Of a stretch of 64,000 bases of DNA, positions 1-64,000 are shown piece after piece. The notes below the pieces were generated by a model. It searched no databases. It was given only the letters and a program-made list of their open reading frames with translations, and was not told where the DNA came from. How positions within the stretch are numbered: position 1 is the stretch's first letter; the number at the start of each line of letters is the position of its first letter. The stretch comes from Pelagibacteraceae bacterium AG-390-O04 (lineage in GTDB: Bacteria; Pseudomonadota; Alphaproteobacteria; Pelagibacterales; Pelagibacteraceae). Both the position numbers and the translations under genes were made by a program. The stretch is from contig QCHE01000004.1 in the NCBI GenBank assembly GCA_003278065.1, positions 1 to 64,000 on the forward strand, in the 5' to 3' direction.

Positions 1-762
1 GGAGCAAATGTTGGTATGATAAATATCGGTGAAATGCTTGGAAAATCAATGGGTGCTAAAGAAAAGAAAAAGAAAATGACAGTAAAAGAGTCTCATGAAA
101 TTCTAATCAATGATGAATCTGATAAATTAATTGAACAAGATAAAATAATTAAAGCTGCTAAAATTTCTACTGAAAATAACGGTATAGTGTTTCTTGACGA
201 GATTGATAAAATTTCAGGAAGAACAGATAGAGTTGGTGGTGATGTATCTAGAGAAGGAGTACAGAGAGATCTTTTACCATTAATCGAAGGAACAACTGTT
301 AATACAAAATATGGACCAATTAAAACTGACCATATCTTATTTATAGCTTCAGGAGCCTTTCAACTGGCTAAACCTTCAGATTTACTCCCTGAGTTGCAGG
401 GAAGACTCCCTATTAGAGTTGAGCTTGAAGCTTTAACAAGTGAAGATTTTAAAAGAATATTAAAAGAACCAGATTTCAGTTTAATAAAACAATATGTAGC
501 GCTATTAAAAACTGAAAATGTTGATCTTGAATTTTCAGAAGATGGTATTAATACAATAGCCAATATAGCTTCTGAGGTAAATGCTACTGTAGAAAATATT
601 GGGGCAAGAAGATTACATACTATTATAGAAAAAATATTAGATGAAATAAGTTTTACAGCAACTGATCGCTCTGGTGAAAAAATTATAATCAACAAAGAAT
701 ATATAAACAAAAATTTGGATAATCTTGTTAAGGATACAGATTTATCAAAATTTATTTTATAG
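1..762 (+). CDS. hslU: ATP-dependent HslUV protease ATPase subunit HslU (C-terminal part, 5' end outside window)
   Basis: Frame is open from base 1. Translation contains [41 protein letters not shown] and [18 protein letters not shown], typical of HslU. Confidence 0.97.
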
Positions 763-1171
763 GTTTTTTTTTTAAATAAATATACATCGCTCCACTTCCC
801 CCATCTTTTAAATTGGCGTCTGTTATTTGTGAAATCATATTTGATAGTTCTTTGTTATTTTTTATATATTCAGGAACAGAGTATTTTAAAATTCCTAAAT
901 CTTTTGAAATGTATGGATTTTTTTCATTTTTAGAATGAATACCTTTTCCAGTAACTATTACTAGTTTGGTCAACTGCTTGTTATAAGCATCAAAAATTAA
1001 ATTACTAATTTTCTTATTTGCATCTTCTAAAGAATAGCCGTGTAGATCAAAAGTAATAATTTTTTTTATTTTTTGTTGTGATTGTTCAGAATCTTTATTT
1101 GGTAAACTTTCTTTACTAGATAAAAAATTTTCCCAGTCTTTTTTATCTTTATCTGAAATTTTACTGTTCAA
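752..1171 (-). CDS. Smr/MutS2-type small domain protein
   Basis: [13 protein letters not shown]...[11 protein letters not shown]...[12 protein letters not shown] is the Smr domain signature. Confidence 0.85.
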
Positions 1172-1768
1172 TTAAGTTAAAATATCTACTAATTGCCAAT
1201 TTGGATTGTTTGATCTGATGTCTCTTGAAAAAATCCAGGTATCATATATTTTTTTAATTTTTTCAGGGTCACCAGATATAATTTTTTTATCTTTATCTTT
1301 GATGCAAGTAATTACCTCTGCAACAAAATTAACAGTGACTTTTAGTATGTTATGTGCCTCTTGGTGTTCTTTTATGTCCGCGGAATTAATTCCAATAAAT
1401 GTTATTTCTGCAAAATGACCTCTGTCGCTTCTTTCCTTAAGTGCTTTATCAAATTGTTCATAAATTTTTTTACTTAAAAGAGGTTTGCTTTTTATTAATT
1501 TGTTATCATCATCACTGAAATCAGTAATAATTGTCTCATAGGCAATTTTGGCACCTGATATAAATTCTTTTTGTGCATTTTGGTCAAAGTTTTCTTTTTG
1601 AAAAGTTTTATTTTCAGCTTGAATATTATTTAATACTTTTTCAAATTGAGATGTTGCTTTACCCTCAAATCCAGTTCTTTTTCCTAAAATTCCTCTCAAT
1701 CTTAAAAAGATAAATCCAGCAATCATTGCTAATAAAATAATATCTATATATTCAAAACTATAATTCAT
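1172..1768 (-). CDS. Tim44-like domain protein
   Basis: N-terminal TM, then a Tim44/TimA-like domain (FISGAKIAYETIITDFSDDDNKLIK...WIFSRDIRSNNPNWQLVDI). Start set at the internal Met before NYSFEYIDIILLAM. Confidence 0.8.
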   Translation of the reverse strand: MNYSFEYIDIILLAMIAGFIFLRLRGILGKRTGFEGKATSQFEKVLNNIQAENKTFQKENFDQNAQKEFISGAKIAYETIITDFSDDDNKLIKSKPLLSKKIYEQFDKALKERSDRGHFAEITFIGINSADIKEHQEAHNILKVTVNFVAEVITCIKDKDKKIISGDPEKIKKIYDTWIFSRDIRSNNPNWQLVDILT

Positions 1769-1825
1769 GAGGTAAATGTAATTACTATGTTGATTAATTT
1801 CAACTAACAATTACATTAAGGACAA

Positions 1826-2251
1826 ATGAACCCAGTAATAATTTCAATTATTTTACTACCAATTTTAGAAATCTACTTATTTATAAAAATTGGCTCACAG
1901 ATTGGCGCTTTTAATACTATTTTGCTTATATTTATTACTGCAATTATTGGTGTTTACTATGCAAGATACGAAGGTCTTAATACTATAAAATCAGGCTTCT
2001 CACAGATTATAAAAAATGAGGTTCCTGCATATGAGATTATTTCAGGTGCAGCAATTGCGTTTGCAGCTATACTTTTAATAATACCAGGTTTCGCAACAGA
2101 TTTTTTTGGATTTCTGCTTATATTGCCTTTAACGCGAAAACTTATTTTTGGAAGATTATCTAATAAATTTCAAAAAAAGGAGAAAGAAAAAAACAATTTT
2201 ATAGATGGTGAATTTGAAGATATAGAGGATGAGGATGACAGAAAATTTTAA
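1826..2251 (+). CDS. fxsA: FxsA family membrane protein
   Basis: Membrane protein with FxsA-like LLPILEIYLFIKIGSQIGAFNTILLIFITAIIGVYYARYEGL. Confidence 0.8.
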   Translation: MNPVIISIILLPILEIYLFIKIGSQIGAFNTILLIFITAIIGVYYARYEGLNTIKSGFSQIIKNEVPAYEIISGAAIAFAAILLIIPGFATDFFGFLLILPLTRKLIFGRLSNKFQKKEKEKNNFIDGEFEDIEDEDDRKF

Positions 2252-2657
2252 GATTTTAACAAAATATATAAAAGATATGTCTAGTGAAACTCCAGATATT
2301 GAGACTTTTTTATTTGTTAAAGATAATATTTCTAAATATCAATTAAATATAGATATATCTTCAAGACCTCTTAAAAATAAAATGGTAGAGGTAAATACAA
2401 CACTTAAGTTTGAAGACAAAGAAGAAAGTAAAAAAAAATCTTACTTCGAAATTGTTTATGCATCAATAGTAAGAATAAATGATGAAGTAAAAGAAAAAAA
2501 AGATTTTCAGAAAATTATTTTATGTGATGTGCCAACAGCTATTTATCCTGATTTAGAAACTTCTTTTTTAAACTTACTACATAATTCAGGCCATCCAGGC
2601 ATAAAATTAGAAAAGAAAATTGATTTTCAAAAGTTATATGAGGAGAGATTTAATTAA
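2229..2657 (+). CDS. secB: Protein-export chaperone SecB-like
   Basis: KYIKDMSSETPD start, FEIVYASIVRI and PYLR-like segment; position next to fxsA/tim44/dnaQ fits alphaproteobacterial order. Confidence 0.75.
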   Translation: MRMTENFKILTKYIKDMSSETPDIETFLFVKDNISKYQLNIDISSRPLKNKMVEVNTTLKFEDKEESKKKSYFEIVYASIVRINDEVKEKKDFQKIILCDVPTAIYPDLETSFLNLLHNSGHPGIKLEKKIDFQKLYEERFN

Positions 2658-3316
2658 AAAAATTTTTTTTCAAATTTATCTTGAGAAATTCCTTGTGTTT
2701 TTTTAGTTCATCTTCGTTTGGTTTAACAACTTTTTTATAATATAAAATATTGGATTTTTTTTAGATCAGTTAATTTTTCATTAACTGTGTTAAAGTCTAG
2801 TTTAGGTTCTTTTTGATCAATTAAATTGATATAAACTTTTGCCAATAAATCACAATCAATTAAAGCAGTATGTTTCGCTCTCTTAGAGTTGTCTATTCTA
2901 TATCTTTTACACAAAGCATCCAAACTAATAGATGAACCTGGAAATTTATTTCTTGCCAAAACTAAAGTGTCAACGACCTTATTTTGAATTTTATTTTTAC
3001 CCAAAATTTTTAATTCATTATTCAAATGAGATATATCAAATTCTGAATTATGAATTATCAATCTTTTATCCTCTATAAATTTTAAGAAATCATCAACAAT
3101 TTCTTTAAATTTTTTTTGACTAGATAAAAATTCGTCTGTATATCCATGAACTTCTAGCGCTTTTTCTGAAACTTTTCTTTCTGGATTCAAATAACAATGA
3201 AATTTTTTTTGTGTTGGAATTAAATTATCTAATTCGATACAGCCTATTTCAACTATTCTATGGCCATCTTTAACTGATATACCTGTTGTTTCAGTATCTA
3301 GTACAATTTCTTTCAT
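2650..3316 (-). CDS. dnaQ: DNA polymerase III epsilon subunit; reading frame interrupted by an apparent +1 in a T8 (A8 on coding strand) tract at 2755-2762
   Basis: Exonuclease motifs EIVLDTETTGIS...HNSEFDISHLN...HTALIDCDLLA. The listed ORF ends early at QYFIL. The alternative frame continues SNILYYKKVVKPNEDELKKHKEFLKINLKKNFFN to a stop at 2650. Confidence 0.9.
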
Positions 3317-3885
3317 TTAATTAATTTTTTCAAAATTTTTTTTATTTCCCTTTTAACAGATTTTTTTGTAAAATTATTTTTTATAATAAATTGAGATTTC
3401 TTTTTTTTATAATCAAGTGGTAGTTGAATCTTTTTAAATTTACTCAAAATCTTTTGATTATAACCCTCTCTAATGACAAGTCTTTTTAAAATATCTGATT
3501 TTTTTGAGTGAACATAAATAAGTATATCGTCTTTTTTATTAATCTTGTTTTCTAGCAAGAGAGGAATATCTAAAACTACAATTTTTTTACTTTTATTTTT
3601 TAATAAAAAAATATTCATTTTTTTTCTAATTTCTAAATGAACTATTTTGATAATCTTTTTTAAATTTTCATTTTTGTCCAAAATAGCATTTGTTACATCT
3701 AATTTTCTTATTGGAAATTTTTTAAAATATTTTGGTAAAATTTTTTTAAACTTAAAGAAAATTTTTCGGTCTTTTTTGTATAATTTACTTACTTCTTTAT
3801 CAGCGTTAAAAACTGGATAACCAAAATTTTTTGCTACGTAACTTTTGCCTGAACCTATGTCTCCTAATATTCCAATTCTTATCAT
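3313..3885 (-). CDS. coaE: Dephospho-CoA kinase
   Basis: IGILGDIGSGKSYVAKNF P-loop, VLDIPLLLE; adjacent to dnaQ and aroE. Confidence 0.9.
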   Translation of the reverse strand: MIRIGILGDIGSGKSYVAKNFGYPVFNADKEVSKLYKKDRKIFFKFKKILPKYFKKFPIRKLDVTNAILDKNENLKKIIKIVHLEIRKKMNIFLLKNKSKKIVVLDIPLLLENKINKKDDILIYVHSKKSDILKRLVIREGYNQKILSKFKKIQLPLDYKKKKSQFIIKNNFTKKSVKREIKKILKKLIK

Positions 3886-4676
3886 CTATTTAATAGTTCA
3901 ATAACCTCTTTATTCACTGATGGGTTAATTTTATGCCATAAATTAAATGAAGCAGCAGCTTGATAAATAAACATCATTTTGCCATTTAATACTCGATTTC
4001 CTAAATCTTTGCCAGTTTTTAAGAAATTTGTTTCGGTAGGATTATAAATTACATCATAAAAAAAATTTTCTTTTTTGATATTGGAAAAATTTAATTCTAA
4101 ATTATCATTTTGATTTAAACCAACACTGGTGGCATTTATTATCATATCGGATTCAGGTACATTGCCCCACTCGATTATCTCTAAATTATTAAATAACTTT
4201 TTTAAATCCTCAGCTTTTTTTTTAGTTCTATTCATTATTAAAATTTTTGAAACTTTCATTTTATTTAAAGAATAAACAATTGATGGGACGACACCTCCAG
4301 CTCCAAGGATAAGTATTTTCTTATTTTTTAAATCAAACTTAATATCTTTGACACTAGACTCAAAACCAAAGACATCGGTATTATGGCCGACTACCTGATT
4401 ATTCTCTAAATATATCGTATTTACTGACTGAGTGTCTTTTGCTTCAACAGTAAGTTTTTCTATATAAGGTATCACCTCTTTTTTAAAAGGAACGGTAACA
4501 TTTGCTCCATCAATTTTCTTTTGTTTTATATCAATAATAAAATTTTTTATTTCATTAAAATTTAATTTTTTCTTTTCATACAAAGCATTTATATTATTTT
4601 TTTTTATCCAATAGTTGTGCAACTCAGGTGACAAAGAGTGGTCAATGGGATTTCCTATTACTAAATATTTTTTCAT
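3882..4676 (-). CDS. aroE: Shikimate dehydrogenase
   Basis: VIGNPIDHSLSPELHNYW, GANVTVPFK, GAGGVVPSIVYSL, INATSVGL. Confidence 0.95.
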   Translation of the reverse strand: MKKYLVIGNPIDHSLSPELHNYWIKKNNINALYEKKKLNFNEIKNFIIDIKQKKIDGANVTVPFKKEVIPYIEKLTVEAKDTQSVNTIYLENNQVVGHNTDVFGFESSVKDIKFDLKNKKILILGAGGVVPSIVYSLNKMKVSKILIMNRTKKKAEDLKKLFNNLEIIEWGNVPESDMIINATSVGLNQNDNLELNFSNIKKENFFYDVIYNPTETNFLKTGKDLGNRVLNGKMMFIYQAAASFNLWHKINPSVNKEVIELLNR

Positions 4677-5257
4677 TTAAAATTGTTTAAATATTCTTTA
4701 ATTTTTTTAATTGGCAAACCCATTATTGTATTTTCATCTCCTTCTATATGTGAAAACAAATTTCTACCCTCTCCTTCAATTTGATAAACATTATAAGAAT
4801 ATAATGCTGTATCTGATATTTTAGACAAATAGTTTTTGAGTTCTTTTTCTGTCATGTCTTTCATAGTTAATACTGCTTTATCTGTATAATTCCACAACAT
4901 AGAACCATTTTTTGAAATACAGACTGAACTTATTAAGTTGTGTTTTTTGCCATTGAGTTTTTTTAAGATATTTAAAGCCTCATCTCTATTAGATGGCTTT
5001 GATATCAATTCACCATTTAAATCAATTACACTATCTGCTCCTAATACTAAATTAATATTATCATTTGTACTTACTTTGTTAGCTTTTAGTTCAGCTAAAT
5101 TTTTAGAAATAATTTCTGGAGAAGCGCTGTTTTTTAAAAGACTTCTTTTAATAGTATCTTCATCCACATTTGATGGTTTAACAACGCATGATAAATTATT
5201 TTTATTAAGAATTTCTTTTCTGACTTTGCTTTTTGACGCAAGTATCAAATTAAACAT
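4673..5257 (-). CDS. maf: Maf-family nucleotide pyrophosphatase
   Basis: LILASKSKVRKEIL...LGADSVI...SYNVYQIEGEGRNLFSHIEGDENTIMGLPI. Confidence 0.92.
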   Translation of the reverse strand: MFNLILASKSKVRKEILNKNNLSCVVKPSNVDEDTIKRSLLKNSASPEIISKNLAELKANKVSTNDNINLVLGADSVIDLNGELISKPSNRDEALNILKKLNGKKHNLISSVCISKNGSMLWNYTDKAVLTMKDMTEKELKNYLSKISDTALYSYNVYQIEGEGRNLFSHIEGDENTIMGLPIKKIKEYLNNFK

Positions 5258-6074
5258 TTTCTTTATAAATTTCGTAAATTTTTATTACTGATGCAGCAGT
5301 TTCTTCAACAGATTTTCTAGTTACATCAATTGTTGGCCACTTATACTTTCTAAAAGTATTTTTTGCTTCATCAACTTCTTTTTTTATTTTTTCAAGACTT
5401 GTATAAGATTTATTTTCTGTCTCTCTAATTGAGTTCATTCTATTTTTTCTCAAATCTACAAGTCGTTCTGGTTCTGTATTTAAACCTACTACGCAGGTGA
5501 TCTTAGGATTATCTTTTAATATTTTTGGTATAGAGTTCTCATTTACTAAAGGAATATTAGATATTTTAAACCCTTTGTTTGCTAAATAAATAGATGTTGG
5601 TGTTTTGCTTGTACGACTTACGCCTAATAAAATTATATCAGATTTGTTTATTTCCTTAACTAAATGTCCATCATCATGATTCATGGTAAATTGAATTGCT
5701 TCTATTCTCTTATAATATTCATCATTTAATTCATATTGGCCACTTGGTTGATGAGAGGCTTTTTGATTAAGTAGTTTCGAAAAGCTTAAAATTAGATCAC
5801 CCAATATACCGAAACAAGGGATCTTTTTATCATCACATGTATTTGCTAAATATTTGGCCAAATTACTTTCAACAATTGAATATAAAATTATAGAATTTGG
5901 ATTTTTTTCAGCCTCAGATAATATTTTTAAAATTTGATTTTCTGTGCGTGTAAAAGAATATGTGTGAATTTTATAATTTATATTTGTAAATTGTGCTTTA
6001 ATAGCTGTAAAAATTCTATCCAAAGTCTCTCCCGTGGAATCTGAAATTAAGTAAATCTGATATGTATTGCCCAT
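5250..6074 (-). CDS. Pyruvate, phosphate dikinase regulatory protein / PEP synthetase regulatory protein (PPSR, DUF299)
   Basis: IYLISDSTGETLDRI, ADIILLGVSRTSKTPTSIYLANKGFKISNIPLV. Confidence 0.93.
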   Translation of the reverse strand: MGNTYQIYLISDSTGETLDRIFTAIKAQFTNINYKIHTYSFTRTENQILKILSEAEKNPNSIILYSIVESNLAKYLANTCDDKKIPCFGILGDLILSFSKLLNQKASHQPSGQYELNDEYYKRIEAIQFTMNHDDGHLVKEINKSDIILLGVSRTSKTPTSIYLANKGFKISNIPLVNENSIPKILKDNPKITCVVGLNTEPERLVDLRKNRMNSIRETENKSYTSLEKIKKEVDEAKNTFRKYKWPTIDVTRKSVEETAASVIKIYEIYKENV

Positions 6075-6345
6075 GTATAAATAGTTAATAAATATGTATT
6101 ATTATAATAAAATTACTCAATTTAAATTTAGTTTTAAAAATCCTGTAAAATAAGGTTTTTGTTAACAATAATAAACATGTGACTTAAATTATACACAAAA
6201 TTTAAAAAAGTTTTAAAAAACTTGATTTTAAACGATATTATTGAGCTTTAGATGTGATTATATGGTTAATATAATGTTAATAAAAATTAATTATTGTTAT
6301 TCACAGGACATAACATAACTACAATAATTAAATACTTATTTTTAT
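6075..6345. other. oriC: Candidate chromosomal replication origin (oriC)
   Basis: Long AT-rich non-coding gap immediately 5' of hemE. Contains TTATACACA (6189-6197) and TTATTCACA (6297-6305), both matching TTATNCACA. Flanking gene blocks are divergent. Confidence 0.8.
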
Positions 6346-7347
6346 ATGACTCCATTACAAAGAGTAATTAAAGAAAATAACACTACATTAAATCCCATAT
6401 GGATTATGAGACAAGCAGGTAGGTATTTACCTGAATTTAGAGAAATTAGATCTAAAAATCCAGATTTTATAAAATTATGTTTAAATCCAAATTTATCTAC
6501 TGAGATAACCCTTCAACCATTAAAAAGATTTGATTTTGATGCAGCAATTATTTTTTCAGATATATTAATGTTACCTTATGGCTTAAAGCAAAAAGTAGAA
6601 TTTAAAAAAAATTTTGGCCCTATATTAGGAAAACTTAATTTAAATGAAATATCTAAGGTGGAAGAAATTGATTTTGTGGAAAGGGTCCAGCAAATTTATA
6701 AAGCTATAAAAAATGTAAGTAATAATAATATTTTAAAAGATAAAAATACCATAGGCTTTATTGGAGCTCCATGGACTCTATTAGTTTATATGATAAATCA
6801 ACAATCTCCCAAAAAACAATTAAAAAAAGATTTTTTTGAGAATAAAGATTTAATAAATAATATTTTAATTATTATTGAAAAATTTTTAAAAATTCATATT
6901 AAAAATCAAATAGATAGTGGTGCAAATTTAATTCAAATATTTGATAGTTGGGCAGGATTATTAGAAAATAAGGATTTGCCATATTATGTATATAATCCAA
7001 CTTTTAATTTAGTAAAATTTACTCAATCTTTAAATACACCCGTCATATGTTTTCCAAGAAATATTAAAGATTATAAAAGATATTGTGACTTTATAAAACC
7101 CGATGCAATTTGTATTGACTATGAAGTTGATCCATTAAAAATAGAAAAAGAAATAAGCATACCTATACAAGGCGGAATGGACCCAAAAGTTTTACTTACA
7201 GACAAAGAAAATATAAAAAAAGAAGCAACCAAATATTTAGATATTTTTAAAGATCATCCATATATTTTTAATCTGGGCCATGGAGTATTGCCAGAAACAA
7301 ACCCAGAAATGATGGAGTATCTAGTTAAAACCGTAAAAGATTATTAA
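6346..7347 (+). CDS. hemE: Uroporphyrinogen decarboxylase
   Basis: PIWIMRQAGRYLPEFREIR, IIFSDILMLPYGL, GFIGAPWTLLVYM, NLGHGVLPETNPE. Confidence 0.97.
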   Translation: MTPLQRVIKENNTTLNPIWIMRQAGRYLPEFREIRSKNPDFIKLCLNPNLSTEITLQPLKRFDFDAAIIFSDILMLPYGLKQKVEFKKNFGPILGKLNLNEISKVEEIDFVERVQQIYKAIKNVSNNNILKDKNTIGFIGAPWTLLVYMINQQSPKKQLKKDFFENKDLINNILIIIEKFLKIHIKNQIDSGANLIQIFDSWAGLLENKDLPYYVYNPTFNLVKFTQSLNTPVICFPRNIKDYKRYCDFIKPDAICIDYEVDPLKIEKEISIPIQGGMDPKVLLTDKENIKKEATKYLDIFKDHPYIFNLGHGVLPETNPEMMEYLVKTVKDY

Positions 7348-8345
7348 TGAAAAAAGATTTAGAACATCCACCTATAAATTTTGGAAAAACTGGGGTTTTA
7401 ATAATAAATCTAGGAACCCCAGACTCAACAAGTTGGTTAGACATAAGAAAATATCTAAAAGAATTTTTATCTGACAGAAGAGTAATAGAAGTAAATCCTA
7501 TAATATGGCAAATTATATTAAATGTTTTTATATTAAATTTAAGACCCTCGAAAACAGCAAAAGCTTATAAAGAAATATGGATGAAAGAAGAAAATATTTC
7601 TCCCCTTTTATATTATACAAAAAAACAAGCAGAAAAATTATCAATCTCAATATCTAAAGAAAATTTAGTAGTAGATTATGCTATGAGGTATGGAAATCCA
7701 AGCATTAGAAGCAAGATAAAAACTCTTCATGAAATGGGTTGTGAAAATTTAGTAATACTTCCGTTATATCCTCAATATGCTGCTGCCACTACAGCCACTG
7801 TTTGTGACGAAGTATATAGAACACTTATGAAAATGAGGTGGCAACCGTCGCTTAAAATAATTCCACATTATGAGTCTGATCCTTTATATATAGAAGCATT
7901 AGTTAACTCCTTGAATAAGAAGATTAAAGATATTAATTGGAAACCAGATCTAATATTAGCTTCCTATCACGGAATTCCTCAAAAATATTTTGATAAAGGA
8001 GATCCTTATCATTGCTACTGTCATAAAACCACAAGACTAATATCTGAGAAATTTAACTCCATTGAAATCAAGACCACATTTCAGTCTAGATTTGGTCCAC
8101 AAAAATGGCTTCAACCTTATACTGATAAGGCTTTAGAAAACTTGCCAGCTGAAGGAAAAAAAAATGTTTTAGCCATTTGTCCTGGCTTTTCTTCAGATTG
8201 TGTTGAAACTCTGGAAGAAATACTTATTCAAGGCAAAGAGAGTTTTTTAAATTCCGGCGGTGAAAATTTTGACATGGTACCATGTCTAAACGATAGTGAA
8301 GACCATATTGTGTTATTAAAATCCTTAATTCAAAAAAGTATATAA
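7347..8345 (+). CDS. hemH: Ferrochelatase
   Basis: GVLIINLGTPDS, LPLYPQYAAATTATVCDEV, ASYHGIPQKY, CPGFSSDCVETLEEI. Confidence 0.97.
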   Translation: MKKDLEHPPINFGKTGVLIINLGTPDSTSWLDIRKYLKEFLSDRRVIEVNPIIWQIILNVFILNLRPSKTAKAYKEIWMKEENISPLLYYTKKQAEKLSISISKENLVVDYAMRYGNPSIRSKIKTLHEMGCENLVILPLYPQYAAATTATVCDEVYRTLMKMRWQPSLKIIPHYESDPLYIEALVNSLNKKIKDINWKPDLILASYHGIPQKYFDKGDPYHCYCHKTTRLISEKFNSIEIKTTFQSRFGPQKWLQPYTDKALENLPAEGKKNVLAICPGFSSDCVETLEEILIQGKESFLNSGGENFDMVPCLNDSEDHIVLLKSLIQKSI

Positions 8346-8348
8346 TTA

Positions 8349-8783
8349 ATGAATACTTACTTACTTTTTAAATCATTACATCTAATAGCGGTAATTTCTT
8401 GGATGGCTGGACTATTATATTTACCAAGAATTTTTGTTTATCACTCCCAAAATAATGCTCAACCAATTATTTCAGAAGTATTTAAAGTGATGGAAAAAAA
8501 ACTTTTCTATTACATAATGACTCCAGCAATGATTTTATCATGGATATTTGGTTTAATATTAATTCATGAAATTGGATTTGATAAATTGGGACAAAAATGG
8601 ATGATTTTAAAATTGATTTTTGTAGTTTTATTAACGCTTTATCATCTTTACCTTGGGAAAATTCTTGGCCAATTTAAACTAGACTCAAACAAGCATTCAC
8701 ATAAATTCTACAGATATATAAATGAAATACCCACATTATTGCTTATTTTAATCATTTTTGTTGTGATATTTAAGCCTATCTAG
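8349..8783 (+). CDS. hemJ: Protoporphyrinogen oxidase HemJ
   Basis: KSLHLIAVISWMAGLLYLPRIFVYH membrane protein next to hemE/hemH. Confidence 0.9.
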   Translation: MNTYLLFKSLHLIAVISWMAGLLYLPRIFVYHSQNNAQPIISEVFKVMEKKLFYYIMTPAMILSWIFGLILIHEIGFDKLGQKWMILKLIFVVLLTLYHLYLGKILGQFKLDSNKHSHKFYRYINEIPTLLLILIIFVVIFKPI

Positions 8784-8847
8784 GGTTGAATATTTATGAA
8801 TTGTATATATATTAGGTTAATTATTAAGTCCTTAATAATTTTAAATC

Positions 8848-10116
8848 ATGAACATACAAGAACTAAAACTTAAATCATCTGAACAGCTTATTACACAAGC
8901 AGAAGAGCTTGGAATAGAAAATGCTAGTACGCTAAGAAAACAAGAAATACTTTTTGCAATTTTAAAAAAAGTTGCAGAAAAAGAGGAAATAACTGGTGCG
9001 GGAGTTTTACAATTACTACAGGATGGCTTTGGTTTTTTGAGAGCAATGGAATCAAATTACCTTCCGGGGCCAGATGATATTTATGTAAGCCCAAGTCAAA
9101 TAAGAAAATTTGGATTAAGAACAGGTGACACAGTAGAGGGTCCAGTTAGAGCCCCAAAAGAGGGAGAGCGATACTTCGCACTACTACAAGTAAGTAAAAT
9201 TAATTTTGAAGAACCTGAAAAAGCAAGACATAAAATTGCATTTGATAACCTCACACCATTGTATCCAGACAAACAGTTGATAATGGAAGTTGAAACTACA
9301 AAGGTTGAAAAGAAAACTGATCTTACACCAAGGTTAATTGATTTAGTAAGCCCAATTGGAAAAGGTCAAAGATCAATAATAATTTCCCCACCAAAAGCTG
9401 GTAAAACAATGATTTTACAAAGTATTGCAAACTCCATCGCAAAAAATTATCCAGAGTGTTACCTGATAGTATTACTAATTGATGAGCGTCCAGAAGAAGT
9501 TACTGATATGCAAAGAACTGTTAAGGGTGAAGTTATCAGCTCAACTTTTGATGAGCCTGCACAAAGACACGTGGCTGTTGCTGAAATGGTTATAGAGAAA
9601 GCAAAAAGATTAACAGAGCATAAAAAAGATGTTGTAATACTTTTAGATTCTATAACGAGATTAGGAAGAGCTTATAATGCAGTGATACCAAGTTCAGGAA
9701 AAGTTTTAACAGGTGGTGTCGATGCAAATGCACTACAAAGACCAAAAAGATTTTTTGGAGCAGCGAGAAACATTGAGGAAGGTGGTTCATTAACTATTAT
9801 TTCTACTGCTTTAATAGACACCGGAAGTAGAATGGACGAAGTTATCTTTGAAGAATTTAAAGGAACAGGAAATAGTGAAACTGTTTTAGACAGAAAAATT
9901 GCTGATAAAAGAATTTATCCTGCAATAGACATAACTAAATCTGGCACTAGACGAGAAGAGCTTTTGTTTGATAAAAATGACTTACAAAAAATGAATGTTT
10001 TAAGAAGAATTATTGCTCCAATGGGAACAATGGATGCTATTGAATTTATTAGCTCAAAATTAAAAGATACCAAAAACAATGCGGAATTCTTTAATTCAAT
10101 GAATAAACCTGCATAA
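8848..10116 (+). CDS. rho: Transcription termination factor Rho
   Basis: [58 protein letters not shown]. Confidence 0.98.
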
Positions 10117-10157
10117 TTTTTTTATTATTTCCTAAGATTTGTTGTATTATTTTTTCT

Positions 10158-11840
10158 ATGGAGACTAATAGTGCAGATTTAAAAAAACTTTTTAATGAAA
10201 AAAAATATTCAATAATTGTTGATATTATTGAAAATAAAATTAGTGAGAAAGATAAAAATTCCGGACTATTAAATTTATTAGGAGTTTGTAAATTTTTAAA
10301 TAATAGCAACAAAGAAACTCTTAAATCTGCAAAAGACGATTTTAGAAGAGCATATTTAAAAGAAAAAGACACTCCAAATGCATTTCATGCTCTTAAGAAT
10401 TTTATAAATATCTCAATGGATTTATTTGATATTGAGTTTAGATCGGGAGAGGCTTGTAACGAAAAAATTTTTGAAGAAATACTTTCATATTTTAATGAAA
10501 ATGAGGATTATTTTAAAAAAAATGAAGGACTTGCACAATCAATTATTAGAGTATTTAAACGAAATTTAGATCTAGATAATGTAATTAATTATTTAAAAAA
10601 AATAATTGAACTTAATGATAAGAATATAGACGCTTTATGTACATATATTTATTTTAATTGTTTTAAAAATGACTGGAATCAAAAAAATTTTTTAGAATAT
10701 TCTAGATTATTAAATAAAAAACTACCGTTATATCCAAAAGAAAAGTTAACAAGTTTAAAAGAAAATAAAGATAAAAAAATTAATTTAGCCTTTTTATCTT
10801 CTGACATAAGATCAAATCATTCCGTAAGTTTTTTCTTAAAAACAGTTTTAATAAATTATAACAAAGAAAAATTTAATATTTTCATATATTTCAATAATCA
10901 AAAAGAAGATAAAACATCTAACGAATTTAAAAAATATGTTTTTAAATCAAGAAATATTTTTCATTTAAATGATATTGAAGCAATTAATTTAATTAGATCC
11001 GATAAAATCGATATAATTATTGATCTAATGGGTATAACATCGAGTCATCGATTGCCATTATTCAAAAACCGCATAGCGAAAAACCAATTACTGTGGTGTG
11101 GTTATAATAATACAACAGGCGTTGATCACATGGATTATTTGATTTCCGATAAATATTTAATTTTAGAAAATGAAGAAAATTTATATTCAGAAAAAATTAT
11201 TCGTTTAGAAAATATTTGGAACTGTCACTCAGGATTTTCAGGAAATAGAGAATTTATTGAAGCACCATTTAAAACTAATAAATATGTTACTTTTTGTTCA
11301 TTTAACAATTTTAGAAAAATTAATGATAATGTCATAAATGTTTGGTCATCTATTTTAAAACAAGTACCTAATTCCAAATTAATTTTGTCCCCATCCGATA
11401 CTGCCTCTTTTTCAATCATATCGAAAAAATTTAAAAATAAAGGTGTTTTAGACTCAATAATTTTTCAAACATATAAAAAAAATTATGAGGACCATTTGAA
11501 TGAATATAAAAATATTGATATTGCACTTGATACTTTCCCCTACAATGGAGTCACAACATCTTTTGAAGCAATTTGGATGGGTGTTCCAGTTTTAACTATA
11601 AAAGGATATAATTTTAATTCTCGCACAGGTGAGTCTATTAATAATAATCTGGATTTAAAAGAGTTAGTAAGTGAAGATGAAGAAGATTATATTAAAAAGG
11701 CCGTGTCTTATTGTGCAGATACAGATAAAATTATAAATTTAAGGAAAATAATCTTTGACAAAGCACTAAAGTCTCCTTTATTTGATAAAGAAAAATTTTC
11801 AAATCAATTTTATACTTCTCTAGAAAAAATAAATAAATAA
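10158..11840 (+). CDS. TPR-containing O-GlcNAc transferase/SPINDLY-like glycosyltransferase (GT41-type)
   Basis: N-terminal helical repeats; C-terminal NLAFLSSDIRSNHSVSFF, DIIIDLMGITSSHRLPLFKNRIAKNQLLWCGYNNTTGVDHMDYLISD, IDIALDTFPYNGVTTSFEAIWMGVPVLTIKG. Confidence 0.8.
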   Translation: METNSADLKKLFNEKKYSIIVDIIENKISEKDKNSGLLNLLGVCKFLNNSNKETLKSAKDDFRRAYLKEKDTPNAFHALKNFINISMDLFDIEFRSGEACNEKIFEEILSYFNENEDYFKKNEGLAQSIIRVFKRNLDLDNVINYLKKIIELNDKNIDALCTYIYFNCFKNDWNQKNFLEYSRLLNKKLPLYPKEKLTSLKENKDKKINLAFLSSDIRSNHSVSFFLKTVLINYNKEKFNIFIYFNNQKEDKTSNEFKKYVFKSRNIFHLNDIEAINLIRSDKIDIIIDLMGITSSHRLPLFKNRIAKNQLLWCGYNNTTGVDHMDYLISDKYLILENEENLYSEKIIRLENIWNCHSGFSGNREFIEAPFKTNKYVTFCSFNNFRKINDNVINVWSSILKQVPNSKLILSPSDTASFSIISKKFKNKGVLDSIIFQTYKKNYEDHLNEYKNIDIALDTFPYNGVTTSFEAIWMGVPVLTIKGYNFNSRTGESINNNLDLKELVSEDEEDYIKKAVSYCADTDKIINLRKIIFDKALKSPLFDKEKFSNQFYTSLEKINK

Positions 11841-11852
11841 TTACTTAATGAT

Positions 11853-13184
11853 ATGAATATTTATGCTTTATCCTCCGGTCCAGGAACATCTGGTATAGCA
11901 GTAATAAGAATTTCAGGTAAAGATACATCCGAAATTATAAAATCTATCACTCAAAAACCTGTTCCGAAGCCAAGAGAGGCAACATTAAGAAAAATAAACA
12001 ATATCAACACTTATAAGCTGATTGATGAGGGGATAATATTGTGGTTTCCTGGCCCTCAGAGCTACACAGGTGAGGATATGGCAGAAATCCAAGTGCATGG
12101 TGGAAAAGCCGTAATTCAAGCTGTCCTTAATTCAATTTCAAGTTTTAAAGATTGTCGTTTAGCGGAGCCAGGAGAATTTACTAAGTTAGCTTTTCAAAAT
12201 GGCAAGATAAATTTGCTTAAAGCAGAAAGCATTGCAGATTTGATTTCAGCAGAAACTGAAATCCAAAGATTACAAGCTATTAAAATAATGAAAGGAAAAT
12301 CTTCTGAGAAATTTAATCAATTAAGAGACAAATTATTAAAAACTCTTTCATTTGTTGAAGCTAAAATAGATTTTCCCGAGGAAGATCTTCCAGAAGAAAA
12401 TTTAAAAAAAATAAAAAAAGATTCTTCATCAGTTCTAAATGAAATAAATAAAATTTTGAATGATCAAAAAGTTGGAGAAATAATTCGTGAAGGATTTAAA
12501 ATTGCAATTGTAGGACCAACAAACGCAGGTAAATCCAGTCTATTAAATAATCTATCTAATAGAGAAGTTGCTATAGTTTCAGAAATGGCTGGAACCACAA
12601 GAGATGTTATTGAAACACATTTAAATATAGATGGATATCCTGTAATAATTTCTGATACAGCTGGTATAAGAGATTCAAAAGATGAAATTGAAAAAAAAGG
12701 AATTAAATTATCTCTTAGTAAAGCCGAAAATGCAGACTTAAAATTAGTAGTAGTAGATGCTAAAAGGGTTGATATTAGCGGCTTTTTGAATGATTTATTA
12801 AAAAAAGATGCGATATTAGTAGTTAATAAATCAGATCTTTTAAAAGAAAAATTAGACCCAGAAATTTATAAGCTTGAACATGTTCTAATTTCACTAAAAG
12901 ATAATTTAAATGTCGATAAATTAATTTCTAAAATAAAAAATAATTTAAAAAATAAATTTATATCTGAAGAGGATATTTTAATCACTAGGGAAAGACATAG
13001 ACAACATTTATTGCAGTGTGCAGATTATTTAAAAAATTTTTTGGATAAAAATGATAAAAAGGATTTTGACAAAGCAGCTGAGGATTTGAGATTAGCAACT
13101 AGACATTTAGGTATGATTGTTGGAAAAGTTGATGTAGAGGAGATATTAGGTAGTATTTTCAACGATTTTTGTATTGGAAAATAA
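11853..13184 (+). CDS. mnmE: tRNA modification GTPase MnmE
   Basis: ALSSGPGTSGIAVIRISG, VGPTNAGKSSLLNNL, EMAGTTRDVIE, C-terminal FCIGK. Confidence 0.97.
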   Translation: MNIYALSSGPGTSGIAVIRISGKDTSEIIKSITQKPVPKPREATLRKINNINTYKLIDEGIILWFPGPQSYTGEDMAEIQVHGGKAVIQAVLNSISSFKDCRLAEPGEFTKLAFQNGKINLLKAESIADLISAETEIQRLQAIKIMKGKSSEKFNQLRDKLLKTLSFVEAKIDFPEEDLPEENLKKIKKDSSSVLNEINKILNDQKVGEIIREGFKIAIVGPTNAGKSSLLNNLSNREVAIVSEMAGTTRDVIETHLNIDGYPVIISDTAGIRDSKDEIEKKGIKLSLSKAENADLKLVVVDAKRVDISGFLNDLLKKDAILVVNKSDLLKEKLDPEIYKLEHVLISLKDNLNVDKLISKIKNNLKNKFISEEDILITRERHRQHLLQCADYLKNFLDKNDKKDFDKAAEDLRLATRHLGMIVGKVDVEEILGSIFNDFCIGK

Positions 13185-13300
13185 TATCGATTTTACTGTA
13201 TTTTAAGGCCTTTTTTCACTATTTTCGTTGATAAATATAGCTTATTTAAGAAAAAAAACTCAAATCTTGTAAATATTTTAATCGAATATAAATTTAAATC

Positions 13301-15172
13301 ATGAAAAAAGATTTATCTTTTGATGTAGTAGTGATTGGTGGAGGCCATGCAGGTTGTGAAGCAGCAGCAGCATCCGCACGGCTTGGAATTAACACCGCCC
13401 TCTTCACTCACAATAAAGACACTATAGGTGAAATGTCATGTAATCCTGCTATCGGTGGTTTAGGCAAAGGACATTTGGTAAGAGAAATTGATGCTTTAGA
13501 TGGGGTGATGGGTGAGGTAGCTGATAAATCTGGAATTCAATTTAAACTGTTAAATAGGAGTAGAGGACCAGCAGTAAGAGGACCTCGAACTCAATCCGAT
13601 AGATCACTATATCGTAAATTTATGCAAGAAAAACTTGTAAACTACTGTAATTTAAGCATTTTTTCTGATCCGGTAATTAAGTTTATTTTTTCAAATAACG
13701 AAATAAATGGATTTATAACAGAAAAAGGTAACAAAGTAAGTTGTAGTAAGTTAATCTTAACAACAGGCACATTTTTAAATGGTTTGATACATATTGGAGA
13801 TGAGAAAACGCCAGCAGGTCGATTTAATGAAAAACCTAGCACAGGTTTAAGTGAACAGTTAGATAAATACAATTTTAAGATTGGTAGATTAAAAACTGGA
13901 ACACCCCCTAGATTAGATTCTAGGACTATTAACTTTGAAAATTTAGAAAAACAATTCGCTGATGATAAACCTTATTTTTTTTCTTTCTTAACAAAAAAAA
14001 ATTTAAATAAGCAGGTCTCGTGCTCAATGACCTATACGAATGAAAAGGTTCATAAGATTATTGAAAAGAATTTAACTAAAAGTGCTATGTACTCAGGTAG
14101 CATTCAAGGTGTTGGCCCAAGATATTGTCCTTCGATAGAGGATAAGATTGTAAAATTCGCAGATAAAACCAGGCATCAGATATTTTTAGAGCCAGAAGGC
14201 CTTAATGATCACACTATATATCCAAATGGCATATCCACATCTCTACCAGAGGTTGTGCAATACGAAATACTCAACAATATCAATGGTTTAGAAGACGTAA
14301 AAATAATTAGGCCTGGATATGCTATAGAATACGACTACATTGACCCTAGAGAACTTTTTCTGACATTGGAAACAAAAAAAATAAAGAATTTATATCTTGC
14401 TGGACAAATTAATGGAACCACAGGATATGAGGAAGCAGCAGCTCAAGGTCTTATAGCAGGTATTAATGCTGCTCTTTCTATTAAAAATATGGAGCCTTTT
14501 ATCTTGGACAGATCTGATGCTTATATTGGAGTAATGATCGATGATTTGGTAACCAAAGGTGTTGCTGAACCATATAGAATGTTTACATCTCGAGCTGAGT
14601 ATAGATTAAGCCTAAGATCTGATAATGCAGATTTGAGGCTCACCAATAAAGGTATTAAGATTGGACTAATATCAGAGCCTAGAAAACAAGCTTTTGAGGA
14701 TAAATTTGTTAAATTAAGCAAAATCTCTATGCAAATGAATATTCTTAATATATCTCCCTCTAGAGCAGATAAATTTGGTATTAAAATAGCGAAAGATGGT
14801 GTTTTTAGAACTGCAGAAGAAATTTTGACCCAAAAAGGTGTAAATATGAAGAAAATTAGAGGTATTTGGCCTGAAATCTTAGATCATGGTGATGAGATAG
14901 ATGAGCAGATCGAGATCAACTCCCATTATCGAGGCTATTTAAAAAAACAAAAAGCCGATATTTTAGCTTTTAAGAGAGATGAGAACTTATTAATTCCAAA
15001 TAACATTGATTACGATCAATTTTCTGGTCTTTCTAATGAGGTAAAAGCTAAATTTAAGGAAATTAGACCCAAAACTATGGGTCAGGCACTTAGAATAGAT
15101 GGAATTACCCCTGCTGCTGTATATATTTTGTTGTCACACGTTAAAAGAAAGTCTATTAAGCATATAGCTTAA
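13301..15172 (+). CDS. mnmG: tRNA uridine-5-carboxymethylaminomethyl modification enzyme MnmG
   Basis: [59 protein letters not shown]. Confidence 0.98.
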
Positions 15173-15819
15173 TGGATAACATAATTTTAAATTCTTATTC
15201 TAAAATTTCAGATTTAAATGTTTCACGTGAAACTTGTAATGAGCTCGAGAGCTTAATTTCTATGATTCAAGCAAAAAACAGAGAAATTAACATTATAAGT
15301 AAAAAAATATATGAAAAAGAGGCAATAAGAGAGCGACATATTATTGATTCTGCACAAATCATTGATTTTGTTGATTTAAATTGTAATACAACCTCTGATT
15401 TAGGTACAGGAGGAGGTATGCCTGGTCTAATAGTAGCAATAGTAATGAAACAAATTAAAAATAGTATGAAAGTTACTCTTTACGAAAAAAGCTACCATAA
15501 ATGTGTCTTTTTAAAAGAAGTTTCGAAAAAATTGAATTTGAACACAGAAATAATTCAAAAAGATATTTTTACAGTTAAAAATATTGAAACAGGAACAATA
15601 ATGTCGAGAGCTTTTAAACCAATGCCAGTTATTCTTAATTTAATAAATCAAAATTTTAAAAAACATAAAAATGTTATTTTATTTATGGGAAACACAGGAA
15701 GAAAAATATTGAATGAAACTCTTAAAGAGTGGGATTTGGATTTTGAAGAAAAAAAAAGTTTAACAAGCGAAGGCTCTTTTATATTAAACATAAAAAAAAT
15801 AAGAAAAAAAATTTCATGA
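15172..15819 (+). CDS. rsmG: 16S rRNA (guanine527-N7)-methyltransferase RsmG
   Basis: INIISKKIYEKEAIRERHIIDSAQI, DLGTGGGMPGLIVAI; between mnmG and parA. Confidence 0.93.
   Translation: MDNIILNSYSKISDLNVSRETCNELESLISMIQAKNREINIISKKIYEKEAIRERHIIDSAQIIDFVDLNCNTTSDLGTGGGMPGLIVAIVMKQIKNSMKVTLYEKSYHKCVFLKEVSKKLNLNTEIIQKDIFTVKNIETGTIMSRAFKPMPVILNLINQNFKKHKNVILFMGNTGRKILNETLKEWDLDFEEKKSLTSEGSFILNIKKIRKKIS
15219..15234. promoter_or_regulatory. parS: parS-like centromere site embedded in rsmG CDS
   Basis: TGTTTCACGTGAAACT, 15/16 match to TGTTTCACGTGAAACA; about 600 bp upstream of parA. Confidence 0.88.
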
Positions 15820-16610
15820 AAATTATTTCAATAATTAATCAAAAAGGTGGGGTAGGGAAAACAACTACTGTAATAAATCTAGCTTCAGCATTATCTCAAC
15901 AAGGAAAAAAAATTTTAGTAATTGATTTAGATCCTCAGGGAAACGCTACAACAGGATTAGGACTCTCTAACACAGAGCAATCAGATCTTACAATTTATGG
16001 CATTCTTAACGGGACAAGCTCAATTACAGATGTTATTAAAAAAACAGATTTTAAAAATCTGGATTTAATACCATCAAATGTTGATCTGTCTGGTTTGGAG
16101 GTAGAAACGGCTGGAGATAGTGATAGAGCTTTTATATTGAAGGGCAAATTAACCGCTTATTTGAATGATTCTAGAGCCTTTTATGACTATGTTTTAATAG
16201 ATTGCCCACCATCTTTAAGTTTGCTGACCGTTATGGCTTTAGTATCATCTAACTCATTGTTAGTTCCTCTTCAAACAGAATTTTTTGCATTGGAGGGTCT
16301 GACACAGCTAATGAAAACTATAGAAAGAATAAAAGTCAATTTAAATCCAAATTTAGAAATGCAAGGTATACTTCTGACTATGTACGATAAAAGAAATAAA
16401 CTTTCTTCAGAGGTAGAATCAGAAGCTAGAAATTATTTTAAAGAAAAAGTGTATCAAACTGTTATTCCAAGAAATGTAAGATTGTCAGAAGCACCCTCTC
16501 ACGGAATACCAGTTTTAATATATGATAAAAATTGTCCTGGTAGTAAAGCTTACTACGGGTTTACAGATGAGTTTATGAATCAAGAAAATAATATTGGAAG
16601 TGCAGCATAA
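15816..16610 (+). CDS. parA: Chromosome partitioning ATPase ParA
   Basis: IISIINQKGGVGKTTTVINLASAL, VLIDCPPSLSLLTVMAL. Confidence 0.96.
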   Translation: MKIISIINQKGGVGKTTTVINLASALSQQGKKILVIDLDPQGNATTGLGLSNTEQSDLTIYGILNGTSSITDVIKKTDFKNLDLIPSNVDLSGLEVETAGDSDRAFILKGKLTAYLNDSRAFYDYVLIDCPPSLSLLTVMALVSSNSLLVPLQTEFFALEGLTQLMKTIERIKVNLNPNLEMQGILLTMYDKRNKLSSEVESEARNYFKEKVYQTVIPRNVRLSEAPSHGIPVLIYDKNCPGSKAYYGFTDEFMNQENNIGSAA

Positions 16611-17458
16611 TGGACTCAAATAAAATCAAAAAAGGCTTAGGACGTGGTCTATCTTCATTAATTGGTGAGAGCAGTAAAGACATAAAAACTAATAAGTTAA
16701 GATTGAATGATTTAATCCCAAATAGTTATCAACCAAGAAAAAATTTCGATGAAGATAGTTTAAATGATTTAACTAATTCAATAAAAGAAAGAGGCGTAAT
16801 TCAACCAATCATAGTTAGAAAATCAAAAAAAGAAAATTCGAAACACGAAATTATAGCTGGAGAGAGAAGGTGGCTTGCCGCTCAAAAAGCGGGACTAAAT
16901 GATATTCCGGTTGTAGTTGTAGAAGCTGATGATTTGAAATCATTAGAATTTGCAATAGTTGAAAATGTTCAAAGGCATGATTTAAATCCCTTGGAGGAAG
17001 CTCAAGGGTACAAACGTTTAATCAATGAATTTGCATATGATCAGGAAAAAGTATCTAAATTCATTGGAAAAAGCAGAAGTTATATAACAAATTCTTTGAG
17101 AATTTTAACTCTTCCAAATGAAGTAATAAAATTAATAGAGGGAAAAAAACTTACAACAGGCCATGCTAAAATCTTGGTAGGCTTAGAAAATTCAGTTTTT
17201 GTGGCAAACAAGATTGTCGAAAAAAAATTGTCTGTAAGACAGGCAGAAAATTTTGTTAAAATTTTTAAATCAAAAAAACAAAAAAATAGTAATTTTAAAG
17301 ATTCTAATATAATCGATTTAGAAAAATCTATTATCGAAAAAATTGGCCTTTCTGTATCAATTAAAAACAATAAAAAAAACCAAGGAAGTATTACTTTTTC
17401 ATATAAAGAAATTAACCAATTAAATAAAATAATTGAAATTATAAAATCTTATTATTAG
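16610..17458 (+). CDS. parB: Chromosome partitioning protein ParB
   Basis: GLGRGLSSLIGE, RLNDLIPNSYQPRKNFD, HEIIAGERRWLAAQKAGL, IVENVQRHDLNPLEEAQGY. Confidence 0.97.
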   Translation: MDSNKIKKGLGRGLSSLIGESSKDIKTNKLRLNDLIPNSYQPRKNFDEDSLNDLTNSIKERGVIQPIIVRKSKKENSKHEIIAGERRWLAAQKAGLNDIPVVVVEADDLKSLEFAIVENVQRHDLNPLEEAQGYKRLINEFAYDQEKVSKFIGKSRSYITNSLRILTLPNEVIKLIEGKKLTTGHAKILVGLENSVFVANKIVEKKLSVRQAENFVKIFKSKKQKNSNFKDSNIIDLEKSIIEKIGLSVSIKNNKKNQGSITFSYKEINQLNKIIEIIKSYY

Positions 17459-18434
17459 GTGAGTTCAAGCTTTGAAAAATAAAGTCATTAATAATATGAT
17501 TGGAACTGTACGAATTTTTTTTTATCAAAAGTTCTATAGAATTTGTATGTTTGATAAAATTTTTAATTTGTCCCAAAGACCAGATTTTTAATTGTTGTTT
17601 TATTAAATCTTTATCTTTCCAAAATATTGGTGGTTTATAAGATGATATTACTTCATCAATATTTTTTTTAATTTCTAAGTTTTTTTTGAGTTTTTCAAGT
17701 CGTTTTAATTTATATAAAAAGTTTCTGATAATTAAAATATTTTCTTCAGGTGAAGGATTGTTTTCATTTAAAATATTTAATGTTTTTTTTGTATTTTTTG
17801 CTAAGCATTGATCAGTTAATTCAGATATTTCATAATTTTCTGCTAAATTAGTAAGTTTTAAAATTTGATCAATTTCAATAGTTTTTTTCTTATGGCTAAA
17901 ACAAGCAATTTTTTCTAATTCATTTACTAAATTAATCCGATCATTTTTTGCTCTTTCAATTATTAAATTAATACTTTGATTTGATAATTTTAGATTTTTA
18001 CTTTTCAAATAATTTTGAGCTAGTGATGAAAGTGTTTGATAATTGTCTTCATAGAAAGGTATAGAAATTAATTTTTTTTCAGTTTCAAAAAATTTTCTCA
18101 ATTTTGATTTTTTATCAAGTATCTCTGAGTTAATTATAATTACATCGTCGTCTAGTTGTTTATCTGTCAATTCTTCTATAATAGGAAGAATTTTATCTGT
18201 TGCTCTGTTTATAACAATTAATTTTTCTTCTTCAAAAAAAGATTTATTTAAAAAAATATTAAAAAAATTTTCAGTATCTTCTAGAATAAATTTTTCATCA
18301 TAATTATTTATTTTTTTTTCACCTTTTTTTTTTAATAATATATCTTTTTTTAATCCTTCATTTTTTCCATGAAATAAATAAAATTTATTTTTTTTGAAGT
18401 CTATTTTATTTAGTTCATAAGACTTTATAATCAT
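17439..18434 (-). CDS. holA: DNA polymerase III delta subunit
   Basis: HolA-like architecture (FYLFHGKNEGLKKDILLKK...ELEKIACF) next to lptE and leuS. Confidence 0.85.
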   Translation of the reverse strand: MIIKSYELNKIDFKKNKFYLFHGKNEGLKKDILLKKKGEKKINNYDEKFILEDTENFFNIFLNKSFFEEEKLIVINRATDKILPIIEELTDKQLDDDVIIINSEILDKKSKLRKFFETEKKLISIPFYEDNYQTLSSLAQNYLKSKNLKLSNQSINLIIERAKNDRINLVNELEKIACFSHKKKTIEIDQILKLTNLAENYEISELTDQCLAKNTKKTLNILNENNPSPEENILIIRNFLYKLKRLEKLKKNLEIKKNIDEVISSYKPPIFWKDKDLIKQQLKIWSLGQIKNFIKHTNSIELLIKKNSYSSNHIINDFIFQSLNSPNNKIL

Positions 18435-18888
18435 TTAATTTTGAAGCCTTATCATTAACTTATCACTTATAATTGAACTAAGATTATTTTTTATCGTTTT
18501 TTCGTATTGAGACTCATCGAATTTATTTTCAAAACTTTTCATTATAAATTTTTCCGTAATTGCAAAGTCTTTTGTTTTTTCCTTAGATTTAACAATAAAA
18601 TTAGCTTTTATTAAAATTTCATATTTTGTTGTATTACCAGCAGTATCTTTTGTTAAGGATTTTTTTTTATAATAGGTATTACTTTCAACTAAAAAACCAT
18701 TCCCATCGCTTTGTTTTATATATCCCCTAAGTCTATTTTTTATAATTTTATTTACATCGGAATCTCCATCCAAAGTTAATTTCTGAATCGAAAAACCCCC
18801 TAAATTTTTTTTTCGAATACATTGGAGAATACCCACAACTTACGATTAGTATTGCAAATAAAAATATTCTTAAAAAATTTTTAATCAT
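18435..18888 (-). CDS. lptE: LPS-assembly lipoprotein LptE; frame broken by apparent +1 in a T9 (A9) tract at 18805-18813
   Basis: From 18888 the frame reads MIKNFLRIFLFAILIVSCGYSPMYSKK (signal peptide plus lipobox). The body NLGGFSIQKLTLDGDSDVNK... is in another frame. Removing one A joins them as CGYSPMYSKKNLGGFSIQ. Confidence 0.82.
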
Positions 18889-18891
18889 GAT

Positions 18892-21426
18892 TTATAATAA
18901 TATATTTATGAGCTTATTTGGAATAAATATAGTTTTTTTAATTTTTTTATCCTTTAAATATTTATAAATAGTTTTATCATTTCTTATATATTCTAACATA
19001 TCTTTTTCTTTTAAATTTTTGTCTGCTGTTATTAAAGTTCTTTTTTTCCCATTTATCTGTACTACATAATCTACTTTAGATACTTCCAAATATTTTGCTT
19101 CGGGTTTTGGCCATTCATCGATTTTTTGAACCCCGAGGTCTTCTAAACATTCATTTGCTTGGTGAGGTAAAATTGGCGAAAATAAAATTAATATTTTTTG
19201 ATAACAATTTAGAAGATCTTTACTGTTTAATTTATTTTCCAAATGTTTAATCAAAAAATTGTAAGTTTCATGCATATTTGCAATTATCACATTGTATGTA
19301 AAATTTTCTAAATTATGAGTTATTTTATTAATTGTTTGATTAGTAAATTTTTTAATTTCTAAATCTTCTGATACATCTTCTAAATTTTGATTTATTTTTT
19401 CTTTAATTTTTTGGTGCAAAGTCCAAAATTTCTGCACAAATCTAAACGATGATGCCATGCCTTGTTCAGACCATTGCACATCTTTTTCAGGTGGACTGTC
19501 AGATAGTATAAAAAATCTTGCTGCGTCTGAACCATAATTATCTATTATTTTTTCAGGATCTATAACATTCTTTTTTGATTTTGACATAGATTCTGATGGT
19601 CCTACTTTTACTTTAGTATTAGGTTTATTTTTCAGCATATAATAATCATTTTTTAATTCCACTTCATCCGGGCTAAGCCAATTATTATTTTCATCCTGAT
19701 AAGTTTCGTGACAAACCATACCTTGTGTAAACAAACCATCAAACGGCTCATTAAATTTAAAATTTTTATTTTTATATCCAATGGATCGCATAAAAAATCT
19801 TGAGTATAGAAGATGAAGAATTGCATGTTCAACTCCACCTATGTATTGATCAACTGGCATCCAGTAATTAATTTCGTCTAAATCAAAACCATATTCAACA
19901 TTTTTTGGTGAACAAAATCTTAAAAAATACCATGAAGAATCAACAAATGTATCCAGTGTGTCTGTTTCTCTTATACAATCCTCGTTATTAATATTTATTC
20001 TTTTCCACTTTTCGTCACTATCTAGTGGGTTTCCTTTTACGTTTAAATTAATGTTTTGAGGAAGTTTTACTGGCAGGTGTTCTTTTGGTACTGGGATTAC
20101 CTCACCTTTTTTGTTATAAGCAACTGGTATAGGGCATCCCCAATATCTCTGTCTTGAAACACCCCAATCTTTGAGTCTAAAATTAATTTTTTTCTTACCG
20201 ATTTTTTTATTTTCAAGTATCTCTATAGTTTTAAGAATTGATTTATTAGGGGCGGTTAATCCATTTAAAAATTCAGAATTAATAATTATGCCCGGGCCCG
20301 TGTAAGCTTCTTTTTTAACATTAAAATCTTTATCATCTTCTGGCCTGACCACGGTAATTATGGGAAGTTTATATTTAGTGGCAAATTCAAAGTCTCTTTG
20401 ATCGTGTGCAGGGCAACCAAATACAGCTCCAAAACCGTAATCCATTAAAACAAAGTTTGCAAAGAATATTGGTACTTTATTACCATTGAGTGGGTTGATT
20501 GCCATTAGATTAGTCTTAAATCCTATTTTTTCAGCATTCGCCAATGACTCTTCTGTTGTTCCTGTTTTAGAGCATTCTTCTTTGAAATTTTGAAACTTAA
20601 CGTCATTTTCGTAATGTTTAGAAATAGGATGGTCGGGAGATAGTGCAAGAAATGAAAAACCAAATAAAGTGTCTGGTCTTGTTGTAAAACATTTAATAGT
20701 ATTAATAGGCAAATTTCCTTCAACTTCAAAATCTATCTCGCTACCAAAAGACTTACCTATCCAGTTAGTTTGCATTACTTTCACTTTATTTGGCCACTTT
20801 TTTAAACTTTCTAAACCATTTAAAAGTTCATCTGAAAATTTTGAAATATTAAAAAACCATTGATTCAACTTCTTTCTTTGTACAACAGCGCCAGACCTCC
20901 AACCTTTACCATCTATTACCTGTTCATTTGCTAAAACTGTTTCGTCTATTGGATCCCAATTTACAAAATTCTCTTTTCTATAAACTAAACCTTTCTCGTA
21001 AAGTTCTAAAAAAAACATTTGTTGATGTTTGTAATATTCTTCTGAGCAGGTTGAAATTTCTCTGTCCCAGTCAATTGATAAACCAAGTTTTTTGAGTTGA
21101 GATTTCATTAAAGAAATATTTTTTTCTGTCCATGATTTAGGACTTAAATTATTTTGTCTCGCTGCATTTTCTGCAGGTAGACCAAACGAGTCCCACCCCA
21201 TAGGATGAAGTACATTAAATCCCTGTAAAGCTTTATATCGTGAAAGGACATCTCCAATTGTATAGTTCCTAACATGCCCCATATGAATTTTACCAGATGG
21301 GTAGGGAAACATTTCCAAACAATAAAATTTTTTTTTATTTTTTTCTATTTGTGTTTTGAAAGATTTATTATCTTCCCAAAATTTTTGCCATTTTAACTCA
21401 ATTTTTTTAAAATTGTATCTTTCCAC
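18892..21426 (-). CDS. leuS: Leucyl-tRNA synthetase
   Basis: [62 protein letters not shown]. Confidence 0.98.
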
Positions 21427-21440
21427 TTAAATAAAAATTA

Positions 21441-22010
21441 TTAATCGCTTGCACTTTTTTTAGACGGCATAACATATGGTTTGAAATCTTTATCTTTATT
21501 TTCTTTTTTGTATAATGTGGCTTTTTTTAAAATTTCTTTTCTTAGTTCAGATTGTATAACACCAGTTTGTTGTGAAATTTTACACTCAAAATTTTTATTA
21601 CAATCTTTTTGATAAACTTTAATATCAATTGCATCAGATCTAATCTCATTACTTAAAAATCTAATAGTAATTTTAACAGTTTGATTTGGATTACTTCCAT
21701 CTGTATACCAATCTGTGATAATTATTCCTCCACTATAATTTGCTGATGCTAAAGGCATAAAATCAATTATATCTAATGAAGCTCTCCATAATTCATTAGA
21801 TGAAGCAAATTCAAAATTTCCACCACCTTTTCTTATTTTATCAATACCTTCATTAAGTCTAAAACCTCTTCCCTCTTCTAAATTTTTCTTTACTCTTTCC
21901 CTAGGATCTGGAGGATACTTTTTTGCATCTACTGATTTACATGAATTTAAAAAAAAACACGATATTACTGCAAGAGTAATAAACGATAATTTTAAAGGAA
22001 CATTAAACAT
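21441..22010 (-). CDS. DUF3576-type lipoprotein
   Basis: Start at MFNVPLKLSFITLAVISCFFLNSC gives a lipobox; located next to leuS/lptE as in other alphaproteobacteria. Confidence 0.75.
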   Translation of the reverse strand: MFNVPLKLSFITLAVISCFFLNSCKSVDAKKYPPDPRERVKKNLEEGRGFRLNEGIDKIRKGGGNFEFASSNELWRASLDIIDFMPLASANYSGGIIITDWYTDGSNPNQTVKITIRFLSNEIRSDAIDIKVYQKDCNKNFECKISQQTGVIQSELRKEILKKATLYKKENKDKDFKPYVMPSKKSASD

Positions 22011-22210
22011 ATGAATTATTAAATATAATTTTTTTAACAACATATTATACAATTTCCAAAAACATAGTAAAATTGAGCATAATTGATGTTGCAAAAATAC
22101 AACACTTGCTAAAAATATACAAAAAATCATCACAAGAAGGATAAAAAACTTAATTTATCTGATAATTAGCAGATGTTTAATATTAAACTAAAATATAAGG
22201 AGTTAATAAT

Positions 22211-23188
22211 ATGAACAAACTAATAAAAATTGGTGTTTCAGCATTAGCTGGATCACTAGCATTAACAGCTGCTAACGCGATAGAAATGAGCGTTTCAGGT
22301 TCAGCTGGTGGTGCGTATGCGTCAAGCGACGACACAGGAAAAACAGGTCCATACCAGTTTGATAGTGTTGTATTTTCAGCTTCAGGAACTACTGATGGTG
22401 GAATAGACGTATCAGCAAAGATGGAATTAGATAACGACAACCCAGCTACTAATGCAGGTATGGATGATAGAAGTTTTTCATTCGGAACTGCAGAAATGGG
22501 AACAGTTACATTTTCTGGACACGGTGGAAGTTCAGTAATGGGACAATGGGATGACGTTACTCCAAACGCTTATGAAGAAGTTTGGGATGGTACATCTGGA
22601 GCAGACGTAAGAATTGATGGTATAAGTGGAAATAATTTACTTTCATATGTATCACCAACAATTTCTGGATTAACATTCAGAGCTGCTTATCAGTCAACTG
22701 CTGCTGATGCTGGTACTGGAAACGGTAAAACTATCAGTGCATACAATGACTGGGGTATTTCAATTGCACCGGAAATGGTTGAAGGCTTAGAAGTTGGTTA
22801 TGCAACTGGAGAAATGCATGAGTCAACTACTGAAGCGATTGATCATACTACGTATTACATCAAATACACTTATGGTAGCTTCACAGTAGCTTATCAAGAG
22901 CATGAAGCAGATGGAGTTTCTGCAGCATCTTCTGATGAGTCTGAAACTTGGGGTGTATCATATGCTGTAAATGAAAACTTATCAGTTGCTTACGGTGAAA
23001 GAGACTATGATGATGATACATCAAGTTCTGCAGCTGGATCTTTAGAGCAAAATGACAGTGGTGTTTCTGCATCATATACTATGGGTGGTATGACTATCGC
23101 TGGTCACATGAACTCTAGTGATAACGTTGGTGGTGCTGCGTCAGCTGATAGAGACTCTTACGAAATTGCTTTATCATTTGCATTCTAA
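22211..23188 (+). CDS. Outer-membrane porin (Gram-negative porin, 16-strand type)
   Basis: Signal peptide MNKLIKIGVSALAGSLALTAANAIEMSVSGSAGGAYAS; alternating beta pattern; terminal aromatic residue (SFAF); good AAGGAG SD and strong terminator. Confidence 0.85.
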   Translation: MNKLIKIGVSALAGSLALTAANAIEMSVSGSAGGAYASSDDTGKTGPYQFDSVVFSASGTTDGGIDVSAKMELDNDNPATNAGMDDRSFSFGTAEMGTVTFSGHGGSSVMGQWDDVTPNAYEEVWDGTSGADVRIDGISGNNLLSYVSPTISGLTFRAAYQSTAADAGTGNGKTISAYNDWGISIAPEMVEGLEVGYATGEMHESTTEAIDHTTYYIKYTYGSFTVAYQEHEADGVSAASSDESETWGVSYAVNENLSVAYGERDYDDDTSSSAAGSLEQNDSGVSASYTMGGMTIAGHMNSSDNVGGAASADRDSYEIALSFAF

Positions 23189-23209
23189 TTTAAATTAGAT
23201 TCAAAATTT

Positions 23210-23243
23210 AAAAAGGCCCCTTTTTAAGGGGCCTTTTTTTTTA
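23210..23243 (+). terminator. Rho-independent terminator of porin gene
   Basis: AAAAAGGCCCCTTTTTAAGGGGCCTTTTTTTTT hairpin plus T run. Confidence 0.93.
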
Positions 23244-23772
23244 TCTAAAATATGAAATTCCAGCAAAGCCAAAATTATTTGTCAATTTCAGTTTTGATAT
23301 ATTTTTTTCATTAATTCCTCCAAGAGCAATTATTTTTTTTTTAGTATAATTAGAGAAAATCTTAAACTTATTAAGACCGAGAAAATTTTTATTTCTTTTA
23401 AATATTGAAGATAAAAATATAAGATCTACTTTTTGTAATTCTTTTATTCTAATTTCTTTTAAATTATGTGCAGATCCTAAAATAGTAAAATTATCATTTA
23501 AATTATATGATAAATGAGAAAAATTATGGTTAAATGAGGGAATATAAACCCCATCAAGATTTAATTTAACAGCAATCTTTATGTTGTTTGCTATATAAAA
23601 CTTAACTTTCCTTTTTTTAAGATAATATTTAATTTTTTTTCAATTTATAAAAATCTAAGAGTTTCAGGTCGTAATTTCGATAAATAATACCAATTTGTGG
23701 GTTAATTTTATCTAATAAATTAATATCAAAAGAGTCAATGAAATGATATTTTTTTGGAAATTTATGAAACAT
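23241..23772 (-). CDS. ThiE/TenI-like thiamine phosphate synthase family protein; frame broken by apparent -1 in a T8 (A8) tract at 23633-23640; absent from supplied ORF track
   Basis: Manual minus-strand translation: MFHKFPKKYHFIDSFDINLLDKINPQIGIIYRNYDLKLLDFYKLKK / (frameshift) / KLNIILKKRKVKFYIANNIKIAVKLNLDGVYIPSFNHNF...FTILGSAHNLKEI...VDLIFLSSIF...IIALGGINEKNISKL...FGFAGISYFR*. Confidence 0.75.
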
Positions 23773-24417
23773 AAATCAGTATTAAACCTAATAAATATTG
23801 AACAAACAATTCAAAATAAATTAAATATTAAAAAAATTCCTACTATTATAGCTGTTTCTAAAACCTTTAGTATGGAAAAAATTAACCCTCTTATTGAGTT
23901 TGGTCATAAGCATTTTGGTGAAAATAAAGTTCAAGAGGCTTTAGATAAATGGTCTATTATGAAAGAAAAAAAATCAGACATTAATTTACACTTAATAGGT
24001 AAATTACAAACTAATAAAGTAAAAAAAGCTATAAATTTGTTTGATTATATTCATTCCGTTGATACTGAAAAGTTAGCCAAAAAAATTGCAGAAGAAAGTA
24101 AAAATTTAAAAAAGAAAATAAAAATTTTTATTCAAGTGAATATAGGTGCTGAAGATCAAAAATCTGGAATCAAAAAAGAAAATGTAAGAGATTTTTATAT
24201 TTTTTGTAAAAATTTAGAATTGGATATAAAAGGGCTCATGTGTATACCTCCAGTGGACTCAGATCCAAATAAATATTTTGAGGAAATTAATTTACTAAAT
24301 AAAGAATTAGGTTTATCCGAATTAAGTATTGGAATGTCATCTGATTATATAATGGCATCTCGAAATTCAGCTACATTTCTTAGAATTGGTTCAAGCATAT
24401 TTGGTGATAGAAATTAA
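23764..24417 (+). CDS. PLP homeostasis protein YggS family
   Basis: IAVSKTFSMEKI, FGHKHFGENKVQEALDKW, LHLIGKLQTNKVKKA, LSIGMSSDYIMA. Start taken at MKHKSVLN. Confidence 0.92.
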   Translation: MKHKSVLNLINIEQTIQNKLNIKKIPTIIAVSKTFSMEKINPLIEFGHKHFGENKVQEALDKWSIMKEKKSDINLHLIGKLQTNKVKKAINLFDYIHSVDTEKLAKKIAEESKNLKKKIKIFIQVNIGAEDQKSGIKKENVRDFYIFCKNLELDIKGLMCIPPVDSDPNKYFEEINLLNKELGLSELSIGMSSDYIMASRNSATFLRIGSSIFGDRN

Positions 24418-24908
24418 TATATTTTAATAATCGTTTTTTTATCAATAAGTTTCAGCATAATTAAAAAATCTTTTTTGCTTAAAGCAATACATCCTGCTGT
24501 TGATTTATAGTTTTTGGTTAAGTGTATAAATATTGCACTTCCTCTACCTGGAACAATCTTTTTTGTGTTATAATTAATTGGAATAAATAAATCATATTTA
24601 TAATCTTTTCTGTATAAAATTTCATGTTTGATATTTTTATTTTTCTTTATTAATTTATTATAATTTTTGCTGTCTTTAGGGTCGTTACACCAACCCATAC
24701 TCTTTTTTATTGGTATACATCTTAATTTTGTTTCTGGTTTTTGAATCTTGTCTTTTCTATAATAAAGATTACTTATTTGGAAACTCCCTATTGGAGTCTT
24801 TTTATCTCCTTCAAATTTATTTTTAGAAAACCCTTTTTTTCCAATAGAACATTTAAAAGTGAAATCCTCTATTACAAGTGTTTCTTTATTTTTAACAAAT
24901 ATTATCAT
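24414..24908 (-). CDS. L,D-transpeptidase (YkuD-type) family protein
   Basis: KKTPIGSFQI...GRGSAIFIHLTKNYKSTAGCIALSKKDF: YkuD His...Cys motif. Confidence 0.85.
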   Translation of the reverse strand: MIIFVKNKETLVIEDFTFKCSIGKKGFSKNKFEGDKKTPIGSFQISNLYYRKDKIQKPETKLRCIPIKKSMGWCNDPKDSKNYNKLIKKNKNIKHEILYRKDYKYDLFIPINYNTKKIVPGRGSAIFIHLTKNYKSTAGCIALSKKDFLIMLKLIDKKTIIKIY

Positions 24909-24921
24909 ATTTTAATTATAT

Positions 24922-25485
24922 ATGAATTTGAGAAAAATAATCTTTTATCAACATGATGTTTTGTTTGATATTTTTAATGAAATTAAAGAAGAATTTGACT
25001 TTGATTTAATTAAAGCAGATAAAAAAATTCTTGAAAATTATCGAATGAACTCAGATCCTGATTACTTAATTATTTCAAAATCCAAAGATATAAAATTTAA
25101 GAATCAAATTGTTATTGATAAAGTTCCAATTAAAATTGACAAGCTTATTGAACAAATTAATCTAAAATTTTTAAAAGAAAAATTTAATTATCAATCTGAA
25201 ATATTAATTGGTCCATATAAATTAAATTTAAATTCTAGAGAAATAAGTAGAAATAAAATTTCTTTAGATTTAACAGAAAGGGAAATAAATTTAATTCTTT
25301 TTCTTAAAAAAGTTTCTTTACCAGTTAAAATCGAAAAACTTGAAAAAGAAGTTTGGGAATATAATTCAGAGCTAGAGACACATACTGTTGAAACTCATAT
25401 TTATCGTTTAAGAAAAAAGATAAAAGAAAAATTTAATGATGAAAATTTTATTTTAAGCTCAAAACAAGGATATTCCATTAAATGA
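24922..25485 (+). CDS. OmpR/PhoB-type winged-helix regulator with degenerate receiver region
   Basis: C-terminal LDLTEREINLILFLKK...LEKEVWEYNSELETHTVETHIYRLRKKIKEKF...FILSSKQGYSIK; no canonical phosphoacceptor-type receiver motif at N-terminus. Confidence 0.8.
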   Translation: MNLRKIIFYQHDVLFDIFNEIKEEFDFDLIKADKKILENYRMNSDPDYLIISKSKDIKFKNQIVIDKVPIKIDKLIEQINLKFLKEKFNYQSEILIGPYKLNLNSREISRNKISLDLTEREINLILFLKKVSLPVKIEKLEKEVWEYNSELETHTVETHIYRLRKKIKEKFNDENFILSSKQGYSIK

Positions 25486-25628
25486 AAAAAAGAAATAAAT
25501 ATGCAAAAGATTTATTTACTAAGAAATATAAACCGAGAATTATTACAGCGAAAAAAGGAAAAGGTAGTTTTAAAAGGAAGACAAAAAAAAATTTAAATTC
25601 TAGCACCAATTTGTTGGATAATTTTTGA
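25482..25628 (+). CDS. Small ArfA-like alternative ribosome-rescue factor (48 aa)
   Basis: MKKRNKYAKDLFTKKYKPRIITAKKGKGSFKRKTKKNLNSSTNLLDNF; ATGA overlap with upstream CDS; KKGKGSF-RK resembles the ArfA signature. Confidence 0.6.
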   Translation: MKKRNKYAKDLFTKKYKPRIITAKKGKGSFKRKTKKNLNSSTNLLDNF

Positions 25629-26522
25629 AGACATCTCAGTCCCTTTTTTTAAACAATCTTTTTGTGAAAAATTATTTAAAAAACCATGTAAATAGCCACT
25701 TGCAAATAAATCTCCAGCACCTGTAAGGTCGACAATATTTAGATCTTTTTTGGCTTCAATTTCATTTATCTCGTTTCCATTTATTGAAATAGCACCCTTC
25801 GATCCCCTTGTGATTACCAAGAGTTTTTTTGTTTGTTTACCAAAATCTACAACGTCATTAAAATCTTTTGCATCTATTAAGGATAATATTTCCTCTTCAT
25901 TCGCAAAAGTTATATCTAATTTGTTTTTTACTAAATCTAAAAAGTGAGGTTTGTGTCTATCTACGCAAAATTTGTCTGATAAAGACATAGCTACTTTTTT
26001 TGAATTATTAATTGCTTTTTCAAAAGCTTTTTTTGGTTCACCTTCATCCCACAAGTAACCCTCTAAAAAAATTATTTCACTTTTTTTAACAGCATCTGTA
26101 TTGATATCATTTTCATTTATTTTTCCTGCAGTACCAAGAAATGTACACATAGTTCTTTCAGAATCAGGAGTTACTAAAATTAAGCAAGTTCCTGTTGGGA
26201 GAGCTTCTTGTTTTCTTTTATATATGTAATTAACCTTTTCCTTTTTTAATCCAATTTCATATTTTTCACCAAGTGAATCCATAGCAACTTTTCCTATAAA
26301 ACCAACCTCATTACCTTGCTGAGATAAACCAACAATTGAATTTGCAACTGAGCCACCTGAAATAGTTTTTTCAATTTTAAGGTTTGACATTAAATTTTGA
26401 AATTCTTTTTCATCAAATATCAATTTCATATTTCCTTTAGATAAATTGTTATCAGAGATAAAGTTTTCATCTACTTTGCAAATTACATCAACAATTGCAT
26501 TTCCAATTCCTAGAACTTTCAT
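25593..26522 (-). CDS. PfkB-family carbohydrate/adenosine kinase
   Basis: LGIGNAIVDVICKVDENF, GGSVANSIVGLSQQG, DLTGAGDLFASGYLHG. Confidence 0.9.
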   Translation of the reverse strand: MKVLGIGNAIVDVICKVDENFISDNNLSKGNMKLIFDEKEFQNLMSNLKIEKTISGGSVANSIVGLSQQGNEVGFIGKVAMDSLGEKYEIGLKKEKVNYIYKRKQEALPTGTCLILVTPDSERTMCTFLGTAGKINENDINTDAVKKSEIIFLEGYLWDEGEPKKAFEKAINNSKKVAMSLSDKFCVDRHKPHFLDLVKNKLDITFANEEEILSLIDAKDFNDVVDFGKQTKKLLVITRGSKGAISINGNEINEIEAKKDLNIVDLTGAGDLFASGYLHGFLNNFSQKDCLKKGTEMSSKIIQQIGARI

Positions 26523-26523
26523 A

Positions 26524-27177
26524 TTAAGCTTTTTTAACTTTTAACGGTTTTTTTCTATTAGGATAACAAGTAGTGCATATTTTACAAGACAATCCATAAC
26601 AATCTCTAGCTTTACAATATTCTCTTCCATAAAAAATTATCTGGAGATGAAGCTTATTCCAATATTTTTTAGGAAATAATCTTTTTAAATCATTTTCAGT
26701 TTGAATAACATTTTTTCCATTTGTTAATCCCCATCTTTGAGCCAATCTATGTATATGGGTATCAACTGGAAATGCAGGATGTCCAAATCCTTGAGACATG
26801 ACCACACTTGCAGTTTTATGTCCCACTCCAGGTAACTTTTCTAATTCCTCAAATGTTTTAGGCACCTTACCATTATGATTTTCAATCAGTAATTTAGATA
26901 AATTAAAAATACTTTTAGCTTTGACTCTAAAAATACCAATTTTTTTAATTAATTTTTCAATTTTTTTTTTCCCTAATTTAGTAAAATGCTCTGGTTTATA
27001 ATATTTTGGATAAATTTTTTTAGTAACATTATTTACATTTAAATCTGTACATTGAGCTGAAAGTAGAACTGAAATTAATAAAGTAAAAACATTCCTACTT
27101 TTAAGTGGTACGGTTATTTTTGGGTAAGTTTTGTTTAAGATCTTTGATATAATTTTTGCTCTTTGAATCTCGTCCAT
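26524..27177 (-). CDS. nth: Endonuclease III
   Basis: LLSAQCTDLNVN, LEKLPGVGHKTASVVMSQGFG, VDTHIHRLAQRWGL, C-terminal FeS Cys cluster C-X6-C-X2-C-X-CY. Confidence 0.96.
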   Translation of the reverse strand: MDEIQRAKIISKILNKTYPKITVPLKSRNVFTLLISVLLSAQCTDLNVNNVTKKIYPKYYKPEHFTKLGKKKIEKLIKKIGIFRVKAKSIFNLSKLLIENHNGKVPKTFEELEKLPGVGHKTASVVMSQGFGHPAFPVDTHIHRLAQRWGLTNGKNVIQTENDLKRLFPKKYWNKLHLQIIFYGREYCKARDCYGLSCKICTTCYPNRKKPLKVKKA

Positions 27178-27953
27178 TATTTAAAATTCATGAGATCTCT
27201 CATGGAATAAAGACCAGGCTTTTTATTCATTAACCATTTAGCTGCAGATAATGCTCCTTCAGAGTATAAGGCTCTGTCGAAAGCTTCATGATTCAGAGTT
27301 ATAATTTCTTTTCCACTTGAAAATTTTACTTCATGCTCACCAATAATTTTACCTTTCCTAATAGAATTAAAATTAATTTTTTTTCCATAAGGAAATTTAT
27401 TTTTATTCAAGAATTTTTTACCAACTAAGTCATAAAAATTTTTTCTTTTTCCAACAGCAATACCTTTGCCTAACATTAAAGCTGTTCCTGAAGGATGGTC
27501 TTTTTTATATTTATGATGTACTTCAAAAATTTTACTTAAAAAATTTTTCCCAAGTGAACTTGAGGCTATTTCTGTTAAATACATCAAAAGATTTATTCCT
27601 AAGCTCATGTTACCTGCTTTTAGTATTGGAATTTTCTTAGAGAATTTTTTAATTAAATCTTCCTCTTTTTTTGTAAATCCTGTTGTTCCAATGACTACCT
27701 TTTTTTTTAATTTTGAAGCTATTTTGAGAATTTGGAAAGTACATTTTGGAATAGTGAAATCTATAATTAAATTAGCTTTTTTTAATGCTAATTCAGTATT
27801 AAGGTCAACTTTAATTCCATTAATTTTTTTATTAATTTCCTTACTTTCAGTGAGAGCAACTATCTTAAAATTTTTATCTAATTTTGCAGATTTTATTATT
27901 TGTTTACCCATTCTACCTAGGCATCCTGTTATCGCTAAGTTTATTTTTTTCAT
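27177..27953 (-). CDS. dapB: 4-hydroxy-tetrahydrodipicolinate reductase
   Basis: LAITGCLGRMGKQIIKSA, VIGTTGFTKKE, EVHHKYKKDHPSGTAL. Confidence 0.96.
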   Translation of the reverse strand: MKKINLAITGCLGRMGKQIIKSAKLDKNFKIVALTESKEINKKINGIKVDLNTELALKKANLIIDFTIPKCTFQILKIASKLKKKVVIGTTGFTKKEEDLIKKFSKKIPILKAGNMSLGINLLMYLTEIASSSLGKNFLSKIFEVHHKYKKDHPSGTALMLGKGIAVGKRKNFYDLVGKKFLNKNKFPYGKKINFNSIRKGKIIGEHEVKFSSGKEIITLNHEAFDRALYSEGALSAAKWLMNKKPGLYSMRDLMNFK

Positions 27954-28120
27954 TTAAAGATAAGATAAGAAATTATCACAATAGAAGCAATAATTATAGA
28001 CCAAATGGATAAATTTTTAATAAATTTTTTTGACTCAGAATTTAATCTTAAAAATTCAGGTACTATCAAGAATAAAACTGCTATTAAGAATATAGCAGGG
28101 ATTATTTGATCCAAATTCAT
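27950..28120 (-). CDS. Small membrane protein (56 aa) between dnaJ and dapB
   Basis: MNLDQIIPAIFLIAVLFLIVPEFLRLNSESKKFIKNLSIWSIIIASIVIISYLIFK*: two predicted TM segments; ATGA overlap with dapB. Below ORF-track length cutoff. Confidence 0.6.
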   Translation of the reverse strand: MNLDQIIPAIFLIAVLFLIVPEFLRLNSESKKFIKNLSIWSIIIASIVIISYLIFK

Positions 28121-28123
28121 CTT

Positions 28124-29260
28124 TTAACTTTTCCAAAAACTTTTAGCTTTTTGAAAAAATTTTTTTATACTTGGATTAGATTTTTCATTCTCGATTTTTC
28201 TAAATCTCTCTAATAACTCTTTTTGTTCTTTGTTTAAATATACTGGTATTTCAGTTTTGACTTGTACATATAAGTCACCATAATCCCCTCTTCTCATAAA
28301 AGGCATACCCTTACCTTTTAATCTAAATTGTTTCCCATCTTGAGTCCCATCTGGTATTTTAATTTTGGCCTTTTTCCCATCAATAGTTGGTATTTCAATT
28401 GTTGTTCCAAGTGCAGCATCGGCCACTGAGATAGGAAACTCAAAAAATAAATTTACATCTGATCTTTTAAAAAGTTCATGAGTTTTTACATTAACGAATA
28501 AATATAGGTCTCCAGTAGCCCCACCTCTTGTGCCAGCTTCACCTTTGCCTGCTAATCTTATTCTAGTACCATCATCAACTCCTTTTGGTATAGTCACTGA
28601 TATTTTTTTAGTAGTTTGTTTGTTTCCTTGTCCATTACAGTCTGTACAAGGATTAGTAATTTCTTCTCCACTACCAGAACATTGAGGACATGTTTGTTGA
28701 ACAGTAAAAAAACCTTGGTTAGAACGAACTTTTCCATTTCCACCACAATATGTACATCTATCGGGATTGAAGCCTGGCTTAGAGCCATTTCCCTTACAAG
28801 TATCGCATTTTTCTGATGAGGAGAATTGTATATTTTGTTTTTTACCAGAATAAGCTTCCTCTAATGATATCGATAAATCATACCTCAGATCAGATCCTCT
28901 GTTGTTTGATCCTCTCCCCCTAGAGCTTCTCCTACCGCCACCAAAATCACCAAAAAAATCCTCAAAAATATCTGAAAAATCTGCTCCACTGAATCCTCCA
29001 AAACCTCCAAAACCACTATTTTGTCCTCCACCATTTTCAAAAGCGGCATGACCAAAACTATCATAATTATCTTTTTTATTTTTATCTGAAAGAATTCCGT
29101 AAGCTTCACTTGCTTCTTTAAATTTATTTTCAGCCGATTTATCACCAGGATTTTTGTCAGGATGATACTTAACAGCCAGTTTTCTGTAGGCAGATTTTAT
29201 TTCTTCTGGACTTGCGCTTTTACTGATGCCGAGAACATCATAATAATCTCTTTTAGCCAT
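28124..29260 (-). CDS. dnaJ: Chaperone DnaJ
   Basis: J-domain HPD, G/F region, four CxxCxGxG zinc repeats. Confidence 0.98.
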
Positions 29261-29290
29261 TTATATAACCCTGACAATTAGATGTTATTT

Positions 29291-31228
29291 CTAAGCGCTT
29301 TTCTCTTGATTTTCGTCTTTGTTTTCCTCTTTTACTTCCTCAAAATCAGCATCTACAACATTATCGTCTTTTTTGTTTGTACTATCTTTAGCTCCATCTT
29401 TACCAGTATCTTGTTTGGTATTTTGTTGTGATTTATAAATTGCTTCTCCAAGTTTCATGGATGCTTGAACCAATATTTCAGTCTTCTTTTTAATATCTTC
29501 AATATCTTCTTTTTTTAGAGCATCTTTTAATGAAGTCGAAGCATCTTCAATTGATTTCTTATCTGTTTCACTAATTTTAGAACCATGTTCTTTTAAATTT
29601 TTGTCTGTAGAATGAATAAGTGTGTCAGCTTGATTTCTAACATCAACACCCTCTCTTTTTTTCTTATCAGCCTCCTTATTGGCTTCTGCATCTTTAACCA
29701 TTTTTTGAATTTCTTCATCGCTCAGGCCACCTGAAGCTTGAATTTGAATTTTTTGCTCTTTTCCAGTGCCCTTATCTTTTGCAGAAACATTTACTATCCC
29801 ATTAGCATCGATATCAAAAGTCACTTCAATTTGAGGAACTCCTCTTGGTGCAGGCGCTATGCCAACTAATTCAAAATTGCCTAAAATTTTGTTATCCGCA
29901 GCCATTTCTCTTTCGCCCTGAAGAACTCTAATTGAGACTGCTGGTTGATTATCTTCCGCTGTTGAAAAAACCTGACTTTTTTTTGTTGGTATAGTTGTAT
30001 TTTTCTCGATCAGTTTTGTTGAAACACCACCTAATGTTTCAATTCCAAGTGATAGAGGGGTTACATCAAGAAGAAGGACATCTTTTACATCACCTTGTAA
30101 AACTCCAGCTTGTATAGCTGCTCCCATTGCAACTACCTCATCAGGATTTACACTTTTATTAGGTTCTTTTCCAAAAAAATTTTTTACTTCTTCGATAACT
30201 TTTGGCATTCTGGTCATTCCACCTACCATAACAATCTCATCAATTTCATTTGCAGTTAGCCCAGCATCCGTAAGAGCCGTCTTACATGGAGGCATAGTTT
30301 TAGAGATTAAATCTTCTACAAGTGCCTCAAGTTTAGCTCTAGTTAGTTTGATATTGATATGTTTTGGACCAGTCTTATCAGCCGTTATAAATGGTAAATT
30401 AATGTCAGTTTGTTCTGCAGAAGACAGTTCAATTTTTGCTTTTTCGGCAGCCTCTTTTAATCTTTGTAAAGCTAATTTATCCGATTTTAAATCAATACCA
30501 TTGTCTTTTTTAAATTCAGAAACTAAGTATTCTACAATAGAATTGTCAAAATCTTCACCACCTAAAAAAGTATCTCCATTAGTTGATTTTACTTCGAAAA
30601 CTCCATCACCTAATTCAAGTATGGATACGTCAAAAGTTCCACCACCTAAATCATAAACAGCAATTTTTTTATTTTGTTTCTTATCTAACCCATAAGCTAA
30701 TGATGCAGCTGTAGGTTCATTAATAATTCTCAAGACTTCTAATCCAGCAATTTTACCAGCATCTTTAGTTGCTTGTCTTTGAGCATCATTGAAATAAGCA
30801 GGAACAGTAATTACTGCTTTAGATACAGCTTGACCCAAATATTTTTCAGCAGTCTCTTTCATTTTTTGGAGAATAAAAGCAGAAATTTGTGAAGGTGAAT
30901 ACTTTTCTCCTTTTGACTCAATCCAAGCATCACCTTTTTCTGAATTAATGATTTTAAATGGTGCAGCCTCAATATCTTTTTTTACAGTTGGGTCTTCAAA
31001 ATTTCTTCCAATAAGTCTTTTGACCGCAAAAATTGTGTTTTCAGGATTTGTAACTGCTTGTCTTTTAGCTGGTTGGCCAATTAATTTTTCACTTTCATCA
31101 GTAAATGCAACAACAGAGGGAGTTGTTCTTGCTCCTTCTGCATTTTCTAAAACTTTAGGTTGGCTACCTTCCATGATAGCAACGCATGAGTTAGTTGTTC
31201 CAAGGTCTATACCAATTATTTTGCTCAT
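29291..31228 (-). CDS. dnaK: Chaperone DnaK
   Basis: [17 protein letters not shown]; full-length Hsp70. Confidence 0.99.
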
Positions 31229-31248
31229 AATATTATTTTATATCTCTT

Positions 31249-31277
31249 CATATAGGCGTTAAATTTTATTCTACAAG
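31249..31277 (-). promoter_or_regulatory. Putative RpoH (sigma32) promoter of dnaK
   Basis: Minus strand CTTG-N17-CCTATATG, matching the alphaproteobacterial heat-shock promoter pattern, about 20 bp from dnaK start. Confidence 0.65.
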
Positions 31278-31289
31278 TTGATCTAAACA

Positions 31290-31949
31290 TTATTTGTTCT
31301 CTAAATTTTCCTTATTTTCTTGATCTTTTTCACTTTTGTTTTGTTTTTTTTTAGACACACCAACAAGCGAAGGTCTCAATAATCTGTCTTTTATTGTAAA
31401 TCCTTTTTGTACTTCTTGAATTATTGTTCCAGGTTCCTTTTCATCATCTTCGATTTCAATCATAGCCTGATGATAGTTAGGATCCAGTTTTTTCCCTAAA
31501 CAGTTTATTGGCATAATATTATTTTTATTAAAGATAGAAATTAAATCTTTATTAATTATCTCTAAATGGTCTAATATTTTTTTAAGTGCTTCAGATTCTT
31601 TTAAGCTTTCATCATTTTCTAAAACTTGTTTTGATCTCCCAAGATTATCTATCAAATTCAAAGCTTCTTTAGCAAAGGAAAATCCACCATATTCAAATGC
31701 GTCTTGTTTTTCCTTTTCAAAACGTCTTCTTTGATTCTCCATCTCAGCAAAAGTTCTAGCCAATTTATCTTCTAGCTCTAAAATTTTGTCCTCAGGAGTT
31801 AAATTATTTTTATCTTCTATCTCTTCATTATTATTCTGAGAGCCTAAATTATCTTTAGTCTCTTTTTCATTAAGATTTTCATCATTAACTTTATCTTTAA
31901 TCTCAGAGTCCATATTATTTTGAGGGTTTTGTTCTTGTTCTTTCGTCAT
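31290..31949 (-). CDS. grpE: Nucleotide exchange factor GrpE
   Basis: AEMENQRRRFEKEKQDAFEYGGFSFAKEAL...NPNYHQAMIEIEDDE. Confidence 0.95.
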   Translation of the reverse strand: MTKEQEQNPQNNMDSEIKDKVNDENLNEKETKDNLGSQNNNEEIEDKNNLTPEDKILELEDKLARTFAEMENQRRRFEKEKQDAFEYGGFSFAKEALNLIDNLGRSKQVLENDESLKESEALKKILDHLEIINKDLISIFNKNNIMPINCLGKKLDPNYHQAMIEIEDDEKEPGTIIQEVQKGFTIKDRLLRPSLVGVSKKKQNKSEKDQENKENLENK

Positions 31950-31991
31950 AGAGACATATATGGTAAGAAATTTGAAAATTACGAGATCTTT

Positions 31992-32588
31992 GTGAAAAAA
32001 ATTAATTATCTTTTAATAGGAACTAATAACGATGGAAAATTAAGAGAAATTAGAAGTTTATTGCCAAAAAACATTAAAACACGATCGGTAAAATATTATC
32101 GATTAAATAGTCCACCTGAAAATGGAAGTTCTTTTAAAGAAAATTCTTTAATTAAATCTAAATTTTTTTCTAAAAAAACAAATTTACCGTGTCTAGCAGA
32201 TGATTCGGGATTAGAGATAGATATTTTGAATAAAAAACCAGGAATTTTTTCAGCTAGGTGGGGTGGTAAAAAGGGGAATTTTAACAAGGCAATTAAAAAA
32301 GTTTTTAGAGAATTAAATAAAAAAGACAAAAATTGGAGAAAAAAAAAAATTAAGGCTAGGTTTATTTGTGCACTTTCAATTAGTTTTTTAAATAAAAAAA
32401 TTACTTGTGTTCAAGGAAAAGTAGAGGGTACCATCTCCTCTGAAGCAATTGGTAAAAATGGTTTTGGCTATGATCCAATATTTATTCCTGACAACGAAAA
32501 AAAAACTTTTGGAGAAATGAATCCTTCAAAAAAATATAAAATTGATCATCGCTCTAAAGCATTCAAAAAGATCAAAAAATTTCTTTAA
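31992..32588 (+). CDS. rdgB: RdgB/HAM1 non-canonical purine NTP pyrophosphatase
   Basis: YLLIGTNNDGKLREIRSLL, LADDSGLEIDIL, GFGYDPIFIP, ALSISFL. In-frame GTG start at 31992 preferred over ATG at 31920, which overlaps grpE. Confidence 0.93.
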   Translation: MKKINYLLIGTNNDGKLREIRSLLPKNIKTRSVKYYRLNSPPENGSSFKENSLIKSKFFSKKTNLPCLADDSGLEIDILNKKPGIFSARWGGKKGNFNKAIKKVFRELNKKDKNWRKKKIKARFICALSISFLNKKITCVQGKVEGTISSEAIGKNGFGYDPIFIPDNEKKTFGEMNPSKKYKIDHRSKAFKKIKKFL

Positions 32589-33726
32589 GATTTCCTTGTT
32601 CAACTTTATAAAAATTTAATCTGTGATTAATATTATTATTTTCTATGTCAAAAATTCCAATTTTCCCTTTAAATGAATTTTTTGATTTAAAAATTTTATT
32701 TATCTCTGAAAGATCATTTTTAAGAGTTAAATAATAGATTAAACCAATTAAGTCATAACTCAATAATGAAATATGGTTTGGTTTAATATTAAATTCTTTA
32801 AAAAATTTTTTTTCAAAGTTTTCTAAATTTTTTTTATTAATTGATGGATAATATATTGGTTGTGAGCTAGTTTCATTTAATAAGCTTTCATCAAACCATT
32901 GATTGAAAGTAATAAAATATTTATTTTTTGGAGATACATCTGTATAAATTAATGAAGTAATAACACTCTTAAGACTTTCATCAAAATCAGCCACAACCAA
33001 TGAGTCGAAATTGAGACCTCCTAAAGTATATCTCTTTTTTAACGACTCAATTTTTTTTTCTTTGTTAACCTCGTCTGAATTTTCTAATCTTGTTATTTCA
33101 TCAAATAAGTTTTGTTTTCTTATTTCATAATTTGTTATTTTTTCTATTTGTTTTGTCAGTTTTGTCGGTTCAATATCGTAATAGTGTTCTTTAAAAATTT
33201 TAATTTTTGATTTTTTTATTCCTTTTTTAATTTCTAAGTCATAGTTTAAATTTGGTATTAAAAAGATTGTTTTCTTTATTTTTTCTAATTCAATAAATTT
33301 TTGAATTGTTTTTAGTTGTGATGTAGAATTAATACCTGTGCTAATAACATTTTTAGGAAGATCTAAAGTTTTGTTAGTTAGAGATAAAAATGTTAGATTA
33401 TTAATTTCGTTAAGATAAATAATATTATCATAAAAAACTGGCCCTATTACTAAATTTATACCCATTTCACTAAGTTCAATAGCAGAACGAAGAGTTTTAT
33501 TTGGATCAGATTCAGTATCTTTTGGATAAATCTCAATTTTATCAGAATTAATATCTCTTAATGCCAATTTAGTTGCTTTAACAATTTGTTTTCCCAGCTT
33601 AATATTTTCTCCTGATAATGGAACTAATAAACCAATTTTAATTTTATTCTCCTCAGAAAAAGATTGTTTATGACTAAAAAAAAAATTTAGAAATATTAAA
33701 AAAAGAATTGTAAAAAGTTTATTCAT
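32572..33726 (-). CDS. Periplasmic binding-protein-like (LpoA/LppC-type penicillin-binding protein activator candidate)
   Basis: Signal peptide, KIGLLVPLSGENIKLGKQIVKATKLAL...; divergent from rsmI, the common LppC-rsmI arrangement. Confidence 0.75.
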   Translation of the reverse strand: MNKLFTILFLIFLNFFFSHKQSFSEENKIKIGLLVPLSGENIKLGKQIVKATKLALRDINSDKIEIYPKDTESDPNKTLRSAIELSEMGINLVIGPVFYDNIIYLNEINNLTFLSLTNKTLDLPKNVISTGINSTSQLKTIQKFIELEKIKKTIFLIPNLNYDLEIKKGIKKSKIKIFKEHYYDIEPTKLTKQIEKITNYEIRKQNLFDEITRLENSDEVNKEKKIESLKKRYTLGGLNFDSLVVADFDESLKSVITSLIYTDVSPKNKYFITFNQWFDESLLNETSSQPIYYPSINKKNLENFEKKFFKEFNIKPNHISLLSYDLIGLIYYLTLKNDLSEINKIFKSKNSFKGKIGIFDIENNNINHRLNFYKVEQGNLKEIF

Positions 33727-33760
33727 TTAATGCTACTATAACATTAATACTGTTAAAATT

Positions 33761-34612
33761 ATGGTAAACTTAAAAAATGAAATTAAAAAAGGGTTATATT
33801 TAGTACCAACTCCAATAGGAAATTTGGGTGATATTACTTTCAGAGCTGTTGAAATACTTAAAAAATCAGATTTTGTACTTTGTGAAGATACTAGAGTTTC
33901 AAAAAATTTATTTAAAAAATTTGATATTAAAACAAGGTTAATTTCAAATCATAAATTTAATGAAGTTAAAAATTTATCAAAAATTATTGATTTTCTAAAA
34001 AATGACAAAATAATTTCTTTAATATCTGACGCAGGTACACCTGGAATTTCAGACCCAGGATCAATTTTAATTAATGAGTGTCTGAAAGAAAATATCAATA
34101 TTACACCCTTACCTGGTCCATCTGCAGTAACAACTGCGATGTCAGTTTGTGGTTTTTCTGAGAAATATTTTTTTTATGGTTTTTTCCCTGAAAAGGAAAA
34201 AATAATAAAAGATAACTTATCTTTATTGTCTGAATTAAATTATAGTTTAGTTTTCTTTGTTTCTCCAAAAAAAATAAATAAATCGATACCATATATAAAG
34301 AAGTATTTTAGTGACAGAAAAATTCTAATTTGTAGAGAAATATCAAAAATATATGAGGAATACCTAAGATGTGATATTAATGATCTACCACTATTTAATA
34401 AAGAGCTTAAAGGTGAATTAACTGTTGTTATTTCAGAAAAAAAAATCACCAAAAAAATCTCACATATCTTGAGTGAATCAGATAAAACAAATATAAAAAT
34501 AATGATTAACAAATTAAGCACAAAAGAAATTACAAATTTAATTAGTAAAAACAGCAATGTTTCAAAAAAAGAAATTTATAATTACTGTCTTAAATTAAAA
34601 AATGAGAATTAA
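33761..34612 (+). CDS. rsmI: 16S rRNA (cytidine1402-2'-O)-methyltransferase RsmI
   Basis: GLYLVPTPIGNLGDITFRAVEIL, CEDTRVSKNLF, SDAGTPGISDPG, PLPGPSAVTTAMS. Confidence 0.96.
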   Translation: MVNLKNEIKKGLYLVPTPIGNLGDITFRAVEILKKSDFVLCEDTRVSKNLFKKFDIKTRLISNHKFNEVKNLSKIIDFLKNDKIISLISDAGTPGISDPGSILINECLKENINITPLPGPSAVTTAMSVCGFSEKYFFYGFFPEKEKIIKDNLSLLSELNYSLVFFVSPKKINKSIPYIKKYFSDRKILICREISKIYEEYLRCDINDLPLFNKELKGELTVVISEKKITKKISHILSESDKTNIKIMINKLSTKEITNLISKNSNVSKKEIYNYCLKLKNEN

Positions 34613-35195
34613 ATTATTATCTTTTCTATTCGCTTTTCTTATAATATCGGGATGTGTGGGTGTATCCTCTAAAGGTATATTTGGAACTGGCGTTAGTGTT
34701 GCAACTGATCCTAGATCTGTCGGGACTCAAATAGATGATTCAATTATGCAAAAAAATTTATCAGCAAGAACTGTTTTATTAGATAAAAAGTATTTGTTAT
34801 CTGTAAAATCAAAAGTACTTGATGGGAGAATTTTTTTGACAGGTAAAGTAGATAATCCTGAGGAAAAACTGAAACTTACTAAACTTGCATGGGAAACAGT
34901 TGGAGTCAGGTCTGTAAGAAATGATATTAAAATTAAAGAACAATTTAATTTTCAACAATCTGCTAAAGATATTTTAATCACTTCACAATTAAGAACTGCT
35001 TTAATTTTAAATAAAAACATAAAAGCTGCAAATTATCAAATTGATACATATAAAAAAAAAATTTATATCTACGGTATTGCAACTACATCTGATGAAAAAG
35101 ATTTAGTTTTAAAAGAGGCTAGAGAAATATTAGATGTGAAAAATGTGATAGCAAGCATAATACTTGTTGATGATCTTAGAATAAAAAAAAACTAA
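34602..35195 (+). CDS. BON-domain outer-membrane lipoprotein (DolP/YraP-like)
   Basis: Lipobox LIISGCVG; two BON repeats (GRIFLTGKVDNPEEK..., KIYIYGIATTSDEKD...). Confidence 0.85.
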   Translation: MRIKLLSFLFAFLIISGCVGVSSKGIFGTGVSVATDPRSVGTQIDDSIMQKNLSARTVLLDKKYLLSVKSKVLDGRIFLTGKVDNPEEKLKLTKLAWETVGVRSVRNDIKIKEQFNFQQSAKDILITSQLRTALILNKNIKAANYQIDTYKKKIYIYGIATTSDEKDLVLKEAREILDVKNVIASIILVDDLRIKKN

Positions 35196-35196
35196 A

Positions 35197-37479
35197 TTAT
35201 TTATCATATTTAATAACATCAGCAGAATAAGCAGCAATAGAAGCAAGGTTTAATATTTCAGAAGTGGAAGTTCTTAAAGGTGCAATTTCTATTGGTAGCC
35301 CCAAACCAATTAATAATGGTCCTATAACTTTTGCTCTACTCATAGACTTTATCATTTTGTAAGAAATAGCAGCACTATGCTGACTTGGCATGATCAATAC
35401 ATTTGAGTTACCTACAATTTCTGAAAAAGGATATAGTTCTTTATAAATTTCTTCTAATGCAACATCGGGCTGCATTTCTCCATCAAATTTAAAATTAACT
35501 TTACTTTGCTTTAAAATTTCTACTGCATCACTCAATCTTTTTGTTCTGTCAGTTGCTGGTTGACCAAAAGTTGAGTGTGATAAAAAGGCGATTTTTGGAT
35601 CGATCCCAAAAAGTCTTACAACTCTTGCAGCAGATTTTGCCATCTCAGCTAACTGTTTTGCATCTGGATATTCTATTACTGAAGTATCACATATAAAAAT
35701 GGTCTTACCTCTATTTACCACTAAATTTAGACCGAACATGATTTCTCCAGGCCTTGAGTCAACTACTTGAGAAATTTTTTCAAGAGAAGAAGAGTATCTT
35801 CTTGTATTTCCAGTTACCATTGCGTCAGCATCTTTACAAGCAACCATACAAGATGCCCAAATTACTCTATCATTTCTTATAAGTCTATCGCAGTCCCTTT
35901 CTAACATTCCTTTTTCTCTTTGAAGTTTTTTGAATAAATATTTTACGTATTTTTCTCTCTTAGCAGTATCTTTTGAGTTTACTATTTCAATATCAAAGTT
36001 TTCATTGTAACCAATTTTTTTTATTTGATCTTTTATTAGTTCTTCTTTTCCAATTAAAATTGGTATTCCTAATTTTGAATTTTTAAAAGCTATTGCTGCT
36101 TTAAGCATATTTTCATCTTCACCATCAGCAAAGACAACTTTTTTTTGTTTTTTCTTAATATAGTTGTTAACACCTTGCATAATAGTTACTGTTGGATCCA
36201 ATCTTTGTTTAAGTTGATCTTTGTAAGCATCAAAATCTTTAATATTTATTCTTGCTACTCCAGTATCCATTGCCGCTTTTGCGACTGCAGTTGGAATTAC
36301 ACTAATTAATCTCGGATCAAATGTTGATGGAATTATATACTCTTTTCCATAATGTGGTCTTTCACCTCCCATCGCTGCAACAACTTCATCCGGTACATCC
36401 TCTTTTGCTAAATTTGCAATTGCATGTGCTGCAGCAACTTTCATTTCTTCATTAATTGTTTTTGATCTCACATCCAAGGCACCTCTAAAAATATATGGGA
36501 AACCTATTAAATTATTCACTTGATTTGGATAATCTGATCTTCCAGTTGCTATAATTGCATCATCTCTCACTTCCTCAATTTCCTCTGGCGTGATCTCTGG
36601 ATCTGGGTTTGCGCAAGCAAATATGATTGGATTCTTGGCCATTCTTTTAACCATATCTTTTGTAAGAGCACCTTTTGCAGATAAACCTAAAAATACATCT
36701 GCATTTTTTATAGCATCATTTAATGTTCGATCTTTTGTGTCGATTGCATGACTTGATTTCCATTGGTTTAAATTATCTCTTCCTCTAAAAATTACACCCG
36801 TTCTATCTACCATAGTTATATTCTTTTGAGGAACACCACTTTTTTTAAAAAGATTAGTACAAGCCATTGCAGATGCTCCTGCTCCATTTACAACAATTTT
36901 TATTTTATCAATTTTTTTTTTGCTTATATCCAAGGCATTTATTAAAGCTGCTGTTGTGATAATAGCTGTTCCATGTTGGTCATCATGAAAAACTGGTATA
37001 TCTAATATCTCTTTAAGCTTTTCTTCTATAATAAAACAATCTGGAGCAGCAATATCTTCAAGATTTATACCACCAAAACTTGGTGCAAAATTTTTTATAC
37101 TATTTACAATTTCATTAGGATCAGCCGAGTCTATTTCTAGATCAATAGAATCAATATCTGCAAATCTTTTAAATAAAACAGCTTTTCCTTCCATTACTGG
37201 TTTTGAAGCTAAAGCGCCTAAATTTCCCATACCTAATATTGCTGACCCATTACTTATAACAGCAACTAAGTTTCCCTTACTTGTATAATCAAAAGCAGCT
37301 TCTGGATTTTCGCTGATAGCTCTTACAGGAGCTGCAACACCAGGAGAATATGCTAAAGCAAGATCTCTTTTAGTAGTCATATTTTTAGAGGAGGAAATTT
37401 CAATCTTGCCAGGTTTTTTATGGCTATGAAATTCTAACGCTTCTTTATCGGTATAATGATCAACTTTTGTTTTTTTCAT
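35197..37479 (-). CDS. maeB: NADP-dependent malic enzyme with C-terminal phosphate acetyltransferase-like domain
   Basis: LALAYSPGVAAPVRAI, FHDDQHGTAIITTAAL, VNGAGASAMACTNLF, then PTA-like domain. Confidence 0.95.
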   Translation of the reverse strand: MKKTKVDHYTDKEALEFHSHKKPGKIEISSSKNMTTKRDLALAYSPGVAAPVRAISENPEAAFDYTSKGNLVAVISNGSAILGMGNLGALASKPVMEGKAVLFKRFADIDSIDLEIDSADPNEIVNSIKNFAPSFGGINLEDIAAPDCFIIEEKLKEILDIPVFHDDQHGTAIITTAALINALDISKKKIDKIKIVVNGAGASAMACTNLFKKSGVPQKNITMVDRTGVIFRGRDNLNQWKSSHAIDTKDRTLNDAIKNADVFLGLSAKGALTKDMVKRMAKNPIIFACANPDPEITPEEIEEVRDDAIIATGRSDYPNQVNNLIGFPYIFRGALDVRSKTINEEMKVAAAHAIANLAKEDVPDEVVAAMGGERPHYGKEYIIPSTFDPRLISVIPTAVAKAAMDTGVARINIKDFDAYKDQLKQRLDPTVTIMQGVNNYIKKKQKKVVFADGEDENMLKAAIAFKNSKLGIPILIGKEELIKDQIKKIGYNENFDIEIVNSKDTAKREKYVKYLFKKLQREKGMLERDCDRLIRNDRVIWASCMVACKDADAMVTGNTRRYSSSLEKISQVVDSRPGEIMFGLNLVVNRGKTIFICDTSVIEYPDAKQLAEMAKSAARVVRLFGIDPKIAFLSHSTFGQPATDRTKRLSDAVEILKQSKVNFKFDGEMQPDVALEEIYKELYPFSEIVGNSNVLIMPSQHSAAISYKMIKSMSRAKVIGPLLIGLGLPIEIAPLRTSTSEILNLASIAAYSADVIKYDK

Positions 37480-37532
37480 TTTTTATATTAATTAGATGTA
37501 CAAATGGGGTAAAATTAAGACTAATATGATTT

Positions 37533-39064
37533 ATGAATTTAATTAAGTCAACAGGGACTTTTGGATTTTATACTATAATCAGCAGAATACTTGGTTATTT
37601 GAGAGATATCTTAATTGCTATATTTCTTGGTACAAGTTTTATTGCTGATGCATTCTTTGTTGCATTTAGAATTCCAAATACTTTTAGAAGATTATTTGCT
37701 GAAGGAACTTTTAATGCTGCTTTTGTTCCAAGTTATACATCTGAACTTACTAAAGGAAAAATAAAATCAGAAAAATTTGCTGATCAAATTTTTAATCTTT
37801 TGTTTTTAGGTCTATTTTTTCTTGTATTGATAATAGAGATTTTTATGCCAATCTTTGTGAGTTTGATTGCACCTGGGTTTGTTGAAAATGCTGAGAAATT
37901 AGAACTAGCGATATCACTAACTAGATTAACATTTCCATTTTTAATGTTTGTCTGTTTAGCATCTTTTTTTGCAGCTATTTTAAATTCACATAATAAATTT
38001 GCAGCTGCTTCTGCTGCACCAATTATTTTGAATTTAGTGTTAATAGGAATATTACTTTTTGGAAGATTATTAGATGACCAAATTATTTATTATCTTTCTT
38101 ATGGTGTATCTATAGCAGGTTTCTTACAAATTATTTTTTTATATAAATTTGTAAATAAATTTTATTCATTTAAATTTAATTTTAATTTTAAAATAACAAA
38201 ACCAGTCAAAATTTTTTTCAAAAAACTTTTACCAAGTATTTTTTCATCTGGTGTCACTCAAATAAATATATTAGTTGGAACAATAATTGCATCATTTCAG
38301 GCAAGTGCAGTTTCTTATCTTTATTATGCTGATAGAATTTATCAAATAAATCTTGCTTTAGCAGGAATCGCTATTGGAGTTGTTGTTTTGCCTCAATTAT
38401 CAAAATATGTTCAAATGAATAAGAAGAATAAAATTCATTTAATTCAAAATAAAGCTTTGGAGTTAAGTATGTTTTTAAGCATACCTGCTACTGTAGCTTT
38501 AATAATTGGTTCAAGTGAAATAGTTTCTGCTCTTTTTGGTTATGGATCCTTTGATGAAGTTTCAGTTAAAAATTCAGCTAAAGCACTTTATTTTTTCTCA
38601 CTTGGCCTACCCGCATTTGCTTTAATAAAAGTTTTTTCAAGTTTTTTCTTTGCTAATCACGATACTAAGACTCCGTTTTATATCTCTTTAATTTCTGTAA
38701 TTTTAAATATAGTTATTAGTCTTGGTTTTTTTAGAGATATTGGATTTATAATAATTCCAATAGCAACATCTATTTCATCTTGGTTTAACTCTATAATTTT
38801 GTTTATATATTTAAGTAATAAAAAATTATTTTCATTCAATAAAATTTTTATAAAAAATTTTTTTTAAAATTATTTTTTTCATCAATTTTAATGGGTTTAG
38901 TCTTTAAATATCTCCTTTCTTTTTTTGGGAATCAATTAATTTATGATTATGAATTTAAATTATTTTACTTAATTTTAGTGGTAATATTTGCATTAATTTT
39001 ATATTTGTTGATATCATTTTTGATCAATGCTTTTAATTCTAAAGATCTTAAATTAAAGTATTAA
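37533..39064 (+). CDS. murJ: Lipid II flippase MurJ; frame broken by apparent -1 in a T8 tract at 38858-38865
   Basis: [54 protein letters not shown]. Listed ORF stops at FIKNFF*. The next frame continues [66 protein letters not shown], the missing terminal TM helices. Confidence 0.9.
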
Positions 39065-39066
39065 TT

Positions 39067-40068
39067 ATGGGAAAAAAAATATTTTCGGGTGTTCAACCTA
39101 CCGGTAATCTCCATCTTGGTAATTATTTAGGAGCGATAAAAAATTTTGTAGAATTGAACAATGATCAAGAAAATGATTGTATATTTTGTGTTGTAGATCT
39201 TCATGCAATAACAGTAAAACAAGATCCCAAAGAACTTAGAAATAACATTCGTGAAACTGTTGCTACTTTTATAGCGAGTGGGATTGACTCAAAAAAAAGT
39301 ATTATTTTTAATCAATCTACTGTTCCCGCCCATTCCGAAGCTGCATGGATACTCAGCTGTATAGCTAGAATAGGTTGGCTAAATAGAATGACTCAGTTTA
39401 AAGAAAAAGCTGGTAAAGATAAAGAGAAAGCAAGTGTTGGTCTTTATTCTTATCCTGTATTAATGGCCGCTGACATATTATTATATGATGCAAGTCATGT
39501 TCCTGTTGGAGAAGATCAGAAACAACATCTTGAAATTTGTAGAGATATTGCTCAAAAATTTAATAACGATTTTAATGTTGAGAATTTTTTTCATATTCCT
39601 GAACCACTCATTCAAAAAGAATTTTCTAGAATTATGAGTTTGAAAGATGGAACAAAAAAAATGAGTAAATCAGAACTATCTGATTTGAGTCGAATTAATC
39701 TTACAGATGATAAGGATACGATTATAAATAAAATTAAAAAAGCTAAAACTGACTCTTTACCGCTACCTTCAAAAATAGAGGAATTAGATAAAAGACCTGA
39801 GGCTAAAAATTTATTACAGATTTATTCAAGCTTAAATAATTCCAATTTAAAAAAAACTATTGAAACTTTTCAAGGCAAAAATTTTTCAGAATTAAAAGAA
39901 AATCTTTCTCAAATCTTAGTTGAAAAAATTGAACCAATTTCAGTTGAAATTAAAAAATTACTATCAGAAAAGGAATATTTGGACAAAATTCTTTTAGAGG
40001 GGCATAAAAAAGCGAATAGTATTGCGTCTAATAAAGTGAAAAAAATGCATGAAATAATAGGTTTTTAA
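39067..40068 (+). CDS. trpS: Tryptophanyl-tRNA synthetase
   Basis: [29 protein letters not shown]. Confidence 0.97.
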
Positions 40069-40120
40069 TTTATTAATTTTAACAAGTTTAAATTTTTAAA
40101 TAATTGATTATATAGATTAT

Positions 40121-40663
40121 ATGTTTGTTCAAACTGAAATTACACCTAATCCTAATTCATTAAAATTTTTGCCAGGTAAAATTGTATCTAATAATGGCTC
40201 ATATGAAATCACCAAAAAAGATAATATTAAAAATGAACTAGTAAGAAATATCATGTCAATTAATGGTGTTGAGGGTATTTTTTTAAGTAAAGATTTTATA
40301 TCAGTTAATAAATATGATGATACTTCCTGGGATGAAATCAAGCATATTGTTATTTCCTTTATAAATGATTTTTATTCCAACGGAAGAGATTTTGTTATTG
40401 ATAAGAGTCTAGAAGAAGAAAATGAAAATTTAGGTGAAATAGAAAAAAAGATTGTTCAATTACTTGACCAAAAAATAAGACCTGCGGTAGCAAAAGATGG
40501 TGGCGATATAAGATTTAAAGAATTTAAAGATGGAGTTGTTAAAGTTCAACTTCAAGGTAGTTGTTCAGGGTGTCCTAGTTCAACTATGACATTAAAGCAA
40601 GGAGTTCAAAATCTTTTATGTCATTATTTACCTGAAGTAAAAGAAGTTGAGGAAGTTCAATAG
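40121..40663 (+). CDS. NifU/Nfu-family Fe-S scaffold protein
   Basis: Nfu N-terminal domain (TPNPNSLKFLPG) plus NifU C-terminal domain (RPAVAKDGGDIRFKEF...LQGSCSGCPSSTMTLKQGVQNLL). Confidence 0.95.
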   Translation: MFVQTEITPNPNSLKFLPGKIVSNNGSYEITKKDNIKNELVRNIMSINGVEGIFLSKDFISVNKYDDTSWDEIKHIVISFINDFYSNGRDFVIDKSLEEENENLGEIEKKIVQLLDQKIRPAVAKDGGDIRFKEFKDGVVKVQLQGSCSGCPSSTMTLKQGVQNLLCHYLPEVKEVEEVQ

Positions 40664-41750
40664 ATGCATAAATATATAAAGAAAAGAAATATTAGAGTAT
40701 TTAAAGTAATAAATGATAATAATTTAGGATCAATTGCTCGAGCGTTTTTGAGTAGTTTAATAGTAATTTTCTTTTTTTTTCTCTTTACCTATTATGATTA
40801 ATTTTACGAACGATAGAATATTAAATACAAATGAATTTAGAAATAATTCAAAAATAATTTTAGCATATACACTAGATAAAAAGAATAATGGAAATCTAAG
40901 TGATAATGAAATTTATGATGAAAGCGACTTATTAGTTGATATTTATAGTCTAAATGAACAAGAAACTGATACTGTACGTTTAGATGCATCTACAATAAAA
41001 CAATTGTACGAGGATACAAACTACAAGCTAGATGATATAAGAAAAAATAAGTTGGTAAAACCAGTGGCTTTAACTCTATTACCAAGAGAAATTAAGTTAA
41101 TTGAAAATACAAAGAAAAGAAAAGAATTATTTATCCAAATTATATTACCATTAATACTACAAGAAAATAATAATATACGGTTAGATAGAAAAAGACTGTT
41201 TAGTATTATAAATAAAAATAATAATACAAATTTAGAAAGAAAATGGTTGGATAAGAAGTATAAACAATATGGAATACCCTCTAAAGATTTATCTAAATTA
41301 AAAATGAGAATGGACGAGGTTCCAGTGTCATTAGCACTGGCTCAAGCAGCAAAAGAGACAGGTTGGGGCACATCAAGATTTGCACAGGAGGGAAATGCAC
41401 TTTTTGGACAGTGGACCTGGTCTGGAGAGGGTTTAAAACCAAAGGCTGCAGAAAAAGATGAGGGTCATAAAGTAATGAAGTTTAATATATTGCAGGCTTC
41501 AGTCAGAGCTTATCAGAGAAATTTAAATACACATTCTTCATATAAAGGTTTTAGACTTGCTAGAGCTCAATTAAGAGATGCCGGAAAATCTTTGGATAGT
41601 ATTATTCTTTCTGAATATCTAGATGAATATGCAGAAACAGGAAAACAATATGTTGAAGTTTTACAGAAAATTATACAACAAAATAATTTAAAGGATTTTG
41701 ATGATGCAAAATTATTGCCATCAAGTGTTGAGTTAGAAAGTTTAATCTAA
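40664..41750 (+). CDS. Bax-like glucosaminidase-domain protein; frame broken by apparent +1 in a T9 tract at 40772-40780
   Basis: VPVSLALAQAAKETGWGTSRFAQEGNALFGQWTW is a glucosaminidase signature. Upstream frame from 40664 encodes MHKYIKKRNIRVFKVINDNNLGSIARAFLSSLIVIFFF (TM anchor). Deleting one T joins it as FFFFSLPIMINFTNDR. Confidence 0.82.
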
Positions 41751-42809
41751 TTTTTTTTTATAATAAATTGAGTTCCGAACCATCTCCATTTACCATTATC
41801 ATTTAATGAACAATTAATTCTACCTCTTCTTGGTTTGAATGGTTCTCTAAATTCTATAATGAGTGTATTGTTGTAAAATTTAATAATTGATTTTTCCCAG
41901 TTGTCTCCTTCATTTGAATAACAATTAATATTTTTAATATTTTTTTGGTTTTGAAAAAATTCTACTTCAAATTTAGGAGGATTATTTTTATTAGTTATTT
42001 TTTTTTCAACTGGAATCAAATTTTTGTATTCCAAAGGATAAGTTTTGATAATAGATTTAAATCTTTTTATTTCCCCATAATTTTCATTTATTGGAAATCT
42101 TGGTAATTGAAATTTTTCTTTGTTAACATCAATTACACCAGAGTGTTGACCAAAAGCAAAACTAAAATTTCTTGAAATATATTTTCTCATAAATTCAGAA
42201 TATTCTCCAAAAGGATAAGAGAAAAGATTTGGGATATAACCTAATTTTTCTTTAAAAATTAAGTTTGCTTTTTCTATGTCTAATACAAATTCTTTATCAC
42301 TTACATCTATTAAATATTCATGAGTGTGGGAATGATGGCCGATAGTAACAAAATCTTCTTTTTCTATTTCAATAATTTGTTCCCAAGTCATATATCCATT
42401 GTTTCCAACAGGTTCCGTCGAAACAAATAAAATGAATGGGATTTTGTTTTTTTTTAAAAAAGGCCAAGCTTTCTGATAAAAAGATTGAAATGCATCATCT
42501 ACTGTTAAAAGTATTTTTTTTTTGTTTTTTTGCAACATTAAACTTCTCAATAAATTCTTTTGACCGAATAAAATCATAATTTTGGTTTTTTATTAATTGT
42601 ATATGTTTTTCAAAAACTTCCATTCGAATATTGGTAGAAGGGTATTTGTTTTCATCGAATCTGTGATACATTATAGAGAGAACACCCTCATCATTTGAAT
42701 ATTGTTTGATATTATTTTCTTCTGCATTACAATTTATTAAAAAAAATAAAATTGTTATGTGCACACTGATTATAGACGCGGCTAATGAAAAAATATTTTT
42801 AATGATCAT
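41747..42809 (-). CDS. Polysaccharide deacetylase family protein; frame broken by apparent +1 in a T10 (A10) tract at 42514-42523
   Basis: N-terminal ORF: signal peptide, GVLSIMYHRFDENKYPSTNIRMEVFEKHI...FIEKFNVAKKQKK. C-terminal ORF: KKILLTVDDAFQSFYQKAWPFLKKNKIPFILFVSTEPVG...TIGHHSHTH. Confidence 0.87.
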
Positions 42810-43143
42810 TAAAAGTAAAAATATTTATAAAGCTAGTTTTGAAAATAGTAAAACTAATTATGAAAGATTAACTATTCTTATTGATGATTTTTTGAATTTA
42901 AATAATCTAAAAATCAATGATATTTCAAAATTGTATGTAAATAGGGGCCCAGGGAGCTTTGCTGGAATTCGAAATTCTCTTTCAGTAGTAAAAGCAATCA
43001 ATTTAGTAAAAAATATTGATTATTACTGTTTCAGTTTTAAAGATTTTGGTGATGTAAATAATATAGAGTATGAAAATATTCCCAATCTATGCGATAAATT
43101 TAAGATCAAAAAAAATTTGATTAATCCTATTTATATAAGTTAA
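42757..43143 (+). CDS. tsaB: Short TsaB-like protein (t6A biosynthesis)
   Basis: MCTLIIDAANEKIFLMI..., YVNRGPGSFAGIRNSLSVVKAINL; only about 128 aa. Confidence 0.78.
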   Translation: MCTLIIDAANEKIFLMIIKSKNIYKASFENSKTNYERLTILIDDFLNLNNLKINDISKLYVNRGPGSFAGIRNSLSVVKAINLVKNIDYYCFSFKDFGDVNNIEYENIPNLCDKFKIKKNLINPIYIS

Positions 43144-43145
43144 AA

Positions 43146-43583
43146 TTGAATATGTCAGAATCTATAGAAGAAAAATGTTTATCTAAAGGTGTAAAACTAA
43201 CTGATCAAAGAAGGATTATTGCAAAGGTAATTTCAGAATCTAAAGCAGAGTATGGAGAGTCTGATCATCCTGATGTGGATGAATTATATAGTAGAGTTTC
43301 TAAAATTGATCCAAAAATTAGTATTGCAACTGTTTATAGAACTGTAAAATTATTCGAAGAAGCGGGTATTCTAACAAAACATGATTTTAAGGGTGGGAAA
43401 GCCAGATACGAAGCAATTGTAGAAAGTCATCACGATCATTTGATAGATATTAAGACTGGTGAGATAATTGAATTTGTTGATGAAGAAATAGAGAAACTTC
43501 AAAAAAAAGTTGCTGAGAAACATGGTTATAACTTAGTAGATCATAAACTAGAACTTTACGGCGTTAAGAAAAAAACTCAATAA
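43146..43583 (+). CDS. fur: Fur-family transcriptional regulator
   Basis: GVKLTDQRRIIAKVI, ISIATVYRTVKLFEEAGILTKHDF, ESHHDHLIDIKTGEIIEFVDEEIE. Confidence 0.9.
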   Translation: MNMSESIEEKCLSKGVKLTDQRRIIAKVISESKAEYGESDHPDVDELYSRVSKIDPKISIATVYRTVKLFEEAGILTKHDFKGGKARYEAIVESHHDHLIDIKTGEIIEFVDEEIEKLQKKVAEKHGYNLVDHKLELYGVKKKTQ

Positions 43584-43584
43584 A

Positions 43585-44913
43585 ATGAATCAAAAAATAT
43601 TTATAAAGACATTTGGTTGTCAAATGAATGAATATGACTCAAATAGAATATATGATTCTGTTAAAAAAATTGGTTATCAAAAAACAGAAAATTATGAAGA
43701 TGCTAACTGTTATTTATTAAATACATGTCATATTAGAGATAAAGCAAAAGAAAAAGTTTATCATGAAATAGGAAGAGTAAAAAAAATATTTAGATCAAAA
43801 AAAAAACCATTAGTTATTATTACTGGTTGTGTTGCTCAAGCAGAAAATCAGGAAATGTTAAAGAGAGAACCATATATAGATTTGGTTATTGGCCCTCAAT
43901 CTTATCATAAAATTAATGATACAATTTCAAATTATATTGAAAAAAAGAAAAAAATTGAGGAGACAGAATTTGATGCTGTTTCTAAATTCAACTATTTAAG
44001 TAAAATAAAAAACAAAAATAATAAAATATCATCATTCTTAACAATTCAAGAAGGATGTGATAAGTTTTGCCATTTTTGTGTAGTCCCGTATACCAGAGGT
44101 CCAGAGTACTCTCGACCATTTAATCAAGTTTTAGATGAAGCAAAGCACTTAGCATATAATGGTGTAAAAGAAATAATTTTACTTGGTCAAAATGTAAACG
44201 CTTATAACAATGAAGATTATAAATTATCAAATTTAATAATAGAAATTGAAAAATTAGATGAAATAAAAAGAGTAAGGTACACAACATCACATCCAAAAGA
44301 TATGACCGATGATTTAATTGATGTTTATAAAAATTCAGAGAAATTAATGCCATTAGTTCACTTACCAGTTCAAAGTGGATCAAATAAGGTTTTGAAGTTA
44401 ATGAATAGAAAACATACGATAAATGAATATCTTAAAATATTTGATAAGTTGAAAAATATTAATCCAGATATAGAATTTTCAAGTGATTTTATAATAGCCT
44501 ACCCTGGTGAAGAAGAAGATGATTTTAAAGATACTATTGATTTAATTAAAAGAATTAATTTTATTAATTCATATTCTTTTATTTTTAGTCCAAGACCAGG
44601 AACGATTGCAGAAAAATACGATTTAATTAGTAAAAAAATATCAATGGAAAGATTAGAAAAAGTTCAAAATATATTATTTGAAAATCAAACTAGAATGAAC
44701 AAATCTTTAGAAAATAAAACAATTGATGTTTTAGTTGAAAATTTAACTGATGATAAAACTAGAGTTTTTGGTAGATCTGAGTATATGACGCCAGTTATTT
44801 TTAACGGTAAAAAATCAGATATTGGTAAAATTATTAAAGTACAAATCAAAAAAAGTAATAGAAATTCTCTATTTGGAGAGGTTATAAATTTTTCCAAACA
44901 AAAGGTGGCCTAA
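43585..44913 (+). CDS. miaB: tRNA-2-methylthio-N6-dimethylallyladenosine synthase
   Basis: FIKTFGCQMNEYDS, QEGCDKFCHFCVVPYTRGPEYSRP, C-terminal TRAM-like region. Confidence 0.97.
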   Translation: MNQKIFIKTFGCQMNEYDSNRIYDSVKKIGYQKTENYEDANCYLLNTCHIRDKAKEKVYHEIGRVKKIFRSKKKPLVIITGCVAQAENQEMLKREPYIDLVIGPQSYHKINDTISNYIEKKKKIEETEFDAVSKFNYLSKIKNKNNKISSFLTIQEGCDKFCHFCVVPYTRGPEYSRPFNQVLDEAKHLAYNGVKEIILLGQNVNAYNNEDYKLSNLIIEIEKLDEIKRVRYTTSHPKDMTDDLIDVYKNSEKLMPLVHLPVQSGSNKVLKLMNRKHTINEYLKIFDKLKNINPDIEFSSDFIIAYPGEEEDDFKDTIDLIKRINFINSYSFIFSPRPGTIAEKYDLISKKISMERLEKVQNILFENQTRMNKSLENKTIDVLVENLTDDKTRVFGRSEYMTPVIFNGKKSDIGKIIKVQIKKSNRNSLFGEVINFSKQKVA

Positions 44914-44916
44914 AAT

Positions 44917-45912
44917 TTGAGTAGTATAAAAAAAAAAAATATCGATCAATCCTTAAAATTTGTCTATTCGGATAATAATTCTTTAAGTGTTATTTTTCAT
45001 GATAATGATTTGTTAATGGGTGTTGTTGGAGAGTTTAATAAAAACCTACAAGAATTAGAAAGAATTACAAATTGTAGTTTATATTCTAGAGGAAATTCTA
45101 TCTTAATTAAATCTAACCCTGAGAGTAACGAAAAAATAAAAAATGCTATTCAATTTCTAACTAAACAATTTATTAATAATGGAAATATAGAGAATAAAGA
45201 TATACTTTCATCTTTAGATAAGTTTATGATTAATGAAAAAGTAAAAAATAATAATGTTACTGACATTATTAAAACTCCAAAAAAATCAATTATTCCTAGA
45301 TCAGAAAAACAAAAAAACTATGTTAGAGCCTTGAGACAAAATGATATTATAATTTCTGCTGGGCCCGCTGGAACTGGAAAAACTTTTTTAGCAGTAGCTG
45401 TTGGATTAACTTTGTTATTAGAAAAAAAAATTGAGAGAATAATTTTATCAAGACCTGCCGTTGAAGCAGGTGAACGTTTAGGTTTTTTACCAGGAGATAT
45501 GAAGGAAAAAGTAGATCCTTATTTAAGACCTCTTTATGACTCATTATATGATCTTTTTGATTTTGAAAAAATACAAAGAATGATTGAAATTGGTGACATA
45601 GAAATCGCACCATTAGCATTTATGAGAGGAAGAACTCTCAAAAATTCTTTCGCAATTTTAGATGAAGCCCAGAATGCTACAGACACTCAAATAAAGATGT
45701 TCTTAACTCGTATTGGTGAAAATTCAAAAATTGTTGTTAATGGTGACCCCACGCAAATTGATTTACCAAATAAAAATATGTCAGGTTTAGTTCGTTCAAA
45801 AGAATTGCTAGGGCATTTGAAAGAAATATCTATAGTTGATTTTGATCACTCTGATGTTGTTAGACATCCACTTGTTTCAAAAATAGTAAAAGCTTATTCA
45901 AATAATGATTAA
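44917..45912 (+). CDS. phoH: PhoH-like ATPase (TTG start)
   Basis: SAGPAGTGKTFLAVAVGL, LDEAQNATDTQIKMFLTRIG, VNGDPTQIDLP. Confidence 0.95.
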   Translation: MSSIKKKNIDQSLKFVYSDNNSLSVIFHDNDLLMGVVGEFNKNLQELERITNCSLYSRGNSILIKSNPESNEKIKNAIQFLTKQFINNGNIENKDILSSLDKFMINEKVKNNNVTDIIKTPKKSIIPRSEKQKNYVRALRQNDIIISAGPAGTGKTFLAVAVGLTLLLEKKIERIILSRPAVEAGERLGFLPGDMKEKVDPYLRPLYDSLYDLFDFEKIQRMIEIGDIEIAPLAFMRGRTLKNSFAILDEAQNATDTQIKMFLTRIGENSKIVVNGDPTQIDLPNKNMSGLVRSKELLGHLKEISIVDFDHSDVVRHPLVSKIVKAYSNND

Positions 45913-46366
45913 TATTGATGTCTTCTCTGAGGAGAAGGCCTGGTCAAAAAAATTAAAAAATAAAGAACTTTTTTTTAAAAATATTTGTAAAGCTTTTCCC
46001 AAAAAATATAAGTTTTCAAATAAAAAAGTAACTTTTTCTTTATTACTATCAAATAATAAAAATATTCAAAAATTAAATAAAAGCTTTAGAAAAAAAAATA
46101 AATCTACAGATATACTTTCTTTTCCATTTAATAAAAAAAATAAAATTTCAAAAAATACATATTTAGGAGATATAATAATTAGTTATAATTATATTAATAA
46201 ACCAAGGTCACAAAATGTTAGTTCCTTTAAAGAAAAGACCTTAAAAATATTTATTCATGGTTTTGTACATCTTTTAGGTTTTGATCATAAGAGAAATAAA
46301 GATTATTATAAAATGCTCAAAGAAGAAAATTTCATATACAAATCAGTAAAATCAAAAACAGATTAA
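45905..46366 (+). CDS. ybeY: Endoribonuclease YbeY
   Basis: KSTDILSFPF...YLGDIIISY...FIHGFVHLLGFDHKRNKDYYKM. Confidence 0.93.
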   Translation: MINIDVFSEEKAWSKKLKNKELFFKNICKAFPKKYKFSNKKVTFSLLLSNNKNIQKLNKSFRKKNKSTDILSFPFNKKNKISKNTYLGDIIISYNYINKPRSQNVSSFKEKTLKIFIHGFVHLLGFDHKRNKDYYKMLKEENFIYKSVKSKTD

Positions 46367-46367
46367 T

Positions 46368-47912
46368 TTGAATAAAAAATTTTACATTGAGGTGATATAT
46401 TTATTTTTATTAGGTTCTATAACCTCTTTAAGTTTACCTCCGTTTAATTACTTCATTATAAATTTTATTACTTTTAGTTTATTTTTTATTTTTTTAATTA
46501 AAAAATCTAAAATAAATAATAATAAAAAAATTTTTCTTTTTTACGGCTGGCTATTTGGATTAGGTTATTTTATTAGTAATCTTTATTGGATTTCAATTTC
46601 TTTAACTTTTGATGAAAGTTTTAAGTTTTTAATTCCAATAACTGTAATTTTGATTCCAAGTTTTCTAGCTTTATTTTATTCTATAGCTACATATTTGTTT
46701 GTTATTTTAAAATCGAAAAAAATTTTAAGTTCTATTTTTCTTTTTCCTCTAATTTTTGGAATAATAGAATTTTTAAGAGGATCAATTTTAACTGGATTCC
46801 CCTGGAATTTGATTTCTTATAGTTTTTCAAATTATGTTGAAATTTTAAATATCACATCAATTATTGGCACTTATAGTTTTAATTTATTTTGTATTTCACT
46901 TTTTATAAGCCCATCTATATTTATTCTTAAAGATAGTAGAAAGGATACTATTGTATGTATTTTATTTTTAGTTATAGCAATGTCATTTTATTTTTATGGT
47001 TCAAAAAATATTGCTAAGTTTAATAAAGCTGAAATAGATAATTATGATTACAAAGTAAGAATTATAGGCTCAAATATCAATATAGATAGATTTTATAATA
47101 ATATTGATCCAATTTCAGTAGTCAAAGATTTAATAAAAATAAGTTCTCCACAAAAAAACGAAAAAACAATTTTTGTTTGGCCAGAAGGTATATTACCAGG
47201 TATTTCACAAGAACAACTTGCTGAATATGATTGGTTATTTGAAAATAAATTTAACGAAAATCATCTATTGATTATCGGTATAAATCGTAAATCCAAAGAA
47301 AATCAAATTACAAAATATTTTAATTCATTTTCAGTTTATGATCATAATCTTAATTTAATAAATTCATATAACAAAATCAATTTAGTTCCTTTTGGAGAAT
47401 TTTTACCTTTTGAAAAAATTTTGAAGAATATTGGTCTTAAAACAATTACTAACAGTTATCAATCTTACTCGAAAGGTAGTGAAAGAAAAATTATGCATAT
47501 TAATGAAAAAAATTTTACTTTAAAAATTTTACCACTTATTTGTTATGAAATAATTTATTCTGGTAAAATATTTAAAGATTATAATTTTGATTTCATAGTA
47601 AACATTTCTGAAGATGGTTGGTTTGGTCAATCAATAGGTCCAAAACAACATTTTGTTCATAGTATTTTTAGGGCAATTGAAAGTGGAAAGTATGTTTTAA
47701 GGTCCACTAATAATGGGATAACAGCGATTATTAATCCAGTGGGAGTGATTGAAAAACAACTTAAATTAAATAAATCTGGTTATATTGATTTTTATGAGAC
47801 GAGAACAATTAAGCCAACATTATTTTCGAATCATGGAAATAAAATTTTTGGATTAATAATTTTATTGTATATTTTTTTGATTTTTTCATTTAATAGAATT
47901 AAAAATGAGTAA
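46368..47912 (+). CDS. lnt: Apolipoprotein N-acyltransferase
   Basis: Multi-TM N-terminus plus nitrilase-like domain: [51 protein letters not shown]. Confidence 0.95.
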
Positions 47913-49074
47913 TTTAAAAAATTATCTTTTCACAAGTGAGTCTGTCTCTGAAGGTCATCCAGACAAAGTATCTGATAGAATTTCTGATATGGTTGTTGAT
48001 AGTTATATTTCTGGAGATCCATTTTCAAGAGTAGCTTGTGAAACATTAACTACTACAAATAAAGTTGTTTTAGCAGGTGAGGTAAGAGGACCTGAAATTA
48101 AAAAAGATGAATTAATTGAGAAGGTAAGAAAATGTATTAAAGATATTGGTTATGATCAGGACGGTTTTACCTGGAAAGAAGCCACAAAAATTGAAAGTCA
48201 TTTACATTCGCAATCTGCTGATATTGCAATGGGAGTAGATTCTTCTGGTAATAAGGATGAAGGAGCTGGAGATCAAGGTATTATGTTTGGATATGCATGT
48301 AATGAAACAGAAGTTTTAATGCCAGCACCAATTCATTATTCTCATAAAATTTTAAGATTAATGGCAGAAGATAGAAAATCAGGAAAATTAAAAAATATTG
48401 AACCTGACTCGAAGAGCCAAGTTACATTCGAGTACGCAGAGGGTAAACCAATTAAAGTTAAATCTGTTGTAATATCTTCCCAACATTCTGCAGACATAAA
48501 TCAAGCTCAAGTTAGAGATTTATTAAGACCATATATGTTGAATTCAATTCCAAAAAATTTTCTTGAGGGTTTTAATGAAGATGAGTTTTATGTTAATCCA
48601 ACAGGTAATTTTGTAATTGGTGGTCCTGATGGAGACTGTGGTTTAACTGGCAGAAAAATCATAGTTGATACATATGGTGGTGCTGCGCCTCACGGTGGTG
48701 GAGCATTTTCAGGAAAAGATCCAACTAAAGTTGATAGATCGGCAGCTTATGCAGCTAGATATATTGCAAAAAATATTGTTGCATCAAAAGTTGCTGATAA
48801 ATGTTTAATTCAATTAGCATATGCTATTGGTGTTTCTAAACCATTATCAATTTATGTTGATTTATTTGATAATGATTTAGAGAAAAATAAATTTGTTGAA
48901 GAAAAAATAAAAGAAAATTTTGATTTAAGTCCAAGAGGAATAAGAGAAATGTTAAGCTTAAATAAACCAATTTACGAAAAGACAGCTGCATATGGTCACT
49001 TTGGAAGAGCTCCAGAAGCAGACGGAGCATTTTCTTGGGAAAAGACTGATAAAACTAGCTTTTTTTCTAAATAG
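47905..49074 (+). CDS. metK: S-adenosylmethionine synthetase
   Basis: [59 protein letters not shown]. Confidence 0.98.
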
Positions 49075-49130
49075 TTTCTATTGAATTAAAAAAAAACTTT
49101 AATATATTCCAGTTACATTGTTGAATTTAC

Positions 49131-49157
49131 AAAATGGGCTTAAGCCCATTTTTTTTT
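49131..49157 (+). terminator. Rho-independent terminator between metK and nusA
   Basis: Inverted repeat AAAATGGGC-TTAA-GCCCATTTT followed by T run. Confidence 0.8.
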
Positions 49158-49172
49158 GGAGCAAACAAATTT

Positions 49173-50726
49173 ATGTTAAATAAAAGAGCAGATAAATTAG
49201 AGTTATTAAGAATAGCTGAAGCAGTAGCTTTAGAAAAGTCTATTGATAAAGAACTAATAATTAGCTCTATGGAAACTGGTATAGCAAAGGCTGCAAAATC
49301 TAAGTTTGGCCAAGAAAATGAAATTAAAGTTTTAATCAACCGAGAAAATGGCGATATAGAGTTATTTAGAAAATTAATTATTGCTGACAATCCTGAGAAT
49401 TCTAATATAGAAATTAAACTTGAAGATGCAATAAATCTTAATGAGACAAATAAAGATAAAAAAATTGGAGATGAAGTTCTACAACCTTTACCTTCTTTTG
49501 ATTTTGGTAGAATTGCAGCTCAAACAGCAAAACAAGTTATTAGTTCTAATGTTAGAGAAGCTGAAAGAGAAAGACAATTTAATGACTTTATTGATAAAAA
49601 GGACACAGTTTTAAGTGGCATAGTTAAAAGACTAGAGTTTGGAAATGTCATCGTAGATCTAGGAAGAACAGAAGCAATAATCCAAAAAAATGAGATGATC
49701 CCCAGAGAAAATATTAAAGCGGGAGATAGAATTAAAGCATATTGTTATGATGTTAGAAGAGAACCTAGGGGCCAACAAATTTTTTTATCAAGAGCTCATC
49801 CTAAGTTTATGGAAAAATTATTTATTCAAGAAGTTCCAGAAATATATGATGGTTTAATTGAAATTAAATCTTCGTCAAGAGATCCAGGAAGTAGAGCAAA
49901 AATATGTGTTAAAGCAGTTGACACATCTTTAGATCCTGTTGGAGCTTGTGTAGGTATGAGAGGATCAAGAGTTCAAGCAGTAGTAAATGAACTACAGGGT
50001 GAAAAAATAGATATTGTAAATTGGTCAGAGGATCCTGCTATTCTAGTATCTAATGCTCTATCACCGGCTGAAGTCCAAAGAGTTAATGTTGATTTAGAGA
50101 GAAAAAAACTTGATGTTATTTTGACAGATGAGAATTTAAGTAAGGCCATTGGACGTAGAGGTCAAAATGTTCGTTTAGCAACAAAACTCTTAAATTATGA
50201 AATTAATATTATGACTGATCAAGAAGATTCTGAACGAAGACAACAAGAGTTTAAAGAAAAAACTGAAAATTTTGTAAAAAATTTAGAATTAGATGAAACT
50301 CTTGGTCAATTATTAGTTGCCGAAGGATTTTCGACAATTGATGATATTAAAGATAGTTCACTTGAGAATTTAACTAAAATTGAAGGTATAGAAGAAGATA
50401 CAGCAAAAGCTTTGATCGAAAGAGCAAAGGAATTTTATGAAAAAGATCAAGAAGATATTTCTCAAAGAATAAAAGATTTAGGATTAGAAGAACCTTTGAT
50501 CAATTTAAAAGGATTAACACCTGGAATGCTAGTCACTTTAGGAGAACAAAAAATTTTAAAACTAGAGGATTTTGCTGATCTAGCTTCAGATGAACTTACA
50601 GGTGGTTTTGATGTCATTAAAGGAGAAAGAATAAAAATTCAAGGTTATTTGGAGGATTTTGCTCTTTCAAAAGAAGAGGCAGATGGATTAATTATGTCTG
50701 CAAGAAACATTGTTTATAAAGATTGA
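49173..50726 (+). CDS. nusA: Transcription termination/antitermination protein NusA
   Basis: LELLRIAEAVALEKSIDKELI..., S1 and KH domains, C-terminal helix-hairpin repeats. Start placed at MLNKRADKLELL because upstream residues derive from the terminator. Confidence 0.95.
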   Translation: MLNKRADKLELLRIAEAVALEKSIDKELIISSMETGIAKAAKSKFGQENEIKVLINRENGDIELFRKLIIADNPENSNIEIKLEDAINLNETNKDKKIGDEVLQPLPSFDFGRIAAQTAKQVISSNVREAERERQFNDFIDKKDTVLSGIVKRLEFGNVIVDLGRTEAIIQKNEMIPRENIKAGDRIKAYCYDVRREPRGQQIFLSRAHPKFMEKLFIQEVPEIYDGLIEIKSSSRDPGSRAKICVKAVDTSLDPVGACVGMRGSRVQAVVNELQGEKIDIVNWSEDPAILVSNALSPAEVQRVNVDLERKKLDVILTDENLSKAIGRRGQNVRLATKLLNYEINIMTDQEDSERRQQEFKEKTENFVKNLELDETLGQLLVAEGFSTIDDIKDSSLENLTKIEGIEEDTAKALIERAKEFYEKDQEDISQRIKDLGLEEPLINLKGLTPGMLVTLGEQKILKLEDFADLASDELTGGFDVIKGERIKIQGYLEDFALSKEEADGLIMSARNIVYKD

Positions 50727-50736
50727 GTGATGAGTT

Positions 50737-52953
50737 ATGGAAAAAAAAACAAAATTAACAATTTCTGGCACAGCCAAAAAATCGATCAGAAATATTGAGA
50801 AAGCTAAGACTCAAAATAAAAATTCAGTAATAATTGAAAAACCAAAAGGTAGCTTTATTAAAAAAGGAGGATCTTTTAAACCTTCAAACACTGGATTAAA
50901 ATCTAAATCTAATTTTTCATCAAATCGTGGAGCTCCCTTTAAACCATCTTTCAATGCAAAAATATCATCAGTATCCAACGATTTTGAAAGAAGAAAATTA
51001 GCCGAACAAAGAGCAACTAAAAGACTTAAAGATGATAATGAAGGAAAAAAAATAAAATCTGGGACAAAAAAAAGAGAATTAAAATTAACCGTTTCAAGAG
51101 CACTAAGTGATGAAATTGAGGCTAAGCAAAGAAGTTTAGCATCAGTTAAAAGAGCAAGAGAAAAGGAGCAAAAAAATCTTAATAAAGATTCTAATAAGGA
51201 TAATTTACAACCCATTAAGAGAGATGTTAATATTCCGGAGGCCATTACAGTAAGAGAGCTTGCAAATAGAATGGCAGAGCAGTCAAGCAATGTAATAAAA
51301 TATCTTTTTGGAATGGGAGTTACTGTTACAATCAACCAAACACTAGCAGCTGATACAGCAGAATTTTTAGTTAAAGAGTTTGGTCATAATCCAATTCGTG
51401 AAGAAAAAGCTGAAGAAATTATAAAGAAAATTAAAGCTACAAGGGTAGAAAATCTCAAAAATAGACCACCAATAGTTACAGTTATGGGTCATGTTGATCA
51501 TGGAAAAACTTCTGTGTTAGACGTTTTGAGAAGTGCAAATGTAGTGTCAGGAGAATTTGGTGGAATAACTCAGCATATAGGAGCATATCAAATTGAAAGT
51601 AAATCAAATAAATTAACATTTATAGATACACCTGGTCATGCTGCATTTACAGAAATGAGAGCCAGAGGTTCTAAATTAACTGATGTAGTAGTTTTAGTTG
51701 TAGCAGCTGATGATGGGGTAAAACCTCAAACTGTAGAGTCTATTAAACATGCTAAGGCAGCAGGTGTTCCAATTGTTGTAGCTATAAATAAATGTGATTT
51801 ACCAGAAGCTGACCCTCAAAAAGTAAAAAATCAATTGTTGGAATATGAATTAATCGCAGAAGATTTGTCTGGAGATACTTTAATGGTTGAAATTTCAGCT
51901 AAAAATAAATTAAATTTAGATAAATTAGTTGAAGCGATTATTTTACAAGCTGAAATTTTAGATTTAAAAACAGATTTTGAATCAAAAGCAACTGGAGTTG
52001 TTTTAGAATCAAAAATTGACGTTGGTCGTGGACCTGTTGCGACTGTAATTGTAACAACAGGCACTCTTAAAAAAGGAGACTACTTTGTTAGTGGATTAAA
52101 ATGGGGTAAAGTAAGAGCAATTATTAATGACAAGGGACAAAATATTAGTGAAGCACCTCCTTCAACACCAGTCGAAATTTTAGGAATTAATGGAGCTGCA
52201 AAAGCAGGGGATGATTTTATAGTTCTTGAAAATGAAAAGGAAGTTAAGACTTTAAGTGAAAATAGAGCACAAGAAAATAAAGAGGGGAAAAATCCATTAT
52301 CTTTTGCAACGCAAGAGTCAGCATTTGCTGATAAGTCAATAGAGGAGTTAAATCTAATAATAAAATCTGATGTACATGGATCTTCTGAAGCAATTAAAAA
52401 TGCGATCAGTCAAATAAAACATGAAGAGGTTAAACCAAAAATAATCTTAGCTGATATTGGAATGGTAACTGAAACAGATGTTACTTTAGCAAAAGCATCT
52501 AATGCTGTTTTGATTGCATTTAATGTTAAACCAAGTAAAGAAGCAAAAAAACTTGCAGAAAATGAAAAGATTGAAATTTCTTCATATAATATTATTTATG
52601 AGGTTTTAGATTATATTAAAAAAAGAATGTCAGGCTTATTAACCCCGGACGTAAAAGAAACAATTAAAGGAACGGCACAAATTTTAGAGATTTTTAAAGT
52701 ATCAGGGGCTGGTAAAGTTGCAGGTTCAAAAATTACAGAAGGTGAAATTACAAGCTCATCAGACGTTAGAATAATTAGAGATGGTGCAATTATTTATACT
52801 GGAAAAATAGGGACATTGTTCAGAGAGAAAAATCAGGTTAAACAGGTAAGTAATGGCCAAGAATGTGGAATAACAGTTAAAGATTATATAGATTTCCAAA
52901 AAAACGATACAATAGAGGCATTTAGTGTTACATCTACTGAAAGGTCAATTTGA
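50737..52953 (+). CDS. infB: Translation initiation factor IF-2
   Basis: PPIVTVMGHVDHGKTSVLDVLR, FIDTPGHAAFTEMRARG. Confidence 0.98.
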   Translation: MEKKTKLTISGTAKKSIRNIEKAKTQNKNSVIIEKPKGSFIKKGGSFKPSNTGLKSKSNFSSNRGAPFKPSFNAKISSVSNDFERRKLAEQRATKRLKDDNEGKKIKSGTKKRELKLTVSRALSDEIEAKQRSLASVKRAREKEQKNLNKDSNKDNLQPIKRDVNIPEAITVRELANRMAEQSSNVIKYLFGMGVTVTINQTLAADTAEFLVKEFGHNPIREEKAEEIIKKIKATRVENLKNRPPIVTVMGHVDHGKTSVLDVLRSANVVSGEFGGITQHIGAYQIESKSNKLTFIDTPGHAAFTEMRARGSKLTDVVVLVVAADDGVKPQTVESIKHAKAAGVPIVVAINKCDLPEADPQKVKNQLLEYELIAEDLSGDTLMVEISAKNKLNLDKLVEAIILQAEILDLKTDFESKATGVVLESKIDVGRGPVATVIVTTGTLKKGDYFVSGLKWGKVRAIINDKGQNISEAPPSTPVEILGINGAAKAGDDFIVLENEKEVKTLSENRAQENKEGKNPLSFATQESAFADKSIEELNLIIKSDVHGSSEAIKNAISQIKHEEVKPKIILADIGMVTETDVTLAKASNAVLIAFNVKPSKEAKKLAENEKIEISSYNIIYEVLDYIKKRMSGLLTPDVKETIKGTAQILEIFKVSGAGKVAGSKITEGEITSSSDVRIIRDGAIIYTGKIGTLFREKNQVKQVSNGQECGITVKDYIDFQKNDTIEAFSVTSTERSI

Positions 52954-53321
52954 TGGCAGATAGAATAGGAAAACCAATTTCACAAAGGCAACTTAGAGTC
53001 GGTGAGATGATTAAGCAGTCTTTAAGCATGATTTTTATTAGAAACGAGGCTAAAGTTCCGAATTTAGAAACTAACAATATAACTGTTACAGAAGTAAGAA
53101 TGAGCCAAGATTTAAAAATTGCAAAAGCATATGTTCTTCCATTAGGAGGAAAAAATGCCGAAGAAACCATTAATATTTTAAAAGAATATTCATTTTTAAT
53201 TAGAAAAATTTTATCACAAAAAGTAGTAATTAAATTTTTGCCTAAATTACTTTTTAGAAAAGACGAGTCTTTTGAATATGCAGAAAAAATTGAAAATTTA
53301 ATAAAACAAACTAATAAATAG
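52950..53321 (+). CDS. rbfA: Ribosome-binding factor A
   Basis: QRQLRVGEMIKQSLSMIF..., VTEVRMSQDLKIAKAYVLPLG. Confidence 0.92.
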   Translation: MMADRIGKPISQRQLRVGEMIKQSLSMIFIRNEAKVPNLETNNITVTEVRMSQDLKIAKAYVLPLGGKNAEETINILKEYSFLIRKILSQKVVIKFLPKLLFRKDESFEYAEKIENLIKQTNK

Positions 53322-53329
53322 GAAAAAGT

Positions 53330-53578
53330 ATGAATAAAAAAACACAAGAATTAGCAATGCATGATAAGGATACAGGATCTTCTGAAATTCAGATCGCTTT
53401 GCTAACTGAAAAAATTGATACTCTCTCAAAACATATAAAACAATTTAAGAAAGATAAACATTCATCAGTTGGATTGTTGAGGGCAGTCAATAGAAGAAAG
53501 AAATTGTTAGATTATCTTAAAAAAAACAAGGTAGAATCTTACAAGAATGTACTGTCGAAATTGAATTTAAGAAAATAG
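53330..53578 (+). CDS. rpsO: 30S ribosomal protein S15
   Basis: DTGSSEIQIALLTEKIDTLSKHIKQFKKDKHSSVGLLRAVNRRKKLLDYLKK. Confidence 0.97.
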   Translation: MNKKTQELAMHDKDTGSSEIQIALLTEKIDTLSKHIKQFKKDKHSSVGLLRAVNRRKKLLDYLKKNKVESYKNVLSKLNLRK

Positions 53579-53635
53579 AACTCAAGATAGATAGATTGGA
53601 ATGGATCGAAACGAACGAAAAGAAATGGAAATGAA

Positions 53636-55708
53636 ATGTTTAAAGTATATAAGAAAGAAATTGAAGTAGCAGGAAAGAAGATAAGTTTAGAAACAGGTAA
53701 AGTAGCAAGACAAGCAGACGGTGCAATAATCGCAACATGTGGAGAAACTGTCGTTTTAGCAACAGTTGTAGGAGCTAAGAAAGTTAATCCAGATATGGAT
53801 TATTTTCCTTTATCTGTAAATTACCAAGAAAAATATTATGCAGCAGGAAAAATTCCGGGTGGATATTTTAAAAGGGAAGCAAGGCCAACAGAGAGTGAAA
53901 CATTAATCTCTAGATTAATAGATAGACCAATTAGACCATTGTTTCCTAGTGAATTTAAAAATGAAGTCCAATTGTTACCCACTGTAATTTCTTACGATAA
54001 AGAAAATGAAGCTGATATTTTATCGATCATAGCTTCATCAGCAGCATTAGCAATTTCTGGTATGCCTTTTATGGGTCCAGTTGGAGCATCAAGAGTTGGC
54101 TTTATCGATGGTAAATATGTACTAAACCCTTCTAAGACTGAATTAGAAAAATCTAAATTAGATTTAGTTGTAGCTGGTACAAAAGATGCTGTACTAATGG
54201 TTGAGTCCGAAGCAAGCGGTTTAACTGAAGAAGAAATGTTAAATGCAGTTAAATTTGGTCATGAGGGATTTGTTCCTGTCATTGAAATGATAAATGATCT
54301 AGCAAAAGAATGTAGAAAGCCTGAGTGGAATATTGAAAAGAAAGATCTGTCTGAAATTAAGACAAAACTTGAGAAAACTTTTACTGAAGACTTAAAGAAA
54401 GCTTTTGCAACAAGAGATAAACAAGATAGATCAAGTCAAATTTCTGAAATTACTGATAAAGCTAAAAAGCTTTATGAAGAAGATGAAAATTATACAGACC
54501 TTGATGTAAATACTGAGCTTAAAAATTTAGAAAAAACAATTGTAAGAACTGATATTCTTAAGAATAAAAATAGAATAGATGGCAGAGGTTTATCAGATGT
54601 AAGACCTATATCGTGTGAAGTTGGGGTCTTACCAAGAGCCCATGGTTCAGCATTATTTACTAGAGGAGAAACTCAAGCAATTGTTACTGCAACTTTGGGT
54701 ACACCAGATGATGAACAAAGAATTGAAAGTTTAGATGGACTAAAAAAAGAGCGATTTATGCTTCATTATAATTTTCCTCCGTTTTCAGTTGGAGAAACAG
54801 GTAGAATAGGAACTGGAAGAAGAGAAATAGGACACGGAAAGTTAGCTTGGAGATCAATTCATTCTTCATTGCCTTCAAAAGAAACATTTCCTTACACTTT
54901 TAGAGTAGTATCTGAAATTACTGAGTCAAATGGTTCATCATCAATGGCAACTGTCTGTGGAACATCTCTAGCACTAATGGATGCTGGTGTGCCAATTAAA
55001 GAGCCAGTAGCGGGTATTGCAATGGGATTAATTAAAGAAGGTGATGATTTTAGTGTTTTATCAGATATTTTAGGTGATGAAGATCATTTAGGAGATATGG
55101 ATTTCAAAGTAGCTGGTACAAAAGATGGAATTACTTCACTTCAAATGGATATTAAAATTACTGGTATTACATTTGAAATTATGGAACAGGCATTAAATCA
55201 AGCTAAAGATGGAAGAATTCATATTTTAGGAGAAATGAATAAAGTGCTTTCAGCCTCAAGAGCTGATGTTGGTAAACATACACCAAAAATGGAAAAGATA
55301 ACTGTAGATAAAAAAGATATTGCTGCTGTTATAGGAAAAGGTGGAGCAACGATCAGAGAGATTGTTGAAAAATCAGGTGCTAAAGTTGATGTGAACGATG
55401 AAGGTGTAGTAACAGTTGCTGCTCCGGATGAAGAAGCTAGAAATATCGCTATGCAAATAATTAAAGACATAACTGCTAAAGCTGAACTGAATAAAATTTA
55501 TTCGGGTAAGGTTATGAAAATTATGGAGTTTGGAGCATTCGTTAATTTTTTAGGAAAACAAGATGGACTTGTCCATATTTCAGAACTAGCAGATAAAAGA
55601 GTTGCTAAAGTTACCGATGTTGTCAAAGAAGGTGATGAAGTAAAAGTAAAAGTAATTGGCTTTGATAGAGGTAAAGTTAAACTTTCAATGAAGCAAGCTT
55701 CTGAATAA
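53636..55708 (+). CDS. pnp: Polyribonucleotide nucleotidyltransferase
   Basis: PNPase RNase PH repeats, KH and S1 domains. Confidence 0.98.
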
Positions 55709-55712
55709 ATTC

Positions 55713-55740
55713 AAAAGGGCTTTAATTAAAAAGCCCTTTT
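55713..55740 (+). terminator. Rho-independent terminator of pnp
   Basis: AAAAGGGCTTTAATTAAAAAGCCCTTTT. Confidence 0.88.
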
Positions 55741-55776
55741 AAATTCTAATTCTTAAAAGTTTTATAATTTTTTGGT

Positions 55777-56019
55777 TTATTTTGGAAAATTAAAGATTTC
55801 AAGTCTATTATTTTTGTTTAATGCGCTACATCTAGTACCATCTTCATTACAGATAGTAATTTTTTGAACTTTTTTAGAAGCAGCATTTGCATCTTTAATA
55901 CCAAACAATTCCTGACCTGCTGGAGTTAAAAATGCATTTAAAATTAAACCAAATGCAAGAGTTCCTAAAATAATTTTAACTGATTTTTCAATTTTTATTT
56001 CATAATTTACTGTTTTCAT
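55777..56019 (-). CDS. Small single-TM or secreted protein of unknown function
   Basis: MKTVNYEIKIEKSVKIILGTLAFGLILNAFLTPAGQELFGIKDANAASKKVQKITICNEDGTRCSALNKNNRLEIFNFPK; GGAGTAAAT RBS before the chosen ATG. Confidence 0.6.
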   Translation of the reverse strand: MKTVNYEIKIEKSVKIILGTLAFGLILNAFLTPAGQELFGIKDANAASKKVQKITICNEDGTRCSALNKNNRLEIFNFPK

Positions 56020-56129
56020 ATTTACTCCTTTATTAATAGTTTTAAAATAAAACAAATCTAAACTATTTTTATATAAAAAGATTTAAAATTGAATAATTAA
56101 TTTAAAGTTAAAATTATAATTTCAATATT

Positions 56130-56915
56130 TTAACTGATATTCTTAGGATCTGGCATCCCAACTTTATTATATCCAGCGTCTACATAATGAATTTCACCAG
56201 TGACACCGTTTGCAAGGTCGCTTAATAGATATAATGCTGAATTTCCAACATCATGGATATCTACATTTCTTTTAAGGAAAGAATGGTCTTCATTCCATTT
56301 ATATAAGAATTTTGCATCTCCAATAGCAGAGGCCGCAAGAGTTTTAATAGGACCAGCACTTATTGCATTTACTCTCATACCTTTAGCACCTAAATCTCTA
56401 GCTAAATATTTAACACTTGCTTCAAGAGCAGATTTACAAACACCCATTACGTTATAATTTGGAATGGCTTTAGTAGACTCGTAAGTCAAAGTTAACATAC
56501 TACCACCTTCTTTCATTACTTTAGACGCCTCTTTTGCAACTTCAGTAAATGAAAAACATGAGATAAGCATACTTCTTAAAAAATTTTCTCGTGTTGTGTT
56601 TAAATATTCACCTGATAATTCTGATTTATCTGAAAATGCTACAGCATGAACTACAAAATCAATTTCTCCCCACTGGGATTTAATATCTTCAAATAATTTA
56701 ACCACCTCTTCTTTTTTCTCAACATCACAATTGAAAGTGACTTTTGAATTCAATTTTTCAGCTAATGGTATTACCCTTTTCTTAAGAGCATCACCAAGAT
56801 AAGTAAAAGCTAATTCTGCACCAGCCTCAGCTAGTTTTTGTGAAATACCCCAAGCGATAGATCTTTCATTGGCAACACCCATGATTAATCCTTTTTTACC
56901 TTTCATTAAACTCAT
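56130..56915 (-). CDS. fabI: Enoyl-[acyl-carrier-protein] reductase
   Basis: KKGLIMGVANERSIAWGISQKLAEAGAELAFTY; NYNVMGVCKSALEASVKYLARDLG. Confidence 0.96.
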   Translation of the reverse strand: MSLMKGKKGLIMGVANERSIAWGISQKLAEAGAELAFTYLGDALKKRVIPLAEKLNSKVTFNCDVEKKEEVVKLFEDIKSQWGEIDFVVHAVAFSDKSELSGEYLNTTRENFLRSMLISCFSFTEVAKEASKVMKEGGSMLTLTYESTKAIPNYNVMGVCKSALEASVKYLARDLGAKGMRVNAISAGPIKTLAASAIGDAKFLYKWNEDHSFLKRNVDIHDVGNSALYLLSDLANGVTGEIHYVDAGYNKVGMPDPKNIS

Positions 56916-56918
56916 AAA

Positions 56919-58130
56919 TTAAACCTTTTCAAAAATTAATGCAGCATTGGTACCGCCAAAACCAAAACTATTAGACATTACTGTATTTAAAGTTGCCCCG
57001 GTTTCAGTTTTTGCAACTATTGGAAATTTTTTAGCTTCCTCATCCATCTCAGTAATATTTGCTGACCCAGCAATGAAATTGTTTTTCATCATAATTAAAC
57101 AATATATTGCCTCATGAACTGATGCAGCCCCTAAAGGATGCCCTGATAAAGATTTAGTTGAACTAATTTTTGGAATATTATCTCCAAAAGTATTTTTGAC
57201 TGCATTTAGTTCTGTAATATCACCAACTGGAGTAGAAGTTCCGTGAGTATTGATATAATCAATTTTATTTTTTGCTGTTGCCATTGCCATTTTCATACAT
57301 CTAACTGCTCCTTCACCTGATGGCGCTACCATATCGTATCCATCTGAAGTTGCTCCATAACCAGTTAATTCCGCGTATATTTTCGCTCCTCTAGCTTTAG
57401 CATGTTCGTATTCTTCAAGAACTAAAACTCCGCCGCCGCCTGCAATTACAAAGCCATCTCTAGTTTTATCGTACGCTCTTGATGCTGTTTCTGGTGAGTC
57501 ATTATATTTTGATGACAAAGCCGTCATGGCATCAAACATTGCAGTCATGGCCCAATGAATTTCCTCACTGCCTCCTGCAAAGACTACATCTTGTTTACCC
57601 ATTTGAATTAATTCCATCGAATTTCCTATACAGTGTCCACTAGTTGCACAAGCTGAACTCATTGTATAGTTGGTTCCTTTTATTTTGAAAGGGACTGCGA
57701 GTGTAGCAGAAGCCGTGCTAGCCATAGTTCTTGGAACTATAAAAGGTCCCATTAATTTTGGAGTTTTAGCTCTAGTTTTATCAGCTGCTAAAATTACATT
57801 TTCGATTGAAGGTCCTCCCGAACCCATAACAATTCCAGTTTTAAAATTACTAACTTCTGTTTCTTCTAATCCAGAGTCTGCTATAGCTTCTTTCATCGCG
57901 ATATAATTATAAGCAGAACCTGAACCCATAAATCTAATAGTTTTTCGATCGATGTGATCTTCAAGTTTGATTTTTGGCTTACCATGAACATGACTTTTTA
58001 AGTTATGTTCTTTATATTCCTCACTAAACGAGATACCTGATTTTGAATTCAATAGTGATTGGTGTACTTCTTCTTGATTATTGCCTAGACAAGAGACCAC
58101 CCCTAATCCTGTAATTACTACTCTTCTCAT
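56919..58130 (-). CDS. fabB: 3-oxoacyl-[acyl-carrier-protein] synthase I
   Basis: [59 protein letters not shown]. Confidence 0.95.
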
Positions 58131-58630
58131 TATTTAAATAATCCTACTTTTAAGCTTTCAGCTGAATATATTTTTTTATCGTCTGCCAAAACCACACCAT
58201 TAGCAAGACCCACAGTAGTGCCTCCTGGTGACATTATTTTTTTCATATCAATTTCATATTTAACTAATTTTACATTTTGTAAAACTTCACCTGTAAATTT
58301 CACAGTCCCAACTCCTAAAGCTCTCCCTTTACCTGGATTACCAATCCAACCCAAGTAAAAGCCAACTAACTGCCACATAGCATCAAGACCAAGGCACCCC
58401 GGCATTACAGGATCACCATTAAAATGGCAGTCAAAAAACCAAAGATCTTTTTTAATGTCTAATTCGGCTTTTAATGAACCTTTTTTAAATGCTCCGTTGT
58501 TATCATTAATTTCTGTAATTCTATCAAACATTAGCATTGGTGGAAGAGGTAATTTAGCATTACCTGGGCCGAACAATTCGCCATTACCACAATTAATTAG
58601 CTCCTTATATGAATATGAATTTTTTTTCAT
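58130..58630 (-). CDS. fabA: 3-hydroxydecanoyl-ACP dehydratase/isomerase
   Basis: [43 protein letters not shown]. Confidence 0.97.
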
Positions 58631-58689
58631 AAAATTGAGTACTTCTATTTACTTGATTTTATCTTTATATAATATACTTTTAATACTAG

Positions 58690-58706
58690 TTTAGAACAAT
58701 TATAAC
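58690..58706. promoter_or_regulatory. Putative Irr box (ICE-like palindrome) upstream of irr
   Basis: TTTAGAACAATTATAAC versus ICE-type TTTAGAA-N3-TTCTAAA; 16 bp before irr ATG. Confidence 0.5.
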
Positions 58707-58721
58707 TAACAATATATTGTA

Positions 58722-59120
58722 ATGAAATACATTGAAAAACTAAGAAATTCTGGATTAAGACCTACCAAACAAAGGCTAAAAATATGTGAAGTTTTATTTG
58801 ATACTGAAAAAACATTCCATTTCACTATCAATGATTTGTCAAATAAAATTAAAAAACAATTAAATAATAAAATATCTTTAGCTACTATTTATAACACTGT
58901 TCACGCTTTTGAAAAAAAAGGATATTTAAAGCAAATTCCAATTAATTCTAATCAAACTTATTTTGACACCAACGTTTCAGATCATCATCATTTTTATGAT
59001 TTAAATGAGCAAAAACTAATAGATCTAGAAAATTCTGACGTTGGACCAATAAAAATTTTAAAAAAAATTGAAGGAAAAAAAATTAAATCTGTAGAGGTTC
59101 TAGTCAAACTAGAAGATTAA
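58722..59120 (+). CDS. irr: Fur-superfamily regulator, probable Irr (iron response regulator)
   Basis: LRPTKQRLKICEVLF, ISLATIYNTVHAFEKKGYLKQI, DHHHFYDLNEQKLIDLEN; divergent from fabA-fabB-fabI as for rhizobial/Brucella irr. Confidence 0.78.
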   Translation: MKYIEKLRNSGLRPTKQRLKICEVLFDTEKTFHFTINDLSNKIKKQLNNKISLATIYNTVHAFEKKGYLKQIPINSNQTYFDTNVSDHHHFYDLNEQKLIDLENSDVGPIKILKKIEGKKIKSVEVLVKLED

Positions 59121-59153
59121 TTTTTCAAATATTTCAGCGTCACTTTTATACAA

Positions 59154-59181
59154 TTGACACTTTTTTTAGAATCATTATAAA
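59154..59181 (+). promoter_or_regulatory. Putative sigma70 promoter of katG overlapped by ICE/Irr-box-like palindrome
   Basis: TTGACA (59154-59159)-N16-TATAAA (59176-59181), with TTTAGAATCATTATAAA (59165-59181) covering spacer and -10. Confidence 0.6.
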
Positions 59182-59215
59182 GTAGAACTAAGGCTATATA
59201 ATTAAGGAGATACCT

Positions 59216-61453
59216 ATGAGCACAGAAAATTTTAAGAGCAAATCTTTTAAAGCAAATGAATTAAGTAAATGTCCTTTTACAGGCGCAGGAACACCTGCAA
59301 AATTTTCTGCAGGTCGAGGTCAAACAAATAGAGATTTTTGGCCAAATAGTTTAAATCTTAAAATTCTTAGTCAACACTCTAATTTGTCAAATCCAATGGA
59401 CAAAAAATTTAATTACTCAAAAGAATTTAAAAAACTTAATTTTAAAGCCTTAAAAAAAGATCTAAAAAAATTAATGACTAATTCTCAAGAATGGTGGCCA
59501 GCAGATTATGGCCATTATGGTCCGTTATTTATTAGGCTTGCTTGGCATGCAGCAGGTACTTATAGAACTGGCGATGGTAGAGGAGGAGCTGGAACAGGTA
59601 ATCAACGTTTTGCACCATTAAATTCTTGGCCTGATAACGTTAATTTAGATAAAGCAAGACTACTGTTGTGGCCTATAAAACAAAAGTATGGAAAAAAAAT
59701 ATCTTGGGCTGATCTTTTCATTTTAGTAGGAAATGTAGCGTTAGATTCTATGGGTTTCAAAACATTTGGTTTTGGAGCTGGTAGAGTAGACATATGGGAA
59801 CCAGAGGATGATATTTATTGGGGATCAGAAAAAGAGATGTTAGATGTAAAACGATATAGTGGTAAAAGAGATTTAGAGCAGCCTTTAGGAGCTTCTCATA
59901 TGGGTCTAATTTACGTAAACCCTCAAGGACCAGATGCAAACCCAGATCCGTTGCTAGCAGCACATGATATTAGAGAAACATTTGGAAGAATGGCAATGAA
60001 CGATTATGAAACAGCGGCACTAGTTGCAGGAGGTCACACATTTGGTAAATCTCACGGTGCTGCACCTGAATCACATAAAGGTCCAGATCCAGAAGCATCA
60101 AAAATACAAGATCAAGCTACTGGATGGAATAGTGGTTATAAATCTGGAAAAGGCGTTGATACAATAAGTAGTGGAATTGAAGGTGCTTGGACTCAAAATC
60201 CAATTAAATGGGATATGGGATATTTAGATTGTCTTTATGGACATGAGTGGGAACTAACAAAAAGTCCTGCCGGTGCACATCAGTGGACACCAAAGAAAAA
60301 TGGTCAAGAAATAAAAATGGTACCTGATGCGCATGATAAAAATGTTCTTCATCCTCCAATGATGCAAACTACTGATATTTCATTAAAGGTTGATCCAAGT
60401 TATGGCCCTATAACAAAACATTTTCATGAAAATCCAAATGAATTTCATGATGCGTTTGCAAGAGCATGGTTTAAATTAACCCATAGAGATATGGGACCTA
60501 GAGCTTGTTATTTAGGAGCTGAGGTTCCAAAAGAAGAACTAATTTGGCAAGATCCAATAGATAAACCAAAATACAAACTAAAAACTAAAGATATTAAAGA
60601 TTTAAAATCTCGAATTTTCAAATCAAAATTATCAATTTCTGACATGGTTTCAACAGCTTGGGCTTCTGCATCAACTTTCAGAGGTTCTGATAAGAGAGGT
60701 GGAGCTAATGGAGCTAGAATTATGTTAGAGCCACAAAAGAATTGGAAAATTAATAATCCAGCTAAACTTTCAAAAGTTATTTCTGCCTTGAAGAAAATTA
60801 AAGATAAATTTGATGGAAAAAATAAAGTGGTTTCAATGGCTGATCTTATTGTTTTGGCTGGAGGTGTTGGAATAGAAATGGCTGCTAAAAAAGCGGGCCA
60901 TAAAATTAATGTTCCCTTTTCAGCTGGGAGAGGAGACGCTAGACAAGATCAAACAGATGTTAACTCGTTTGGATTGTTAGAGCCCCAAGCAGATGGTTTT
61001 AGAAACTATTTAAGTGGAGCCGCATCAAATATATCTGCAGAGGAGAAACTAGTTGATAAAGCACAATTAATGGGTCTCACAGCTCCAGAAATGACAGTTT
61101 TAATAGGTGGGATGCGTGTATTAGACACTAACTACGATAATTCAAAATTTGGTGTTTTTACCAAAAAACCAGGAACTCTTACAAACGATTATTTTATAAA
61201 CTTATTAGACATGAATACTACATGGAAAGAGGTAGATAAATCTGAACAGAAATTTGTTGGTAGTGATAGAAAAACAAAAAAAGCTAAATGGAAAGGTACA
61301 CGTGTTGACTTAATTTTTGGCTCAAATTCACAATTAAGAGCATTAGCAGAAGTTTATGCATGTGAAGATTCACAAGATAAATTCGTTAAGGATTTCGTTG
61401 AGGCTTGGGTTAAAGTTATGAATGCGGATAGATTTGAATTAAAACTAAATTAA
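59216..61453 (+). CDS. katG: Catalase-peroxidase KatG
   Basis: [52 protein letters not shown]-terminal duplicated peroxidase domain. Confidence 0.98.
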
Positions 61454-61469
61454 TCAATTAAAAATATAT

Positions 61470-62066
61470 ATGACAACAGTAAGTTTTGAGGATTTTTACA
61501 AGGTGCCAGATCTTAATTTTGATATTTTAAAATTAAGAGAAGATTTAAATAAAATTTTAAAAAACAAAAGATTTAACTCTCCAGGTGTCACGCATTTTGG
61601 AGCAATACCTATAAATCAAATTCCAAATGATGAAAATTCTATAAAAGGTAATAATATAAGAGGAAAATATTGGACTATCGCAGATGATAGTGGGAAAGAA
61701 GTTTCAAGGGATATTGAAATTGATGAGTCTAAATACACTCAATTAATACCTGAATTTGAAAAAACATATTTCAAAGAAGTATATGAAACCTTGAATAACA
61801 AATTTAAATTGGGAAGAGTGAGATTATTATTGAAAGAACCTCGATCAACATTGAGTTGGCATAAAGATCCAGAATGTAGACTTCATGTGCCAATTATTAC
61901 AAATAAAGGTTGCTCAATGGTAATTGAAAATGTAGCAAAACATCTGCCAGCAGACGGAAAAGTGTGGATAACAAATAATACAAAGTATCACAATTTCTTC
62001 AATGGTGGAGAGCAGGCTCGAGTACATTTAGTTGCATGTGTCCTTGAAAGCCCTTTTAAAAGATAA
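61470..62066 (+). CDS. Aspartyl/asparaginyl beta-hydroxylase-like (2-oxoglutarate/Fe(II)) oxygenase
   Basis: RVRLLLKEPRSTLSWHKDPECRLHVPIITNKGCSMVI...GKVWITNNTKYHNFFNGGEQARVHLVACV: HxD...H...R-like arrangement. Confidence 0.65.
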   Translation: MTTVSFEDFYKVPDLNFDILKLREDLNKILKNKRFNSPGVTHFGAIPINQIPNDENSIKGNNIRGKYWTIADDSGKEVSRDIEIDESKYTQLIPEFEKTYFKEVYETLNNKFKLGRVRLLLKEPRSTLSWHKDPECRLHVPIITNKGCSMVIENVAKHLPADGKVWITNNTKYHNFFNGGEQARVHLVACVLESPFKR

Positions 62067-62308
62067 TGGAATTAACAAGCGGTATTTTTAAAACAGCTGG
62101 ACGGATTTATTTAAATAATAAAGGTTCGATTTTAAGAACATTTATTTATACTATTGGTCACTTTATAATTGCTATAACTGTATTAATGTTAGTGGCTGAT
62201 GTTTCATTTATGATAGCTCTGACTGATGCAATAGTTGAACCTATAGCCAACTCAGTATGGTATTTTATTTTAGATAAGTGGTGGGCGAGTAAATCAAAAA
62301 ACTCTTAG
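62066..62308 (+). CDS. DUF2061-type small membrane protein
   Basis: Two-TM 80-aa protein with RTFIYTIGHFIIAITVL...DAIVEPIANSVWYFILDKWW. Confidence 0.65.
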   Translation: MELTSGIFKTAGRIYLNNKGSILRTFIYTIGHFIIAITVLMLVADVSFMIALTDAIVEPIANSVWYFILDKWWASKSKNS

Positions 62309-62310
62309 GA

Positions 62311-62772
62311 CTATTGATTAACTGACCCCCAAACATTATCTGTCTTTATCCAACCCTCAAATATATCAGTTTTAATTTTACACCAATTCCCATTACATTT
62401 TTTGACTATTAATACTCTCCCTCTTTTTATTCTAGCTAATGGTTTTGAAAAATTTGATGGCTTTTGAAATAAAATCTTATCTTGAGTAGGTATAATTGAA
62501 TTTCTTTTTTTTAATTGTGACCAGTGTATCCACCCACTATTATTTTTAAAATCTATAATTCTTCTCCAATTTTCTTTTTTATCTATTTGTTTAATTGGTA
62601 AATTTACTTTCTTATAAATAAATTTTATCGGTGAGTCGAAACTAGGTCCATATCTAACATTAACTTTATCTTTTTTTAAAGATAAAAATATTTCTTCTGC
62701 TGAAACAATTGAAAATAAAAATAGTGAAAAAAAGATAAGTAGTATTTTTATAAATCTAACTTGCTTATTCAT
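62311..62772 (-). CDS. Secreted bacterial SH3-domain protein
   Basis: Signal peptide; VNVRYGPSFDSPIKFIYKKVNLPIKQIDKKENWRRI...GWIHWSQL; second SH3-like repeat. Confidence 0.8.
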   Translation of the reverse strand: MNKQVRFIKILLIFFSLFLFSIVSAEEIFLSLKKDKVNVRYGPSFDSPIKFIYKKVNLPIKQIDKKENWRRIIDFKNNSGWIHWSQLKKRNSIIPTQDKILFQKPSNFSKPLARIKRGRVLIVKKCNGNWCKIKTDIFEGWIKTDNVWGSVNQ

Positions 62773-63511
62773 CTTTTATTTTTTTTAATTTAACTTTTCT
62801 AAAATTTAAATTAAGCAAATCAATAATTAAAATATATCCATTTAAATTTTTGCCTATATTTAATATTTTTTTTAAAATTTCATTAGCCTGTATCGTACCG
62901 ATTATACCTGCTACAGTTCCTAAAACACCCTCAAACTCACAATTTAATATATCATCTGAGATTTCTTTTTCTTGAAAAAAACTTCTGATACATGGAGTTT
63001 TTTTATCTTTAAAATCAAAAGTAAATATATGTCCATCAAATTTACTGATAGCTCCAGTAACTAAAAATTTTTTTGTTTTTTTACAAAAATCGTTTATTAA
63101 AAATTTGGTTTTAAAATTATCAGATCCATCGACAATATAATCGTATTTCTGAATAATTTTGTTAAAGTTATTTTTATTCAGTCTTATTTTGTAGCAAATT
63201 ATCTTGGTATTTGAATTGATTTTCTTTAATTTTTTTTGAGCTGCAAAAACTTTAGATTTACTTAAATCTTTCGTATCATAAAGACTTTGACGATGGATAT
63301 TTGATAAATCTACATTATCAGAGTCGACAATGCCCAAAAAGCCTACACCGGCTCTAGTTAAAAATTCTGCTACAGGGCATCCCAAACCTCCCATACCAAT
63401 AACTAATACTTTTGATTGTATAATTTTTTTTTGACCAAGTGTGCCAACATTTTTGAGCACAATTTGTCTTGAAAATCTTTCAATTTGATTTTTATTTAAT
63501 TTTAAATTCAT
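62765..63511 (-). CDS. ThiF/MoeB/HesA-family E1-like adenylyltransferase
   Basis: RFSRQIVLKNVGTLGQKKIIQSKVLVIGMGGLGCPVAEFLTRAGVG, NIHRQSLYDTKDLSKSK. Confidence 0.93.
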   Translation of the reverse strand: MNLKLNKNQIERFSRQIVLKNVGTLGQKKIIQSKVLVIGMGGLGCPVAEFLTRAGVGFLGIVDSDNVDLSNIHRQSLYDTKDLSKSKVFAAQKKLKKINSNTKIICYKIRLNKNNFNKIIQKYDYIVDGSDNFKTKFLINDFCKKTKKFLVTGAISKFDGHIFTFDFKDKKTPCIRSFFQEKEISDDILNCEFEGVLGTVAGIIGTIQANEILKKILNIGKNLNGYILIIDLLNLNFRKVKLKKIKDE

Positions 63512-63945
63512 TTACCTGTTGAGCCGAACCCACCTTCCCCCCTAACTGTTTCAGGTAAACTATTGGTTTCTTCTAATTCTATTTTTATTACTGGAGCCAA
63601 TACCATTTGAGCAATTCTATCACCATTATTAACTATAAAATCTTCTTTACCATGATTATAAATAATTATTTTTAATTCTCCTCTATAATCACTATCGATA
63701 GTTCCTGGTGTATTTAAAACACTAATATTATTTTTTGCAGCTAAACCTGATCTAGGTCTAATTTGTATTTCATAATTTTTAGAAAAAGCAACAGATATTC
63801 CTGTTGAAATTAGAGAAGATGTTTGAGGTTTTATATTTATTGGTTCTTTAATAAAAGCCATTAAATCCATTCCAGATGCCCCTTTTGTTTTGTAAGATGG
63901 AAGCTTAACTGATGGATCCAGTTTTTTTATAAGTACTTTCCCCAT
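63508..63945 (-). CDS. dut: dUTP diphosphatase
   Basis: GASGMDLMA, IRPRSGLAAKN, NTPGTIDSDYRGELKIIIYNHG, GEGGFGSTGK. Confidence 0.96.
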   Translation of the reverse strand: MGKVLIKKLDPSVKLPSYKTKGASGMDLMAFIKEPINIKPQTSSLISTGISVAFSKNYEIQIRPRSGLAAKNNISVLNTPGTIDSDYRGELKIIIYNHGKEDFIVNNGDRIAQMVLAPVIKIELEETNSLPETVRGEGGFGSTGK

Positions 63946-64000
63946 TAATTTATCTGACTAACAATTCTATCAACGATTTCTTCTGATAGCTCAGACTTTT
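63945..64000 (-). CDS. coaBC: Probable CoaBC (Dfp) C-terminal fragment, runs off window
   Basis: Minus-strand frame reads ...KSELSEEIVDRIVSQIN*, immediately upstream of dut as in the common coaBC-dut pair. Confidence 0.5.
   Translation of the reverse strand, partial: KSELSEEIVDRIVSQIN

Follow-up and report, generated by a model that had tools for sequence, protein, structure and literature searches.

The intergenic gap between PPSR and hemE as the probable chromosomal replication origin of a SAR11 bacterium

Where on its chromosome does a SAR11 bacterium begin replication? SAR11 bacteria rank among the ocean's most abundant cell types, and a fixed origin is needed when growth is estimated from sequencing depth. 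One SAR11 study located the origin via GC skew (PMC9516812), and the oriC of HTCC1062 was identified manually in a report whose text gives no position (PMC4033161). In the literature searched we found no published mapping of a SAR11 origin to hemE; a DoriC prediction may exist. The question is raised by an AT-rich gap between PPSR and hemE, which an initial annotation had proposed as a replication origin. The gap lies in the window analyzed here, a stretch of 64,000 nt of contig QCHE01000004.1 from Pelagibacteraceae bacterium AG-390-O04. Based on the sequence comparisons described below, we consider it roughly 94% probable that chromosome replication in this SAR11 bacterium starts in this gap.

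PPSR and hemE are divergent, and their starts bound the gap (Table 1). The coordinates of the open reading frames agree with those first given for the gap, its AT-richness was confirmed, and Pfam supports both flanking genes. The gene directions were also as described: from hemE to parB (6346-17458) all genes point rightward, and the majority of those to the left of the gap point leftward. The first impression that no non-coding stretch is longer than the gap did not hold, since the one at 23189-23628 exceeds it. G012, the one complete congeneric genome analyzed, consists of a single contig of 1,343,202 b; its orthologous gap ranks 55th by length among 190 intergenic gaps. No Rfam family and no tRNA were found in the window, and the single-strand folding of the gap was unremarkable (z -1.0).

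Table 1. Coordinates of the proposed origin, its candidate DnaA sites and neighboring features in the window
Feature	Position	Strand	Remarks
Left flank, PPSR (COG1806, Kinase-PPPase, PF03618)	5250..6074	-	Pfam
Proposed origin region, PPSR/hemE intergenic gap	6075..6345	.	271 b, 84% AT
DnaA-box-like site near PPSR	6083..6091	-	Window copy TTATTAACT, 1 mismatch; TTATNMACA exact at this column in 61/100 relatives
Mid-gap DnaA-box-like site	6159..6167	+	Window copy TTGTTAACA, 1 mismatch; exact in 77/100
Distal box of the initial annotation, TTATACACA	6189..6197	+	Exact in window, without conservation
Array site -44	6253..6261	-	TGTGATTAT, weak in window, 6/8; offset peak in 23 representatives
Array site -33	6264..6272	-	GGTTAATAT, weak in window, 6/8; offset peak in 23 representatives
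Array site -22	6275..6283	-	TTATTAACA on minus strand; strongest offset peak; exact in 58/100
Anchor (proximal) DnaA box, TTATTCACA	6297..6305	+	3′ end towards hemE; best-conserved box, exact in 71/100
DnaA-trio-like triplet position	6310..6321	+	ATA ACA TAA CTA in window, out of frame; regular in relatives
AT-rich stretch to hemE start, proposed unwinding site	6322..6345	.	Inferred
Right flank, hemE (URO-D, PF01208)	6346..7347	+	Pfam
parS-like site TGTTTCACGTGAAACT	15219..15234	.	1 mismatch; inside rsmG frame; 9 kb from gap
parA and parB	15816..17458	+	

Exact DnaA boxes are not enriched over the whole window (3 observed versus 3.75 expected), so the number of boxes alone proves nothing. The signal lies in their placement. 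The two exact TTATNCACA boxes reported for the gap are present, at 6189-6197 and 6297-6305, and among the 42 exact sites in the organism's own draft genome (1.057 Mb, 89% complete) they form the sole pair within 2 kb. In G012 the orthologous gap (1,261,949-1,262,209) is the sole 300-b stretch with two exact TTATNCACA boxes and likewise the sole one with three matches to the degenerate form TTATNMACA; no other intergenic gap among the 190 of at least 100 b holds more than one box. Across the gaps of 29 relatives, exact TTATNCACA occurred 24 times compared with 0.9 ± 1.0 in dinucleotide shuffles, and TTATNMACA 83 times compared with 5.5 ± 2.4.

We also used nucleotide skew in G012 to locate the origin. 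The raw cumulative skews reached one extreme at 616-621 kb; the opposite extreme was broad and best placed at ~1,231 kb, where GC, TA and purine skew all turn, 31 kb from the gap. This turn, together with a second dip at ~38 kb in the cumulative GC skew of the window, would favor an origin elsewhere nearby, either at the raw-skew extremum (about 37-39 kb in the window) or beside dnaA, which in the organism's own genome lies at C4:69311, 63 kb from the gap. However, gene orientation shifts the extremum of raw cumulative skew, which was therefore not accepted as evidence on its own. For this reason a corrected fit was made, in which the third-codon-position GC and AT skew of each gene was described by one term for gene strand and one for replication arm. 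This fit placed the switch best at 1,272 kb, and the gap, at 1,262 kb, is 10 kb away. Compared with the best switch, the gap cost 2.0 in -2lnL, the raw extremum 5-7 and dnaA (1,199 kb) about 12 or more. A block bootstrap gave a median of 1,272 kb and a 10-90% range of 1,262-1,311 kb, with a 2.5% tail reaching to 1,195 kb. The skew check suggested for the gap thus came out in its favor for the corrected switch and not for the raw extremum; the corrected skew agrees with the gap as origin at a precision of tens of kb. G012 has no box cluster at dnaA or at the raw extremum, and the organism's own contig has no exact box near dnaA. We consider an origin at either of these places very improbable. 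Skew on contig C1 of G037, a genome of the sister family, gave no usable localization of a switch.

Using a 16-base consensus and allowing up to two mismatches, we found parS 7-10 kb from the gap in four genomes. Besides the site in the window, G012 has a single parS-like locus at 1,254,719, 7 kb from its gap; G037 has one exact site 10 kb from the hemE gap; and G004 has an exact site 8.6 kb from hemE and two weaker sites, one of them nearby. Together with the unique box cluster and the corrected skew switch in G012, the proximity of parS supports the reading of the gap as a replication origin. A second parS-like site with one mismatch was observed in the organism's own genome at C14:994-1009, distant from the window; it was not seen in G012.

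Conservation was assessed in 100 distinct SAR11 gaps of 261-285 b, taken from genus relatives and from Pelagibacteraceae single-cell and MAG contigs. Only one of the two boxes in the initial annotation proved to be conserved: exact TTATTCACA is found at the position of the 6297 box in 71 of the 100 gaps, while the 6189 box is not conserved, even among the nearest relatives. Where the proximal box is not exact, a close variant mostly occupies the same position, TTATTAACA and TTATCAACA being frequent. Because of this replacement in place, TTATNMACA was treated as the SAR11 box, and we infer that it is the SAR11 consensus. In every relative the proximal box, used here as an anchor, sits ~50 b upstream of hemE. 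When 23 representatives with >25% mutual difference were aligned on the anchor, TGTKNATAA peaked at -44, -33 and -22, and the 70 b upstream held no other peak. The array is made up of three same-strand boxes exactly 11 bp apart, with 2 bp between neighbors; only the -22 copy is exact in the window. An ordered layout is conserved, consisting of the PPSR-side and mid-gap boxes, the array, the facing anchor, a 4-nt spacer, (A/C)TA triplets and AT-rich DNA up to hemE.

The triplets were analyzed in 26 representatives. At offsets 5-16 past the anchor they have a middle T (0.76; 0.15 and 0.04 in the other phases) and a final A (0.95), and a joint column permutation in which relatedness was kept gave p ~0.007 for this period-3 signal. 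On the other strand the triplets read 3′-NAT-5′, which is the form of the DnaA-trio, with its consensus 3′-GAT-5′ (PMC8287927). In 20 of 29 relatives a box lies 0-16 bp from at least three in-frame NAN triplets. The remaining 9 reach only two, several representatives are without the third triplet, and the copy in the window has no in-frame run of three; since the triplets in the window are out of frame, the trio claim is limited for this particular genome. A strict scan for a box with four (A/C/T)TA triplets, at least two of them CTA, gave no match in G012 or G037:C1, and in a run-length scan the G012 gap came out among the top six boxes. Consequently, the triplets alone do not single out the gap. 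These observations, apart from the run-length scan, would fit an origin at which the triplets are not working DnaA-trios and the array and AT-rich DNA alone drive opening. Such an origin would not account for the phase-specific signal in the representatives or for CTACTACTACTA, the near-perfect CTA repeat of two genomes of the sister family. We believe that the triplets are unlikely to be non-functional, although this alternative deserves to be taken seriously.

The gap is at the same time a divergent promoter region, and its anchor box keeps its place ahead of hemE in all relatives. The conserved sites could then be a shared PPSR/hemE regulatory region only, for instance one in which DnaA controls hemE transcription. 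Under this reading the skew switch, the nearby parS, the triplets and a box cluster found nowhere else in the genome would go unexplained. It is also at odds with the sister family in the same order, which swaps the PPSR side and retains the hemE side: no PPSR motif was found beside hemE in 11 oriented loci (L203-L214, without L212), and the hemE side keeps box-like sites, GG, triplets and TATATATA. A promoter function and nothing else is, in our judgment, the least credible of the alternatives and very improbable, while dual use as origin and hemE promoter is possible. In the sister family, a Maf-like frame, as judged by its N-terminal residues, was seen to occupy the place of PPSR beside hemE.

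The SAR11 gap resembles known origins in several respects. Caulobacter Cori and Rickettsia ori, which the initial annotation had correctly placed beside hemE, share its hemE/COG1806 flanks (PMC1914354), and origins of this type are likewise AT-rich with several DnaA boxes and parAB nearby. The gaps are similar in size, though the SAR11 ones are shorter, at 261-285 b compared with about 384-404 b in the Caulobacter/Rickettsia type. In the left half of E. coli oriC (R1, weak-site array, DUE) an anchor box also adjoins the AT-rich opening site, and the weak sites are 2 bp apart, as in the SAR11 array (PMC6727663). In contrast to E. coli, the neighboring genes are different and one three-site array was recognized in SAR11. 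The order of box, short spacer, 3′-NAT-5′ triplets and AT-rich DNA resembles that in the basal unwinding system of B. subtilis, H. pylori and others (PMC8287927), from which SAR11 differs in that the triplets are degenerate in much of the group, those of the window being out of frame. The sister-family genomes also resemble this system, with two adjacent box-like sites and GG ahead of the triplets.

SAR11 also departs from the hemE/COG1806 type in its regulators. A CtrA ortholog was not found in four genomes (best match 32% identity), in agreement with PMC2877005, and the CtrA brake of Caulobacter therefore seems absent. In the gaps of 29 relatives TTAA-N7-TTAA sites were weakly enriched (20 versus 8.5 ± 3.2), and the IHF consensus showed no excess (3 versus 2.8 expected), though a diverged site is possible. 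CtrA sites vary among hemE/COG1806-type origins, and some members have none. Since no CtrA ortholog was found, we class the SAR11 gap with this type by position and boxes only and not as CtrA-controlled. We could not uphold the idea that TTAA-N7-TTAA merely reflects the box array, as 14 of 40 coincide. A CcrM-family methylase, GcrA and three HU/IHF-family genes are present in the four genomes checked. DnaA-domain (PF00308) searches of the organism's own genome and G012 returned dnaA alone and thus gave no Hda homologue in either genome.

Two further observations were made. GANTC, the site of CcrM methylation, occurs only twice in the 27,297 b of the 100 PPSR/hemE gaps; it is possibly depleted at the origin, with 2 sites versus 4.5 expected in the 29-gap set, which is not significant. 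At 24922-25485 (+) of the window, ~19 kb from the proposed origin, a 187-aa protein is encoded with an OmpR-type winged helix (PF00486) and no Pfam-recognized receiver domain. A weak match in the CtrA search of G012 (C1:1244426-1244725) lies at a similar distance from the origin and is probably the counterpart of this gene.

From the arrangement of sites we infer how such an origin may fire. DnaA would bind the anchor box together with the conserved mid-gap and PPSR-side boxes, after which ATP-DnaA would fill the weaker, helically phased boxes of the array on the opposite strand. Directed by the anchor, the DnaA oligomer would grow towards hemE onto the strand carrying the trio-like triplets, and the AT-rich DNA beside hemE would open for helicase loading. 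Forks would depart in both directions, and ParAB acting on parS 9 kb away would separate the sister origins.

The site of this proposed origin is the textbook one for alphaproteobacteria; what our analysis adds is the detailed, conserved arrangement of DnaA sites. The layout of boxes, array and trio gives DnaA binding tests, and the study of replication timing without CtrA, a concrete target. Tentatively, and with more doubt than confidence, we suggest that SAR11 may possess a pared-down version of the alphaproteobacterial origin that lacks CtrA and apparently Hda as well, at which timing would be set mainly by DnaA filling a rigid array phased at 11 bp ahead of the trio module, a regulator-poor design kept in streamlined ocean bacteria.

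Follow-up and report, generated by a model that had tools for sequence, protein, structure and literature searches.

The 17-mer at positions 59165–59181 upstream of katG, the catalase-peroxidase gene of a SAR11 bacterium, is very probably a genuine, selected operator that overlaps the katG promoter, and comparative sequence evidence leads us to read it as the Irr operator controlling katG, with binding by Irr predicted. It is called real because the comparative evidence is decisive, not because of the statistics of the window. That an Irr operator lies on a peroxidase promoter has good support, and Irr probably controls peroxide defence in SAR11.

Genomic setting and promoter architecture of katG

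The window, i.e., the whole stretch of 64,000 nucleotides analysed here, is contig C4 of a SAR11 genome of 1.06 Mb (88.6% complete); in KatG, its nearest named relatives, single-cell genomes of Pelagibacteraceae, are 95% identical. The genes fabI, fabB and fabA run leftward and are followed by irr, katG and an aspartyl/asparaginyl hydroxylase gene, all rightward (Table 1); fabI and fabB were named from their translations and fabA by model. The synteny marker fabA also lies within 1.5 kb of 12 of the 30 Irr genes of other Alphaproteobacteria. A second Fur-family gene, of the Fur/Mur type, is located in the window at 43185–43559, and a third, weak one on another contig (C13:8351–8695).

Table 1. 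Features of the irr–katG locus in the window
Feature	Position	Strand	Evidence and remarks
fabA, divergent from irr, synteny marker	58130..58630	-	TIGR01749 above cut-off
Irr-type box TTTAGAACAATTATAAC in the irr promoter, candidate autoregulation site	58690..58706	+	1 mismatch to TTTAGAANNNTTMTAAA
irr, Fur-family regulator of the Irr clade, 132 aa	58722..59120	+	Pfam FUR 3e-20; tree; NCBIfam
-35 element TTGACA of the katG promoter	59154..59159	+	Sequence; 0-1 mismatch in 66/77 SAR11 sites, spacing mostly 15-17
Predicted Irr operator TTTAGAATCATTATAAA	59165..59181	+	Fills spacer and -10 of the katG promoter; sequence and comparative data
-10 element TATAAA	59176..59181	+	Within right half of operator; TTATAAA half conserved across SAR11
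AAGGAG ribosome-binding site of katG	59204..59209	+	Sequence
katG, catalase-peroxidase, 745 aa	59216..61453	+	NCBIfam TIGR00198 and PRK15061 well above cut-off
Aspartyl/asparaginyl hydroxylase-family gene, directly 3' of katG	61470..62066	+	

The first-pass annotation of this DNA had described the 17-mer as agreeing with the ICE (Irr box) palindrome TTTAGAA-N3-TTCTAAA at 13 of 14 positions and as overlapping a katG promoter whose TTGACA and TATAAA elements are 16 bp apart, and both statements are confirmed in the sequence. The box in the irr promoter ends 15 bp 5' of the irr start codon. In nearly all genomes of genus g1, with or without katG, an equivalent box lies about 33–35 bp before the irr ATG; other genera that retain the katG box have lost it.

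The annotation had also considered two palindromes in one AT-rich locus hard to dismiss, an argument that by itself gives no statistical support. With up to two mismatches, TTTAGAANNNTTMTAAA has 22 matches in the window compared with 21.4 expected, and with up to one mismatch it has 36 strand-hits in the whole genome compared with 34 for the reversed pattern. Without mismatch it occurs at three places in 1.06 Mb, the katG promoter among them; the other two (C3:78418 and C7:40407) were set aside, both being within coding sequence. Window-only and single-genome statistics are at chance level and were not used as support for the operator.

Conservation of the operator across SAR11

We searched 297 genomes of the family, detecting KatG in 208 and Irr in 216, and extracted katG upstream regions from 110 genomes. 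At the 89 loci with irr immediately 5' of katG, TTTAGAANNNTTMTAAA is present within 120 bp of katG as an exact match in 80 and with at most one mismatch in 86. In a separate set of named Pelagibacteraceae katG loci, the site is exact in 79/79. The annotation had proposed such a scan of other SAR11 katG promoters, and the absence of the palindrome upstream of katG in relatives, which it had named as evidence against itself, was not observed. Among katG loci without irr, a box within one mismatch is found in 3 of 20 SAR11 loci (P = 4×10−14, Fisher's exact test, a value that overstates independence, the genomes being related). The box is conserved at orthologous promoters, and its presence depends on that of irr.

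Moreover, when the upstream regions are grouped into 17 clusters of less than 70% identity, 15 bear the box with at most one mismatch and 14 exactly (mean in dinucleotide shuffles, 0.075), and the box is kept down to about 55% KatG and 45–50% Irr identity. The columns TTTAGAA and TTATAAA are fixed while the flanks drift, with column values inflated by the choice of rows with a good box, unlike the fraction of loci with a box, which this choice does not inflate. The SAR11 consensus, TTTAGAAT-N-ATTATAAA, consists of an ICE-type half and a TTATAAA half. The conserved TTTAGAA sits in the spacer between −35 and −10, in which no particular sequence is needed for promoter function alone.

About ten SAR11 genomes carry katG without irr. 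In several of these katG comes directly after fabA, and in G130 (L115) an irr remnant with an in-frame stop is found upstream of katG. At most of the irr-less katG loci the box is gone or eroded; it has one mismatch in G177 and G267 and is exact in G006, where irr was not detected in a genome that is 83% complete, a case that counts against irr dependence. Genomes of genera g9 and g12, in which katG and Fur are present and the box is absent, were searched for Irr and gave no Irr-like match near the query's level. Another genome without irr, G040, has a weak Fur-family gene about 1.2 kb 3' of katG (C1:1213880–1214197).

In 24 whole genomes the refined pattern TTTAGAAYNATTMTAAA has 30 matches, compared with 3 for the reversed pattern. 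Of the 30, 24 are at irr/katG, and the remaining four places are not common to several genomes. At this stringency the SAR11 Irr regulon is essentially this locus, and weaker sites could be missed. Two further candidate targets were rejected: a perfect palindrome before an aprMBA-type operon in G113 is missing upstream of aprM in 20 relatives and is ascribed to chance, and a recurring one-mismatch match, found in coding sequence or between the genes for an ABC transporter ATPase and a small helix-turn-helix protein, is not promoter-like.

In several lineages, two boxes about 31 bp apart flank the −35 element, for katG as well as for rubrerythrin. The second box is inverted and located about 31 bp (three helical turns) upstream, beside the −35, in L029, L086 and L093 and in rubrerythrin loci, 60–90 bp before the gene. 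Cooperative binding to such paired boxes is possible.

Exchange of katG and rubrerythrin behind irr

Among the SAR11 genomes that lack katG, a rubrerythrin gene (PF02915) lies directly behind irr in 19 of 20. Rubrerythrin is found in 47 of the 297 genomes and never together with katG, which is present in 208 (P = 3×10−30, the genomes being related). All 33 rubrerythrin promoters examined bear an Irr box within one mismatch, 25 of them exactly, compared with 0.26 in shuffles (irr–rubrerythrin loci L164–L180, L182, L183 and L460–L473); G026, for instance, has rubrerythrin directly behind irr and boxes present. The single exception among the 20, G266, has lost katG and retained two boxes. The downstream hydroxylase gene, of the type at 61470–62066 in the window, is still behind irr in this genome. 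In several genus-g4 genomes (L465–L468 and L470), a Fur-box-like sequence, GATAATGATAATCAAAA, overlaps the final codons of irr, 5' of the rubrerythrin promoter.

It is also evident that irr and the gene behind it do not always share the same history. In six genomes (G134, G174, G184, G188, G204 and G276), Irr groups with that of rubrerythrin-bearing genomes (100/100), and KatG is nested in KatG of the window type (98/95). This conflict between the Irr and KatG trees shows, at the level of sequence relationships, that an exchange of the gene behind irr has taken place. In the same six genomes, the DNA as far as the −35 is like that of the rubrerythrin lineage, and beyond it like that of the katG lineage (L029, L033, L036, L038, L041 and L042). 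These patterns suggest recombination at the promoter of the six katG loci. The reverse case is represented by G043, in which rubrerythrin stands behind an Irr of the katG type.

Irr boxes upstream of katG in other Alphaproteobacteria

The katG upstream regions from 60 genomes of other families of Alphaproteobacteria were also analysed. TTAGAAYNATTMTAA is present within 250 bp of katG exactly in 11/60 and within one mismatch in 15/60, whereas three control windows further upstream gave no exact match (2, 0 and 0 within one mismatch), the reversed pattern gave 1 and permuted palindromes a mean of 0.02. Many of these 60 genomes have 60–70% GC, so that the motif is very unlikely to occur by chance. 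Boxes within one mismatch were found only in genomes bearing Irr (15/48 vs. 0/12 in genomes without Irr, P = 0.027), and in two of the box-bearing genomes the Irr gene adjoins katG. The symmetrical form of the box is common in these other Alphaproteobacteria. In R. sphaeroides, Irr binds ccpA and mbfA and not katE (PMC3413700), which is counted against a katG operator. The class-wide boxes indicate Irr control of katG as widespread in Alphaproteobacteria and not a SAR11 oddity.

The regulator and its possible signal

The regulator encoded in the window groups within the Irr clade (99/98), together with 30 Irr genes from other Alphaproteobacteria and apart from SAR11 Fur and from PerR, the PerR rows being long branches whose exact place in the tree is unsure. 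By far the best NCBIfam models are IrrA (126.9 bits, cut-off 150) and Irr (117.7 bits, cut-off 170), with scores below these equivalog cut-offs. The 25 SAR11 Irr proteins compared all have H88–H90 of the HHH cluster, and none of the 25 has the CxxC zinc site that goes with the PerR clade. An N-terminal Cys-Pro heme regulatory motif is found in 0/25 SAR11 Irr and in 2/30 Irr of the class; this motif is of the Bradyrhizobium type and is not universal. H33, D82, H88, H90 and D101 are invariant in the 25 SAR11 and the 30 class Irr and are the equivalents of the PerR iron/H2O2 site (H37, D85, H91, H93 and D104), in which both Asp are replaced by Glu in Fur. OxyR gave no match over the cut-off in 12 SAR11-family genomes.

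We propose that Irr encoded just upstream binds 59165–59181, where a dimer lying over the spacer and the −10 would block RNA polymerase and repress katG, and that in most genomes of genus g1 the second box would act likewise at irr. The operator would belong to a regulated peroxidase slot behind irr, filled by katG or by rubrerythrin and never by both. H2O2 would inactivate Irr and so lift the repression, most likely through a PerR-style iron-catalysed oxidation at the His/Asp site (H33, D82, H88, H90 and D101), and iron or heme status would set the amount of active Irr. In other species, oxidation of Irr occurs at His63 in B. japonicum, a residue that corresponds to PerR His37 (PMC4700492), and in D. 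shibae the Irr protein falls under oxidative stress (PMC8007024). We tentatively put forward the broader view that SAR11 Irr, an Irr by descent and a PerR in mechanism and polarity, may be a PerR-type peroxide sensor and, in these OxyR-less cells, the main H2O2 regulator, governing a katG/rubrerythrin cassette that would be swapped by recombination at the operator–promoter, with the incoming enzyme at once under Irr.

The classical Irr iron/heme switch would work differently: under scarce heme or iron, Irr would accumulate and katG would be repressed to spare heme, and in iron-replete cells a heme-triggered loss of Irr would turn katG on. This switch fits the phylogenetic position of the regulator, the heme requirement of KatG and the finding that in the species studied Irr represses its targets under iron depletion (PMC3413700), but the Cys-Pro motif is absent from all 25 SAR11 Irr (though most Irr of the class also lack it), and the only relevant expression data found point the other way. 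In P. ubique, the rubrerythrin SAR11_0399, which occupies katG's place, is up and not down in iron limitation (mRNA 1.57-fold, P = 0.025, uncorrected, 24 h after iron chelation), and the Irr protein is unchanged (PMC2864753). This rise is small and weak; its direction is the reverse of that in classical Irr repression and fits a PerR-like repressor loaded with metal. Because the P. ubique effect runs counter to the classical model but is weak and uncorrected, we consider PerR-like peroxide sensing by SAR11 Irr a serious possibility, at least as likely as a heme-sensing iron switch, and the classical switch rather unlikely. The repressor over the katG promoter proposed in the annotation is supported as an Irr by phylogeny with a selected operator that tracks irr; its heme sensing and the iron switch are not supported as stated there.

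The 7-1-7 dyad is common to the Fur family, which counts for a second alternative, namely that the site is used mainly by the Fur/Mur protein of the window and not by Irr. In Magnetospirillum, Fur gave a ChIP signal at katG (PMC3251581), which points in the same direction, but this alternative is improbable: genera g9 and g12 keep fur with katG promoters that have no box, so that the box follows irr, the class-wide boxes within one mismatch are restricted to genomes with Irr, and the invariant G of TTTAGAA is ICE-type. That only a sigma-70 promoter is conserved, the palindrome being a by-product of AT-rich −10 conservation, would agree with the overlap of the right half with TATAAA and with single-window statistics at chance but is highly improbable and already contradicted by a spacer TTTAGAA kept in deeply diverged loci, by further boxes upstream of the −35 in inverted orientation and by GC-rich genomes of other families with boxes at varied distances from katG.

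Significance and comparison with known systems

In the surface ocean, where SAR11 bacteria rank among the most abundant heterotrophs, they encounter photochemical H2O2 as well as low iron, and their set of regulators is very small. The analysis names one regulator, one operator and one slot as deciding their peroxide defence, and it gives a clean genotype split, heme peroxidase or rubrerythrin, that can be compared with maps of oceanic iron and H2O2. Irr boxes were already known, as were their placement over promoters and targets of the rubrerythrin type (PMC3413700), and so was Fur binding at katG in Magnetospirillum (PMC3251581). In the literature searched, we met with no account of katG being controlled by Irr or of the irr–katG/rubrerythrin exchange; Rodionov et al. 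2006 was outside this literature, and some sites were possibly predicted earlier.

In Agrobacterium, katG is, as may also hold for SAR11, under peroxide-responsive regulators, there OxyR and LsrB (PMC11975290), which, unlike the SAR11 regulator, are LysR-type, OxyR being the one with no match over the cut-off in the 12 SAR11-family genomes. Magnetospirillum gryphiswaldense shares with SAR11 the repression of katG by a Fur-family protein in an alphaproteobacterium, predicted for SAR11 and there demonstrated by ChIP and a mutant; the regulator, however, is Fur and not Irr, and its binding motif was not printed (PMC3251581). The PerR of B. subtilis is similar to the regulator proposed here in being a Fur-family repressor with a His37/Asp85/His91/His93/Asp104-type site and an operator with a 7-1-7 dyad over a peroxidase promoter. 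At 13 of 14 positions the window site also agrees with TTATAATNATTATAA, the PerR box. In contrast to PerR, the SAR11 regulator belongs to the Irr clade and lacks the CxxC zinc site, its left half-site keeps the ICE-type G, and its H2O2 sensing is putative. Parallels are also found in the Irr/ICE regulons of Alphaproteobacteria (bfr and the rubrerythrin-like blr7895 in B. japonicum, ccpA and mbfA in R. sphaeroides), which have in common with SAR11 an Irr-clade regulator, an ICE palindrome at target promoters and targets related to iron and peroxide (PMC3413700). The SAR11 system differs from them in that its Irr lacks the heme regulatory motif, one half-site is TTATAAA and overlaps the −10, the stringent regulon is almost only the irr–katG/rubrerythrin locus, and the targets are katG or a free-standing rubrerythrin beside irr.
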